Source: Sphagnum magellanicum
Taxonomy: Eukaryota; Streptophyta; Sphagnopsida; Sphagnales; Sphagnaceae
NCBI GenBank assembly: GCA_021904315.1
Contig: CM038911.1
Location: 23,595,390 to 23,659,389 of the forward strand
Length of the DNA: 64,000 nt
Direction of reading: 5' to 3'
Shown one piece after another: positions 1 through 64,000 of the stretch. Position 1 is the stretch's first letter, and each line of letters begins with the position of its first letter. Position numbers and translations under genes: made by a program. The notes below the pieces were generated by a model. The model saw nothing but the letters and a program-made list of their open reading frames with translations. It made no database searches and was not told where the DNA came from.

Positions 1-121
1 GAGCCTGGTGGAGAGATTCTATGACCCCATAAGTGGCCAAGTCCTGGTTGTTGCAGCTTAGGTGGTTGAGGCAGCAGATTGATCTTGTCAGCCAGGAACC
101 AGTGCTTTTTGAGACTTCTGT
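1..121 (+). pseudogene. ABCB-type ABC transporter, nucleotide-binding domain fragment
   Basis: Two frames give pieces of an ABC transporter ATPase domain. Bases 2-57 read SLVERFYDPISGQVL, the stretch that follows the first nucleotide-binding helix in ABCB (P-glycoprotein/TAP-like) proteins, and then hit TAG. Bases 57-121 read LRWLRQQIDLVSQEPVLF in a shifted frame; this contains the Q-loop (VSQEPVLF). About ten residues that normally lie between the two blocks are missing, so a small deletion has joined them out of frame. Walker A would lie left of the window; the signature motif and Walker B are not seen to the right. This is a broken fragment of a membrane exporter gene. The order of the two blocks is right for the family. 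Confidence 0.8.
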
Positions 122-840
122 TATGTTGCACTAGCAATTCTGCAAGTCTCATTTGCAAAGACATGGCAATGTGTTCAATTAACATTGTTTCTAGAACCAA
201 ACAAAACAACAGGGACTTATTGTGGAGTAGTTTCGTTATCTTACAATCTGCTGTTGACCTGCTCTCATTTCATACTGCTGCAAGTGGGGAACCCCATTGA
301 TCAGTTTTCCACTTGCAGCAGTGATTAGCTGGAACTTCCTCTCTTCATCATGGGGTCTTTAGCTGCAGCAGCTCATAGAACAGCATTCCTGGTTTTTAGA
401 GTGCATCATTATACACATGGCCCCTCCCAATTTCAACATGCTGCTTCTGCCTCTGGTAAGGATGCTTTGCTTTCTATGGCTTGTGATTTGCTGTTATGGG
501 ATGTTGCCTGCTTAACTGTCTTTTGGTTCCTTTCAGTGTATATTTGGGCTATGGATGGAATGCTCTAGAGACGGTAGGATCTCCTTGAAGTTTATGTCAT
601 AGGTTCATGCCTGCAAGGTGACAAAAGTTCTCTGGGTACTCTTTTTACCTTTCAAAAGAAGGTTAAATGCTTTCAGATAGTTCTGTTCAGTTTAAGGGAA
701 ACCAAAAGTTGATCAGATTGTGTTAATATCTCTCACTCTCATGATTATTCAGAATCAGACTCTTCCCTTGGGATAGAACTCTTTTCCACTGGCTGGTGTT
801 GAAGCCTTGACTATGTGTTCCCTCGCTGCTTGGTCGGTGT

Positions 841-1132
841 GCAGATGAGAAAATTGCTCTTATTGGTGTGATCAAGACTCTCTTTGAGGACTTGATGTAC
901 ACATTTGTATTCCTTTGGACACCTGCACTGTTCAAATAAACCGATCATTCCTCATGGGTTCGTCTTTGCCACCTTCATGCTAGCCTCAATGCTGGGCAGC
1001 TCTCTGGTGTCATGTCTTCTGACACAGTCAGATTTTAAGGTGGAAAGCTACATGCAGATAGTTTTCCTTGTTGTAGCTGTTCCTCTGTCTTCCAGTGCCG
1101 ATAAGTGTACGTGTTCCAGAATTCCCTTTTAA
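841..1132 (+). pseudogene. MFSD5-like major facilitator (molybdate-anion transporter family) fragment
   Basis: Bases 841-930 read ADEKIALIGVIKTLFEDLMY followed by TFVFLWTPAL, then TAA. A shifted frame from about 935 continues IPHGFVFATFMLASMLGSSL and KVESYMQIVF before TAA at about 1130. These blocks match the central transmembrane part of plant MFS_5/MFSD5 proteins, where a cytoplasmic DEKI segment leads into helix 7 and the PHGF-(I/V)-FATFMLASMLGS helix. The frame change near 931 plus the internal TAA make it a pseudogene. No upstream or downstream exon was found. It sits 0.7 kb from the ABCB fragment and 0.13 kb before an epimerase fragment, all in the same orientation. Confidence 0.8.
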
Positions 1133-1257
1133 CTGAACTGTCTATGTGACCTGGTATCCTTGGAATCCTTCTTTTGGGAAGGATGGTTTTACTGTTAGAA
1201 ATATCACTGTTTGCATATGCGAAGGGGCTTCCAAAGGGAACTCATTACCTAACTGAG

Positions 1258-1768
1258 GACAATGGGTGCAGAAGAAGGGCTAACTCCAGCACTTCTTGAG
1301 CAGCCTGTGAAGTTGGATGATTGGAGGGGACTCAACCACATGGCTAAAGGGGCTCATAATCTATATGGAGTTTCAATTGTTGCAGATGAGAGAAGCTGAA
1401 GTGTCAAAGATGCAGCACAAATTGTTGAAGAAGGGTTGGTGGATGTTGTGAACATAAAGCTGAGTAGATTGGGAGTCCTTGCTGCACTAGAGGTAATTTC
1501 ATGCATGTCTGCACACAGTGTGCTCATTCATGTAACTTGAGATGGGGTGTTTCCTGATTGTTTTTCTGTGACAAGTGTGATTGATTGATTGCCTGCTTAT
1601 ATGTTATGGTTGAGAGTTGAGTACATTCTTGAGTACATGCACTATTGCGGAGAATATGTGGTGGCTGTGGTGGCAGCCAGGCATTCTGCTCACAATATGG
1701 GGGATGGTGGAAGCTCACCTTGCCATGGGCTTCACTGCACACATGGCTGCTGGCCTTGGCTGCTTCAG
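1258..1768 (+). pseudogene. L-Ala-D/L-Glu (dipeptide) epimerase-like, enolase superfamily, two exons
   Basis: Two well-preserved exons of the mandelate racemase/muconate lactonizing enzyme C-terminal barrel. Exon 1258-1492 contains LEQPVKLDDW, GVSIVADE and DVVNIKLSRLGVL: the ExxP/ADE metal-ligand strands and the NIK catalytic-lysine strand of dipeptide epimerases. It ends at a good donor, GAG|GTAATTTC. Exon 1681-1768 follows CAG|GC and reads GMVEAHLAMGFTAHMAAGLG, the next conserved block, and ends at CAG|GT. One TGA interrupts the first exon just after ADERS; an AGC-CGA to AGC-TGA change would explain it. Neighbouring exons are not visible. Splice sites are kept, so the copy came from genomic DNA, not from mRNA. 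Calling it an epimerase rests on motif memory; another enolase-superfamily subgroup is possible. Confidence 0.75.
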
Positions 1769-1769
1769 G

Positions 1770-4000
1770 TAGTTTTGCCCAAATCAACTCTCAAATCCAC
1801 CCCCTGAAAAACAGCAGCTGGGCTGGCTACATATTGTAACTGCTTCTGATTTAAGTTCATCTTGTGATGGAAGTTTTGCATATCTGTTCTGTGAACCAAG
1901 GCCCAGATCTGTGTACTTGAGGTTTAGAGTTTGCTCCCTTGGTCAAACCAAGTCCCAATGGTGTAGCTCAGGGTGGATACCATGCTAATGTTCCTTACCA
2001 TCCACCAAATGCATGCTCCTGTCCCAAGTACTGTATGTCCAACTTTGCTTGACTAGTGTGACTACAATGCCTAGACAATATTCACACAACTTGTGGACCA
2101 CTAACTTTGCCTACATGTGGTTGTCTTATCTGTAGCCAATGGACCCTATTTACTCATTGGCTACAGGATCAGGACATGGAGGGTCACTGTTATGGCTGAT
2201 GTGTTCCTCCCCACAAATACTATGATCAAATGCACTTGGTACAGATTCAGTTCTAACAAGGTCAGCAATATATGATTCTTACACCTTAAAACCTTGGAAC
2301 TGACATTCAGAACATAGAAAGCATCTGCAGGAGGGGCATTAGATGGCTTTTCTTTTTCATCTCATGAGCCTCTGTAATTTTCTCACCAGACATTCTGTGA
2401 TGCATCATTCTACTTGGTGAACATTCTCGGGCAATGACCTGAATCTGTGTCAATCTACGATAGAAATGTACATAGATGCATTGGTGAATCTTGATGAAGA
2501 ACATGGTATAGATGCCCCTGCAGTCAGACTGCACATGAACATTCTGCCCGTGAAACTGATCTGTTCGGAGTGGGCCATGTGTTTTGAAATCTTGGTCTCA
2601 GTTTTAAAGCTCAAAGTCACCCTGATTGTTATATTGAGCTCTAGTTGCATAGATGGCAAGGAAAGAAGCTGAGTTAGATGGTAAGATAAAGCAAACCTTG
2701 CCATCTGAAGGGGATGAAGAGTGACATAGTGTGGTCATAGATGGCTGACAATCATTAATGGACAAGTGGCATCTTCTTTTTTGCAGACTTGTTTGCTTAC
2801 CCTAAGCTTTGTCATGCAAAAGTTTTGCAAACATTATCTTATAGGTGGTAAAATGGCCCAAAACAAGAATATGTGAATATTTGGAAAATGGGTTTTTCAA
2901 TGCTACCCATGAACCAGAGCAAGCAATGTTTAAGCCACAAGCAATGTTGTTTACAGTGTGATTTGCAACATAGGGTACGTATTCAAGCTTTTAAAAGGTG
3001 TTGAAATACTCTTATGGAAATAAGTTGTGGATGAATGCCATTTCACCATTTTAAATGTGGGCCAGCCTTCAACACTATTCAACCTTTCACTAGGTTGCAT
3101 CATAAGGGTAGTTGGTGAAAATGCCATAATTTTCATCTCATTATTCATAGAGAATTGATTAGTTCCCAATTAATTGCCTAAAGTTATTGAACTCATTTTT
3201 TGAAGGATGTTGGTTCCTTAAACCAAACAAAATACATTGATCATCTGGTGGTGCAATAAGGGTGATTCAATGAAATCTGGATTTTTGAGTGGGCAACGAT
3301 ATCCAAATCATGCTTCCTCTTTGGAAAAGTTCAAAAGTCAACTCATTGCAATAATTTTATATTGCAATCCTAGATAGTTGCTACAATCGGAATGGCATTT
3401 CAATAGGATTGAATTAATTTATGATATAAAACCAAAATTCTTTTCAACAAAATGTGATGAATAGCTTTTTAAGTGTGTAAGGAATAAGTCAATGAATTGT
3501 GTGCTTCAAGGGCTTTATAAGCTTCACAGCCTTTTGTGAATTGTGGGAAAAATGTTCACCAAATCTGATTAATTTAAAATCTCAACAAAAACCAAGACAA
3601 AACTTATTGCATCCTTGTTCAAATTAATGCACCTTGACAAAAAAATTGTCCTAATCAAAGTCATAAACAAGTTACAATCTTAGGAAACTCTCACAAAGAA
3701 AATGGGATTCTAGTATACATGGGACAGTAATTGGAAACCAATTTGTATCTTCATCATGAAACTAAAAGAATTTCATGTTTAAATATATATATATATATAC
3801 ACAAGTATGAGAGATGTGGTATAATTCTCATTAAACTATGAACAAGTGAATGTAGTTGCCCATATGAAAACAATTCCTCACAAATTTTTGAGCTTTAAAC
3901 ATATTTATACCATTCATATTACAATATTGCTTTTAATGACAATTTTAAAAATAAAAAAGGTTTGCAATCTATGTAAGATTATACAACATACAATAGATAA
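1770..4000. other. Gene-free stretch
   Basis: No family was recognised. Short open frames at 2307-2704 on both strands have no domain I can name. A (TA)n microsatellite lies at about 3783-3800. The right part is the likely 3' flank of the minus-strand CR gene that ends at 4001. Confidence 0.4.
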
Positions 4001-5203
4001 TTAACATGTACAAGAAACCCCATAGCTCTTAGATGTATGATCAATCTTTGGAGATGGATGGAATTTCAAACCATCCAGAAAACTCAACCTCGAATCTATC
4101 TGATGGAAAGTGGTAAAGACCTCTAGACAATCTACCTCTTTGCCCATTCGGCTTTTGCCAATGTAACTCTTGCTTTTGATTTCAAGTCCTTTGTGGCCTT
4201 TGGTGGATTGGCCTATGTGGATGGGCATTTCCACTTCTGGAATAATCCAATTCATTGACCATGATACATCATTTTCTATGTTTAAACCTGGAGGCACCCA
4301 TTTTATACATGCCTTTTTCATGAAAACTTTGCGGTTGTGACGGTGTTTTGGAAGCTTGCCAATCGTCACTTGCATGGCTCCAATGTACATATGGCAACCT
4401 TTTGATTCACGTCTGAATCCCATCATAACTGCATCTACAACCTTGTAGGTTGTTGATAGTGGCACAGCCATGAACAAAGCTTCCTCTTTGCTACCTTTCA
4501 CAAACTCCATGTGAAGATCTTCCATTGTTGATTGTTCAGATCCACTTTCTAGCTCTAGCAATGTTGGACAAATATTCCTTGTCATATTTCCAAGTGGTAA
4601 AACTAAGGGGCGTTCTACAATAATCCCTACTATAGCTCTTTCCACTAATGCTCCCCCTATTACAGGAAACTTTCGACCATGCATCCCATACTCTCTTTTG
4701 ATGGTGTTTAAGCAAGTTGTGTCAAAAAATCTTGCATTTTGGTTGTATTTTTGGAGTTGACGAACCAATTCACTACCAACCAACCCACAAGACGGCTCAC
4801 CAACACCATTCGCAATTCGAAAATACCGGGTATCGATGTCATCTAGTGGCTTGATCATGGGCAATCCAAATAGGTATTTAGTGATACCATCAACGAATTT
4901 AGACAATTTTCCTTTCTCTTTTGCATTCTCAAATTGGTTCCCTATGTCATCTCTCATCTTTTCAAATGCAGGTTGCGCTTGCAAAACTTTCAAAGCAGAT
5001 TCAAACGAGACTTTTTCCCCTTTTGTCGTTTGTTGAATGGTCTCTTTGAGTGCATCATACCATGCTGACAAATACAATGGCAACCTTCCAGTTGCATCCA
5101 ATAATATTTGGATCTCCATCTCATCGAATAATTCTTTGGTTGTGTCACCATATGTCATGGAGCCCACAAATTTCCACTTGCTCCAACATTCCAATTCTTC
5201 ATC
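4001..5203 (-). CDS. CR (Crinkler/RHS-type) protein, last exon: NTPase lid plus endonuclease-like C-terminal domain
   Basis: An uninterrupted exon of about 400 codons ending at TAA (4001-4003). It begins at acceptor TCTAG|GATGAAGAA (intron ends at 5204), in the same phase (0) as the donor of the upstream exon. Residues 25-50 (TGRLPLYLS) match the lid of the CR NTPase. Residues 118-140 (DDIDTRYFRIANGVGEPSCG) match the hallmark linker of Crinkler/RHS proteins. Then GGALVERAIVG (E185), VPLSTTYKVVDAV (D254) and MYIGAMQVT (Q275, T277) follow the E...D...QxT layout of the restriction-endonuclease-like domain of this family. Known biology: CR proteins act as nuclear-targeted effectors or genome-conflict proteins in oomycetes, fungi, trypanosomes and other eukaryotes. 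A role in this plant is unknown. No stop or frameshift is seen, unlike the repeats around it. Confidence 0.75.
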   Translation of the reverse strand, partial: DEELECWSKWKFVGSMTYGDTTKELFDEMEIQILLDATGRLPLYLSAWYDALKETIQQTTKGEKVSFESALKVLQAQPAFEKMRDDIGNQFENAKEKGKLSKFVDGITKYLFGLPMIKPLDDIDTRYFRIANGVGEPSCGLVGSELVRQLQKYNQNARFFDTTCLNTIKREYGMHGRKFPVIGGALVERAIVGIIVERPLVLPLGNMTRNICPTLLELESGSEQSTMEDLHMEFVKGSKEEALFMAVPLSTTYKVVDAVMMGFRRESKGCHMYIGAMQVTIGKLPKHRHNRKVFMKKACIKWVPPGLNIENDVSWSMNWIIPEVEMPIHIGQSTKGHKGLEIKSKSYIGKSRMGKEVDCLEVFTTFHQIDSRLSFLDGLKFHPSPKIDHTSKSYGVSCTC

Positions 5204-5589
5204 CTAGACAATTGAACCTTATTATTGGTATTCTCGATAAGACATAATTCACTTGCATTAAAGATTTGTTATTAGACTTACAAGTGATCCTAACAAATTG
5301 GAAACAAATTAATGATATTGTCACAAAAACATACTCAATTATTCCACTAGTTTGTGTTAATATTAAATTCTGGTTTTTATTAAAGCATTTGACACCCATA
5401 AATGTATTTTTTACCAAAGACTTAACATGATGAGATATCCAAAAAAGGTTAATTTGGCAAAAACAATTCATGGTGGACATGCACTTGATGTTTAAAGTTT
5501 CATGGTTGAGATTCCACACATGGATATGAAATTTGTAAGATGTAACATGCACCTATGCCAACAGTCTAGTTGACAAGTCATGAACTAAC
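5204..5589 (-). other. Intron of the CR gene (386 bp, phase 0)
   Basis: On the minus strand the NTPase exon ends FEGFGVE-like at GAG|GTTAGT (last exon base 5590). The next exon starts after TCTAG at 5203. Both borders are GT-AG and the phases agree. The interior has stops in all frames and is AT-rich, as plant introns are. Confidence 0.65.
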
Positions 5590-6504
5590 CTCAAATCCTT
5601 CGTCCCACATAAAAAGTTTTGTCATTTGTCCTGAGCCAAGGATGTTTTTCCTTATAATATCGGAACTAATTATTGATGCAACTCTCACCATACAGTGATT
5701 GCAACAGATCCGCAACAGTAGGGATTTCAAAATGGTGTTTTCATCTTCTTCACCTTCCATGCACTCCCACTGATCTAATATCCAAAGAAGTTGAACTTCT
5801 GTGGATTCGCAAAACATAACTAGGTGATCCACATTTGCACATTTTCGTATTCTTTTAAGGCTTTGTTCATCATCCCCATAAGCAACAATTAAAGCATCTC
5901 GAAGCACAAGAAAGGCACGATCTTGTTGCAATAACCCACAATCCATTATTGATACTACTCGTTTCCTTGTCTGCCCAACTGCTGCTTGGTTATCAAAAAA
6001 CTCTTCCGTGAAATCAGAAACAGCAGCTGCCATCACATGGCTTTTTCCTGTTCCTACTGGACCAACTACAAGTACGTTTCCGATATTCTCACTATAATGA
6101 TTTGGGGATTTGATAGCTTCATAAGATGTACAATATGTTCGTTCCTTTTCCCTAACTAGTTGTAGGATTATATTTCTCAACTTTTGGTATCGCAACCTCC
6201 CCATGTAAGCAAAGCAACCATCTTTTGTGGCAAATCGATTATCAGTGGATGCCCACTTTGCAACTCCATATGCCATAGGAAGATTAAGTTCCATCCACTC
6301 TGGACATGACAATGGGTCTGTGGTTTTCATATGCTCACGTAGACTTGCCATGGAAGAGATCATGCTTTGGGGAAGTAATTTTGCCTTCTTGATGACTGCA
6401 CCCACTTCCCAAAATTGCTGTAACATTCCTTGATTGTTAGAAAATATCAATTCACACATCTTGAATAATTCCCCAATTACAAAGAAAGTTGTCACACCAT
6501 CCAT
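5590..6504 (-). CDS. CR (Crinkler/RHS-type) protein, P-loop NTPase exon
   Basis: A 305-codon open stretch from 6504 down to the donor at 5590. Residues 148-155 are a Walker A motif, GPVGTGKS, preceded by hydrophobic NVLVV. Residues 241-247 are WILDQWE, the DQx(N/E)-type Walker B seen in Crinkler and RHS proteins rather than the DE of most AAA ATPases. MVRVASIISSDI at 272-283 fits the sensor strand. With the next exon it forms a complete STAND/AAA-like NTPase. The ATG at 6504 need not be the gene start, since exons upstream on the same strand also look coding. An alternative start of this exon is acceptor TTCAAG|ATG at 6459. Frames are free of stops, so the gene may be active; transcription is not shown. 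Confidence 0.75.
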
Positions 6505-6607
6505 ATTGAGACTTCACTGATTTATTAAAAGTTCTGACCATAATAATTGGAATTATTGTTTATTACATATGAAGAATTGATTATTAATTCATCAAACTTG
6601 GGTCATT

Positions 6608-6720
6608 TCATCCCATTCCTCTTCTATGGTAGACATTGTGCAAAAATCTTGTTACAGTTTCAAGAAAACGTTTGTCAATACATTCATTTTGCATAGTGAT
6701 GATATTATAAATCAACTTAT
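6608..6720 (-). CDS. Possible middle exon of the CR gene
   Basis: The reading SYEIDKLIYNIITMQNECID then KRFLETVTRFL runs without a stop between the head exon and the NTPase exon and has the helical, charged look of real protein. A phase-1 link from donor GGAG|GTTGTT (6824/6823) to acceptor GATAG|ATAAG (6721/6720) keeps the frame. The 3' border is unsettled: GAAACT|GTAACA at 6656 joined to TTCAAG|ATG at 6459 keeps the frame but uses weak sites. No known domain was identified. Confidence 0.35.
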
Positions 6721-6823
6721 CTATCTCATAGCTTGAAACATCGGTGCACATAAAGGTCCAAAAATTGTGAATTTTTTTGTAAAATGATGAATATGGAATA
6801 TGATAAAAAGGATAAGTAACAAC

Positions 6824-7286
6824 CTCCATTATTGCTAGCAGCCTCCAAGTTCCGTTTTGTTGAACCTTGTTTATCTTGCATTTGTTTGTCTTCAGGTGAT
6901 TCCACACAAAATATAGGAAGAAGAAGTCTAAGTCTAAAAACATCAGTAGCCTTAGGGCTTCGATGTTCATGCCTCATAAACTCCTCTTGCAATGTGTAAC
7001 ATGGTTCAAGTCTTTGTTGCTCCCCCATGTGTAGCACATCAATGTGGTTGTGAAGGGCTTCAATATACATTTGTGTTCCAGAAAATAAATATTCTTCACG
7101 TTCCAACCCTAAACTTTTAATCAATTTTTTCTCTTTTAATCCAAGGAGTGTAAGAATATGATCTCGAGCTTCAAGGACTGTATGATCTGCTCTAAGATGT
7201 AAAATGCGCATCAATGTTTGTTTAATTGTTGGGATATAACATGAAACATAGATCTTCATCTCCATTGTGCATGGTGTTTGATTCAT
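6824..7286 (-). CDS. CR (Crinkler/RHS-type) protein, N-terminal head exon (possibly ubiquitin-like)
   Basis: Open from ATG at 7286 (in-frame TAA directly upstream) to a possible donor at 6824. The first 95 codons alternate strand and helix: MEMKIYVSCYIP, a turn, TLMRILHLRADHTVLEARDH, TLLGLKEKKL, EYLFSGTQMYIEAL and HIDVLHMGEQQRL. This order resembles a ubiquitin-like fold, and many CR proteins outside the oomycetes carry such a head before the NTPase, so the call is inferred from context as well as shape. The last part (about codons 125-155) is rich in charged residues and may be a linker. The ATG at 7265 (MEMKIYV) or 7259 could also be the start. If exons upstream belong to the gene, this start would be internal. 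Confidence 0.5.
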
Positions 7287-7314
7287 TTATGTAGATACAT
7301 ATGTCGTATTGAAA

Positions 7315-7560
7315 TTACTTTGAAGTATTATCACAATTTTGACTTTGATTGAAGACAAACATTCCCCATGTTAGGAATAAGCTTATAACCCATGGTTCTA
7401 CAAGAACTGCATGTCCATTAGGATTGACTCCTTTTATGATTTTTAGAACAACTTGCTTGTTCATTTCAGCTTTTGAAACATGTGCATCATATGAAGTTAC
7501 CAATCATGCAACACTATGCAATTCATCTTGTGATATAACCTGCAAATTTCAATGTACATT
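7315..7560 (-). pseudogene. Possible upstream exon with an in-frame TGA
   Basis: After a good acceptor (TTTGCAG at about 7549) the minus strand reads VISQDELHSVA, one TGA, then LVTSYDAHVSKAEMNKQVVL and KIIKGVNPNGHAVLVEPWVI. The composition is protein-like and GVNPNGHAVLVEPW looks conserved. I do not recognise the family. It could be an earlier exon of the CR gene, in which case the gene would be broken there, or the end of another relic. The TGA could come from CGA by C-to-T. Confidence 0.3.
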
Positions 7561-7609
7561 TAGGGACATTGTGAAATTAGGAATATTTTTTCGATTTTAA
7601 TTGAGCATG

Positions 7610-10600
7610 AATACTGAATTATCTTTTTTTTCCCTCATCAATTTTGTTGTGTAATAGAAATGTGCTTCATTTTCATTGGTGATATGTCAAACGGAATGAA
7701 CAATATCCACAATGTCATGTCTTGGTTATGTGTTCAATTTGAATCACGTTCAAAGTCATCAAGTGAAACCAAATTATGAAATATCCATATTTTAATGTTG
7801 GTGATGTGATGTGATAATTCAATTTATAGCTTGTTCATGCAATTTACTATAAAATATTTTCTCAAATGATGTGCTAATCGATTAGATAGTGAATGCCATG
7901 ATCAGGCTTAATAGTTGATTTCTCATGTTGATTCGATACTTACTTTGGGCATCATGTTGTTGGAGTTTAATCCACATATTTGAACTACAATGTCATGGAG
8001 AATCAACAGTTTCATATGGTTCATGTATTTAAATGTGGAATTTAAGTTTAGTATAATTTTAATGTGACCACGATAACATGGTATCAACAAGAAAAATATA
8101 GTTTTTGTTTTAAGGATGAGTCAAGAATTAGTTTGGAGAGTTGATATTGTAGTATCCACTGATATTTCTTCTTGGTAGCCTTGGCCTTCCACCCATTCCT
8201 ATCTCTTGACTCTTTGCAAAAAGGTGATCCATAAATTTCTAGAATCTTGGGGTGGATGAAATGAAAATGTCGTCCAACTTACTCAATTGGCATGCATTTG
8301 CATTGCATGGGCATAGTTGCATCTCAAAATATCAAAATTTAAGTTGTCAAGTGAACAAAACCAATGTCAATTTGATTTTTTTTTCTTTTACAATTTTTAA
8401 GTTGAATTCCATTGGAGAAAATAAACATTAAAATATAAATCATGAATAAAATCATGAAACATTGTGCATTATAGATTTTCAATATGGCTTACGGAACCAT
8501 GCATAAATTTTCAAAAAAATTATTAATGAATGTGATTCAATGTTGATTAAAATAATATACATGGTGATCATAATCATATTTCCAATAATAATATGTTTGC
8601 ATAGTCATGGCAGTTTGTTGGGTGACAAACAAATATAAACTTGGAAAATTTCACATTATTCCAAATATTTCTCAATCTTTTTTTACAAAATGATTGAGAA
8701 TTCACCATTAAAAAGTCACCAATCCCAACCTTAGAATTTTACAATTCATATTTATAAACATATTCAAAAAAGATTTGGTGATAATCAATAAACCCATCCA
8801 AAAAAGAATAGCTTTCATGACTAGCAATTTTGTTACTTGTTTGGGTAAAGCCACAATTTGAGAAAATCAAACCAATGGAATGAAACATGTTGCTAACACC
8901 TTGTTTAGATCTTGGTTCACAATTGTAACATAATTGGGAATGATTCTATGCTTGGCTTGATGAGCAAATGGAATGAATTTGTCAAACTTGATACAATGTT
9001 GAACTAATTGTAGTGGAATCACTTTTATGTCCTTATAGGTCCATGTAAATATGTTTTCAAACTTGTGTGGTAATAATTCCAAAATAAAAGTCTAGTTTCA
9101 TTCAAAATGAAAGTCCAATTTGTTTAACAAGAACCACTTTGGGACATAACCAATATTGGGCAAGTACCCAATTTGACCAATTAGAATTGCCAGTTTTGGT
9201 TAGTAAAATATCAAATTGGAATTAGGTATAATTTATGGAACCAAAATTGGGTTTGAAATTGGATTTAATTTTGGAATCAAAATAAGAACTAAAATCAAAC
9301 CTACACCTAGTTGTGGAACTATAATTTTTTGAAAAGAAACTTTGGGGGTGGGGGGCTTGGGACTAGGGTTAACTAACATTTACCCGTCAAATCTAAACAT
9401 AGGTCTGATTTCTAGAATTAGAATTGAAACCATAACCAAAACATCTTTTTGAGTCATGAAAATTTTAAGTTTTAAAAGTGATTTGTAAATCATTAATTTA
9501 AAAATATTTTGTAACATATGTTGGAAGTAAGTAGTCCTTGTGGCAAGTGACTCCTATTAACCAAATTGGACCCATGGACATTAATCTTTACACACTATGG
9601 TTGTTCCATAGCCCCAAAATTAATATTTTATGGAAATAAAGATTGTCATAAATTCAAGAGGTTCATCATAAATGAGTATAACTTATATTTTATATATAAA
9701 TATTTATATCTTTGTCAAAACATCAATTCGCATACTTTGAAGCAAAGGTTTCACTACAAAAAATAGAATCCCCAAGTAGATTGCATTTAAAAAATCCTAA
9801 TTGGAACCTATTTTTTAAATGAAAAATTAATGTACAATAGTGAAGTTATTTTGTCTTTGATCATTCAAGGAAAAAAATAATCATTTTATAATCATTTTAT
9901 GACAGATTTTGTTGATATTTTAAATTTATTTTATAAGTAGACAACCAAGATAAATTGATTGTCCATTTTATCTTGCTTTTCACCTTACCTCAATCATGAA
10001 AGACATTGGCTTCACATACCCAAGGTCCACCAAGTGAAAGCATCATTGGGTACAAGGAACATCATGCCCTCAATTTAATAGACCCATCAAATTCCATGAC
10101 AATGAAGGAGACAAATAATAAAGGATTTTCATTTGAATTTTTTAATGAATACAAGCCCCGAGTTTTGTATTATCTAAAATTTTAATTGTTCAGCAACAAA
10201 CAATTGAATTTTGATACAGACAATGAATGCACAAGGAAAAAATAACAAGAATGTAGCACAAGGGATTCCTTTGGTCAGGAACACAAAAGGAACAATTTTT
10301 AAAAATTTTACGTAAGCCTTTAATTTCTAAGAGGGTCAAAATGTATTGAAAGGAATCAACAGGGGGTTTAAAAAAAGGAATGCACAATTTTTTGACTTGA
10401 AATAAAAATTTCATAAAAATGACATTTTTGCAACAAGTGTTATAAAAAATGTTTAAAATTTACATCATTTTAAAAAATTCTTAATCATTATTGAATACAT
10501 GTGAATTTTTTAAATGTGGAAATTCCTTGCATATCCTATGTTTTGTCTTGAAAATTTTCATAATTTTAAATCATACTAGAATAATGTTTAATTTTTTGTA

Positions 10601-12690
10601 TTGTAGGCTACAACTTTGTTAATTAATACATATCATAGCCTATTTATATGTGGCAAAGGACTCTAATGACACATTTTTTAAGTTTAAGAAAAAAATTCTA
10701 AGATTTATTTTGAACCCTAAACTTTTTAATTCAAAGACATACTTTGACTTTTAAAGTTTTAGAATTTCACATTTTAAAATTATGATTTTAAAAAATGTGG
10801 CTAATAGGTTCATATCATTTTTATTTTTTCACCATCAAAAAAATTATTTCATATGAATCCTTTTCAAAGTCCTTTGCAAAATTGTCTTTTTTTAATGCAA
10901 TAATTGTTCATTTTCAAAAGTGTCATTAACTACAACCAAACCTAAAATTGGATCAAATGGATTTTGAATTTGAGTTTTTGACATTCATATGACAACTTGC
11001 CATGATTGACAAGGTTTCAAATGGCAAAAGATATTTAGATATATGATTCTGAATAGTTATTATCAACATTTGATGCCTTTTTGGCCCCTTTGACTTTGTG
11101 TTCAACCAAGAGTACTTTTAACACACCTCTATTTAACTTCATTAATATATGTTTGATTAGGGTAGTTCTTATTTAGTTGCAAAATTTTAAAGGTTAATTA
11201 GGAATAAGTAGTCTTCAAGGGCCATTGAAGCCGTGGACGAACACAAAAGGCGACAATTCTTGTGTGTATTTTATTCTTTTAATGACCAATTGGGGTTATT
11301 CACCTTGTGTGTACTAGATTATGGGAAAAAGATATTGATGTGAAATTGTAAGGACACTTAAAGATAAAGGGTTAAAAATAAAATTTCTCAAAATGCCAAC
11401 ACATGGACACATATGTTTTTATAATTTTTTCATATTTTTGTGCATGGGTGAAATTCACATATCCCACATGGTGCAAGCCAATAAATAGATAGAGATTTTT
11501 TAAAATTAATTAATTATTCTTTTATGGAATTAAATTGGGTCCAACTTTCATTTCAGCAAGATGGTTCCTAGTTTTATCACCCAAGGATTTTTCCACCCTA
11601 TTTAGTATCATGGAATAATTTTATTCCACAAATTGTTTTGCATTACAACAGATATTACAATGTATGGAATCTCATGAAATCTCGATCAAACCAACTAGTT
11701 TGGTGGTAGTTTGATCCATTATCATGTTGTAAAAAGTTAATTTTGGTTGAAGAAGTCCAATGGGTTCCTTAGTTGTTTAGTAAGGATGTTAACTCATGGA
11801 CATCCATAAATAATCACATAAACCATGTTTTTGCCCACATAAACTTGTGTGACTACCATATGATGATCAATGTCTATAATCGCTATAGTTGTATCTTGTT
11901 GTGTTTTAAAAACAATTGGTGGTTTAACACTTGTTTGTGCTTATCAAACATGTACAACTCTTCAAATCAAATATTATTTAAATTTTTTTCTCTTAAATTC
12001 AAAATATACCAATGTTATGCAATTACTTGATTTTTTTCATAACCTTTTGAAAATTTTGGGAATGAAAAAACCTATTCAATTCCAAATTTCAAAGATGAAG
12101 TTTCCTTACAAGGTTGATTTAATCTATCAACTAGAAAGCATGTGGATATATTTAATGGTTCTTTAGTATTTAAAAATTTCCCCTTTGTTAATTAAATGAA
12201 TATATACATATGTACCCATGTTGATGACCAAAAGGGCTTTGTAGCCATTCTCTTAACTATTCAACATTAAAGTATATTTTGTTTCCATCATCTACTAACC
12301 CATATCCTAAAATATATCTTTTGTAGAGATAATACGACCAATTAAAGTGGTAGGCAAATCTTGAACGATAAACAAGTGGTGCAAAAATTGGTTATGTTGG
12401 TGTTGTAATGTTGATAAACCAACACAATTGGTATTCCATTCTCCCACCAATATTGTTCCCAAGTCAATTGGTGAATAATATCAATAGAGGTTTGTATGAG
12501 GTTTTTTCTTTTGTCCATTTTGTTGCAATTTTACTCTTAAGAGGTTCCCAATCCTTGAAATTTTGTTATTTAGTTGTCTTGTTATGCATTGTAACAATTG
12601 CCACCATGTATTTGATTGCAATGTTTTTATTTTTTGAGTCCTTAATGGTTGTTTTTCCACTAGTTTCATTCCATAATTATCTTGGAATAT
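7610..12690. other. Gene-free AT-rich stretch
   Basis: No protein family, RNA gene or clear transposon border was recognised in about 5 kb. The DNA is very AT-rich. The part at 9150-9330 is made of repeated AAATTGG/CCAATTT words. Short open frames (for example 11773-12166 and 12408-12692) lack domains and read as chance frames. Confidence 0.4.
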
Positions 12691-13080
12691 GATTCCACCG
12701 GTGATCTAGTGATTGATTTATTTTTTATTGCTACGTTAATCAAGTTGGGTCATTAGTTGAAATTTTCAAAGCAATGTTCAAAAAATTGGGTGGCCATTTT
12801 TTGGTCATTATCTTAGGCAATTAAAAAATTTCAATTGTTAAATCAAGCAACCAAAAATTTGGCGATCGAATTTTTCGAACACTACTTGAAAATTTTCAAT
12901 GGTTTGATGGACAATGGTTCAATCTCTACCATTGATTTAATGATTGAAAATTTTTAGTTGCTACCCAAAATAATTTCATTTGCTATAAGACTATCGCAAT
13001 CAAAAGTTGTTTTGGTCACCACATAGTTCATGATGACCAAATGATGCGATTTTTAGTCACCCTTGACTATCCCCTAGGTA
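12690..13080. repeat. Subterminal-type repeat array (ATTGAAAATTTT / CAATCG words)
   Basis: Many direct and inverted copies of ATTGAAAATTT, TTTGGTCA and CAATGG-like words, for example GATTGAAAATTTTTAGTTGC and its inverse. Arrays like this are typical of the subterminal regions of CACTA or Mutator-like DNA transposons. The same words recur at 40380-40720. No terminal repeat or transposase was found. Confidence 0.4.
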
Positions 13081-13117
13081 GCTTGACTTTGTTTTGACCT
13101 AAGTTGACCCTATTCTT

Positions 13118-13445
13118 ATGAATAATATATTTAACATATTGAAAGTGAATGATTCAACTTATGTGCAAATGTTGATGATTTAAAAAATATGAAAAAACTC
13201 AAAAACTCATTTAAGTATACATGTGAGGGATTAAATTGTGTGTGTTTCAATGTATTATAATAAGTGCAAGATGAAACTTGTGAGTAATAATTTTAACATA
13301 TTAAATGTGAATGGTTCAATTCATGTACAAATGTTGATAGTTGAAATGATATGAAAAAATCACCAACTCATTCTAGTATAAATATGAGGTTTTAAGTTGT
13401 TACATGTGTTTTAATGAATTATGGTAAGTGTAAAATGCAAGGGTT
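13118..13445 (+). repeat. Tandem duplication, two units of about 165 bp
   Basis: The unit starting near 13118 (AATATATTTAACATATTG...) is repeated from about 13283 (AATAATTTTAACATATTA...) with the same order of words: GTGAATGRTTCAA, CAAATGTTGAT, ATATGAAAAAA, CATGTG, AAGTG(C/T)AA. About four fifths of positions agree by eye. Confidence 0.6.
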
Positions 13446-16320
13446 TATGGTAAGTAGTCAATTTTGTAAATTATTAAGCTAAAGAATTTTTTTTATAAAA
13501 GAATTTTGATGAGAAAAAAATTGAGACAATGTTAATTGATTATCCAGACTCAAAAAACACTCACAATTTGAAAGTTGTGAAATTTTAAATTCTTAAAAAT
13601 TAAAAATCTATTGAATAGAATTTTTTAATTTCAAAAGTCCTTTACCACATGTAAATGGGGTGTAATGTACATGACATTTTTTTTTTAAATTTATTTTATG
13701 AAAAGATAAAATAAATCATTAAATAATTAGCATATTTTCATACAATTTGAAATTAAGATAATTTTTCAAAACGAAATGCAAAATTTGGTAAAATCTATAC
13801 ACTTAAAAAAAATTCTTAGTTATTCATGAAAAGTTAATACAAAAAATGTGATGTATTGAAAACAAAATTGTATTTTTAGTAACATATTGCAAAAGATTTC
13901 ATCCCAAAAGTCCTTTCTATGAGAAAATGAAAATGACCACAAAAAAAACTGTAGTCTTTGAGTCTTTCATCACCATTGGCTCATTTGATTGTGATCGCAC
14001 CCATTGGACTTCCTTAGGAAGTGAAAAGGCATGCCTTTTATGATTATGCCTTGCAGAAAATGCTCCAAAAATTAAATCACTAAGCAACATTATGAAATAT
14101 TGAATCCACTTTTCTATAAATCATAATCATCCATGTTAAAACCCTAATCAAGGTAAGCAATGACAACAATTTCGGTAGTTAATGAAATGTTGTGGTCATT
14201 ATTAAACATATTTGATGTTGGAATGGTGATGAATTTATCATGAATCATTCCAAATCATGGGCACATGTGAAAAACTTATCATTGGTTGATATTTGCAAAT
14301 CAAATCAATGGGACGAGTTAAGGTTCATTGAGGATGGAGGGAAATTTTGAAAAGCATTAATGTTTCCTTGGTAGGGAAAATAGGTGTGCCTTTGGGAATG
14401 GAGAGTATTTTTGAAGGAGGGGAGGGAGACATGCCTTGGGGAATGGAAAGTATTTTTAGGGGAAGGGAGGGAGACATGCCTTAAAAAGTGGACACATTTT
14501 CTTGGGAGTTAGTTGCTTGAGGCATCATTTTCCATTGGTGGGGTGGACTTAGGTTGCTAGGGGATGGATATTTATATAGAGGGACAATATATGGGTGCAA
14601 GCAAGATATTTTGCATATACTTGCTACCTTGTTTTCTACTTGAAAACACCAAAAAAATAGTTTTCCAAACTTCTAACCTTCTTCTAGTATTTCAAAAAAA
14701 AAAAACTTTTAGTTTTTTTTCATGGGCATCTTTAGCATCCCTCTAGCATTTCAAATCAATTTGTGTCATATCATTTGGACTTGAAAAAGTACCTCAAAAA
14801 TATCCCCAAAAATTATGTCATTTTTTAGGGGTTAGGGATGACTATGAAAACAAATTCCACTACCCCAAAAATTATTATTAAAATGTTCACCACATCAATA
14901 TTGAGGTGCTTGAAAAAAAAACCAAATACTTGCAAACATATTCACCTACTTTCAAATACTTGAATTTTATTTTTCAAACTACCACAAAGTTTAGGTCTAA
15001 TTCAAGTACTTGTAAGTAGCTTTTAAAAACATGATTATAACAATTTAGCTTTTGAAGTCCATGCAAACAAGAGTTAAGAAAAAACAAAGTTATCCTCCCC
15101 CATAAAATCATCTATTTGTTAGTCCTTTTATTTAAGGACACCAGTTTTTTGCTGCAAACACTACTTTTTGTGTATACTTTATGATGTTTTCACCCATATA
15201 TCATTGGGGCATGGTCTTCTTCAAAGAGCAAAAGGGGGGATGGGGTTTCCCAAAGTAGGTTTGGGATGTGGGAAATGAGGTGGGCAAGCAAAGGGGGCTA
15301 AAGGAAGTGGGGGGTTGGGGTCAAGTTGTGGTGGGGCATTAGGCCAAAAAGGCAATGGTTTGGTTAATCAAAGATGGGATGTTCCAAGACAAAACATCAA
15401 AATCCATAAATTTGGTTATCAAAGCGTGTTGTAGACCACACCACATTTATTGTTATGCATATTTTGGGTAAACACACCTATGGTAAAACACTTACTGTTT
15501 CAGTGGTTGTCAAAATGCAAGGGAATGTTCTTTTCATTTTGGTGCCTAAAAAAAAAATGTGCCCCTCCTATGGGCACAACAACCATTGCATTTTAAATTG
15601 TCAAAAATAGAGTAAATACGAATGAGACATGGGAATTTGAAGAGAAAAAGGTCAAAAGTCAAAAATTAAAAAGTTTAGAACACATGGTAGTTTATGGGTG
15701 ATAGCTTTTTGCCCATGTATAAATAGTATCCAATGTATGAAGGTTTGTTACCTACTATTTTTATTTCATAAATGAAAAGTGTCCAAACAATTTTTCATCT
15801 TTTAAATGTTCATTTTACAACCCATGGTCAAATCCTCCCAAGAAAAAAGGCAAAAAATCCAATGGCCATGGGCATAACCAAGTTCAATATAGGGTTTAGG
15901 ACTGTAGGCACTGGGGAGTGGTGCAGAACTATGGATGATAGTGTTTTTTTTTTTTTTAAATTGTCATGTAGTTAATGGTGGCAATCATTCCAAAGATAAT
16001 TTAGCCAAATTTGGTGATTAAAAATTTGAAAATAAAGATTTTGAAGCCTTCTTCTATATTTTTGCAACTTACTGGGCATTAGTGTAGTAATTGGCGACAT
16101 TTAATATATTTTTTTTAATTCAACAATTTGGTGACTTGAAAATTCAAAAAAAAAACCAAAATTTGCCATTTTGAAATAAAAATTTGACATTTGGCAAATT
16201 TTCAAAAAAAAAAAATCACTAGTGGGAAGTCTTCATGATGCTTTATGATTTTAGCTTACTTTTGGGAAAAAAAACTCCCCACAACCTCCTTTCCAATCTT
16301 TGTGATCATCTCCTCCAATA
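13446..16320. other. Gene-free stretch with G-rich and duplicated segments
   Basis: No gene was recognised. It includes two 45-bp tandem units at 14387-14431 and 14432-14476 (TGCCTT(T/G)GGGAATGGA... ending GGAGGGAGACA), a G-rich patch at 15225-15345, and an 18-bp word at 15466-15483 that occurs inverted at 23362-23379. AAATTTG/CAAATTT words cluster at 15980-16220. Confidence 0.45.
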
Positions 16321-16329
16321 AAGTCCTGA

Positions 16330-17420
16330 ACTCCTTTTCCTTCAAGCTCTGAAAGCTCTTGGATGATGCTCCTCTTGCTCCTCTTGCTTGTGCTTCTTAG
16401 CAATGTACTTGTTTCAAGCGGTGATGTTTCTTTTACTTTGTGTTGCTTGGCAATCTAGTTGCTCCAAAGCCATGATGCTTCTCTTATTCTTCCTTCTTGG
16501 TAGTTCAATTGTTTCGAAGCCTTGATGTTCATACTTCTCATGCTTTTCAAGATGCTCCTCTTGCTTGTGTTTTCCTTGATGCTCTTATTGCTTGTGATTC
16601 TTGTCATGCCCCCTCTTGTTTTTGATTTTATGTGATGTTCATGCTCCTCTTAGTGGCAATTTAATGTTTCCAAGCTATGATGCTCTTCTTGCTTCTACTT
16701 CCTAACAGTTTAGTTGCTTTAAGTTATGATGCTCCTCTTGTTTTTGCTTCTTGGTAGCTTAGTTGCTTTAAGTTCTGATGTTCCTCTTGTTTGTGATTTT
16801 TATCATGTGCTGCTTACTTTTGTTTTTATGTGTTGCTCCTACTCCTCTTATTGGTAGTCTAATGGCTCCAAGCCATGATGCTCTTTTGCATGTGCTTCCT
16901 AGTAGCCCCGTTACTCTAAGTTGTGATGCTCTTCTTGCTTTTGCTTTTATGTGATGTTCATGTTCTTCTTTTTAATAGTCCTGTGGCTCCAAGCCACGAT
17001 GCTCCTCTTGCTTGTGCTTCTTGGTAGCCCAATTGTTCTAAGTTGTGTTGTTCCTTTTGCTTGTGATTTTTGTCATGCTCTTCTTGCTTTTGCTTTTATG
17101 TGATTTTCATGCTCCTCTTTTTAGCAGTCTAGTGGCTCCAAGCCATGATGCTCCTTTTGCTCATGCTTCATGGTGGTCTATTTGTTCCAAGCTATGATGT
17201 TCCTCTTATTCACGCCTCCTAAAGGTCTAGTTGCTCCAAGCCATGATGCTTCTTTTGCTCATGCTTCATGGTGGTCTAGTTGTTCCAAGCTATGATGTTT
17301 TTCTTACTCATGCCTAAAGGTCCAGTTGTTCCAAGTCATGATGCTCCTTTTGCTACTATTTCATAATAGTTTAGTTGTTATAAACTTGTGATATTCATGC
17401 TCTTATTTCCATGATGCACT
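16330..17420. repeat. Degenerate minisatellite, unit roughly 60-120 bp
   Basis: The words GATGCTCCTCTTGCTTGTGC, TTCTTGGTAGTCTAGTTGCT and CCAAGCCATGATGCTC recur in the same order at least ten times with many substitutions. No frame stays open across the array on either strand. The pattern suggests an old tandem array rather than a gene. Confidence 0.65.
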
Positions 17421-18478
17421 TCTTTCTCATGTTTTTCATGCGATATTCTTACTTGCGTTTTCTTGCCTATCAAAGTCATAACAGTTGTGATCCTCTCTTG
17501 CTACTTCATGTTCATTTAATTACGAGCTTGGTGGGTGTAAATGTGCTAAAACATGCCCATTGGCTTGTTGCCTTGCCATTATTGCATGTCTAAAATTCAT
17601 TACACCTTTGTTGTGAATCCAAGGTTCACACCCTGATATCAAAATGGGTGTGCACACTAGCCCATTTGGAGTTTTTTGTGGAAAGTATTTCTTGCATTTT
17701 TTATTGTTGTTGTAGTCCAAGTTGCATCAAATTGGGCCTTTGCATGCTAATGGTTATTCACTCTACAGCTCGCTATGTTGCAACCACTGTCTCTCTTGTT
17801 TTTCTAGCTTTATTTTCCTCCCTCTCCCTTCACTTTGTTTTACTATGCTCTTCTGTTGATTCTTTGTCAATTTTTTTTTTACAGGGCTCCCAAATACTTA
17901 GTAGAGGTCATTACGTGTGATTTAGAGTAATCCACGAATGGTTATTTGCCTTGTGTAGGTCTTAGATGTAAACAAGGTAAAGCTAACACGTTATACAATT
18001 ACATTACCCTTTGAGTGAGGTTCGTTGAAGTGGGAACATCTTCCTATTGAGTTGCTTCAACTATGCTAACTACTCTTTCAACTACTTATTTGATTAGACT
18101 TCAAGGTCTTTACACGTAATATCAATGGTCCCCTTGTTGTGTAGTTATAGGATCATTAGTAGCCTTTATTGAAGAGCCCCAATTTGTTATGTTAAAGAGT
18201 TCTTCAACAACTCTCTATTCTTGTTCATCTTGACCAACTTGGTCACCTAATACATAATCCTTTTCACCTTCACCTTTTTCATTTGCTAATGATGTTGCTG
18301 ATGTTGCTACACTAAATGGTTGAAAGTGCTATTTGATTGTCCATTGTTCTAGGGTTAAAGTGGCCATATTCTAATAACCCTAAAACCAGACCTAATGTTC
18401 TGTGGTGTCAATGATTAGTCCAAGGCTTTATCCACCCAACCAACAAGTGTAATTTTGTTTGGTTCTTGGTATTTATTT
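17421..18478. other. Gene-free stretch left of the pogo relic
   Basis: No domain seen. The segment at 17510-17950 has a T-rich run followed by ACAG at about 17882 that resembles a splice acceptor, but no coding frame follows. Confidence 0.3.
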
Positions 18479-19270
18479 CTAGCCATAGTCGCATTTTTTT
18501 TTTAATGTAGTTTTGAATGGCTTAAAACATGAAACATTAAGGGGTTGGAATGCATGTGAAGTGTGTGAGGGTAAGGTTATCATGTTTAAACCAAAGGTCA
18601 TTGCTTGTTTTAGGGCTTTTAATGTAACATGTGATCCATGACCATCTAGAACTAATAAATGACGATTGGTTTGGGAAATCCCACTTGGAATAGAATCTTT
18701 GAAAATGAAAGGAATTCTTTGAACAAAAAACTTGTCATCCATGCTTTTGTTTGCATTGCCATACATGTTCTTGGTTTGCATTGTTGGATGTAATCGTCGT
18801 GTAATCGTTTTCCTTTGAATATGTAGAATCCCAATAAAACTGACCCAACAACATTAACAACATAATTTATCGTTACTTATTTGGTGGTAAAGGGTTGCCA
18901 AGTTGGAGTAAAAGGATTTGTAGGAGTCAATAATGAATCCTTGTGCTCTTAAGACTTTTAATCCTTCTATTTGTCTAATGCTTATGTTAGGTTGCCTTTT
19001 TTGGAACCATTTCCACCAAGAATTTCTTGGAACAACATCCTTGAATGGTGCTGGTTTTGTTTGTGTGATTTCTACAACCTTCAACTTGAATTGTTGTATG
19101 GTGATGGACAACCCCCATTCTTGCATAGCTAATGCCCATTCAACTATGGTTTTGTCTTCTTCCTTTGTTAACAAACATGTTGGTCCCATGTTACGATTCC
19201 TTGTTTTATCATTCAGATGATTGGATAAGGAAGTAAGTGGTGTCTCCCATGATTTGCACAAACAACACAT
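18479..19270 (-). pseudogene. pogo/Tigger-type transposase relic (Tc1/mariner superfamily)
   Basis: Minus strand. The frame at 19270-18854 has GPTCLLTKEEDKTIVEWALA, WGLSITIQQFKLKVVEI and WWKWFQKRQPNISIRQ, the CENP-B-type helix-turn-helix DNA-binding domain of pogo-like transposases. After a stop the reading continues in a second frame (about 18834-18690: FYIFKGKRLHDDY, ACMAMQ-like, KAWMTS). A third frame gives LLVLDGHGSHVTLKALKQAM and ITLPSHTSHAFQPLNVSCFK, the second-aspartate strand (DGHGSH) and the PPHTSHxxQPLD block of the DDE_1 catalytic core. At least one stop and one frameshift break it, and the C-terminus is missing. No terminal inverted repeats were found. Confidence 0.85.
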
Positions 19271-19299
19271 TATGGGATATTTGATTTGTGAAAGAAATG

Positions 19300-20340
19300 A
19301 CTACTGTCTTTTTTTACTACAATTGTAATTACTTAGTCATAAAAATCACTATGTAGTTATAAAGGTCATTGAGATGTCATGTGATGTCATGGTTTTGTAA
19401 CTATAGTTAGTATGATGACTAATGGGTTTTTTTGGATAAATATATTATTATTCTTGAAATCATAATAATATGCTTTAAATAAATTAAAATTAGTTGATTA
19501 AAAATACCCTAACTTTTGTGATTAAAATAACAACTTCTAATCTCACAATATGATGTGGCATTCCATGTGTACATTTGATTATTAATCAACATGATGATTC
19601 ATACATTATGTTGAATAAAATGATGCATTTATTGGTTAGTCACTATGTTAGAAATGATGTCCAATCCTTCAATGTAGTTCTTTGTGTCAATATACAAGTC
19701 CAAAAACTTTACCCTCACTACAATAAATCTTGTCTTTTGAACCAAACACAAAAATGACTATTATTTTTTCAATTACATTTATAACTATTTTGACATAAAA
19801 ATCACTAAGTAATGAAAAAAACATCAACATGCCACATGGCATCATGGTTTTGCAATTGTAGTCAATATGACAACTTGTTGATTTTTTTGGTAAATTATCA
19901 TATTATTTCTACATTTTTGTTCATTAATTAATTAGTTGCAAGAACCATCCACCTTTGCAATTAATAACTACTCAATCTCCCATAATGATGACATGGCATG
20001 CTATATGCCAACAAGATGATGTGGTCCTATTTGTTGACATCATGATTCATGTCATTGATTTGGTGAATTAATCTCATTTATTAGCTAGTTGAGAATATTA
20101 TTGTCCTCTCCGATTAATAACGAATCAGTCTTCCATGTGACAATGACATGACATGTCATTTGGCAACATGGTGTCATAAATTTGCATGGTAATCCATGAT
20201 TTTTTGTTACACCATAAATTTTTTTGTGTATTGAATTCACATCACCAATATTTATCATGACATGCCATTATTTTCTATGTGCCATGAAGTTTTTGAAGTC
20301 ATGAATTCACATGCATGTGTATGTGTATTAAACAATATAT
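19300..20340. repeat. Degenerate direct repeats of about 450 bp
   Basis: The block from 19301 (ACTACAATTGTAATTACTTA, ATCACTATGTAGTTATAA, GATGTCATGGTTTTG) is matched by a block from about 19752 (TCAATTACATTTATAACTA, ATCACTAAGTAATGAA, GGCATCATGGTTTTGCAATT), and a shorter third copy starts near 20095. All share ATGACATGGCAT-like words. They may be the subterminal part of a DNA transposon. Confidence 0.45.
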
Positions 20341-20399
20341 TGTTAACTTGTAATTATGATTACAATATTAATAATCATTTTGAAAAAGGTGACACATAA

Positions 20400-21260
20400 C
20401 TCCTTGACTTTTTAACTATTTTACACACTAGCTTAGGTTAACATAACTATTAAGTTAACCTATGTATGTAGGCTACTTAGTAAGAATCTACTTCATAATA
20501 TAAGTTACTTTGTAAGTTACTTAACCATACATAAGAAATTTATTACATCTAATATGGTTAAATATACCTAGAATAGGTTACCCTACTAATAGGTTAACCT
20601 AGGTAGATTTGCCTAGGTTCCTAGCTTTGGGTTTTTTGCCAAGTCAACTTAGGTAGCCTCATTACAAGATATTTGATCAAATTTATAACCACCTCAAGGT
20701 TGTGTGACTATATGTGACTATATGCAACATAATTATCTTAAGTTAATTTAGTTTTTAACCTAAGAATGACTAGGTTAACCTAAGTTAGGTTAGTAAGTAA
20801 TATAGGTTAACAAACTAGTTCATCTTAAATCAACCTAGTGAGGTTTAGTTCTAGACTAGGTTGGTAGGTAGTAGGTGGGTTGATCTAGGTCAACCTAAGG
20901 TGGGCAAGGTTAATTCAAGGTTATAAATTTTGAATTTTATAATTTTGTGTTAAATATAATTAATATTAAAAAATGTGGTAGTGTAATGGATGAGGATTTG
21001 AACCCTAAAGTGAAGGTGATGAAGGGTTCAAGTCCTCATTCTTGCAACCTATGATATTTAGGCCACTTGCTTTAGGTTAGGTAGCCTAGTTTAGCCATTT
21101 AGCCTAGGTTGCTTAACATAGGTAGCTAATCTAGTTAGGTTAAGTTAGGTTGACTTTTGGTTAGGCAAGTTAGGCTAGGTTGTTTAGCCTAGCTAGGTTA
21201 GGTTAGGTTGCCTTTTGGCTACATTAGCTACATGGGTTAAATTAGGTTTATTTTTGGTTA
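20400..21260. repeat. TAGGTT/AACCTA-rich low-complexity tract
   Basis: Dense TAGGTTAACCT, TTAGGTTAGGT, TTAACCTA and GCCTAGG words on both strands, many of them palindromic (AGGTTAACCT). The density is highest at 20570-20900 and 21060-21250. No open frame crosses it. Confidence 0.6.
20991..21038. repeat. Hairpin: 16-bp inverted repeat with 16-nt loop
   Basis: Left arm 20991-21006 (TGAGGATTTGAACCCT) and right arm 21023-21038 (AGGGTTCAAGTCCTCA) pair at 15 of 16 positions around a 16-nt spacer. Both arms contain a GGTTCAARTCC word similar to the tRNA B box. No cloverleaf can be folded here, so it is not called a tRNA. Confidence 0.75.
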
Positions 21261-21626
21261 TGTGCAATGACTCATAATGTATTTATAGATTTTTGACACA
21301 TATCATCCATCCATCAAGGCATCTTTTGTAACACTTAATTGAATAAAACAATTAAATTGAGATGGTTTGCATTTTACACATCATACCAAGGTTAATGATG
21401 ACATGGAATTTCATTATTATAAGAAAATTTAAAAATCTTAGTTGTTAAACAACTAGGCTTTGTAACTAAACATCCCTTGCGATTAAATGGGTGAAATGAC
21501 ATCGGTTTAGCAACTCGTCAGTCATTAGTTGCATATGTCCTTCCTAATTAGTATGTAGTTATAAATGCTAGTTGCAAAACCCAAAATGTGTTGTTGTGCT
21601 ATTTGTTTTTCATTGAGAGTGGGTCC

Positions 21627-22879
21627 CTATTTCAATATCCAATACTTCTTTAAAAATTTGATCAATCCATGTTCATCTCTTTGTTCATGGTGGGTGTTTT
21701 TTCTTGATTCAACATTATGTGTGTGGTGTGTTTGATGTAGGTGTTGTTTGTCATATCTTTGTAACAAAGATAGGTGTAGTTGGTGTAATAGGTGTAACGG
21801 GTACAATTTATGGCAATTGGTTTTCCTTATCCTCTGGTTGGCCCAGGAAAATGGATCAATGCCTTTGAGGTACAACATACATCACTTTGAACTAGCCCTT
21901 CCTAGACCAAGCCTCCACCTAAAAAGGCCTATGCAATCCTTTCCCACTAAAAGTACGCCTTTATTATTCCTATAATCACCCCAAGATCACACAAAGTTCA
22001 TTAACTCAGGGTAGGTTTCAAAAACATATGCTTCAACTTCACCCCCTAAGATCATGAATTCATAGAACCCTAAAAAATCTTCCCACACTAAATCCTTGTT
22101 TTCAATTTCTGTGTAGGCTATTCGAATAAACCTATATGTGTGATTCAACCATGCAATCTGGTATCTTGGCTTCTTAGGTCTCAAATATTTAACATCAGAC
22201 CTAATGGACTTTTGTATCCACTGATAATACAAACATTTAGAAAACTTCTTTTGTAAAATCTATCAAAGGTCTAAAAATTTCTTTCTAGTGGATCTAAAAT
22301 TGAAATGTGTAAGTGTTCTTTTACTTCCTCCCTTGCCTCATGCTTCTTTTTCTTTTTTTCTACTTTGATTATTGGCATTTTAAACAAAAAACGAGTAAAT
22401 AGTGAAAGTTATTGGTCCACCTTTCCTTTCACCCATATATTTAATTGAGATACATGTTGCTCTACCTTGATTGATGAAAATTGAACTCTAGATGGTAATT
22501 CTTGATTGTCTTCTTTTGCTTTCACCTTTGTCTTTTCTTAATCTACACTAAAATCTACTTTGTTGGCTAGAATTTGAGGTTTTCATGGTAATATTTGGAA
22601 TTCAAACTCAACTTTCACCCTATCCTTTCCCTGACCTAATATGATCCCATAACTTGAACATAAACCCTTTGATCCTTGTCTCAAAAATATTGCATTAAGA
22701 CAAAAAAACTTTAAGAAATGTTGCAATTCCTTTTCCACATTGCTTGGTAGCTTTGACATTCTTAGTTTAGAATGAGTTTGGTGAGAATGAAAGAAATGGA
22801 ATGAAAATGAAACTTTCAATCCTAAACCTTGTTCCAAATTTATTTTTTGTTTTGGAGCCAAGTTTGTATGGGGTGCCAA
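21627..22879 (-). pseudogene. Unrecognised degenerate coding-like region
   Basis: The minus strand has several short frames in series (22879-22583, 22232-21987, 21878-21627) with protein-like runs such as NHTYRFIRIAYTEIENKDLV and FYEFMILGGEVEAYVFETYP. Stops and frame changes separate them. I do not know the family; a transposon-encoded protein is the likeliest source. Confidence 0.3.
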
Positions 22880-22889
22880 AGTGTGCCCT

Positions 22890-23385
22890 TTGATGGGTGT
22901 AAATCACCATAATGTGCTAGGGGTGTTTTGACAAAATTTAATTGTTTTGGGAACATGTGCATTGGAACACTAAACCCTAATTTAACAACTGTTGGTTCTT
23001 TCCATTATTTTTAAACTACAAACCCTAAATAACCTTATAACCAAACGTAACATTCCTTGTGATGGTCCATTATTGAAACCCCAAAAACCCCACCCTTTCT
23101 CAAAAGTAAACATTTTTTAAAAAAAAATTGGGCACAAATAACACCCATATTTGAACACAACAAAATTTCCAAACACAAAAAAAAAAAAAATGGACACAAA
23201 GTTATGTTTTGTGGGCATAGGGTGTAAATGTCTAAACACAAAAGTTTATGGGCAAGTGTTTGGTTGTAGGAAAAAAATTGAACACTAAAAGGATTAGGGT
23301 TCCATTGGTCATGGGTTGTTTCTTGAACATAATGGGCATTCACTTATAGGCATATGTTCGCCCATAGGTGTGTTTACCCTAGTGT
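22890..23385. other. Gene-free stretch, possible MITE
   Basis: It ends with CCATAGGTGTGTTTACCC (23362-23379), which is the exact inverse of 15466-15483, and begins near 22895 with a loosely similar GATGGGTGTAAATCACC. That would fit a short inverted-repeat element, but the left end is weak. It also holds long A runs. Confidence 0.3.
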
Positions 23386-23542
23386 TTTCCTTTTCAAGAA
23401 AGTTGGAAATAAAATGAACTCTAATTTTCCCAACTTCTTTAGGTGCATCCAATGTCCATCCAACTTTCCAAACGAACTCCATTTTCATCCATCCATCATG
23501 TTTTAAAACATTTCACACAAGTTAGCATTTAAAAAATTTGAT

Positions 23543-24351
23543 TGTCGAAACCCCACTTTGAGGGAAGTGTGAGGTCGCCACTCACACTCCCGAAAATGGG
23601 ACTTGGGAGTCCTCTGGGACTCCCAAAAATTTAGAGCGCGATTGCAGGGGTCAAAACACCTCGAATTGAAGTGTTTTTTATACCGTTGAAAAGTTCTTGA
23701 AGTGTAGATGTCCAAAATGGCCTTGCATGAGCCATTTGGACATCTACAGCACAAGTTATGGTCGAAAGAAAGGCTAGGAGTCAAACTGGCAATTTGACTC
23801 CCGACCACTAAAAGTTGGGAATCAACCCAACCGATGTGTGTAGGTGAAGTGCGACACATTGTTGGAAAGCTCTCGAGGAGAGCTACAACTTTGCTTCAAA
23901 CCTTGTCCCGATCTGAGCTTGGGGTGAAAAGTTACGAACACCTAAAGTCTCAGGAGTCCAAACTGGGACAGTTTCGGGACTCCACTTTGGGAGTCCCGGG
24001 AAAAAGAGCCATTTGGATGCAAGTGTGGCGGAGAGCTGCAGAGAATACTATATGGGGGAAGGTGGTGGCTTCCCCTGAGTCCAGGCCGTGGTGAGTCAAG
24101 TGAGTCCAAGGTCGCCCGTGACTTGTCCCAACATTGAAAATGTGCAAAATGAGTTTTAACCAACTTGTTGGTTGGATTTGGATGTAGGACCGAATAGATT
24201 GAAGTTCCTAGTCTAATCTTGGAGCTTTCAACACGCCCCTCTCACGCCCTTTAGTGCTGGAAGTTGGGAGCGTGCCCCGAATCCCAGAAATTCCGCAACT
24301 TGAATGACTTAGCCCCAACTTGGGGCTAACTAGGGACTTGGGAGCGCGTCA
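23543..24351 (+). mobile_element. Solo LTR, family A (809 bp)
   Basis: It starts TGTCGAAACCCCAC and ends GGAGCGCGTCA, giving the TG...CA ends of an LTR. It is flanked by TTGAT (23538-23542) and TTGAC (24352-24356), a 5-bp target duplication with one transition. A second copy with the same start and the same end is at 45765-46578, and three inverted, shortened copies are at 27770-28348, 40858-41383 and 45497-47086. The body is rich in GGGAGTCC words. No coding sequence is attached. Which retrotransposon uses this LTR is not known from the window. Confidence 0.8.
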
Positions 24352-26330
24352 TTGACCACCAAAAGGAAGATGAATAAGTATTATAGTTGTTTACATCATT
24401 TTTGAATACCTATTGGTCCTACCTTTGGAAGGATAATCCTAAATTGATCCACCTCATGACCATAGTTGAAAAACATCCAATTCAAACATAGCTACTAGAA
24501 TTCCTTGGTAACTTTGACATCAATCATATTATTTGTTTACAAACTGTTAGAATTTTCAAAACATTTTTTTTTTCAAAGAACATAATTTTTTGAAGGAAAA
24601 AAAAGAATTATTTGGAATATTCAACAACAATTTAATTTAAACATGTGATTTTTTTAATTAATTAATTTTGCAACAAGTATGTGTTGAGCCTAGCCTGTAC
24701 AACAATAAGTAAGGTAGAGATACCTAATAACATTAATGCACCCTAAACTATAGGCTACACTGGCCTTTATAACTATTCAAATCTTTTGGGAATCCAAAAT
24801 TATAGTCTAGAGTGGTTTATGGATGTTTTAAAAACTACACAATAGGATTGAAATTGAGATTTAGAAACTAGAATCTCTTGGTTTGGGATGTCTTAGATTG
24901 TGATTTTAGATGACAACTTCTTTACTTAAGGTGCCTTTGAGAATTGGTTTAAAAAAATAAGTACCTAATTCTTAAGGCTTGCTTTCCCCCTTCCCAAACA
25001 CTTTTCAAATTAAACTCATTTAATATCTCACTTTGAGCACATGTGACCTTGATTTTAGAATCCTTCTTTAAACATATTAAAAATTCTCTTTTGAAAATAT
25101 TAGGACCTTTGTTGAACAACATTAAAATGCTCATTTGAAAATTTTGGGGTATTACACACCATTCAAAAAGGAGTCTACCCATTATTTAAGAAGACGCTAC
25201 AATTGTTTTTCAAAAATTTATAGCTAATTATAAATAAGTCCAAAAATTTCAATTCAACTTGGGTTAAGTTTCAAATTATCTTTTCATTACAAGAAAAATA
25301 TGTGTAAAAAGAAATGGAAGTCTGATTTACTCAGATTGCCTTATTCTGACAATTCTAAGTGCCTCTACCATATTAAGAAATTAATCAAAATGTAAAATAT
25401 TGAAATAAAATTATAAAAAATTGCTTGGTTCTTGAACACTATTCAACTTGGCATTCATTACATGTTTTTATTGCTTGCCACTGAAAAGGTGGATAAGATT
25501 CAGGAATCCCAATTGAATAGGAAAACCACTTAACAATGCAAATGGTTTACAACATTGCAACCAGTAGTAGAACCTAAGGCCCATGTAATATGTTTTTATC
25601 TATCCAGAAGGAGAAAATTTGAACACATTCGAACAAATTTGAACATGTGTACATCCATCCAGCTTTAATTTTTGGATGAGAACCTCTCACCTAAGTTATT
25701 GCTATTTTTCAAATTTGACGAAAACTTGTCATTTAGTTTGGAGCTCAATTCTTCACATTCTTAAACTTTCAATTTGCGTCTCTCCTCAGAAACATCCCAA
25801 AGTAAAGGATGTCCAAAAGTAAATATGGTTATAATGAAGCAGGTCTAGTTCCAACTACCCAATTGGAGATTATAGGTACCAATGTTGTAAAAGTGATAAA
25901 AAGTTAACCACCTTAATGTGAAGTACAACATACCTGCGACCTTCTCAAAAAAACAATATCATCTAGATGCCCAAAAAACACTATAAAAATTATTATTTAC
26001 TTATATAGAAGCTGAAACCAACATATATAAAGATTGCATTCAAGTCCCCCTTCCATTTAGGTTTGAGCACAAGGCCGGTGATAGGTCCAAATCTAGCTCT
26101 AATTTTTGACACAATTCCATTTGTCCAAACTATAGGACTTACAAATTATAAAACCAAAAATAGGGCCATGAACCAGCAACCACCAATGCACTAGTTCAGG
26201 ATGAGGCTGTTTAAGCCGTTTTGGGAATGAACCAAAAACACATCCACTTCCCCTGGTCAGGGATTATTTAGCCCCCTTCTCTACCCCAAAATTTTCACCT
26301 CCTACCTACCTCCCCCCCTTCTACCTCTTT
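24352..26330. other. Gene-free stretch
   Basis: Nothing recognised. AT-rich, with short chance frames only. Confidence 0.4.
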
Positions 26331-27520
26331 CACCTCATTTCCCTCTCACTCCATCTCCAAAGCTTGGGAGAGCACCCGAGCTTGACTAGCACAAAGCTTC
26401 AAAAAGACGTGAGACACAAAACTTGAAGAAGGTGTAGAGCTCAAAATTGAAGGAACATGGAAAGGAGAAGACAAGAAGAGCACTTCATCCCAAATGTAGA
26501 AACGAGAGAAGAAAGGTAAGCTCCTTCCCTTCTCTACATTTTTTTTTTCTCTATGGTTTTTTTTTTCTTTATGTTTTTTTTTCTTTTCTTCTACTTGAGA
26601 AGAAAAAGACGCCATCATCTTCTTCTTTCATTTTTTTGTTTTTGTTTAAAGCAAAGAAAGCGATGACACAAATGTGTCGTTGCCTTTTTTTTTCCTTCTG
26701 TTTTTTGTTGTGAACAAGGTGACAACAACAAGCTTGCTGTTGTCACTCGATTTTTCCTTCTTTCTACTTGAAGCAAAGAAGACGATGGTAGCAAGCTTGT
26801 TGTCATCACATTTTATTTTTCTTTTGTTGTTATTGTGAGCAAGGCAACAACAGCAAGTTTATTGATGTCGCCCATTTTTTTTTCTTTTTGCTTGAAGTGA
26901 AAATGGGCAATGGCAACAAGCTTGTTGTCATTGTCTTTTTTTTGTGAGTGTTGTTGCAAAGAAGGCGACAATAGTTGCTGTCACCTTTTTCAAGTGTTTT
27001 GCTGCAAAGAAAACGATAGTAGTTGGCGTTGCCTTTTTCAAGTGTTTTGTTGCAAAGAAAACGATAGTAGTTGGCGTTGCCTTTTTCAAGTGTTTTGCTG
27101 CAAAGAAGGCGATGGCTTGCTAAATCCTAAACCCTTCTTTCTTTTTTTCTTTTTTTTTAGTTTGTTTTTTTTTCCCCCCTTCTTCTCTAGTCCTTTTGTT
27201 GCAAAGAATTATTAATTGATCATTAGAATTAACAATTAATAATGAGATGGTGGTTTTTTTAAATGTTTAAAGTTATAATGGTTAAAGGAAGGAAATTGAA
27301 AAAAGTTGGTGGTGATTTGGAAGTTTATAAGCAAAATGATATTTCATCAAAACCAATAATTAGGGAGCAAAATGTTACTCCATCGAAACCAGAAGTTGAT
27401 GAATCAAACAATCCATGTGGCTTAAAGTTGGCAATGGTGGTTATTTGCAATTCAAATGATGAACCTTTCCAAGACATATTGGGAATTTGGATTGAAAAAT
27501 GGTGGGTTAGATTATTTTAG
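26331..27520 (+). other. Possible exon and leader of an unknown gene or element, with tandem repeats
   Basis: A CT-rich segment (26275-26345) is followed by a purine-rich exon-like stretch that ends GAAAG|GTAAGCTCC at 26516, a strong splice donor. TATTTA occurs about 80 bp earlier. Downstream, 26640-27117 is built of related units with GCAAAGAAGGCGA and AGCTTGTTGTC words; the last are exact 48-bp units. A frame at 27263-27520 (KKVGGDLEVYKQNDIS...) has no known domain. The whole could be a decayed transcription unit, perhaps of a transposon. Nothing shows that it is expressed. Confidence 0.3.
26974..27117 (+). repeat. 48-bp tandem repeat, three units
   Basis: Units at 26974-27021, 27022-27069 and 27070-27117 carry CTTTTTCAAGTGTTTTG(C/T)TGCAAAGAA. 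The length is a multiple of three, so one frame reads FQVFCCKENDSSWRCL repeatedly without stops. A more diverged unit precedes them (about 26926-26973). Confidence 0.75.
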
Positions 27521-27769
27521 AATCTACATACATTGATCAAATGCAGAAAAAAATTATACAAAAAGATTTAAATTTAATTATACTTGCACCTATCATTTGA
27601 TGGAAGGTGTACGATTTTATTTTTCAAATTCTTTTTATTGCAATACTTGAAAGAGGTTAGAGTTTGTAGTAGTTGCATTTGATTATATGATTTTATGTTT
27701 TGCAATACCTACATTCTATTATGTGATTTTTTGATGTTTAAAGTTTTTGGGTTAAGCTTTTTTTAATAC

Positions 27770-28348
27770 AAAGTAGGCACCCAAATGTCATTTTGTCTTA
27801 GGACTCCCAAGTTGGTGTTCGGAAATTTTTGAAATTGAAACTTCCGCGATTTTGGAAGCCCATAACTTTGTGTGCAGACCTTTGATTGTGCAGAACTTTG
27901 ATTGAGGTGATGTCTTAAGCAAAGTTGTAGCCTCATTGAGAGCTTTTCAATGGTCTATGGCATGCCACTTGCACATAAAGAAATCAAGGCAATTCCTGAC
28001 TTTTAGTGGTCAAAACTCCCGACCCTTCTTTTGGCCATAACTTATGTTTTAATTGCCAAATGGATCATGCAAGCCCATTTTAAACATCTACGTCCTAAGA
28101 GCTTTCTAACAAAATAAGGAATTTTTTAATCCAATGAGTTTTGACCCCTGCAATCGCCTTTTAAAAATTCGAGAGTCCATTGAGACTCCAATTTCCAAGG
28201 TGGGAGCTCATTTGGGAGTGTGGGGGTTCATTCCTTCACACTTTCCTACATTCTCGGGAACATGAAATGTGACTCTCGGGTTTCACTTTTGGCGCACACC
28301 TTTGCCAGCCCTTGCCTTGGTCGTAAGCCCAAGGCTAAGGTTGCAACA
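27770..28348 (-). mobile_element. LTR family A, inverted and truncated copy
   Basis: The reverse complement starts TGTTGCAACCTTAGCCTTGG (from 28348) and follows the 23543 copy through the words GGAGTC...GATTGCAGGGGTCAAAAC, CATAACTT-inverse and GACTCCCAAGT, up to about the position of GAGCCATTTGGATGC. The last 250 bp of the LTR are missing. Confidence 0.7.
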
Positions 28349-28399
28349 TGTAGCATCATGGATGGAGAAGGATGAAAATTTATAAAATATGATCCGATC

Positions 28400-29090
28400 C
28401 ACCCATTTTAGATATACATGACAATTGAAAATGGCATGGGATGTCAAAAATTAAGATTGAGAATCTACTAAAGCAAGTTAAACACAAGAGTTGGCAATTG
28501 TATTGAATTTCCATGAATCTAAAATGATTCATGGAAGGTAAGAAAAATAATAATCAATGTTTGTTGTTCTTTTATAATTTTCTTTCATCCAAGGTGTGTT
28601 AGTGTTTAATTTGGTGGTTTTTGGGTGTTTATAAGGTCGAGGGGAAAACAAAAGAGGAGTTTGTTACAAATGCAATTCATGTTGAAATGCAATGCCACCA
28701 TTTGTACATTGTTTGTCATGCAATGAGGGCTACAAATGTGACAATTGCTTATTATCTTAAACACAACATTTTAGATAATGATATGGTTTTAAGTTTCCAT
28801 TTCATATAATTAGCTAGTTCATTTTTTGGACTACCCACTTTTTAAAATTTGGTCCTTTGATATATTATAAAAAACCTATTTTTTTCATTGGGTTTTTTAG
28901 CATTTTTTAATCCACCCATTTTTGTACATTTTTTATCAATATAATATTTTTTCTAGTCATACTTGTTTTACAGGTATATAATTAATCATATATGTCTTCT
29001 TTTTTATCATCTTTTTAGTGTTTTAGATGTAATAATCAAAACTTAAATAATCCCATATGCACATTTTGTAATTAATTTGTGTAAGGTTTA
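28400..29090. other. Gene-free stretch with one short frame
   Basis: The frame at 28621-28809 (GVYKVEGKTKEEFVTN...) is protein-like but short and has no recognised domain. The rest is AT-rich. Confidence 0.3.
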
Positions 29091-29099
29091 TAAAGATCA

Positions 29100-30130
29100 A
29101 AATGAACATTGTGCAATACCTACATTTAATGTATTAGGACTCACATCACTTAAAGATTTTTTTTAAAATACCCACATTGTAATTAATTTATTAGCATTGT
29201 CATGCAACCAAACATGCAATACCTACATCCTTTCTATTTTAATTTCCATAAGGCCATTTCAAATATGTAATGCCCGCATATAGGTTTTATAAATAATTAC
29301 TAGTTTTTTAGATCCATTGCAATACCCGCATATAAGTTTTGTAAATAATAGCTGATTTTTTTACATCCATTACAATACCCACATATAGGTCTATAAATAC
29401 TTGTTGATTTTTAACATCTTTTGTAATATTCGCACATAGGTTTCCATTGCAATATTTACGAAATTCATATAACATAATAATATAAATTAAATATCAAAAA
29501 ATAATGTCATAATTAAAGAATTACTAAAAAATATTTAAAATAATGTAAATGATTGATTATCATATTTTAAAAATCATTTATTTCATAATATTAATTAATT
29601 GATTATTTGTTTAAACCTTAATTATTTAGATAATTAAAATTTGGATCTAAAAATCAAATTGATAATTTGATATTTAATTTATTATTTTAATTAGATTTTT
29701 TATGTTAATAAGTTATTCAAATAATTATTTTAAATAATTATTCATGATAATTAATTGTCATAAAATTAATTTAGGTATATAAAAAGACATATTTTGGGTA
29801 CCCAAACCGCTTATTGGTTATTTTGAAATGACCATACATGTGGGTATTGCATTTAAGGTTGATTCTTCATTTAAAGTTGCTTAAATCACTTATGGATTAT
29901 TTAATTATTTCATAATGAACTTGCATGTAGGTATTGCATATAGGCTTTGGTTTTCATTCAAAGGCCACCCAAACTACATATTAGTTGTTTTGTAATGACC
30001 CTACATGTGAGCATTATGTTTAAAGTTGAGTTTGCAACTCAAGTTATTTGAATCACCTATGGGTTATATCAAAACGAACTTAAATATGGATATTACATTT
30101 AAGTTTAAGTATTCATATAATTTTGCAATA
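29100..30130. repeat. Inverted arrangement of GCAATACCCACAT tandem arrays
   Basis: Left side: GCAATACCTACAT-type words at about 29115, 29215, 29271, 29323 and 29376, the last three as tandem units of 52-53 bp (AATACCCGCATATAGGTTTT...). Right side: the inverse word ATGTGGGTATTGCAT at about 29838, 29923, 30000 and 30080, in units of 80-95 bp. A very AT-rich centre (29460-29800) separates them. Single copies also occur at 27705 and 30640. Confidence 0.6.
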
Positions 30131-31212
30131 CATGCACATGTATTTATTTTCACCAATTATAAATTTGACCTTTTTTTAAAAAATAATTAAATAAAATTTG
30201 TAACAAAACATAAAAGAAAATATGTCTCTTACCATTTGGTAATATCTCCAAGCTGAGTTCTTTCACTTATATATATATATATATATATATAATGACATTG
30301 CATTGTTTTACATATGCTTAAGCATTAAAAATTTCTCCCAAAATGCACCCTAGATTTATTTTAATTATTATAGACTTGTAAAAAAAATGTTAATTGATTT
30401 ATATGTCCCAAATTCTAAACCTAAACCATAATTCTAACATTAAGTAATAAATTTTACATTAAACCTTAACGCTTTGTACCATCAATGTGACCAATTTTGT
30501 ATTATATTCATTTTTGTATATGTTGAATCATATTATAAGGTGAAAAAATAATTTTGAAAACATGAGTTTCAATGTGTATTAGCGGGGAATCAAATATTTA
30601 AAAATATTTTTATGTTTCATGATTAATGAATTATCACAATATGATATGGGTATTGCATTTAAACAAAAATGAATTAGGAAATATTAAATTTTAATAACTA
30701 TGGAACATATGGAAACAAAATAGATTCATAATTACATTATAGATCTAAACAAATGATAAAATCAAAAACTAATACAATGAATAAAGTCTAGAGTATAAAC
30801 CTTAAACCCTTATATATATGAACCAAATTTCTAAACATTAAATCATAAGGCATAATCCTAAAAATCCAAATGATATTTTGCCATAGGCCCCATTACAACC
30901 CTAATTATGCAAACCTTCACAAGAAAAAGTCTTAATGATATATGCCCTAAACCCAAGAAACTATGCAAAGTATACAAAATATATAATGCAAAACAATGTT
31001 TTTTTAAAGAACATAGGAAAAAATTAAAAAACCAAAATTTAAAGCTTTTAAATTACAAACATTTACTAAATGGAAAAATATGCATTAATTAAACCAAAAT
31101 GGTTGCAATTATGACATTATTTCAACTATAAATTTGTACTACCTACATATGGGGATCAATGTTCATCATCCATGAATTAGGGTGAACTTTAATAAATTAA
31201 TAGGTAGGATTT
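30131..31212. other. Gene-free AT-rich stretch with (TA)n
   Basis: It contains a (TA)n microsatellite at 30268-30292. The frame at 30907-31092 is lysine-rich and looks like chance. Confidence 0.4.
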
Positions 31213-31245
31213 GGGGGCGGGGGGGGGGGGGGGGGGGGGTGGGGG
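31213..31245 (+). repeat. Poly-G tract (21 consecutive G)
   Basis: G5, C, G21 (31219-31239), T, G5. It could form a G-quadruplex and is a site where length errors in sequencing are likely. Confidence 0.85.
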
Positions 31246-31269
31246 TTTGGAAAACGTGAATAGGTAATT

Positions 31270-31840
31270 AGTTCGATATTTGGCTATGTAAAAAGCATAT
31301 GTAGGTAGGTAAACATAGTGGTAGGTAGGAAGGTGGGTGCATAGGTAGGTAAGTACGTGTAGGGGTAGATAGTTGGGTTAATAGGTAGGTTAGTAAGTAA
31401 AAAGGAAGTTCAAGGAACAAGGTAGATAGGTTACTAAAGTACGTAGGCATGTAAATAGGCAAGTTAGTAAATAAGAAGAAAGTTACAATAGCAAGGTAGA
31501 TAAGTTAATACATAGAAAACAAGCTACCTTATCGAGGTGGCGTGGTTTGTAAAGTACTTATGTCAATAGGATGGTTGTGTATATAGGGTTGTTAAATAAT
31601 AAGATAACTAGGTCACTACGGTAGGTAGTTAGTACAATGGTTAGATCAAGAGGGAACTTAACTCAATAGGGTATGTAGTTAACAAGGTAACTAGGTTAGT
31701 AGGGTAAGTAGTTAGTATAGTAACTAGGTCAGTAGGATAACTAGTTATTAGGGTAGCTATGTCAGTAGAGGATAATTAATAAGGTACAAAGGTTGGTATA
31801 ATACTTATGAGGGTAGGAAGGTGAGTACGGTAGCTATGTG
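31270..31840 (+). repeat. GTAG/TAGG degenerate tetranucleotide tract
   Basis: About 570 bp dominated by GTAGGTAG, AGGTAGTTAGTA and TAGGTAAGTA words on the plus strand with steady decay. No frame is coding. It begins 25 bp after the poly-G tract. Confidence 0.7.
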
Positions 31841-31889
31841 TGAGGTCAGGTCCAGGAAAAAACAGTCAAAAACAAACTAAAAAAGTAAA

Positions 31890-31963
31890 GTACAGTGGTC
31901 AGCAGCGAAAAGAATTGAACAAACTGAAAAAAAAAGTACAGTGGTCAGCAGCGAAAAGAATTG
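31890..31963 (+). repeat. 28-bp perfect direct repeat
   Basis: Copies at 31890-31917 and 31936-31963 are identical (GTACAGTGGTCAGCAGCGAA...) with an 18-bp A-rich spacer. Confidence 0.85.
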
Positions 31964-32067
31964 GACTGTGATGAACCCCATCTGGCACCGAATGAAAAAA
32001 CGCAGCCCATCCAGTGGACAGAACGGCCAACTGGTGCATTGGCTGCTGCTGGTTCACTCTGGCCCCA

Positions 32068-32090
32068 GGAACCAGTCCTGGACTGGTTCC
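32068..32090. repeat. Perfect 23-bp palindrome
   Basis: 11-bp arms GGAACCAGTCC and GGACTGGTTCC flank a single T. Related GGAACCAG and CTGGTTC words lie at 32190-32240 and near 32500. Confidence 0.8.
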
Positions 32091-32299
32091 AGCCTCTAAC
32101 CTAGAGTTGGTGGGTTCACCTGGGTATTCAGGATATTTTCTGGTATGGTGCATGTCCAGTTTTAGGGTATCAAGATTGGATGGAGGTTCACAATTTTGTT
32201 GGAACCAGAATTGGATCTAGATCCTGGAACTGGCCTCTTGCTGAAACTGAGATCGTGACCTGCACAGTGCTGCTCTTCTCTTTTAAAGTTGTTTGTGTT

Positions 32300-35200
32300 C
32301 TTTAGCTATTTGATTGTAATTTTTAAAAACATACCAAAGGAGAATGCCTTACTTTTATTTTTAATTGAGTGCACATGTTAATAATAATATGGATTTTTTT
32401 TTGGTTTTGGGCTTTGTGTACTAGTTGAACAAAACAAATAATGCACATAACTTTTAGTTTTAGTGATGTTTTAATGAAGATAGAACCTGACCTGGTCTTA
32501 AACCAGACTGGCCTCCAAATGTTTTGAAAAATCTCCAGTATCGGAGTTTTTTACAAAACCAAAAATCTTTTTAGAACTGCACCAAAGGTTCTATCTTAAC
32601 CTTATTTTAAAATACCAAAACTGAAGGTTCCTTTCAAAATCAAGAAGTGGTGCACAACACTACTCTAAACACAGAACCAGCCAACAATGCTCTATACTCT
32701 GTATTACACAATCCCAATCTGTGTGTCGGTTACATTATGTAGACTAATGGTATTGATTTTGGTCAAGGCTGTGCCAATAAGGCTCAACAGTGGGAGGAGG
32801 ACACAGGAACTAGTCATACTTACAATCAACTTGTACTTACTGAAAGAATCAGGCCTGGAGTTCTCAAATTTGGATTACCAGGCTGTTGATACTAGGACTC
32901 TCTGACAGCCTTGGTTGGGCCCATCATAGGGGCCCATAAACTTGATCCATGCACCAAGAGCTTTTAGCGTCTCCATATGAGTTGAGACTCAGTAGACTAG
33001 AACGTTTACAACCAGCTTTTTGCTTTTATATCATGGTTTGTTCAAACTTGAAAGAATTGATGAAAATTCAAAGCTGTCTGTTGATTGCCAGGGAAAAGAA
33101 GAATGGGGGACAACAAGTAGCAGAGTGTGGACAATCACACTTAGGGTCTCTTTCCATTATACTGCTCTCATCACAACTACAAAGAGTATGTGCATTGACA
33201 ACAACCCAATGGAAAGCCATTGAAATAGAGGCCTGTTAGCAATGGCTATTGACTGTAGAGTTGGAATTTCAATCCTAAAATGATTTATTAGGTCTACATT
33301 TGTGGAAAAGTTTATTCCCTAATAACTCACATTTGAATGTGAGCCTCCAACTCCATTCTAATTCCACAAACTTAATTTTCACGATGAAGTATACCAAAAT
33401 GATAAAAATAATGTAACAATCAACATGTGTTCTGTCTAAACATGTATCGATGTTTAGGAGGCATAACACCCCTCCTTTTTTCTAGGAGAGATACCTAGGA
33501 GATTTCTGTGAGTGCTTTTAGTATGGGGAAGATTGTGGGAAGCATTTGGGTTCCAAAATGTAAAGGGAATCTGAGCACAAATTTTTTGATGTGTGAGTAT
33601 GGATCACGTGGGGGCCTTTGTGAAGGCTTTCCTGACAAATTCTAGTCAGGCTTATTGTGCAGCCCAGAGGTCTGTAAATTCCCCTGTCCGAACAGAGATC
33701 CCACTGCAATGTAGCATGTTGTTTGTACGTCTGCATGGGTCCAAAATTACCCTCAGAGGGGACGTCATTAGGGGGAAAAAAGGGAGGGAAAGGGTCGTGG
33801 AAAGGTGTGAGTGACGGTTTTTTCTTTGCTGAAACTTTTGAAGCTGACAAATCCATGTTGATTTTACCTATGGAAATTGTTGTTGTTGCTAATTGTAGTA
33901 CATTTTTCCCCTCCAAATTCCCAAGCACTTTTTTGCATGAACTGTTGAAGTCAGAATTTTGCAAAACAGTAAGTAGCAGGCTGCACAGACAAATCTTCAT
34001 TGGACAAAGAAATGAGCACAGAAATTAACATAAAGAAAGCCTGCAAAAAAACTAGTGCACACAGCAAGAGAGAAGAATGTAAAATTGTCATTCCCCCCAT
34101 TCATTCTTCTTCTTCTTCTGGGTGTCAAGTCTGCAATTTCCTCCTCTTTTTCTGATGAGGTCTGCAATAATAGGTCAGTGCTGCACTGCAACATGTCCTT
34201 CAAAGTTCAGCAACTTGGGTGGTTGTTTCTACAGGAATATTTGAATCTGCCCCCCAACAGGTAGATGAAATGCATTCATTCATTCCTTGGCTTTATTAAA
34301 AAATGGTTCTGTTCTGTCGCTGACCAGTTTGGATCCTAGTGTTTTTTTTGTTTTTTTGTTTTTCAATTTTCTGATGTAGGAGTCGTTGAGCATCCCAAGG
34401 TAGATTTGGGATTTACTTGCGACAGTTTTCAAAAAAGTGTTCAAAGTTTTCTCCAAACATTAGCAAAATGGCAAATAGACTTTTGAGGCAATTAAAAAGT
34501 GACAACATTTCTTCACAAAAATTTCCCCATTTTAAAACTTTTTCCGCGAAAATAACCAGTAATCTACAACAGAACATTCCCTTTGGCGCTTGGGGGCCTT
34601 CGGTGGGGAGGGGGGGGTTCTCAGCAATGTGAAAATTTGCTAAAAAGAACACAGAGTTGTATATTACAGTAAGTTTTCTGAAGCCAATTTGCACCTTTAA
34701 CCTTTGCTTGGTGGCAGGGCATTCAAAGGGCAAATACTTGTTACCGCAAAAAAGATGCAAAAGGAAGAAACTTTGTGGTGTGTATCACTGTCGGATGGAG
34801 GCAGTGTTTGTTTTTTTGGGTGAAAAATCGCCAAATTTTTCCCAAAAAAATGGGCTGGCCACTTGTAAGCTTAGATTTTAAAGGTGAAATCTGGCACTTT
34901 TTGCCTCAAGAGCATCATGACACCCTGCAAGGTCACTTAAAAATCTACTCATTTGAAAAACTTTTCATTGGTCTAACTATGGAACAATGCCAAAAAATTG
35001 TCAAATTGCCTCCAAATAAAACCGTAAGTCACCTAACTAGCTATGTCGACTATTGGATTTTTGCCATTTTTTCTCTTTGCATTTTGGCCATTCACCAAAC
35101 CCTCCCTCTCCAACACAAAACCCTTCACCATTCTTCCACCTCGTTCATTTGCATTGTCAATGGCCATTGTATGGATTCTAGAATGATGAGTCTAGAGTTT

Positions 35201-36070
35201 GGACACCAGAACCTAAAAACTTGGAGTTGGAAACTTGAAATGCCTTGAGCTTGCAAGTCAATTACAAATCACAACTTACAATTTATTTTTATAAATTTTT
35301 TGTGATCTTTTGGTTGCATGGGCCTTAAAAGTTGGTAACTTGTTGCTTGATTTTTATTCTTTCAAATTTTAGGGTTCATTATTCCATTTTTCAAAGCTAA
35401 ATGTGGTACTATAGTTTGTTGATTCTGAATCATAGCATGTATGTGCATTGATTTCCTTTGGCCATTGAACATTAAACATGGCAATTTGTTTGAAGTTTTA
35501 AGATCTATGTGCTAGAGTGAACTACATTGGAAGATGGGTGAATCGAAATGAATTTGTAATTTGCGTTGGGTGTTGGAGCTTGAAATCAAATCAAAATACT
35601 AATTCCCAAGTTTCACCGACATCATTATGGTTGTAAGCATTTTGCAACATTTTTGTTTAGGTATGTATACTACAACAATCGATTGCAGTTCCAAGTTTCC
35701 AACCTTTCTGTATGGTGTAAGTTGCATTCATGATTATACACAATGCATGCCACTAGTCCCAATCTACATTTTGTTGTGTTTTTTAACATATTTCAAAGCT
35801 TTTTGAGTTTGTTTCATGTTGGCCACTTGTAGATCATTGTGTGTCATCAACTTGTCAATCATAGTTTTATGGGGTTTCTTTTTGCTTTCATGGGTTTGTT
35901 GTGCACATTTGTGTTTGTGCAAAACTTGTGTTTAATTTTTGTTTTTTTCTTTCAACTTTGTTTGAAGATATTGGCCTTTAAACCGCCCCCAAATTTCAAA
36001 TTCAAATACTTTTACAACTCCCATAACCCTAGCAATGGCACCCTTCTTACTACGTGTGATGTGGCTTCTA
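32300..36070. other. Stretch without a recognised gene
   Basis: Base composition is closer to even at 32650-34900 than around it, and several frames of 60-160 codons overlap on both strands, but none shows a known domain. The plus frame at 34055-34264 starts with a hydrophobic run (PPFILLLLLGVKSAISSS) like a signal peptide and ends at a possible donor (CAACAG|GTAGAT at 34259), yet no second exon could be joined. I could not decide whether a real gene is present. Confidence 0.3.
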
Positions 36071-36079
36071 GTAGTAAGA

Positions 36080-37570
36080 GTCAACGTTAATCTTTCTACG
36101 AACTTGTTGCCTTGAAAGATAAGCAATTTACTACTAAAGTTCTTGTGATACGTTTAAGTGCATCAAATTTTCCTACATTTGCTTTTAGCATTGATTCTCC
36201 AGAGTTGCAAAAGGGTTTTGATCAAAGTTCAATGGCACCATTAGAGGTTAATAAAACACAAGTTTATGAATCAAAAAGGAAATTTCAAGTTTAATGGGCA
36301 ACCAAGTTGCCTTGGACTGAGTTGCAATAGGGGTTTAATGGCTATGTGCATACAATGAAATACAAAATTTGCTCAAACATTGAACATAAAGATAAGTTAT
36401 TGGCTCCCAAATGAGATGCACCCCAAAAACATGTCAATAAGAAGAAGGTTGATAAACCTATGAAAGGGGTGAAAAAAGGTGAGTGGTATGTTAGTAAGGA
36501 TTGTAAGCATAGAAAGAATGAAGTTGTTTATGCTTCCAAAGGTGGGGAATTTATTTTGCAACAAGTGACTACTGGGCTAGCTGGTGAAAAACATAAAAAA
36601 TTGATTCAATTTGCCACATTGTTTCACACATTAAAGCATGGTAGGCCTATGCTTGAATATGAGGTTCATAAGGACTTATTTTATCATTTGAATCTTGAAG
36701 AGAATTCCAAAATGCATTAGATAAACCAAGTAGACTTGGTTATGGCTCAACACGTGCATGGCATTGTTTTGGAGGCTGCAAAATCTATTGTTGGAACGAC
36801 TAATTACTTGTCACTTACTTGTGATGAGGTCAATACCATTGACAATTATAACTAGTTATTAGTTCATGCATATGTGATTTAGAATTTGTTGAGAATACCA
36901 ATCCTCCTTTCCCTTGAATGTGTGGTGGTGGGATTAGGTGCTAATAATCTAACTCAAGTTTCGATGCAAGCCCTAATGCATGAAGGAGGTCTTGCAAAAG
37001 ATTTGATTGGTAAAAGGTTAATGACCTTTGGTGCGGATGGGGTTTTTATTTTCTAAGGCACCAGTTCATGTGTTACAAAACAAATTGTTAATGGTTGGGC
37101 TCCACATTCCATTGGGGGTGCATTACAAACCTTGTGGTTCAAACTTTATCACATTTGCAAATGGTGAGCAAAATTGAATGTTTGTTTCAAACCTTATATA
37201 ATTATTTTTCCAAAAGCCTTAAAAGGCATTTGAAATTTATGAAACTAGCAAATTTATGAAATCCAAGTTGCGTAATCAACTTACTACAAACTTGGGTTTA
37301 GTGGTTAGAATGTTCTCCCATAAATTTTACACCTTGCATAATTTTCCATATGTAGAAACATATGAGTAGTAATTTGCAAAATATCCAAGTGATATGGTGT
37401 GGGAGTTTAGGTTTAAAGCTCTTGAATCTTAGTTTAATTCATCAATTTTTTATACAAAAGTTGGTATTGTCCTTGGGTTTTACTAGCCTTGCAAGGCGTA
37501 ATTGTTTGTTGGTTTTTTGTGTAAGTGGTAAATCCCACATGGATACCACTTCTTATTTGCAACTCACCCT
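36080..37570 (+). pseudogene. hAT-superfamily transposase relic (C17orf113/ZNF862-like type)
   Basis: Plus strand, one main frame with many stops. In order: KFQV then WATKLPWTELQ and VHTMKYKICSNIEHKDKLL (a BED/TTF-type zinc-finger region); KKGEWYVSKDCKHRKNE; KLIQFATLFHTLKHGRPMLE; LSLTCDEVNTIDNYN (the conserved acidic strand of hAT transposases); RIPILLSLECVV; and LMTFGADGVFIF (DGV block). The hAT dimerisation region at the C-terminus is not seen. Open runs such as 36460-36720 are remnants. Terminal repeats and the 8-bp duplication were not found. Confidence 0.75.
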
Positions 37571-37619
37571 TTTTTTTTCAAGTTTATGTTCTATTATTAT
37601 GTCTTCATGAGATGATTTT

Positions 37620-40180
37620 AATGTGGCTTTTATGTAGTTGTGTTTAATATTTAACCTTGTTTTGTAGGCCACTTATGTTATAATGGGCAATTTAAAAGGA
37701 TCAATCACCTCATAAATGATTCCTTGTTTTTTATTTCCAATTTTGCTATGACTTATGTGTATGTGGTTAGTGGGTCACTAGTTTGATGTAGTGAATTTTG
37801 ACCAATGTGGGTCTATTCAAAATTCACAATGTCATGTTTTATGAGTTTTCTACATGGTCCTTGTTTTTGTTGTCAATTTGGCTTATTGTTGAAGTTTGAA
37901 CCCATGGAAATTGGAATTGGACTTTGAAATCTCCATAGTTCATTAAAAAGGTTGCTTAAATTTCTTTTTTCTAGAATTGATAGGAACCAAAATTTTACAA
38001 CAATTTGACCCTTGTAACCAAAAATAGCCACCTTGGAAATAAAATAAAATTGCCTAATTAAACTCCATGTCCCCTTAATATTTCTCCAAAAGTTTACTTT
38101 AAAAAAAATCTTATAGCTAGTTAAATCTCTAAAGCTTATTCCAACAAGTGGCTAGTCTAGCACCACAAGGGCTAAATTAGTAGCCAAATGTCATTATTTT
38201 CCAAAACAAAAAAAACATTGGATGGAGGTAAGAAAACCTTCACCAACACTCCTTGTTTGGGCCTCTATTTGTCTTGACCACATATAACATCTAATGTTAA
38301 TTTTTCCCCCATCCCCATCCATATACACGAAAAAGTGGAGATCATAAAATGAAAAATGGTTTAAAAATCACCACCAAGGCCAATCATAATGGTTTGTTAA
38401 CCAAAAATCCTCATTTCATTTTACTAACCTTTTTAGAGTTATGATATTTTATCAATGGATTAGTTTTTCCCAATTGTTTGACAATTTATGTGTGCCCATC
38501 CCCATTATATTTCTTGTAGGCATGAAATCTCATAATCATATTGATTGAATTTCATACAGATAAGATGATCCTTTGGGCAAAACATTGTTCACCTTAATAC
38601 ATCATCGCACTATTTGCCCTACTACAACAACCCACTTTACTTGTGTTTTTCCCTCACTCACTAAGGATTCGCATATTGTTGGTCTTGTTTCAAATGTGGT
38701 ACCCACCTTTTTATGGTTATAGGCAAAGTTTGTAACATCAAGATTTTCCATTCAGCTGATGAAGTGTGTAGCTTGGTTTCCACATGGATTAAACCTATTC
38801 ATGTCACTTTTTCCAAGCTTTCTTACATCCAACACAAGTTTTTGTATTATAGGTGCATTAGTAGGTTTTATGATGTTTATGGAGTCTTTTATCATAAAGA
38901 CACTTCAAAAGGATCTCAACACCATAACTAGCCTCCCTAGTGCTTGTAAATCCATAAACAACTTTTGTGATGCTTTTGTTTTGTTATGCCTAGCGCCCAT
39001 GCTATTTATTGTGTATCATATTTTCATTTCTAAGTATTTTGCAATATTATGTTGAGTTGGATTTGCATACCATAATTATGTTAGAAAACTTATTAGACAT
39101 GGGATCTTTTGACACTATGGTGGGTCATTTGATTCATCATTAGGTCACTTTACCTACTTCTTCAAGGGAGCTCGACCTACCTTTAGTGGTTCAAATTGTT
39201 GCCCTTGCCTTCTTGGGATGTTGGGCTCTCATCATTCATACACTTGTCATTCATTTCCAACAACATGAATATTCTATTCTTCTTAATGTTGCGGCACATG
39301 TTGAAATCGACACTTTTCCCTTCCAATTGGCATTATACAATACCTGAGCTTTGTTACCCCACATTGTCCCCTTTAAAAATCTTGTGGTACAATAGTATCC
39401 ACATTTACAAGTTTTTTTTGACAAATTGCTTTCACGAGCAAGAATTTGCCACATTTCCAATAGATAGTCCCTTACATTTGCCACACTTACATTAAGTTTG
39501 TCCTTGACTCACTCCCTTACACATTACATACCCACCTTGGCTTATGACATCTTACAGTTGCACATCTTTCAAATTGTCAATGTGGACATACCGTTGATGA
39601 TTTGGGTATTTACTTGTTTTATTGTTCTTGCAAGAACAAACGCACTTCAACCCATACTACCCTTTGGGATACTACTAGAACTATTACTTTGGAGAGTGGA
39701 ACACATGTATAAAAAAAGGCTTCCCACCTTTTCCCCTACCACACTAGGTGGAAGGTCAATATTCTTATCATTAAAGAAGGCTTTTAAACCTTAATGGATG
39801 TTGTGATAATTGAATTGACTTGCCCATATATGGTACAACTTGCATCATTCATGACAATGCATTTACCATTAATTGCCATTCAAGAGAAGACACAATCATT
39901 TACAAAATGGGTAATAGGAGATCAATCCCCTTGTCATATAAACTTATGGTTGTTTTCATTCTTGTTTTGATTCCTTTTATATTTTTGTGTTCAAGCCACT
40001 ATAGTTTGTCATTAGTAGCCCTTTTTAATTCCCACAATGATTATTTTTTACTATTGATAACATGTGTCCGTAACTTTCCAACATGCACAGGCCATTGTGA
40101 TTCTTCAATATTATGTTGTTGCACTTAAAAAACATTATTCATCTCTTCCACACATCATAGCTAGTGCATTTTTATCACTA
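37620..40180. other. Gene-free stretch
   Basis: No domain recognised. Frames at 38713-39055, 39196-39495, 39498-39794 and 39820-40128 are rich in L, F, H and S from T- and C-rich DNA and look like chance. Confidence 0.35.
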
Positions 40181-40186
40181 CCTTGA

Positions 40187-40207
40187 GGGGGGGGAGGGGG
40201 GGGGGGG
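40187..40207 (+). repeat. Interrupted poly-G tract (G8-A-G12)
   Basis: G runs at 40187-40194 and 40196-40207 with a single A between them. This could form a G-quadruplex. Confidence 0.85.
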
Positions 40208-40379
40208 TGTCATCACATCCATGCATTCGTCACAATGCGACAGATGCATTTAGATGCAAACACACCCTTGTGTCACATCAAAATAGTGTCCTAAATCAAA
40301 TGCACTTTCAAGCTACTTGGGGTAGGTTTATGGGCAACCAAAGAAAGCCATTTCAATCGTTGAAAACCCTATGGTGACT

Positions 40380-40720
40380 AAAAACATTTCATTGTCGTAC
40401 CTTGTGTCAATTGAAAAAATTCAATTACCTAATGTTAGGTGACCAAAACAATTCGGTCACCCCCCTTATGGCGACCATGGCGATTGAAATTTTTTCAATC
40501 GCCACGAAAAGTTAATTTGTGGCATATTTTTGGAAAACCCTTCCAAAAACATGTGACATGGCCCTATTTCTTAACAATTGAAAAAATTTCAATCGTCGTC
40601 AAATAGTGCAAGTGTGTCAAATTGCAACTAAATTTTTTCGACCACCATCCCACACGCCCCCATTATCCAATGGTGATTAAAGTTTCTAGTCGCCCAAAAA
40701 GGCATGGGGGAAGGGCGTGA
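40380..40720. repeat. Subterminal-type repeat array with a CAATCG palindrome
   Basis: Repeated GATTGAAATTTTTTCAATCG, GGTGACCAAA and AGTCGCC words. At 40479-40503 arms GGCGATTGAAA and TTTCAATCGCC flank TTT, a perfect inverted repeat. The vocabulary is shared with 12690-13080. Confidence 0.45.
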
Positions 40721-40857
40721 AATGGCAATAAAAACAAGTGGAAGGGAAAAAAAAGGGGAAAAGGGCAATAAGAATAAGGGGAAAATATTGGCGTGAAAAC
40801 AACGAAAGAATGAATTAGGATGCGTTCCTTAACTTGCAACACTTTGGGAGGTAAAAA

Positions 40858-41383
40858 GGGCGTGTTGGAGCTTTGGGATAGGGACTAGAAAGCATGACAA
40901 ATGGGTCAAATATTCAGGCGATTTAGGAAGCCTATAACTTTTTGTGAAAACCTCCGATTGAGATGAAATTTAAAGAAACATTATAGCTTTCATCAAAAGC
41001 TTTCCAATAATATGTGGCATGTCACCTGCACACAAATAAATCAGGGCAATTCTTAATTTTTAATGGTCGAAAATCAAATTGGCAATTTGATTCCCGGGCT
41101 TTCTTTTGACCATAACTTGTGTTTTAAGTACCCAAATGGGTCATGCAAGCCCATTTTAAACATCTACATTTCAAAAGCTTTCCTTTGATGTAAGGAACTT
41201 TTCAATCTAATGACTTTTGACCCCTATAATCGCTCTTTGAGCCCACTTGGGGATGTATGGGTTTATTCGTTCACGCTCTTCTACATTCTCGGGAACATGA
41301 AATGTGACTCCCGAACTTCACTTTTAGCCCGCACCTTTGCAAGCCCTTACTTTAATCATGAGCCCAAGGTTAGGGTCGCGACA
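40858..41383 (-). mobile_element. LTR family A, inverted copy with internal deletion
   Basis: The reverse complement starts TGTCGCGACCCTAACCTTGG at 41383 and tracks the family (TTGACCCCTATAATCGC inverse, ACAAGTTATGG, GCCACATATT) to about 40915. The segment 40858-40900 (GGGCGTGTTGGAGCTTTGGG) then matches the far end of the LTR, with roughly 250 bp missing between. Confidence 0.65.
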
Positions 41384-41389
41384 ATTATT

Positions 41390-44300
41390 TTATTTAAATA
41401 TTTAATTGCAACATAGTTGAATTTATGACATGTAATTAAAAACTTTTTTATTTAAAAATGGGCATTTTCTCCTACTTTATATGTATAATGGACATATATA
41501 TATAGTGACAATGAAATTCAATTTGGATCCATTATAACAAAATGTGTCCTTGTTTGCCAAATGATTTCGTAAGATTTTGAGTGTGTTCACTAGTCCCAAT
41601 GAACGAGACCTAGTGGGGATCTAATGAATTCATTGGTCTAAATTAGTGAACTACATCCCATTTTGTAGTAATGATCATACGCAATTTATAAACCTACATG
41701 GGGTTTGGTGCCTATTGGACTTGTATGAATGGTGCAAATCAAGTTCAATTTGTGTCAAAATGTATCTATAAATCTATGTTGGGGTCTAACGCCCAATTTG
41801 AATTTTTTTTGTTTTTTTTAATTTGTAGATGAATTTATGTTTCTTTAGGGTCAATGCACTAACAATAAGGCAAGAATGACATATTAAATCAAACAAATAT
41901 TGCATATGGAATGAGCATTTGAATCAACAAATTATTTAAAACTCACAAAGAAAGATTCCCTAATGAACATAGTTCAATTTCATTTCACTTAATTTTTTCA
42001 CAAATAATTACCATTGAATATTAAAAGTAAATTTAATAAATATGTTAGGCACTAAAGTCTACCAACATCTAGAGCTATTGTTTTGGTCCATATATGGTGA
42101 TGCACATGGTTGCCAACGAGATACAATGAACCAACATGATTACTTTAGAAAATGATTGCATGTCCTTTTTTCAAAAACACCTTTTTCATACAAATGATAC
42201 TTGGAATAATTTTTTTTGCAACTTGTTATAATAAATGTTTATAGTTGTCCAAGTACATGACATGTTTTTAAAAAAATCAGTTTGGAATAAATATGAATTT
42301 TAAAAAGTTTCCTGATTCCTTATAAATTTAATGTTTCATTTTTTAAATGATAATAATTTCAAATCACAATTAATAATTCATATAATGATATTAGTTGACA
42401 TAAATTAATAACTTATTAATTACTAATGCCTAAAATATTTAGTATGTATGAACTTTTAATGGTCTTTTATAAATACTAACAATAAAACCATGTGCCTTAT
42501 ATTAATTATAAATGTATTTTCATTATAAAAATTACCATATTGTAAAAGTAATTAATTTTTAATTTTTATCCAACTATCAATATATAAGGCACCCAATATT
42601 TTTACTCATGTATTTTTTAAGTTTTCATAAAAATGACCCTTCCCAAGGCAAGCCCCTCATTCCTTTCCGTCATTTAATGTGAAGACCCAATTCTTTCTTG
42701 GTTGTTTCTTGGAGTTTAGGAGAGGAGTTGAAAGAAGAATTTATGTACTTGGATGTTGTTGGAATATAAAAGGTTATGTGTTCTAAAAAAGTAAACACCA
42801 TGTGTGTTTTTTTGTTTTTAATTTCCTTTTCACAAGTAGATACATTATTACTATTATTTTATATAAATGACTATAACTTGTTTTTTTATTCTTTTCATCA
42901 TAAATGTTTGTTAGACAATAGGTGCAACCGTGGAGGTAGTAGTAGTGATGGACAAATACGCAAAATGATGAAGGTCTAGTGAGTTTCCATTAGGAAATTT
43001 TGTACAAGAACTAAGAAGGTGGGTAGGATGGTAACTACCTTCTTGTTACAACAATTTTTCTGGGCATTTGTCATATTTTTCAAGGTTTTATTTTAAGATT
43101 TTGGGACAATAGTTTTGCCCAAAGTAAGCAAAGTACATCAAACAATTTTTCTTGTGTTTTGTGTGTTTTCTTACCCATCAACTTCACTTAATGTTCATTT
43201 GGGATTGTTAGGACCACGAATATACACACCCCCTTGGCTCCATTGAATTGTGGGCTAGCAAATCTCATTGGTTAATGCATGATTAAGGTAAAATGGAATA
43301 CAAACTATATCATTAGTTATGATTTTTTTGCTTAGTTCCACATGAATGCATCAAGCAAGGTCACATTGTCAATATGTTTCATGTACAAAATGAAGTTGCG
43401 AAGACATTATTCATGGTTCAACTTTGATGGATGTTGAATTAGAATTTGAGGTTCACTTGTATATATTTCATTGTTCATGATTGTGGGGACCATGAAAATT
43501 GCCAAAACCTCAAACTCCTCCAAAACAAAGTTGGTCAAGTTCCTAATCAATGTTGGCAAACCCTATAAATAAACTACTAAAAAATTATCTTTAACTTCAA
43601 AAGTATCTTCTTTCAAAATAGTAACTAATAAAACCCAAACTAAAAATCAACAATCCCAAAATAATCCTTAAAACCCAAACCATAAAAAGAGTAATTAAGA
43701 AATGACCCCTAAAGTGCAAACCTAAAAAATAAACCCCTCAAAAAATAACCTTCCAAACCTAAATCTTATACACCTATAACTTTTATATACCCACAATCTT
43801 GAAACACAATTAGGTTACCCTTTAGGTCCTTTAAAAACATTAAAGTTAAAATTAGGCCTTAGTTCATCTCTAATTTGGGAATTTTGTTTCAAATTGGGAA
43901 GATTTTAAAAACACTAAAAAAACGAGGATGAAACAATAATGAAGGGACCAAAATAAAGACAAATTGGGTATTGCTTTAAGGATAACTTTAATATCCTAAT
44001 AATATTTACTTCTAAATGGTCCATAAGTTTAGTTTGCTATCTTTTCTTTTCTTTCTACCTTGTTTCTACCACTGTTGGACCATTTCTAGATTTTTAGTTG
44101 GGTCCAAATCTAGATCTAAGATTCAAACCTGATAGATCTACATGGACATGCACCTGACATTGGAATCAAACCAAAATAACAATAAAACTAAACCCAATAG
44201 GTCTTAAACATTTTTTTATAGTGTTTGGGTCATAGTGTTAGCTAGGGGATGGGATCTTAGCTTTAGTTAAGGTTTATGATTTATAGGTTCTAAGGTTTTA

Positions 44301-44850
44301 GATTTTAAGGTCCTAACCCTCGAAACTACACTTGATATTTCATCTACCCAAAATCCAAGTGAGTTTTAAATAACTTTTTAAACTCTCTCTTACCTCCCTA
44401 GTTACTTCTTCTAACTAAAATTAGGTTCATTTTTTATGTACCTAATTAATTTCTACAAAAAAAATGTATTTAGGCTCATTCTACACCCCATGGATTCAAT
44501 TATTATTTCTTCTTCCTCTAGAGAAAGAAAAAAAGTGGATTTGGAATATCTCTTTTTAGAAATATAACACTATTTTTTAATCATAATTCCATTTTCATTT
44601 TGTGGCTCGCACCTACGTTATTATCCAATTGGAAGAAAATCAATAGATTTTCTTTTTTTTAGGAGCAATTCATCCTTCCCGAATGTAGCATACAACTCTT
44701 TGTTATACTACGCTCTCCAAATGTGCTTGTTCCATTTCCCTCCCCCCCCCCCGAGGTTTTTTCATTCCCACTATAAATTGAATGGGACCAATCTCTGAAT
44801 TGTTATATGACCGATTCCACCATAGAGGCCAACGATAGACAATAACTCCC
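41390..44850. other. Gene-free stretch
   Basis: AT-rich. The part at 43560-43760 is nearly without G on the plus strand, with AAACCC and AAACCTAAA words. The frame at 42776-42979 shows no domain. A C10 run lies at about 44743-44752. Confidence 0.35.
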
Positions 44851-44859
44851 CCCCAAACA

Positions 44860-45158
44860 AAGCTTACAACTCTCATCGTATTGTGCTTTCCAAAGAGTAA
44901 CTTTTGTTAAAAGGCATTAGTTGAGGTTTCCCATTTAAAGTTTCTTTTATCTTCATCATGAACAATTTCCCTTGGTTAACAATAATTGTTTTTTTACCCA
45001 TATCTGCAAGCTTTTTAATTCCATTTTTTCCCAATAAAGGAAATAATATTATTCCTTGGTACACCCTAGGTATTTGCTTAGTGGAATTTCTTCTAATAAC
45101 ATATTTTTTTGTTATCATTTCGACCCCAACAATCGGATCATTCAATTGATTTTAATAT
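44860..45158 (+). pseudogene. ndhD: Nuclear plastid insertion: ndhD 5' end
   Basis: The frame from ATG at 44958 reads [20 protein letters not shown], then [19 protein letters not shown] and LLITYFF, the N-terminus of plastid NADH dehydrogenase-like subunit 4 (NdhD). After a T run near 45108 the next frame continues [14 protein letters not shown], as in NdhD, so one T has been gained or lost. The homology stops at about 45158, leaving about 65 of some 500 codons. The 100 bp before the ATG (CTTACAACTCTCATCGTATT...) look like plastid spacer, but I could not place them. It is a fragment without a plastid promoter and cannot work in the nucleus. Confidence 0.8.
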
Positions 45159-45496
45159 AAAGCCATCTCCAATGGCATTGAATTATAATGGTTTTTACTC
45201 AAATATTTTGAAATTAGTACAACTTTAGAAAGAATCGAAATTTAATATGGACATTTGGCATTAAAACCACACCACCCACCAAAACTAAAACAATGAGGGC
45301 AATAACAAATGAAAATAGTGAGTTGGGTGTCAAAGTCAAAATCATGCTTGATTAGGATCTAAGGGGCCAATGAGGGTCATTGACATCCTTTCTTAATATG
45401 GTCATCATTCACACTCTTTGACACACTCCCAAACTCCTTGATGGACTCAATTGCAAGTCCAAAAGGTGAAAATAGCAGAAGGATAAGGAGTTGGAG

Positions 45497-47086
45497 CACA
45501 CTCTTTGGCTCGTAGTACTTTGGAGTATAAGGGCATGTTGGAGTTCCAAAATGGGGACTAGAAAGAGTGATAGGTAAATCAATTACTCTCACGGACCTGC
45601 ACAAACCAAACAACAAGTTGATTAGTGCGTAGTTAGAGCATTTTTGTTGCATGAACGAGCCATGGGCAAACACGAACTCATAAGACTCACCACGGCCTGG
45701 ACTTGGGGGAAGCCACCACCTTCCCCCTTGTAGTATTATTTTTGCTTGGCCATGGGACTCTTATTGTTGCAACCCTACTTGGGAGAGTGTGAGGATGAGA
45801 CTCACACTCTCGAAATGGGGATTTGGGAGTCCTCTGGGACTCACAAAACTTCAGAGTTCGATTGCAGGGTTCAAAACACCTTGAATTTGGGTGTTCTTTC
45901 TATCATTGGAAATTTACTAAAATGTAAATGTCGAAAATGGCCTCACATGGGCCATTTGGACATCTTTAGCACAAGTTATGGCAAAAAGAAGAGCCAGGAG
46001 TCAAACTGGCAGTTTGACACCCGACCACTAAAAGTTGGGAATCAACCCAACCCCGATGCGTGCAGATGAAGTGCGACACACCGTTGGAAAGCTCTCAAGG
46101 AAAGCTACAAGTTTGTTTTAGACCTCATCCCAATCGAAGGTCTGAGCAAATAGTTATGATTGGTCAAAGTCTCGGGAGTCCAAACCAGGACAGTTTCGGG
46201 ACTCCTCCTTGGGAGTCCCAGGACAAAAAGCCATTTGAATGTGGGTGCCGCGGAGAAACACAAAGTATACTATATGGGGGAAGGTGGTGGTTTCCTTTGA
46301 GTTTGGGCCGTGGTGAATCAAGTGAGTCCAGAGTTGCCCATGGCTTGTCCTAGCACCAAGGGCGTTCTAGAATGTGAACTAACCAACTTGTTGGTTGGTT
46401 TGATGCAAGTTCAAGTAAGTGAATAGCTTGTCACTCTTCTTAGTCCCATCCCGGAGCTTTAGCATGCCCCTCTACCCCTTTTAGTGCTAAGAGCTGGGAG
46501 CATGCCTTGAGTCCCCAATAATTTTGCAACTTGAGTAACTTAGGCCCAACTTGGGGTTAACTAGGGACCTGAGAGTGCGTCACTTGCAACTTTGGAGACC
46601 CATAACTTTGTGTACAGACCTCCAATTGAGATGAGGTCCAAATCAAAGTTGTAACCCTTGTCAAAATCTTTTCAACAGTATGTGGCATGCCACCTGAACA
46701 CAAGGAAATTAGGGCGATTCTTGACTTTTAGTGGTCGGGAGTCAAATTGGCAATTTGACTCCCGACCCCTCTTTTGGCCATAACGTATGTTTTAAGTGCC
46801 CAAATGGGTTATGCGAGTTAATGTCTACATTCTAAGAGATTTCCAATGGTATAAGGAACTCTTCAATCCAATGAGTTTTGACCCCTACAATCGCCCTCTG
46901 AAAATTTGGGAGTTTATTGAGATTCTAACTCCCAAAATGGGAGCTCACTTGGGAGTGTGAGGGTTCATTCCCTCACACTTTCTTACATTCATGGGAGCAT
47001 GAAATGTGATTCCCAAGCTTCATTTTTGGCCCGCACCTTTGCCAACCTTTGTTTTGGTCATGAGCCCAAGGTTAGGGTTGCGATAA
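45497..47086 (-). mobile_element. Older LTR family A copy, inverted, split by a younger copy
   Basis: The reverse complement runs from 47086 (TCGCAACCCTAACCTTGGG) to 46579, then resumes at 45764 (AGAGTCCC, GGGGGAAGGTGGTGGCTTCC, GCCGTGGTGAGTC) and continues to about 45497. The two parts follow each other in the LTR order, so one LTR was interrupted by the insertion at 45765-46578. Confidence 0.7.
45765..46578 (+). mobile_element. Solo LTR, family A (814 bp), inserted into an inverted older copy
   Basis: It starts TGTTGCAACCCTACTTGGG and ends GAGTGCGTCA, the same ends as the 23543 copy. The flanks are CTTAT (45760-45764) and CTTGC (46579-46583), which fit a 5-bp target duplication with two transitions. 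It carries the family's GGAGTCC-rich body throughout (GGGACTCCTCCTTGGGAGTC, CTATATGGGGGAAGGTGG). Confidence 0.75.
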
Positions 47087-47468
47087 TTTTATGGAGAAGA
47101 TTAGTTCACATGCAGCTTCAATGATTTTTTTTTTAAAAAAAAAACCTTAAATTAGCTTTGAAGTTAGAATGGATAGGTTTCATAAAATTTAGAATTACAA
47201 ACTTGAAAATCTATAGTTAAACAATTTGAATTTAACCCCCAAACTAATGGGTTTTAATTTTCAAAAATATTCTTTAGATTTAGAGATCTAAAAATTTGTC
47301 CATTAAAAAAGGAAAAAAATTAAAAATAGACTTGATGATTATTTTAAACACCAACAACCGACTAGCATTGGTTTTTAATGTCATTCGCTTACAACCATCG
47401 ATGTCATCACACATACAACACATAACGTAAAAATATATTAAATGGTACACCACATCCAAACGACAAAA
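47087..47468. other. Gene-free spacer
   Basis: AT-rich DNA between the LTR family A copies and the left direct repeat of the large Ty3/gypsy relic. Nothing recognised. Confidence 0.4.
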
Positions 47469-47757
47469 TGTGATTCACTTGCAACAAGTAGGAATTTAAA
47501 CCCAAAACATAGAAGTAACAAAAATCATAAATCAAATAATATTACATAACACAAGAAAAATTTGTAAACAAACAAACATTATGCCTTGGAATTTCAAATC
47601 ACCAAATGTAATTTGAGTTCACACAACTTGGGCATTATATCCCATGACAAAATATTTCAAATTCTATTCACACATGAATTGATCAAGATAAAACTAATAA
47701 ACTTAGCTAACCAATTTATCTTTAATTAAGTGGGATTTAACCAAATAGTTAAACACA
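47469..47757 (-). repeat. Left copy of the repeat flanking the Ty3/gypsy relic (LTR-like)
   Basis: The 289 bp from TGTGATTCACTTGCAACAAG to AACACA match 56416-56708 in the same orientation (CCCAAAACATAGAAGTRACA, AACAAACAAACA, ACAAAATATTTCAAA). The ends fit TG...CA. No PPT or PBS is clear, and the outer 5-bp flanks do not match, so this may be part of an LTR or of the internal region. Confidence 0.5.
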
Positions 47758-47829
47758 CTAGATTAAACTAACATTATGATCTGGCAATGCCATCAACTCC
47801 AACCACTTAGAGAAATGTTTGATCATAAC

Positions 47830-48120
47830 AAAAATATATTAGTTATGTTGAGGTGTCAAACTCAATGGATTGGCAAAATCCAAACTCCATTGGTAACCAA
47901 GTCCCATAATCAATAAAGGCTATAGGTGAGGTATAGGTGCATTGAAAGATGTTTGAACTTGGTCACACACCATACATCTAAAAACAAATTGTTGAACTTG
48001 TAACAACATCCCTTGCCATTAATATTATGTTTGGAGCAAGTTATATATGTTTATTGGACCCCAAAATGGCCCAACTCTTCATGAACATGCCTTATAAGGT
48101 TCTCATGTTGTTCTGGGTGA
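47830..48120 (-). pseudogene. Integrase H2C2 zinc domain, truncated
   Basis: The minus strand reads ELGHFGVQ, then QQFVFRCMVCDQVQTSFNAP (frame shifted) and IMGLGYQWSLDFANPLSLTP. This is the HHCC zinc domain of a Ty3/gypsy integrase followed by the first residues of the catalytic core, where the leading D sits in SLDFA. The core stops there, close to the LTR-like repeat at 47757, so most of the integrase is deleted. Confidence 0.75.
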
Positions 48121-48287
48121 GGCACAACATGCACTTGTCCATCTACCCACACCCATAGGAAGGAATTACCTTCCCATTTGAATCACTTGGCCCTGTGCAC
48201 AACATGGTCTCATTCCTTAGGTATTAATCTAATCAAAACTTCACCTACTTGCAAATATGCAATGACAAAGGCATCATCATAAATGTC

Positions 48288-48704
48288 TCAGGCACCATTG
48301 CCCTCCACCTCCATGTCTGCATCATGGGAATCCCCATCATCCACACTAGTTTGATATAAATCCCCAAAACACCCCAATAAGGTACAAAAATATGCAAAGG
48401 CATGCCATCTTAGTACTATTTCCAAATCCACCTCACCTTGCCAACAAATCCTAGTGGTATCCTTTTCATTGGAACTTGGGTTTTGACTCAACCCATTGGC
48501 ATCTCAATTAACCCTACTAGGGCCTATGAACTATGTCAAAGTCATATTCCTATAGGATAAGTGCCCACCTGGCCAACTTTCTTATGAATCAATTTGATTT
48601 CATAAGGAATTTCAAAGGTTGGTGATCAGTAACCAAAATGAATGGGCTACCATAAAGATAACATCAAAATGATGAAACAACCCAAACAACTACAAGGCAT
48701 TCCC
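48288..48704 (-). pseudogene. RNase H, second part (after the inserted element), and spacer
   Basis: Reading resumes at ECLVVVW, then CYLYGSPFILVTDHQPLKFL (the DxH block of gypsy RNase H), KLARWALIL, EYDFDIVHR, and a spacer with NPSSNEKDTTRICWQGEVDL before the integrase. Several stops are present. The left end continues directly from the part that ends at 50892. Confidence 0.75.
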
Positions 48705-50886
48705 TTTCACACTTGAATACGCCTTGGCGTCATTTCATTGTCGCTTTCGTTCCACTTTCGTGCCTTCCTAAACACCTATGCCACCTGCACATGGAAAATC
48801 ACACACTTGGTGAAGCTTTAACATTTAGATTTACCTTGCAACCTTGGGTTATTCCCGACCTCTGGATGGGTGGGATTAAAACCCGCTATGGATTTCCTTA
48901 GTGGTCCAAAGCTTTGTTGCTTGGGAATACCATCTCTCATCTTTCGATGTAACCATAAACTTCAACTAGTTTGAGGACTTTGTGCATTGAGGCTAACACC
49001 TTGTGCCCCCTTCCTCAAACCCTCATTCATTAGCATGTATGTGGCTTGTGAGTCTGTCAAACCGGGAATCAAACCTAGCCCAACACTTAGACTCATAACC
49101 TAAATTGTTGTGGGGGCTAGTCCATGGTGATCTAGACCTGGGCTTCAACTAGGTGAACCCCCACACTTGAACGTCCGTCTAGAAAGGCATGTCACTTTCC
49201 CCCACTTTAGAGATGTCAACGTCCTCATTGATATTTCTTTGAAATGTTCACCTTTGATGTTTTCGCCAATTTCTTTTTGAACCCCTTTGGTGCGATTAGT
49301 TACTTCCCGATCAAAAGAGCCCATTTGCAATGTGTCTTTGTGTTCTTAGCATATGAGATTTTACCATATGTGTCTTTTATTTTCACCCAATGCGTTCACT
49401 TGGCGTTTTCCTCAAATCCCCTTCATTCGACCACTCTTATTTGTCTTGAGAGTCCATTTCAAGTTTTAGTTTAGGAATTCCAACCACCACGCCAAACAAA
49501 GGTTATTAACATGCCAACATATGACGTTGGACTAGGCTTTACATGGTCCAAATCGCCTTTACCCAAATGGGACATGATTTGTGAATTCATGCGCAAGAAG
49601 TTTAGCTTCTTCACTCAAGTGTGCCACTTTATTCGCACACACCACCACCTTGATCTCGCCTGATCAAGCTTTGAAGTTTTTTGAATTCAATTCAACTCCA
49701 AGTCCATTTCTGTTGGTTGCCATTCCCTTGCTTTCTTAAACTACTTCTTCCTTTGTGAACCTTAGTTTTTTCCGTAGCTAACCACATTTGCAAAAATCCT
49801 TAACCTTCACTTGGTGAAAGTAGTTAGTTTTGTGGGTGCTTTCCTCCATTTTAGAGGTTGATGTCCTCATCAACATTTAGGCCAGTTGTAGTTTTTTTCT
49901 TCCAAGTTCTCTTCACTCCAAGTTCATGACCCCTTTCCTAATCAAACTTGTTTACCATTTTTGGTAAGTGGTCCAAAAGAACAGGTTTCATCCACATTAC
50001 CTCCTTATGATGGTAACCCTTATATTTACCAAGTACTCCTTGCCTCTAAGGTGTGTCTGCCTTGCATGGAATATGCCTTTGATTTTGATGGCAAGCCTAT
50101 GTTCAATGGCGTCACCTTTTGGTTGCACTCTTTGCTTCCGGTCTAGCCTTTGTTTATCAGGTAGAAACAATTTAAGTTTCGACACATGGAAGGTTAGATG
50201 TGCCACAAAATTAACTAGCAATTTTAGGGTGTACATGTTGGGATGTAGCTTATGGAAAATTTTGTAAGGCTTCACATACTTGGTAATGAAACGTGGAGCT
50301 AGTCCATCAAGCATCTTTAAATCTTGGATGTTTAGCCACATGTGTTGCCCAACCTCAAACTCAATATGTTTTTGTGTTTTATTAGCATGTTTAAATACCA
50401 TTTTTCACACCCAAATACGCCTTGGTGGCATTCCACCATCGCTTTCATTCCATTCTCGTGCCTTCCTAAACATCTACACTACTTGCACATGGAAAACCAT
50501 GCATTTGGTGAAGCTTCAACATTCAAACTTATCTCACAACCTTGGGCTATTTTTGATCTTTAGATAGGTGGGACTAAAACCCATTACGAACTTCCTAAGT
50601 GGTCTAAGGCCTTGTCACTTAAGATTACCATTTCTTGTCTTTCGGTCTAATTGTAAACTTCGTTCAATTTGAAAACTTAGCCAACAGCAACACCTCAAGT
50701 TGCCTTTTTCAAACCTTCACTTGTTAACACTTATGTAACGCATGAATGTCAAACCAAAAGTTGAACCTGGCTCAACACTTAGACTCGTAACCCAAGCTAC
50801 CATGGGGGCTGCCCCATGGTGGTCTATACTTGGACCCCGACTAGCTAAGCCCCCACACTTCAAGGTTCACCTAGAAGGGCATGCCA
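48705..50886 (-). mobile_element. Internally deleted chromodomain Ty3/gypsy element, inserted in the RNase H of the larger relic
   Basis: Two direct repeats, 48705-49194 and 50403-50886, about 485-490 bp each, start with a decayed TGTCACACCC (TTTCACAC...) and end GGCATG(T/C)CA. They share ATACGCCTTGG, TTCCTAAACA, GCACATGGAAAA, AACACTTAGACTC and CCCCCACACTT words. The flanks TTCCC (48700-48704) and CTCCC (50887-50891) are a 5-bp target duplication with one transition. The interior is only 1.2 kb and keeps just the end of an integrase. A solo LTR of the same family lies inverted at 60653-61150. Confidence 0.8.
49997..50401 (-). pseudogene. Integrase C-terminus with chromodomain-like tail (Ty3/gypsy chromovirus type)
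   Basis: A 134-codon frame reads EFEVGQHMWLNIQDLKMLDG, LAPRFITKYVKPYKIFHKL, LTFHVSKLKLFLPD, and then IKGIFHARQTHLRGKEYLV. These match the GPY/F region (the YVKPYKI strand) and the start of the chromodomain of plant chromovirus integrases, which directs insertion by binding chromatin. It begins at the border with the right LTR, so the rest of pol is deleted. The tail after EYLV is out of frame or lost. Confidence 0.8.
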
Positions 50887-50891
50887 CTCCC

Positions 50892-51180
50892 CTTCATATG
50901 AGTTTTATTTGGTTTCCATCTTGTTATTAAACCAACTGGCATATGCCACCACAAGTTTTTAGTCCCAGTGTCATCAAGTTGAATAAACATAGCTCCCGAC
51001 CCTATAGTGTTCCAATTAGTGTGTAATTGGAACAATTATCCTTGAATGGGTCACTTCAAAATGGGAGCTAATGAAAGCTTATCCTTCAATTCTTAAAAGG
51101 CATGATCTTATGCCTTGTCCCAAATGAATTTTTGGTCAATCTATGTTTGATGGATTAAAGGTTTAGTTACGTTATTGAAG
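50892..51180 (-). pseudogene. RNase H, first part
   Basis: The minus strand reads KDKLSLAPILKWPI, then FQLHTNWNTIGSGAMFIQLD, LWWHMPV-like (VVAYAS in an adjacent frame) and SYEGE, up to the target duplication at 50887-50891. The first acidic residue of the catalytic set (HTD) reads HTN here. The rest of the domain continues at 48704. Confidence 0.75.
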
Positions 51181-52000
51181 CCTTTCATAAACCTTTGGTA
51201 GTAATTGCACAAGCTTATAAAAGGTCGTAATCGACTGAGATTTGTTAGTTCCAAAGAACTTGTGAAATGGTCTCAACCTTGGCCTTTTGAACCCTTAATC
51301 CACCTAGAGAAATCATATGACCTAGGTATTCCATTTGAATATGAAAAAACCAACACTTGCTTGGATGAAACTTAAAGTTATGTTCTTTAAATCTTCCAAA
51401 CACCTCCTACAAATGATGCATGTGATTTCCTAAGGTCAGCCTAGAAACAATGATGTCATCAATGTAACATTTGCTAAAACCAAGGCCTATCAACTTTCAA
51501 ACCATGATTCTTTGAAATTCTACAAAGACATATTTCAAACCAAATGGCAAAACCTTCCATTGGTATAAATAATCCTTCCAAAGAAAATCAATTCCCCAAA
51601 ATGTTATTTTAACCTTGTCACCCTTTCTCAATGGCAATTGATATATGGTAGTCGGACCTCAAGTCCAAGGTATTGAAAACCTTGGCTTGACCAAAGGCAT
51701 TGAAAATCTCCTTTGGTAGAGGCATGACATATTTGTTTAAATGGGTCCATTTATTCACCAAACAGTAATCCCCACATAACGACATTTAATTCAATTACCA
51801 AAAATGTCCTACTTGGTTGGCATCATTGTTGTTGAAGCATATTCACCCCTAAATAATTCCACCAAACCAACATTTAACAACTCTATTGTTTGAACATGAA
51901 CCAAGGCTCTTTCCACCTCACTAAGCTTGTAAGGTTGCTTGAAGATTGGATTATCATGCTCGAATATGATTGAATGTCTTGTCCCCTTAATTGACCCAAT
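51180..52000 (-). pseudogene. Ty3/gypsy reverse transcriptase
   Basis: The minus strand contains, in order, HDNPIFKQPYKLSEVE, a CG(V)YR-like block, HLNKYVMPLPKEIFNAFGQA, KVFNTLDLRSDYHISIAIEK (motif A, LDLRSxYH), KVLPFGLKYVFVEFQRIMV (motif B, LPFGLxxAPxxFQ), CYIDDIIV (motif C, the YxDD catalytic pair) and HPSKCWFFHIQMEYLGHMIS (motifs D/E). Several stops and frame changes interrupt it. The order is that of Ty3/gypsy pol. It follows the methyltransferase segment with about 400 bp between. Confidence 0.85.
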
Positions 52001-52439
52001 TCCTTCAAACTAAAGGTAAAACATCCAATGAAATCATGTAGTAACTGTTGTGCTTCATGCACCTCACCTCTTGTAACTATTGGGCTAATCCTTGGGTCCC
52101 ATGTTTATGTAGTCATTTGTACCTTGGGTTGGGATGATGGGGCATTCCTAGCACCCAAGGTTAAGAGCATGGCTTGTGATTGTTATGCAAAATGTGGAGA
52201 GGTGCCATTATCTCTTGGCACCCCCACATCACCAATTTCATACCCATAAATATCCTTTGGCATCCTTAATCCCACAATTGCCATGGATGTAATTGTTCGA
52301 TTGTAACATCACCCCCCCTTGCATCAACATAAATGATTCAACAAGATGTGCAACAAGTAAAAGATGAAGTGGAATGGGTGGGTGCAATTGGTCAAAACAA
52401 TTTTGTTCTACAAAAACCAAAACTCAAAATCCATGTGAG

Positions 52440-53390
52440 GCAATTGAAATCCATATGGCATAACTTGCCCCAAAATTCATTTATGGGTTCTTTCGAAAAT
52501 GCCTTGCACAGTTGTGGTGCAAGTGCAAAACCCCATGGCCCGTTCTTTTTCATCTACATTGGGTTTTTCCATATTGGATGAATAGGAATCCCAAATCATC
52601 CCTAGGCTTCCATTTTTAAATGCATGAGAATGTGAAAAACTCAATAATGTTGGTAGAGGTGCATGTGGAAGACTAACCCTATTAACCATAGCCAAAGGTG
52701 GTTGGTCATCATGACAAACTGCACATGAATGACATCCTAGATCCAATATGTCTTCCACCAAGCATGTGGGTGACCTATGAGTGAGTTGGTATGCTTGTTG
52801 GGTCACCTCTAGTGGTTTATGTTAATCCAAATGCATTGAAATCGATGAATTCATGAACCAATTGAAACATCATCCACCTACATTGGCTTATTGATCCAAG
52901 CCCTAATTTTTTCCATCCAACCAAAATAGTTAGCCAAAAATTTCCCAATGGGGGGACATTTTACAATAAGTATGCACATTGGTGCAGTTATGTCTATTGC
53001 AAATATTACACCACATGAATCAATTCTTAGAATAAACTCAACTTGGGATCTAAAAGTCCTTGGCTCGTACCTACTTGTGAAAGACCTTGGCACAACCATT
53101 TAAAAATGACCAATTCAATTGGCCCAATCTTGATAAAATTTGGCACCCCTAGCAAGGTGATGTTGTTTGGTAAGGAATGTTAATAACCTTGTATAGTCAA
53201 TGTTGGCAACAAGTTGAAATACTTTTGTTGCAACATCATGACATGTAACATGGACAATTGTCTAGCTTGAGAATCTTTTTTCACATAATGGTATCTTTGA
53301 ACTAGAATGCAAGACTATAAAATTGTAACTAATCTAGATTTAATGCCTCTAAACAATTGAAATAAGCATATTTCATCCTTGGGAATATCC
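52440..53390 (-). pseudogene. Cytosine-C5 DNA methyltransferase domain inside the Ty3/gypsy polyprotein
   Basis: The minus strand reads the C5-methyltransferase motifs in canonical order, with stops. Motif I is LFQLFRGIKSRL (about 53378-53330; consensus ELFxGIGxGL). VQRYHYVKKDSQARQ fits motif II. IGPIELVIFKWLCQGLSQVG (about 53130-53070) is motif IV, where PCQ reads LCQ; S-L-F follows. Motif VI, ENV, is NVPPLGNFW with the E codon as TAA (52933-52962). The frame at 52806-52477 adds RSPTCLVEDILDLG and KERAMGFCTCTTTVQG (motif IX region), and ILGQVMPYGFQL matches motif X. Such domains are known in a few retrotransposon lineages. DRM-type enzymes have a different, permuted order, so this is not a DRM copy. 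The copy is inactive. Confidence 0.75.
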
Positions 53391-53479
53391 CATTGAATAA
53401 CCCTAGTATCTAATGGGCTAAAACCTAAAGGCCCATTACCAACGTTCATGAGTGACTATGGGTTTGGTGACAACAAATT

Positions 53480-54600
53480 GTGCCAAGCTTAATGAATGTA
53501 GGGATTGGTTGATGCTTGGAGTTCAATCAATGTACCCCATGGTGGCTTGGGATCCAACGAAGAAATTAAAACAATTGGCATCCCTTTTAGCCTTAACATC
53601 GCCAATTCACCATTTGGAGGTGCATCATGGTCATGGATGTTACCTTCCAACAATTCAAGTCCATGTGGAAGGCTAGAAAATCCAACCAACATAATTGATT
53701 TTTTAGATTTTTTTGCTTGCCCCCCAATGAATCTCACTGGTAATGAAGCCTTGTGACTAACTCTTGTTTGTTAACTTAAGCAGTATTATTCAATTTCTTC
53801 CCAAAAATTAATGGTAACCCCCAAGGGATACAAAACCACACCTCCAATGAACACATCATAGGACATAACATGTGTGACCACTATTTGGGCCCGCATTGTA
53901 ATGAAGTTTGTTGGTTTGTTAGGATTAACTTGTATCATAATTTTTTGTTTGGTTAATTTGTGTGCCTTTTCTAACCCACCCATTGATGTCAAAATCTAAT
54001 ATAGACATGGGCCAAGATCAACATCAGTCAACCAAGACCATCAACAACAACTTTGCCCAACATTAATGGTTGAACATTACAATCCAATAGCACTTTGTGG
54101 GGTTAGTATCAAAGAGCTAATGCCCCCCTCAACCAAAAAAATATTTCTTCATTATGCCCATTCACAACACCAAGAATAACACTAGTTCAATCAATGGCTA
54201 GCCATGCTCGAAGGTCATGAAATTTGGCCACAATCTCATGCCAAAATTCAAGTTGAACCTTGGACATCTTCGTGGTGAGGTTAACCTCAAAAATTGGATG
54301 GGAAACTATAGGAGGTACAAAAAATATCCTTTGATTTAAACACCACATCTAGTGCTCCACCACTTTCACATAAGTTGGCTACTAAGCGAAACAAGGTCGC
54401 AACTAGTTGAATACCTAAAATGGCCATTTTTAAAATAAAAAACAATGTTGTTTCACACACTACTTTGGTTGCCCCCAATAAAACTATGGGTGCATTAAAT
54501 CTAGGAATAAAATTAGGCACCTTCCTTGATGCCCCACTAGAAGTCAACACCCCCATGGGATTAAAAATGATGTCTATCAACATAAATGACTATGGGAGCC
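53480..54600 (-). pseudogene. Protease region and linker of the Ty3/gypsy relic
   Basis: Frames at 53992-53786 (QVNPNKPTNFITMRAQIVVT, VMSYDVFIGGVVLYPLGVTI) and 53737-53489 (RFIGGQAKKSKKSIMLVGFS, LPHGLELLEGNIHDHDAPPN) form a continuous conserved-looking linker that leads into the methyltransferase. The aspartic protease DSGAS site was not found with confidence upstream (54583-54287). The position between gag and pol suggests protease, but this is inference. Confidence 0.5.
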
Positions 54601-55179
54601 ACACTTGGCGTTAGGCCTCACCATGTTGAGGATCCAATCTCTCATCAACACCTCATGGTTTTGGCACCCATGCACTAGTTCTTATCATTAGTGCAATTGT
54701 GGAAATCATTTCATTAGGATTTAAAACCATAACATGGTTCCATCATCTATTGCCCATGACATATGTGGCACAGCCTCATTTGGTGCCACTAATCTTGAAA
54801 AACCAAATCTATAAAAAAATCCTAGATCAACATTTAAACCATATGGTTTGCCATCTTCTCAATCATTGGCCTTCCTTGACTAGATTTATTCGATTTCACA
54901 TGGGGTGCCATCTTATGACTAGGGCTTCCAACTATGCAAACCTACTTTCATGGTGTTGGGTTTGCTTTAAGTTGGTTTGGTGGTCGACCCCTTGTTGCCC
55001 ACACCTTTCCCCTTGTGGCTTTTTAAAAAACCTTGACCCATACTGGCATTGGTGTTTTGTGATTAGCCTTGTCGTACTTTTGGGTGAAGTGTGAAACAAT
55101 GATAAACATCATGCCCATATGCATTGCAATGGAAACATGGCTAGTTAAGATTAGGGTTGAAGGTTATGGCTTGAGGTGG

Positions 55180-56290
55180 ATTAAGATAGTCTTTATTCTT
55201 ATGAAGTCCACTGCACCTCCAACATTTGTCTTCTCCCCCTTGTTTCATTGAATAGGATGTGGAACCACCATTAAAATTTGGTTTGACCCCCTTGGCCTCA
55301 AGGATGGTTCAACCTTGGTTGGTTGACCTTGTGATTGTTGAATAAATGGTGCTATAGAATTCCTTAGGGTTTCCTCGTTAAACCCCAAGGTGACCATGAC
55401 TTGTTTTTCCACCATGTTCATTTCAATTCTTTCTAACAATTGGAAAACATTTGCCAAAGTGGGTTGGGTAGGTTAGGATAACATGGCATCTTGCGCCCAA
55501 CACTTAAGCTCCTTGTTTAAGATCCCATAACAAATTGGATTGCTTGGGTTTTTGTAACACCTTATGTAACCATGATCAACCTATGCATCTGTTCATAGGC
55601 CTTTTGTAAGCTTTCATGGAGTTTATGTAAAAAATCCTACAAACTTTGTAATTTTTCAATTCTAACCCTTTAATAATTTTGCCACAATTCATTGAAGAAT
55701 TGCACAATTGGGTTAAATGCGGGCAATGAACCCCACGTACTAGTGCATGCCTCTGCACCACCACCCCCAATAGTTCCACTGCTTCCAATGGTTCCATTAC
55801 CACTAATAATTTTGCTTCCACTTGCCAAATATTGTTGGGAGTTATCGTTGCATCACTTGGGGCCATAATTCCCTTGATGATAGAAACATAATTCAAAGAT
55901 TAGTATAATCATCATTCCTCAATATGAATATCATGGGCACATCTAAATTCATGATAGTCATCCATAAACAACCTTTCCAAATGTTGGAACAACTTTCCAT
56001 GGCATGAAGGGTGTGAACAGTTGGGGATTATGCATCTACTACATATCACACCAACTATCAAATTCTTAAATGAAATCATCTAGCTCAATGGTGCCAACAA
56101 CCTTTGAATATTGACAGGGCTTTTTAATGGCTTCATACATGTCATCCATGTCATCAAACTTAATGGTGAACCTAGGTTTGAATTTGAAGAATTTCCCCTA
56201 GATGATGATGAAAGTGGTGTGGGTGGTCTAAACCACATCACCCCATGATTGGCTAGTAACAATGTTTTTATCCCTTGAATCTTGTGTCAC
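55180..56290 (-). pseudogene. gag of the Ty3/gypsy relic with a CCHC zinc knuckle
   Basis: From 56260 the minus strand reads SSSSRGNSSNSNLGSPLSL, a serine-rich N-terminus. Around 55700 it reads RVRIEKLQSL, DFLHKLHESLQKAYEQMHRL, the capsid-type helix of Retrotrans_gag. Around 55460-55250 it reads LERIEMNMVEKQV and QGQPTKVEPSLRPRG. A zinc knuckle CWRCSGLHKNKDY at about 55230-55180 fits CX2CX4HX4C with the last C as Y. Stops and frameshifts are frequent. Confidence 0.65.
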
Positions 56291-56415
56291 CTTTGTGATG
56301 AACCTTAAACCCTAATTTGGGTATCCACCTTTAAAATCCAATCACAAAAGGATGCTACATTTGTGATGACTCAAATTAAATCTACAAGGATGTTGAACCT
56401 ATTGATGATTCAAAA

Positions 56416-56708
56416 TGTGATTCACTTGCAACAAGTAAGAATCCAAGCCCAAAACATAGAAGTGACAAAAATTATGAATCAAATAAAACTACATAGTAGA
56501 AGAAAAACCTACAAACAAACAAACACTATGTTTTAAAATCCTAGACCACCAAAATTGATTTGAAATCACACAACTTGAAGTTATATCCATTACAAAATAT
56601 TTCAAACCTTGTTCACACTCAAACTAGTTCAAAATAAAACTAATCAACTTAACTAACCCAATTTATTTCTAACAAAATGAGACTTAAATAAGCAACTAAA
56701 TTAACACA
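56416..56708 (-). repeat. Right copy of the repeat flanking the Ty3/gypsy relic (LTR-like)
   Basis: The 293 bp match 47469-47757 in the same direction, starting TGTGATTCACTTGCAACAAG. For a minus-strand element this would be the 5' LTR. A tRNA primer-binding site next to it was not recognised. Confidence 0.5.
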
Positions 56709-56719
56709 CTTGACATTAG

Positions 56720-57040
56720 TTTCTACCCTACCCTGAAAGTCAACAATCATATTAGGGCAGGTTTAAGGACAAAATCATTTCATATGCATTTGCATATTTT
56801 TACAATGTGTAAACAATTATCTTTTTATTTCTCTATGTGCTTTGACGGATCTCCCCAAGAGAAGAGCATTATGCTGAAGGAGATCTTTCATTTTATTCTT
56901 CTATGTTCTCACGTTCGCATAAAAAGAAAGTTGTTTACATGTGTGGAGGTTTTTGTATTCCTGGGTTCTCCCAGGGTTTGGGAACACCCTCTGTCTCACA
57001 CCTTTAGGAGAACCCACTTGTGCATGAACCTCCCGTACAA
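56720..57040. other. Spacer without recognised gene
   Basis: The frame at 56784-57182 crosses into the inverted repeat and shows no domain. Composition is less AT-rich than the retrotransposon to the left. Confidence 0.3.
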
Positions 57041-57048
57041 CATTATGC

Positions 57049-57417
57049 GGAAAACATTAAACAGGCCAAAGGAAATGAATGCAGTCAGTACAAAAGTGCA
57101 GCTGCGATTTTTTCCTCCAGTCTGCCCGTTTGCCCCATCCTTATTTTCTCAAGTGACATGCAGGCATGTTTTGCACTCATAACCTCATATAATACAGCAT
57201 GTTTTGCACTTGTAACCTCATATAACATGCCAAGTAATATGTTACATACCCCTTTATACCCCTCGTGTGTTCATAGCGTGCGGAACTCGGACTCAAAATA
57301 TGCCTTGGCATGACAAGGTGAAAATAAACCAGGCAAATGGGCAGACTGGAGGAAAAAATCGCAGCAGTACTTTTATACTGACTGCATTCATTTCCTTTGG
57401 CCTGTTTAATATTTTCC
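57049..57417. repeat. Long inverted repeat, 86-bp arms at about 94% identity
   Basis: Left arm 57049-57134 (GGAAAACATTAAACAGGCCA...) and right arm 57332-57417 pair with five mismatches and no gaps. Weaker pairing continues inward for about 30 bp. The loop holds two 33-bp tandem units (57167-57199 and 57200-57232, TGTTTTGCACT...TAACCTCATATAA). It could be a MITE or foldback element, or give a hairpin RNA. Confidence 0.85.
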
Positions 57418-59940
57418 CTCTTCTGCACCCTTAATCCCACATTTACCTGATTACATCCATGGAATAAATGGTTGCCATAGGATTTTTGCACTTACCCAGA
57501 TGGATAACTTTGCAAATCCTATGTACCTTTACCTTGACCTGGATTGCAATTTCTAATGATATATATAGCATACACCTTTACGTGGCTGATGTAAGTTTCA
57601 AGAGTTTAACGTTTAGCCCAACCAACACACGAAATTCAACATACCCACCACCCGACACAGGTGTGGACTGTGCACATGTATCAGTCAGTTCCTGTGTCAC
57701 TAGGGTACTCACTACTTTTTTTCCTTCCTTTTTCAGCCCTCCTCTCTACTTTAACACGAATCAGTTACCTAAGCACATGGTTAGTGATTGATGGGTCCTT
57801 AAGGTACACGTTTTACAGCAAACAGGCTGCTGACTCAGAAAAAAAAAGGGGGTCCATTCTTCAGAGAAAAGAAGGGATACCTTTTACTTCCAGTTCATCA
57901 AAACCTTGCAAAATTTTATTTACAAACACACCACCAATTCGAAAAATGTACAAAGGTTTTTAAAAACGTGAGAGAATTTAAAGGACGTGAAGTTAAGCCC
58001 AACTATCTCCATGTTTAGGTTTGGCTTCCTTCTGAGGTTTCTGAGGGAAAACAATTTCACAGATCCCAGTTTTTTTGATAGAGTAGATAGAGGCATTCTA
58101 ATATGAGGCTGGAAGTATCCATTTGATCCATTGTGACTCACCTAAATCCCTGGGTCTGATCTTGGATTTCCCACATTTCCACACAAATGGCTTCTTTCAA
58201 AATATGAAAGAGGTGAACAAAAAGATCTTCAAAATTTAAACCATTTTATATATTTATTTGATGTATTGCATTGGCCAACCAAGCAGTACCACCGAATGAG
58301 AGAAAACTCCTTGTAAACCTAAAGGCTCTGTAGCTACTAGCTAGGATTTGAAAAAAAAATGATTAGAGGGAGGAATTGAGAATTAATTAAATAGGTAACT
58401 TCTCAAATCTCTTCTCTCGAAGGGGGTTAGAGAATTACCATAGTTACAATAACTATTTGAAACATTGTTATATTAGAAAAATGAAGAAATGAATTTGTGT
58501 GGATGCAAAATAATTAGGTGTGATCATTCTTTTCAGCAAATTTTGTCACTTTATTGGACAAAAATTGAAATTTTTTGAGAATTTTTTCTAGTTTAAATTG
58601 TAATAATTTTTCTTTTTTTGTTGAAATGGTTATTTTTTCGATATCACAAAATTGAATGTGAAGAAAAAATAAAAATAGCCCTGACTAGGACCCAACTAGA
58701 CAGCGTCAGACATTGTAACTTATTGGCTGGCCTTAATTGGGAGTACTACAGAAATTAATTAAGGGGAAAGATACAGTGAATTAATGAATAAATTTCTTCT
58801 GGAATGACAAAAGTGAAGGTTTGGTCCATTCAACACTTGTGCACAAATTATATAAGTAGTTGGTTCCAATAAAAAGATATTTAGTGCTGCACAGAATTGA
58901 ATTAAAATTAGTATAGAATTGGGGGACCATTGCATGGGAAGAATCAAGGACGACTCTTTATTAACGTTCCAAATTAAATCGTCAATTCCTTCTGCCTTGG
59001 GATGCACCCAAATCTGACACATTACGTTAGGCCAATTCTTTACGCCTGAATATCAGTTTTTGGCTTTTATCAATTTGTTTTCCGAGAATTTCTTTTTCTG
59101 GTTCTCAAGCGGCGGCGGGCCTAAGATGACATATTTTACTAAAAGTGGCCGCTTTCCGATGTCCATGTCCCTGGCGTGGACTACAAGGGTCTTTCTTTCC
59201 CTATAGGCACTAGGGGAACACACATCATTCAGTCGCACTTTAATCTGATTTTTATTAACCCCCTAAACACCTCATAAACCAAAAATGATAGAGATTTTAT
59301 ATCAATAGCAATCTAGGTTCGGCAACTTGATATCCTGTGTGCTTCACTCTCTTGGGTGGTTCATTTGTCTTCTTGGATGTGGGTCCTTCCATTTTGCTCC
59401 TTGTTTCCCCTTATTTTGGGCGCCCTGGTTAATTTATGGTTGGTAGGATTTCATAAACTGAATTCTTTTCCAAACTTTCTTTGTTGGGCCGTGTGGAGTG
59501 TGATCACAGGCCTCAAAACATATGATGACTGGAGAATGCCATGTCAATTTTTTTGGGGGAGAACTTGGGGCGTGGGGCTAGGGGGTGGGGCATGCAATCA
59601 CTTCTCAAAGGTAAGAACCAGCCAACCACATGTTGTTAGGTTTTAACATATGTTGCACCTATATGAGATGAGAGGAGGTAGGTAGGAAAGGATACAATAC
59701 ACCACTTGCTTCGTGCTACTGTTGATGAGTTTACGTCCTATGGTACTTGGTTTCTCCTCTTTGGGCTTCCCATTGTGTGTTTTGTGCTTTTGAGTTTTGT
59801 TTTTTGTTTGGAACTTTGATCCTTTCTTTTTTCTTCCTTGTTCCCTTGTTGGGTGTTATCTATTTTTATTAAGTGTTACATTCTTCATCATGGTTTTGAG
59901 TGTGGTCTACTAGAGTTATTGATGGTTTTATGTAGGAGAT
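57418..59940. other. Stretch without recognised gene
   Basis: Short frames on both strands (57468-57963, 58759-59022, 59356-59646) have no known domain. The interval 58200-58900 is AT-rich. Confidence 0.35.
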
Positions 59941-59954
59941 TAAAATGAGACCTT

Positions 59955-60020
59955 TAACTGAGGGTGAAATCATAATAAGGTAGCCGTAAAAGACCTTGTG
60001 GCTGGATTGACTCCCTTATG
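59955..60020 (+). pseudogene. Nuclear mitochondrial insertion: 3' end of rrn18 (small-subunit rRNA)
   Basis: The sequence GGGTGAAATCATAATAAGGT, then AGCCGTA, and GTGGCTGGATTGACTCC follows the 3' end of bacterial-type small-subunit rRNA (GGGTGAAGTCGTAACAAGGT...AGCCGTA...GCGGCTGGAT). The ending GGCTGGATTGA(A/C)TCC is that of plant mitochondrial rrn18 and not the plastid ending GGCTGGATCACCTCC. Differences are mainly G-to-A and C-to-T. Only about 65 bp are recognisable. It is not functional. Confidence 0.7.
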
Positions 60021-60652
60021 CATTTTTGTTAAATAAATATACATATATATGTCTAATTATGTTTCATAACAAAGTGAGTACTAAAATAACACCAAAAACC
60101 ATTTTTTTGTTTAAAATCCAAAACTGTAGATATGTCTGGTGCTCTTCATTTTTCAAAGGTCCCAAGGCCTGCAAAATGGTTGGTGTGAACGTTGCATTAT
60201 TAGCCTTTAAGGCTTGCTCAAAGTTTGATAATGACTTGGGTAGCACCTGCTGCTATCAAATGGCGCCAATCCAAGTGTTAGATCTCATCATCCACCAAAT
60301 CTTGAGCTTCAAATTTTTGTCACAACTTACCCATGATCTTCATCCATAAAGCAAGGATTGATTTGTTTGTTTGATGTTTCAATTTTTTTATTTCAAATTT
60401 TTTACAATCCAAGTGATGGGCATGTTAAAAAACATTCAAGACACTCCATGCATTTAAGGGTTAATTAGTGATGGGTGCTATTCAAAGGTCAAACTTTTTC
60501 TTCTCTTATGGGCTTTCTTAATTGTGGTATCATAAAATTGTTTCTACACTTGGGACATTCTCATAACTGAGGTTTCCAAACTTTGAAAACAATCCTAAAA
60601 TAGACTTACATAACATTCCATTTTGTTCTCCAGTGCGAGACAAAAGAGTCAA

Positions 60653-61150
60653 TGACATGCCTTTCTAAGCAAACCCTCAAGCGAGAGGACATGCCTTTTT
60701 AAGCAGACCCTCAAGCAAGAGAACTCACCTAATTGGGGTCCAAATTTGGACCTCCATGAGGTAACCTTATGACATATTAGGTTATGAATCTAAGTGGTGA
60801 GCTAGGCTCGACTCCCAGTTTGACAACACCTGGGAGTTGCATAGGTGCCTATGAGTGAGGGTTTAGAGAAGGGGATCGCAGAGATATCCTTGAACTAAAC
60901 AAGTCTATAATTAAGTCATGAGATGGAAGATGATCATTTTGGATAACAAGATCTGAGACCAGTTAGTAAGTTTGCAACAGCTTTAATCCTACTCATCTAA
61001 AGATTGAGAATAGCCAAGAGTTACCAGATGAAGAATGCTGGAACTCACCAAGTGGGTGGCTTGCCATGCGTATAGATAGTTTAAGTGTTTAGTAAGGAAT
61101 GTGGTTAAAAACATGGACACCAAAATGCGGAGGCAAACCTGGGTGCAACA
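60653..61150 (+). mobile_element. Solo LTR of the chromodomain Ty3/gypsy family, opposite orientation
   Basis: The sequence from TGACATGCCTTTCT to GGGTGCAACA is the inverse of the LTRs at 48705-49194 and 50403-50886. Shared inverse words include GGTTATGAATCTAAGTGGTG, AGCTAGGCTCGACTCCCAGT, ACTCACCAAGTG and GTTTAGTAAGGAA. The first 68 bp are a 34-bp tandem duplication (60654-60687 and 60688-60721, GACATGCCTTT...). Target duplications are not clear. Confidence 0.7.
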
Positions 61151-61179
61151 GCAAGGACTTTGGGCAAGGAATATGGGAT

Positions 61180-61480
61180 AAAATGTGAGGTTATTGACAA
61201 CATGGGGGAACATTTAAACTCTGTGGACAACATTTGACAAACAAAAATGGAGAAAACTAAAGAAGAGGCTTGAAAGAACTGTGGGAACAACATTGGGACC
61301 ATTTGGCAGAGCATAAGGGATAAAACTAAGGAACACATGGGGAGACACATGGGAACTACAGGGAAACATGAGGACATGTGGCAAAGCATATGCTATAAAA
61401 TTAAGGAACAAATGTGAGGAACTTGTCGGGACAGGAGAAGGAACAACTGACAAAGTATTCAAAATAAATGCAATGAACTC
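61180..61480 (+). repeat. Degenerate tandem repeats of about 65-90 bp
   Basis: Words such as CATTTGGCAGAGCATAAGGG, ATAAAACTAAGGAACACATG, GTGGCAAAGCATATGCTATA and AAATTAAGGAACAAATG recur at least three times. No frame is conserved across them. Confidence 0.5.
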
Positions 61481-62177
61481 ATCAACAACGAATTGGGAAC
61501 AGCATTAGTAACATTATTGCGAACATATGGGGAACAAGACACAAAAAGTCTTCAATGTCCCTCTCCCCCCCCCACCATTAACAAGGGCAAAACTTAACCT
61601 ATTTTACGCATAGTGCTGACCTCATTGAATGCCTAAAAAGATATTTTTGTTACCACGTTTAGGCATCACAGTCCTTTTTCCCTGGGCTGATGCTAGGGGC
61701 AAGTCTACCTATGTGGAAAGCCTGCAGAAAGATAAGCTCCTATTTCTTGGTGCAAGGGCTAACTTTCTTTTCTCTAGAGGTAAATAGGTATATGTTTAAA
61801 CATAACAAAACAAAAATTAGGGTTTTTTTTCTTTTTTTTTGGGGAGAAAATCATGTTATATCCAATTTCCTAGGTGTCTATTGGGAAGGACAGGTAAGTT
61901 AATTTATAAAATTTCTCTAGTGTAAATTCCGTAATCCCTAAATTAGACAAATGAACCTAACATCTAAATGCCGTGTGCAGTGTAGAAATCCCAGTAGGTC
62001 TTTTGTTCTCAAAAAAGAAATTAATATATATGTCTTTTCCCAAACATATTCCTTCTACCTTGTAGAAGGTACACATTTAGCACACCTATCTATATCTACA
62101 TTGTGATGCCCAATGTACTTGTTTATCTTCATTCCCATTTTTGCTTGGCTGATGATGTGATGTTGATTTGCACCTTG

Positions 62178-62790
62178 GGTGAACCAGCACCCATGTTGGT
62201 AAGATATCCCAAAATCCATTTAAATTATTTCTAAATATCACAAATATGCCATGCTGGAATCAAATCAGGGTCTCTGTGTTCAGATCTAACATTTTTTGGG
62301 CTTAATATGGCCACTAAGAGGCCTCTCTCAAAAAGACAAGGTACCAACATGGGTGCTGGTTCACCATAGCCATTGAATGCCACCTATGAGGATGGCCAGG
62401 GTGAACCAAGACCTTCACCTTCTTAGTGTGGTTGTATTTAACCAGAGGAAATGTTAAATTCGGATTCAGAGACCCTCATTTAGTCCTGGGTCATGTTTAG
62501 TAAAGGCCAGGGCAAACAAGCACAATAGGACCTACATTGCCACATTCATAGTCTTGAGGGAGGCCTTTTTAGCGGCTACATTTTACTCAGGAAATGTGAA
62601 GTTTGGACTAGAGACCCTTATTTAGTTTAAGGATATGACATTCATAACTCTTAAAAAACAACAACAGAAGAAAAAGTTTGGGGTTTTCAGTTTTCATCAT
62701 GGTACAAATATAAGCGCTGGTTCAGCTAAGGCCTACCAAGACACCTTGGGTGAACCAGCACCGCACCCACACTGGTACCATGGTAAAAGT
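62178..62790. repeat. Cluster of direct and inverted copies of a GGTGAACCAGCACC module
   Basis: 62178-62201 and 62342-62365 are perfect inverted copies of 24 bp (GGTGAACCAGCACCCATGTT...). A third copy in the first orientation is at about 62747-62780, and a degenerate inverse is at 62701-62725 (GCGCTGGTTCAGC). AGGCCTTTTT/AGAGGCCTCTC words accompany each copy. The element behind it is unknown. Confidence 0.65.
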
Positions 62791-62959
62791 CCTTTATTTT
62801 CATTCTGTTGCTTCTAATCATTATAAATATCCCACACCTAGACTAAATTAGGGTAAATAAGTCCAAATTTATCATTTCCCAGGTTGAATATAGCCTTTAA
62901 GAGGCCTTACCCAAGAAGGTGAAGGTACTGACATCATCATCATCCGTGAGTTTTTGTTT

Positions 62960-64000
62960 TGTTAGGATTTCAGGATCCTGGCAACAATGCAGATTTGTTG
63001 GATTGGCCAGGTTTAAAGTTTGAAGCCTGCCTCTTGATAGTTGTCTACCAGGCTTTTTTATAATTCACCTAAGTTAGCCAGTGGCTGGGCAACTCGGTTC
63101 CCTATGTTCAAGTATAGCGACACACACATATCCAAAGCTTTAAAACGGTCATCCCAAAACCGAAACATGCGCCCTTGCAATGGCATCAACTATGGCAACA
63201 GTTGGACGTCGGAACCTGGCAACCTAGATTATGTAGTACATGTGTAGTGCTGTGCAAAGGCTCATTAATGCAACCCTGTCAGGGCATGATTATCCGGCAT
63301 GTTGGGCTCTGGGGAGATTGCTCAGATTGAGAGTAAGTTAAAGTAGTGTTTGTTTTCTACCTTTGTTTCTCTCCTCAATCGGTGAACTAGATTGTAGTTA
63401 TTCCCAGTTACCTAAGAATACATAACCAAATGAGGAAATTTTACTACATATAAGAAACATCAAGTACTTTCAGTAATTTCATCAGTGGTTTTTTTATTCA
63501 ACTTTTGGATTTCCCTAAATAGCAAAAACTTGTCACTTAAAAAAATCTACACTCCCTGTAAAAGAGTGAACCTGGGCTGGGGAAATTGATTTGGAGAACA
63601 CTCTGCCATGCAATGCTGGTATTGACAACTGTTTTGGAAGGTCACTTTTAAACCAATTTTGTTCAGTCTCAAGTCTCAACATTATGGTTTGTCATCAGCA
63701 ACCTCTGGAGTCTGGAGTCTCACTCCCCACTCTATATGAGGTTCCAAGAATTGCACATAGGGTACTTTTATTTGATGTTGACTGGTGGTACTACCTAGAA
63801 TAGTGACAAAAGCAGAAATCTAAGTTTGTGTTCTAATAAGTATGGGTCTCACTTAATGGACTCCATTTATGAAGGCCAGTCAATTTCAGAAACTTGTATT
63901 GGGTGAGTATTATTGTCAATAGCCATGAAGGAATCAGGATAGCCCAATTAACGTGGGGAGCAGCAATTGCTTTTGGAAAATTTGGAAAATTCTTCTGAGT
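62960..64000. other. Stretch without recognised gene to the window end
   Basis: Frames at 63041-63247 and 63591-63803 show no known domain. Composition is less AT-rich than most of the window. Nothing else recognised. Confidence 0.35.

Follow-up and report, generated by a model that had tools for sequence, protein, structure and literature searches.

Does a Ty3/gypsy retrotransposon of Sphagnum magellanicum carry a cytosine DNA methyltransferase as a regular part of itself, and on which DNA would such an enzyme act? The question comes from a stretch of 64,000 nucleotides (the window, within which all positions are counted), where an initial annotation had read C5-methyltransferase motifs at 52440-53390 inside a decayed gypsy element, between gag/protease and reverse transcriptase (RT). 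The segment does lie in an element bounded by long terminal repeats (LTRs), and it takes the same place in related proteins.

The relic and its methyltransferase segment

The old Ty3/gypsy element runs along the minus strand from ~56.7 kb down to 47.4 kb of the window. Proteins of Marchantia, of Sphagnum and of L005 (a contig described below), used as tblastn queries, give the order LTR, gag, protease, methyltransferase, RT, RNase H, integrase, LTR, all on that strand. The 5′ LTR (56411-56713) and the 3′ LTR (47464-47762), both with approximate ends, are direct repeats identical at 240 of 294 aligned bases. The gag remnant (54988-56149) is matched by residues 1-384 of the Marchantia polyprotein P0030 (E=5e-43) and also by the Sphagnum protein P0067, and the protease region with its upstream flank (approximately 53783-54288) by P0030 from residue 572 onward and by P0062. 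Beyond the methyltransferase, the RT remnant (51257-52104) is found by PF00078 (E=1.5e-11) and by the second frame of L005, ORF2 (tblastn, E=3e-71), whose residues 308-426 cover the RT connection and the start of RNase H (50887-51245). The remainder of RNase H lies at 48523-48708 (residues 424-485, 61% identity), followed by an integrase remnant without its C-terminal part (47764-48512, residues 489-730). RT ahead of integrase, gag and protease upstream, and flanking LTRs mark the relic as Ty3/gypsy. No PHD finger was found in it (best E=2.3), and inspection of the flanks of this decayed copy by eye gave no clear target-site duplication, primer-binding site or polypurine tract.

RNase H is interrupted by a nested insertion (48705-50892, minus strand) with direct repeats of its own (48705-49202 and 50403-50892; 362 of 488 aligned bases identical). 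An SH3_Tf2-1 match lies inside it at 49997-50401 on the minus strand (E=9e-9). With ends 74% identical and a Tf2-1-like SH3 domain, this is an LTR-type insertion hosted by the RNase H of the older element. Immediately outside the 5′ LTR is an 86-base inverted repeat (57049-57134 and 57332-57417), 94% complementary, with arms 197 bases apart. Farther off, three long open frames (400, 311 and 186 aa) occupy 4001-7286 of the minus strand, the middle one with a weak AAA ATPase match below the cut-off (E=4e-4), and are possibly a broken host gene. Another minus-strand open frame (18857-19300) has a similarly sub-threshold match to a Tc5-type transposase DNA-binding domain (E=0.0036). The 64-kb window holds no tRNA and no Rfam match at the gathering score.

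The methyltransferase domain spans about 52401-53377 of the minus strand, so the annotated interval was right to within ~50 bases. The motifs follow one another in the order that had been described, spread over three frames with many stops. The motif I-like stretch reads LFQLFRGIKSRLV, motif IV KWLCQGLS, motif VI NVPPLG, the motif VIII-like stretch IHRF, motif IX ERAMGF, and motif X LGQVM with the tail DFNCLTWIL; the motif X tail and the motif VIII-like stretch stand in a frame other than that of their neighbours. In the alignment the relic row keeps the canonical order (I, IV, VI, VIII, IX, X) and the catalytic Cys, while ENV has become XNV and motif VIII is degraded. The many stops and frame changes mark the copy as dead, as the initial annotation had said.

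A profile search with PF00145 over the interval itself had been proposed as a check, and on this point the locus falls short: the frame pieces of the relic reach E=0.29 and 11 bits against a cut-off of 22 bits. Neither the clean ORF of 109 aa nor the relic's C-terminal half has a Pfam match. A PDB sequence search with the N-terminal half places an unrelated receptor first (E=0.26) and DNMT3B next (E=1.1), and the C-terminal half gives nothing relevant there. PADLOC returns generic methyltransferase matches. Since the decayed DNA fails in Pfam alone, the identity of the domain rests on its relatives. When the methyltransferase domains of 69 relatives are searched against the window by tblastn at E<=1e-3, all 69 match, and every one of the 154 HSPs falls within 52300-53600 (best E=9.6e-59). 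The same domains reach at best 3.9e-4 in 20 Markov-shuffled windows and 0.015 in the reversed window, and these controls rule out chance motif matches. Together with the motifs and the seven protein relatives described below, the sequence comparison indicates that the segment is almost certainly a C5-methyltransferase domain.

Relatives of the domain and the class of the enzyme

The first search, with the frame pieces of the relic, returned seven proteins at E<=0.01 among 402 candidates (best E=3.6e-71). Only P0006 among them has PF00145 (1.3e-10), and the other six are without a methyltransferase profile; in NCBIfam, too, P0006 alone of the seven meets a methyltransferase model (TIGR00675), at 45.7 bits below the cut-off of 100.65. 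Two further searches with overlapping lists used P0006, which gave 46 proteins, and the Marchantia protein P0030, which gave at least 65 among the best 8000 candidates. In all, at least 93 relatives (P0002-P0094) are at hand. Among the 46 proteins from the P0006 search, 41 have a precomputed PF00145 match; the profile was found in all six polyproteins scanned and lies above the cut-off in L005 ORF1, P0062 and P0083; the Sphagnum protein P0067 has no PF00145 or other methyltransferase match in Pfam. An organism name stands on 19 of the 93 relatives listed: 15 from Marchantia polymorpha, two from Calypogeia fissa and one each from Sphagnum fallax and Closterium sp., all of which we take to be streptophytes. 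Scans of IMG/VR gave partial matches (L001-L004), which are taken as unrelated viral methyltransferases, and the other scans gave no match.

Conservation was counted in the 69 of the 93 domains that have at least 300 aa, the set also used for tblastn. The catalytic Cys is kept in 68 of 69 (P0055 has a gap), and the two motif VIII arginines are kept in 68 as well. For ENV and for the LG of motif X the count is 57 of 69 each. Over 300 pairs from 25 elements, the mean identity of the methyltransferase (0.41) is close to that of the integrase (0.42), which indicates a roughly equal pace; the methyltransferase has diverged less than the protease and more than RT-RNase H. The Marchantia gene models P0030, P0057 and P0062 are retrotransposon pieces, and one of them is named a DNA (cytosine-5) enzyme by a source. 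Surveys of DNMT genes should thus be cautious, for some bryophyte genes annotated as 'DNA (cytosine-5)' enzymes are pieces of transposons, P0057 among them to judge by its source name.

The relatives also bear on the origin of the segment. A host DNMT3 retrocopy or fragment could have landed in the relic, foreign to the gypsy family around it, and this explanation is now close to impossible: in proteins of Marchantia, Calypogeia, Sphagnum, Closterium and L005 the domain follows the protease, the methyltransferase tree places the relic with liverwort elements, and no point in favour was found. The copies with the domain after the protease and the liverwort grouping refute an independent insertion of host DNMT3 into the relic. 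The annotation had named related copies as the place to look, and in the related proteins the segment does lie within the element, after the protease.

The predicted enzyme is DNMT3-like, with unpermuted motifs. Homology to plant DRM is weaker, at E=1.3e-6 for chains named DRM2 and E=5e-10 for 4onj, which the structure table names just 'DNA methyltransferase' and which is presumably a DRM. The C-terminal part of the DRM chain aligns with the motif I to IV block of the element, as expected from the rearranged order of DRM. This rearranged order was not found in the relic or its relatives, whose alignment supports the earlier statement that the order is canonical and not DRM-like. A DRM origin is ruled out by that order and by the structure comparison. 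Among solved methyltransferases DNMT3 is the nearest, with ~26% identity to the catalytic domains of animal DNMT3A and DNMT3B in the structure alignment. In contrast to the element-borne domain, these animal enzymes are host genes with PWWP and ADD domains, according to the available part of PMC12344493.

Two layouts in the element family

The related elements fall into two clades with different layouts. In clade A, as in the relic, the methyltransferase comes after the protease and, where RT is visible, before RT; in clade B it sits between RNase H and integrase. The clade A labels follow from a protease upstream in most rows and RT downstream in a few (P0031, P0055, P0070, P0075, P0078). Of the 23 rows labelled as clade B, 18 have RT or RNase H upstream, and five (P0038, P0040, P0053, P0073, P0079) are placed by the integrase downstream alone. 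A single branch separates the clades in the methyltransferase tree (99/99, 66 rows) and in the RT-RNase H tree (100/99, 20 rows). The 66-row tree is without P0083, P0084, P0085 and P0088, which have long branches, and without P0002, P0003 and P0005; five of its rows are unlabelled. A larger quick tree of the 69 domains, seven shorter ones and the relic keeps the four long-branched proteins and recovers the same branch (99).

In the 66-row tree the relic falls within an 11-row set with seven Marchantia proteins, one from Calypogeia and two further proteins (99/95). In the quick tree it joins P0002, P0003 and P0005 (100) inside an 18-row set that includes the Sphagnum protein (97). The suggestion of a land plant lineage is supported by the grouping with liverwort elements. 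The exact place of the relic within the land set is unsure because its end branch in the 66-row tree, computed without P0002, P0003 and P0005, is long (1.29) and its letter make-up is odd.

A PHD finger stands behind the integrase in 18 of the 23 clade B rows and also in L005 of clade A. In P0039, P0041, P0048, P0071, P0074, P0082 and others, RNase H and integrase flank the methyltransferase and a PHD finger stands behind integrase, which makes two chromatin-related modules per element. In P0083 and P0092 the methyltransferase heads a protein of RT, RNase H, integrase and PHD finger, and the RT tree puts both with clade A.

The layouts are open to two histories, a single capture followed by relocation or two captures. 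That clades A and B each took up a DNMT3-like gene independently has somewhat less than an even chance. The differing positions in the polyprotein speak for it, as does the one branch that divides the clades for both the methyltransferase and RT-RNase H; however, this congruence also fits a single capture with later relocation, the wording of the motifs is common to A and B, and a PHD finger follows the integrase in both groups (L005 in the one, clade B in the other).

Proposed stop-codon readthrough and possible targets of methylation

How the methyltransferase would be produced is best seen in L005, a contig of 9285 bases with two long open frames. By content it is a eukaryotic LTR-type element, and a 127-base repeat at both ends is read here as an assembly overlap of a repeated element. 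The contig is filed under an uncultured Synechococcales (cyanobacterial) MAG and is probably mis-binned eukaryotic DNA. ORF1 encodes gag, protease and methyltransferase, with the methyltransferase last, and stops at TAG; ORF2 encodes RT, RNase H, integrase and PHD finger and continues in the frame of ORF1. The description of the domain as lying 'in pol' is loose: in L005, the only relative with readable DNA, it forms the end of the frame for gag and protease, ahead of a stop of the leaky type. The junction reads AAG-TAG-CAA-TCA, with the stop and its context at L005 positions 3489-3497, and a stop followed by CARYYA occurs once among the 299 stop triplets of that strand, at this very junction. 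L005 thus has the type I readthrough arrangement, UAG-CAR-YYA between in-frame ORFs; the sequence is the tobamovirus-type readthrough motif as given in the available part of PMC3542737.

A comparable site is present in the relic, where TAA-CAA-TCA (52177-52185, minus strand) lies in the gap in which the gag-protease-methyltransferase frame of the relatives ends. It is no more than suggestive: read from 52185, it is the only stop with CARYYA among ten stop triplets in 52300-52080, with 13 such sites among 7965 in the window as a whole, and RT begins in its frame, at 52104, one further stop lying between. Of 23 clade A proteins examined, 22 gave a distance from motif X to the protein end; P0032 has 30 residues there and the other 21 have 72 to 183, these being ends of proteins and not stops read from DNA. 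Because there is one open-frame relative with readable DNA, the case for readthrough rests on L005 and on the decayed TAA version in the relic, and from the leaky-stop context we infer that the family uses stop-codon readthrough. Splicing, reinitiation or frameshift could instead produce pol in the elements with the methyltransferase before RT, the TAG-CAATCA being a coincidence. This route is unlikely, although the Marchantia gene models P0031, P0055, P0059 and P0062 join methyltransferase and RT in one protein, as do P0070 and P0078. In Marchantia the two may have been joined through introns forced by gene prediction, and the exact UAG-CARYYA at the L005 junction (1 of 299 stop triplets) and the shared frame of ORF1 and ORF2 argue for readthrough.

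On the readthrough reading, the main translation product would be Gag-protease-methyltransferase, and a minority of ribosomes would pass the leaky stop and extend the product by RT, RNase H and integrase, which in L005 is followed by a C-terminal PHD finger. Made at the level of Gag, the methyltransferase would enter the virus-like particle and there methylate the new double-stranded cDNA before or at integration; the packaging and the methylation of the element's own cDNA are inferred steps. The proposal builds on the domain, its place in the element, the catalytic motifs conserved in relatives, the named streptophyte carriers and the leaky-stop context in one open-frame element; as a precedent for activity, SymbioDIRS-Dnmt3 enzymes methylate CG in yeast (PMC5890265). 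Against it count the lack of a significant Pfam or PDB methyltransferase match for the relic and of a Pfam one for the Sphagnum protein P0067, and the loss of ENV and of the motif X LG from 12 of 69 domains each, as well as the lack of methylation in yeast by the gypsy-borne KnitGypsy-Dnmt3 (see below). Because the methyltransferase of clade B sits between RNase H and integrase, dosage at the Gag level is not universal. The preferred reading, in which the relic is an old, dead copy of a gypsy family with a DNMT3-type methyltransferase between protease and RT and the family works by this mechanism, is given a probability of about 0.55.

The enzyme could also be directed at host or invading DNA and not at its own cDNA, for example in self-restraint by silencing sister copies or in anti-viral defence. 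Slowed retrotransposition is raised as an option in the available text of PMC5890265, and that of PMC6338049 proposes anti-viral roles for transposon-borne methylases. The copies in liverworts and Sphagnum weaken the anti-viral argument, by which land plants lost such elements as large DNA viruses became rare (PMC6338049, available part); an action on host or invading DNA is rather improbable. More doubtful still is the view that the domain transfers no methyl groups and serves the polyprotein structurally or by binding nucleic acid; in line with it are the absence of ENV from those 12 domains and the case of KnitGypsy-Dnmt3 of Klebsormidium nitens, which gave no methylation in yeast, a result called inconclusive by its authors (PMC5890265, available part).

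This kind of element is already known from algae. The precedent named by the initial annotation is in print: a Klebsormidium gypsy element and dinoflagellate elements carry Dnmt3 (de Mendoza et al. 2018, PMC5890265, available part), and PMC12344493, in its available part, states that some DNMT3s reside in retrotransposons. As described in the same part of PMC5890265, KnitGypsy-Dnmt3 resembles the present elements in an unrearranged methyltransferase of the Dnmt3 class within an LTR Gypsy polyprotein; it is reported to be free of introns and subject to purifying selection. It differs, by description and not by sequence, in coming from a streptophyte alga and in having the domain in the Pol ORF, whereas the present relic falls among liverwort elements and the domain of one relative (L005) precedes a leaky-type stop. 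SymbioDIRS-Dnmt3 of dinoflagellates is likewise a retrotransposon-borne Dnmt3, and the DIRS enzymes perform de novo CG methylation in yeast (PMC5890265, available part); in contrast, it belongs to the DIRS class, another element type.

Such transposons are stated to be absent from land plants, such as tracheophytes, in the available part of PMC6338049, and this statement, taken widely, conflicts with the proteins from Marchantia, Calypogeia and Sphagnum. In the literature searched, chiefly the main text of open-access articles, no gypsy elements with a methyltransferase were found described from bryophytes, and the available parts of PMC12344493, PMC6453930, PMC9516144 and PMC9985172 describe none. 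As far as this search reaches, it is new that such elements occur in land plants, that they come in two layouts, and that a leaky stop would place the methyltransferase on the Gag product.

A wider proposal can be advanced only tentatively, with the odds clearly against it. A DNMT3-carrying Ty3/gypsy lineage may have persisted from streptophyte algae into land plants, with Gag-protease-methyltransferase as its main product by way of a leaky stop, so that many copies of the methyltransferase in each particle would mark the cDNA ahead of its insertion into chosen chromatin by an integrase with a PHD finger. If this is true, a newly arrived copy would set its own epigenetic state. The model plant Marchantia polymorpha can be transformed, so that self-methylation of retrotransposon cDNA, together with the question of why selfish DNA carries the silencing mark of its host, is open to direct tests.
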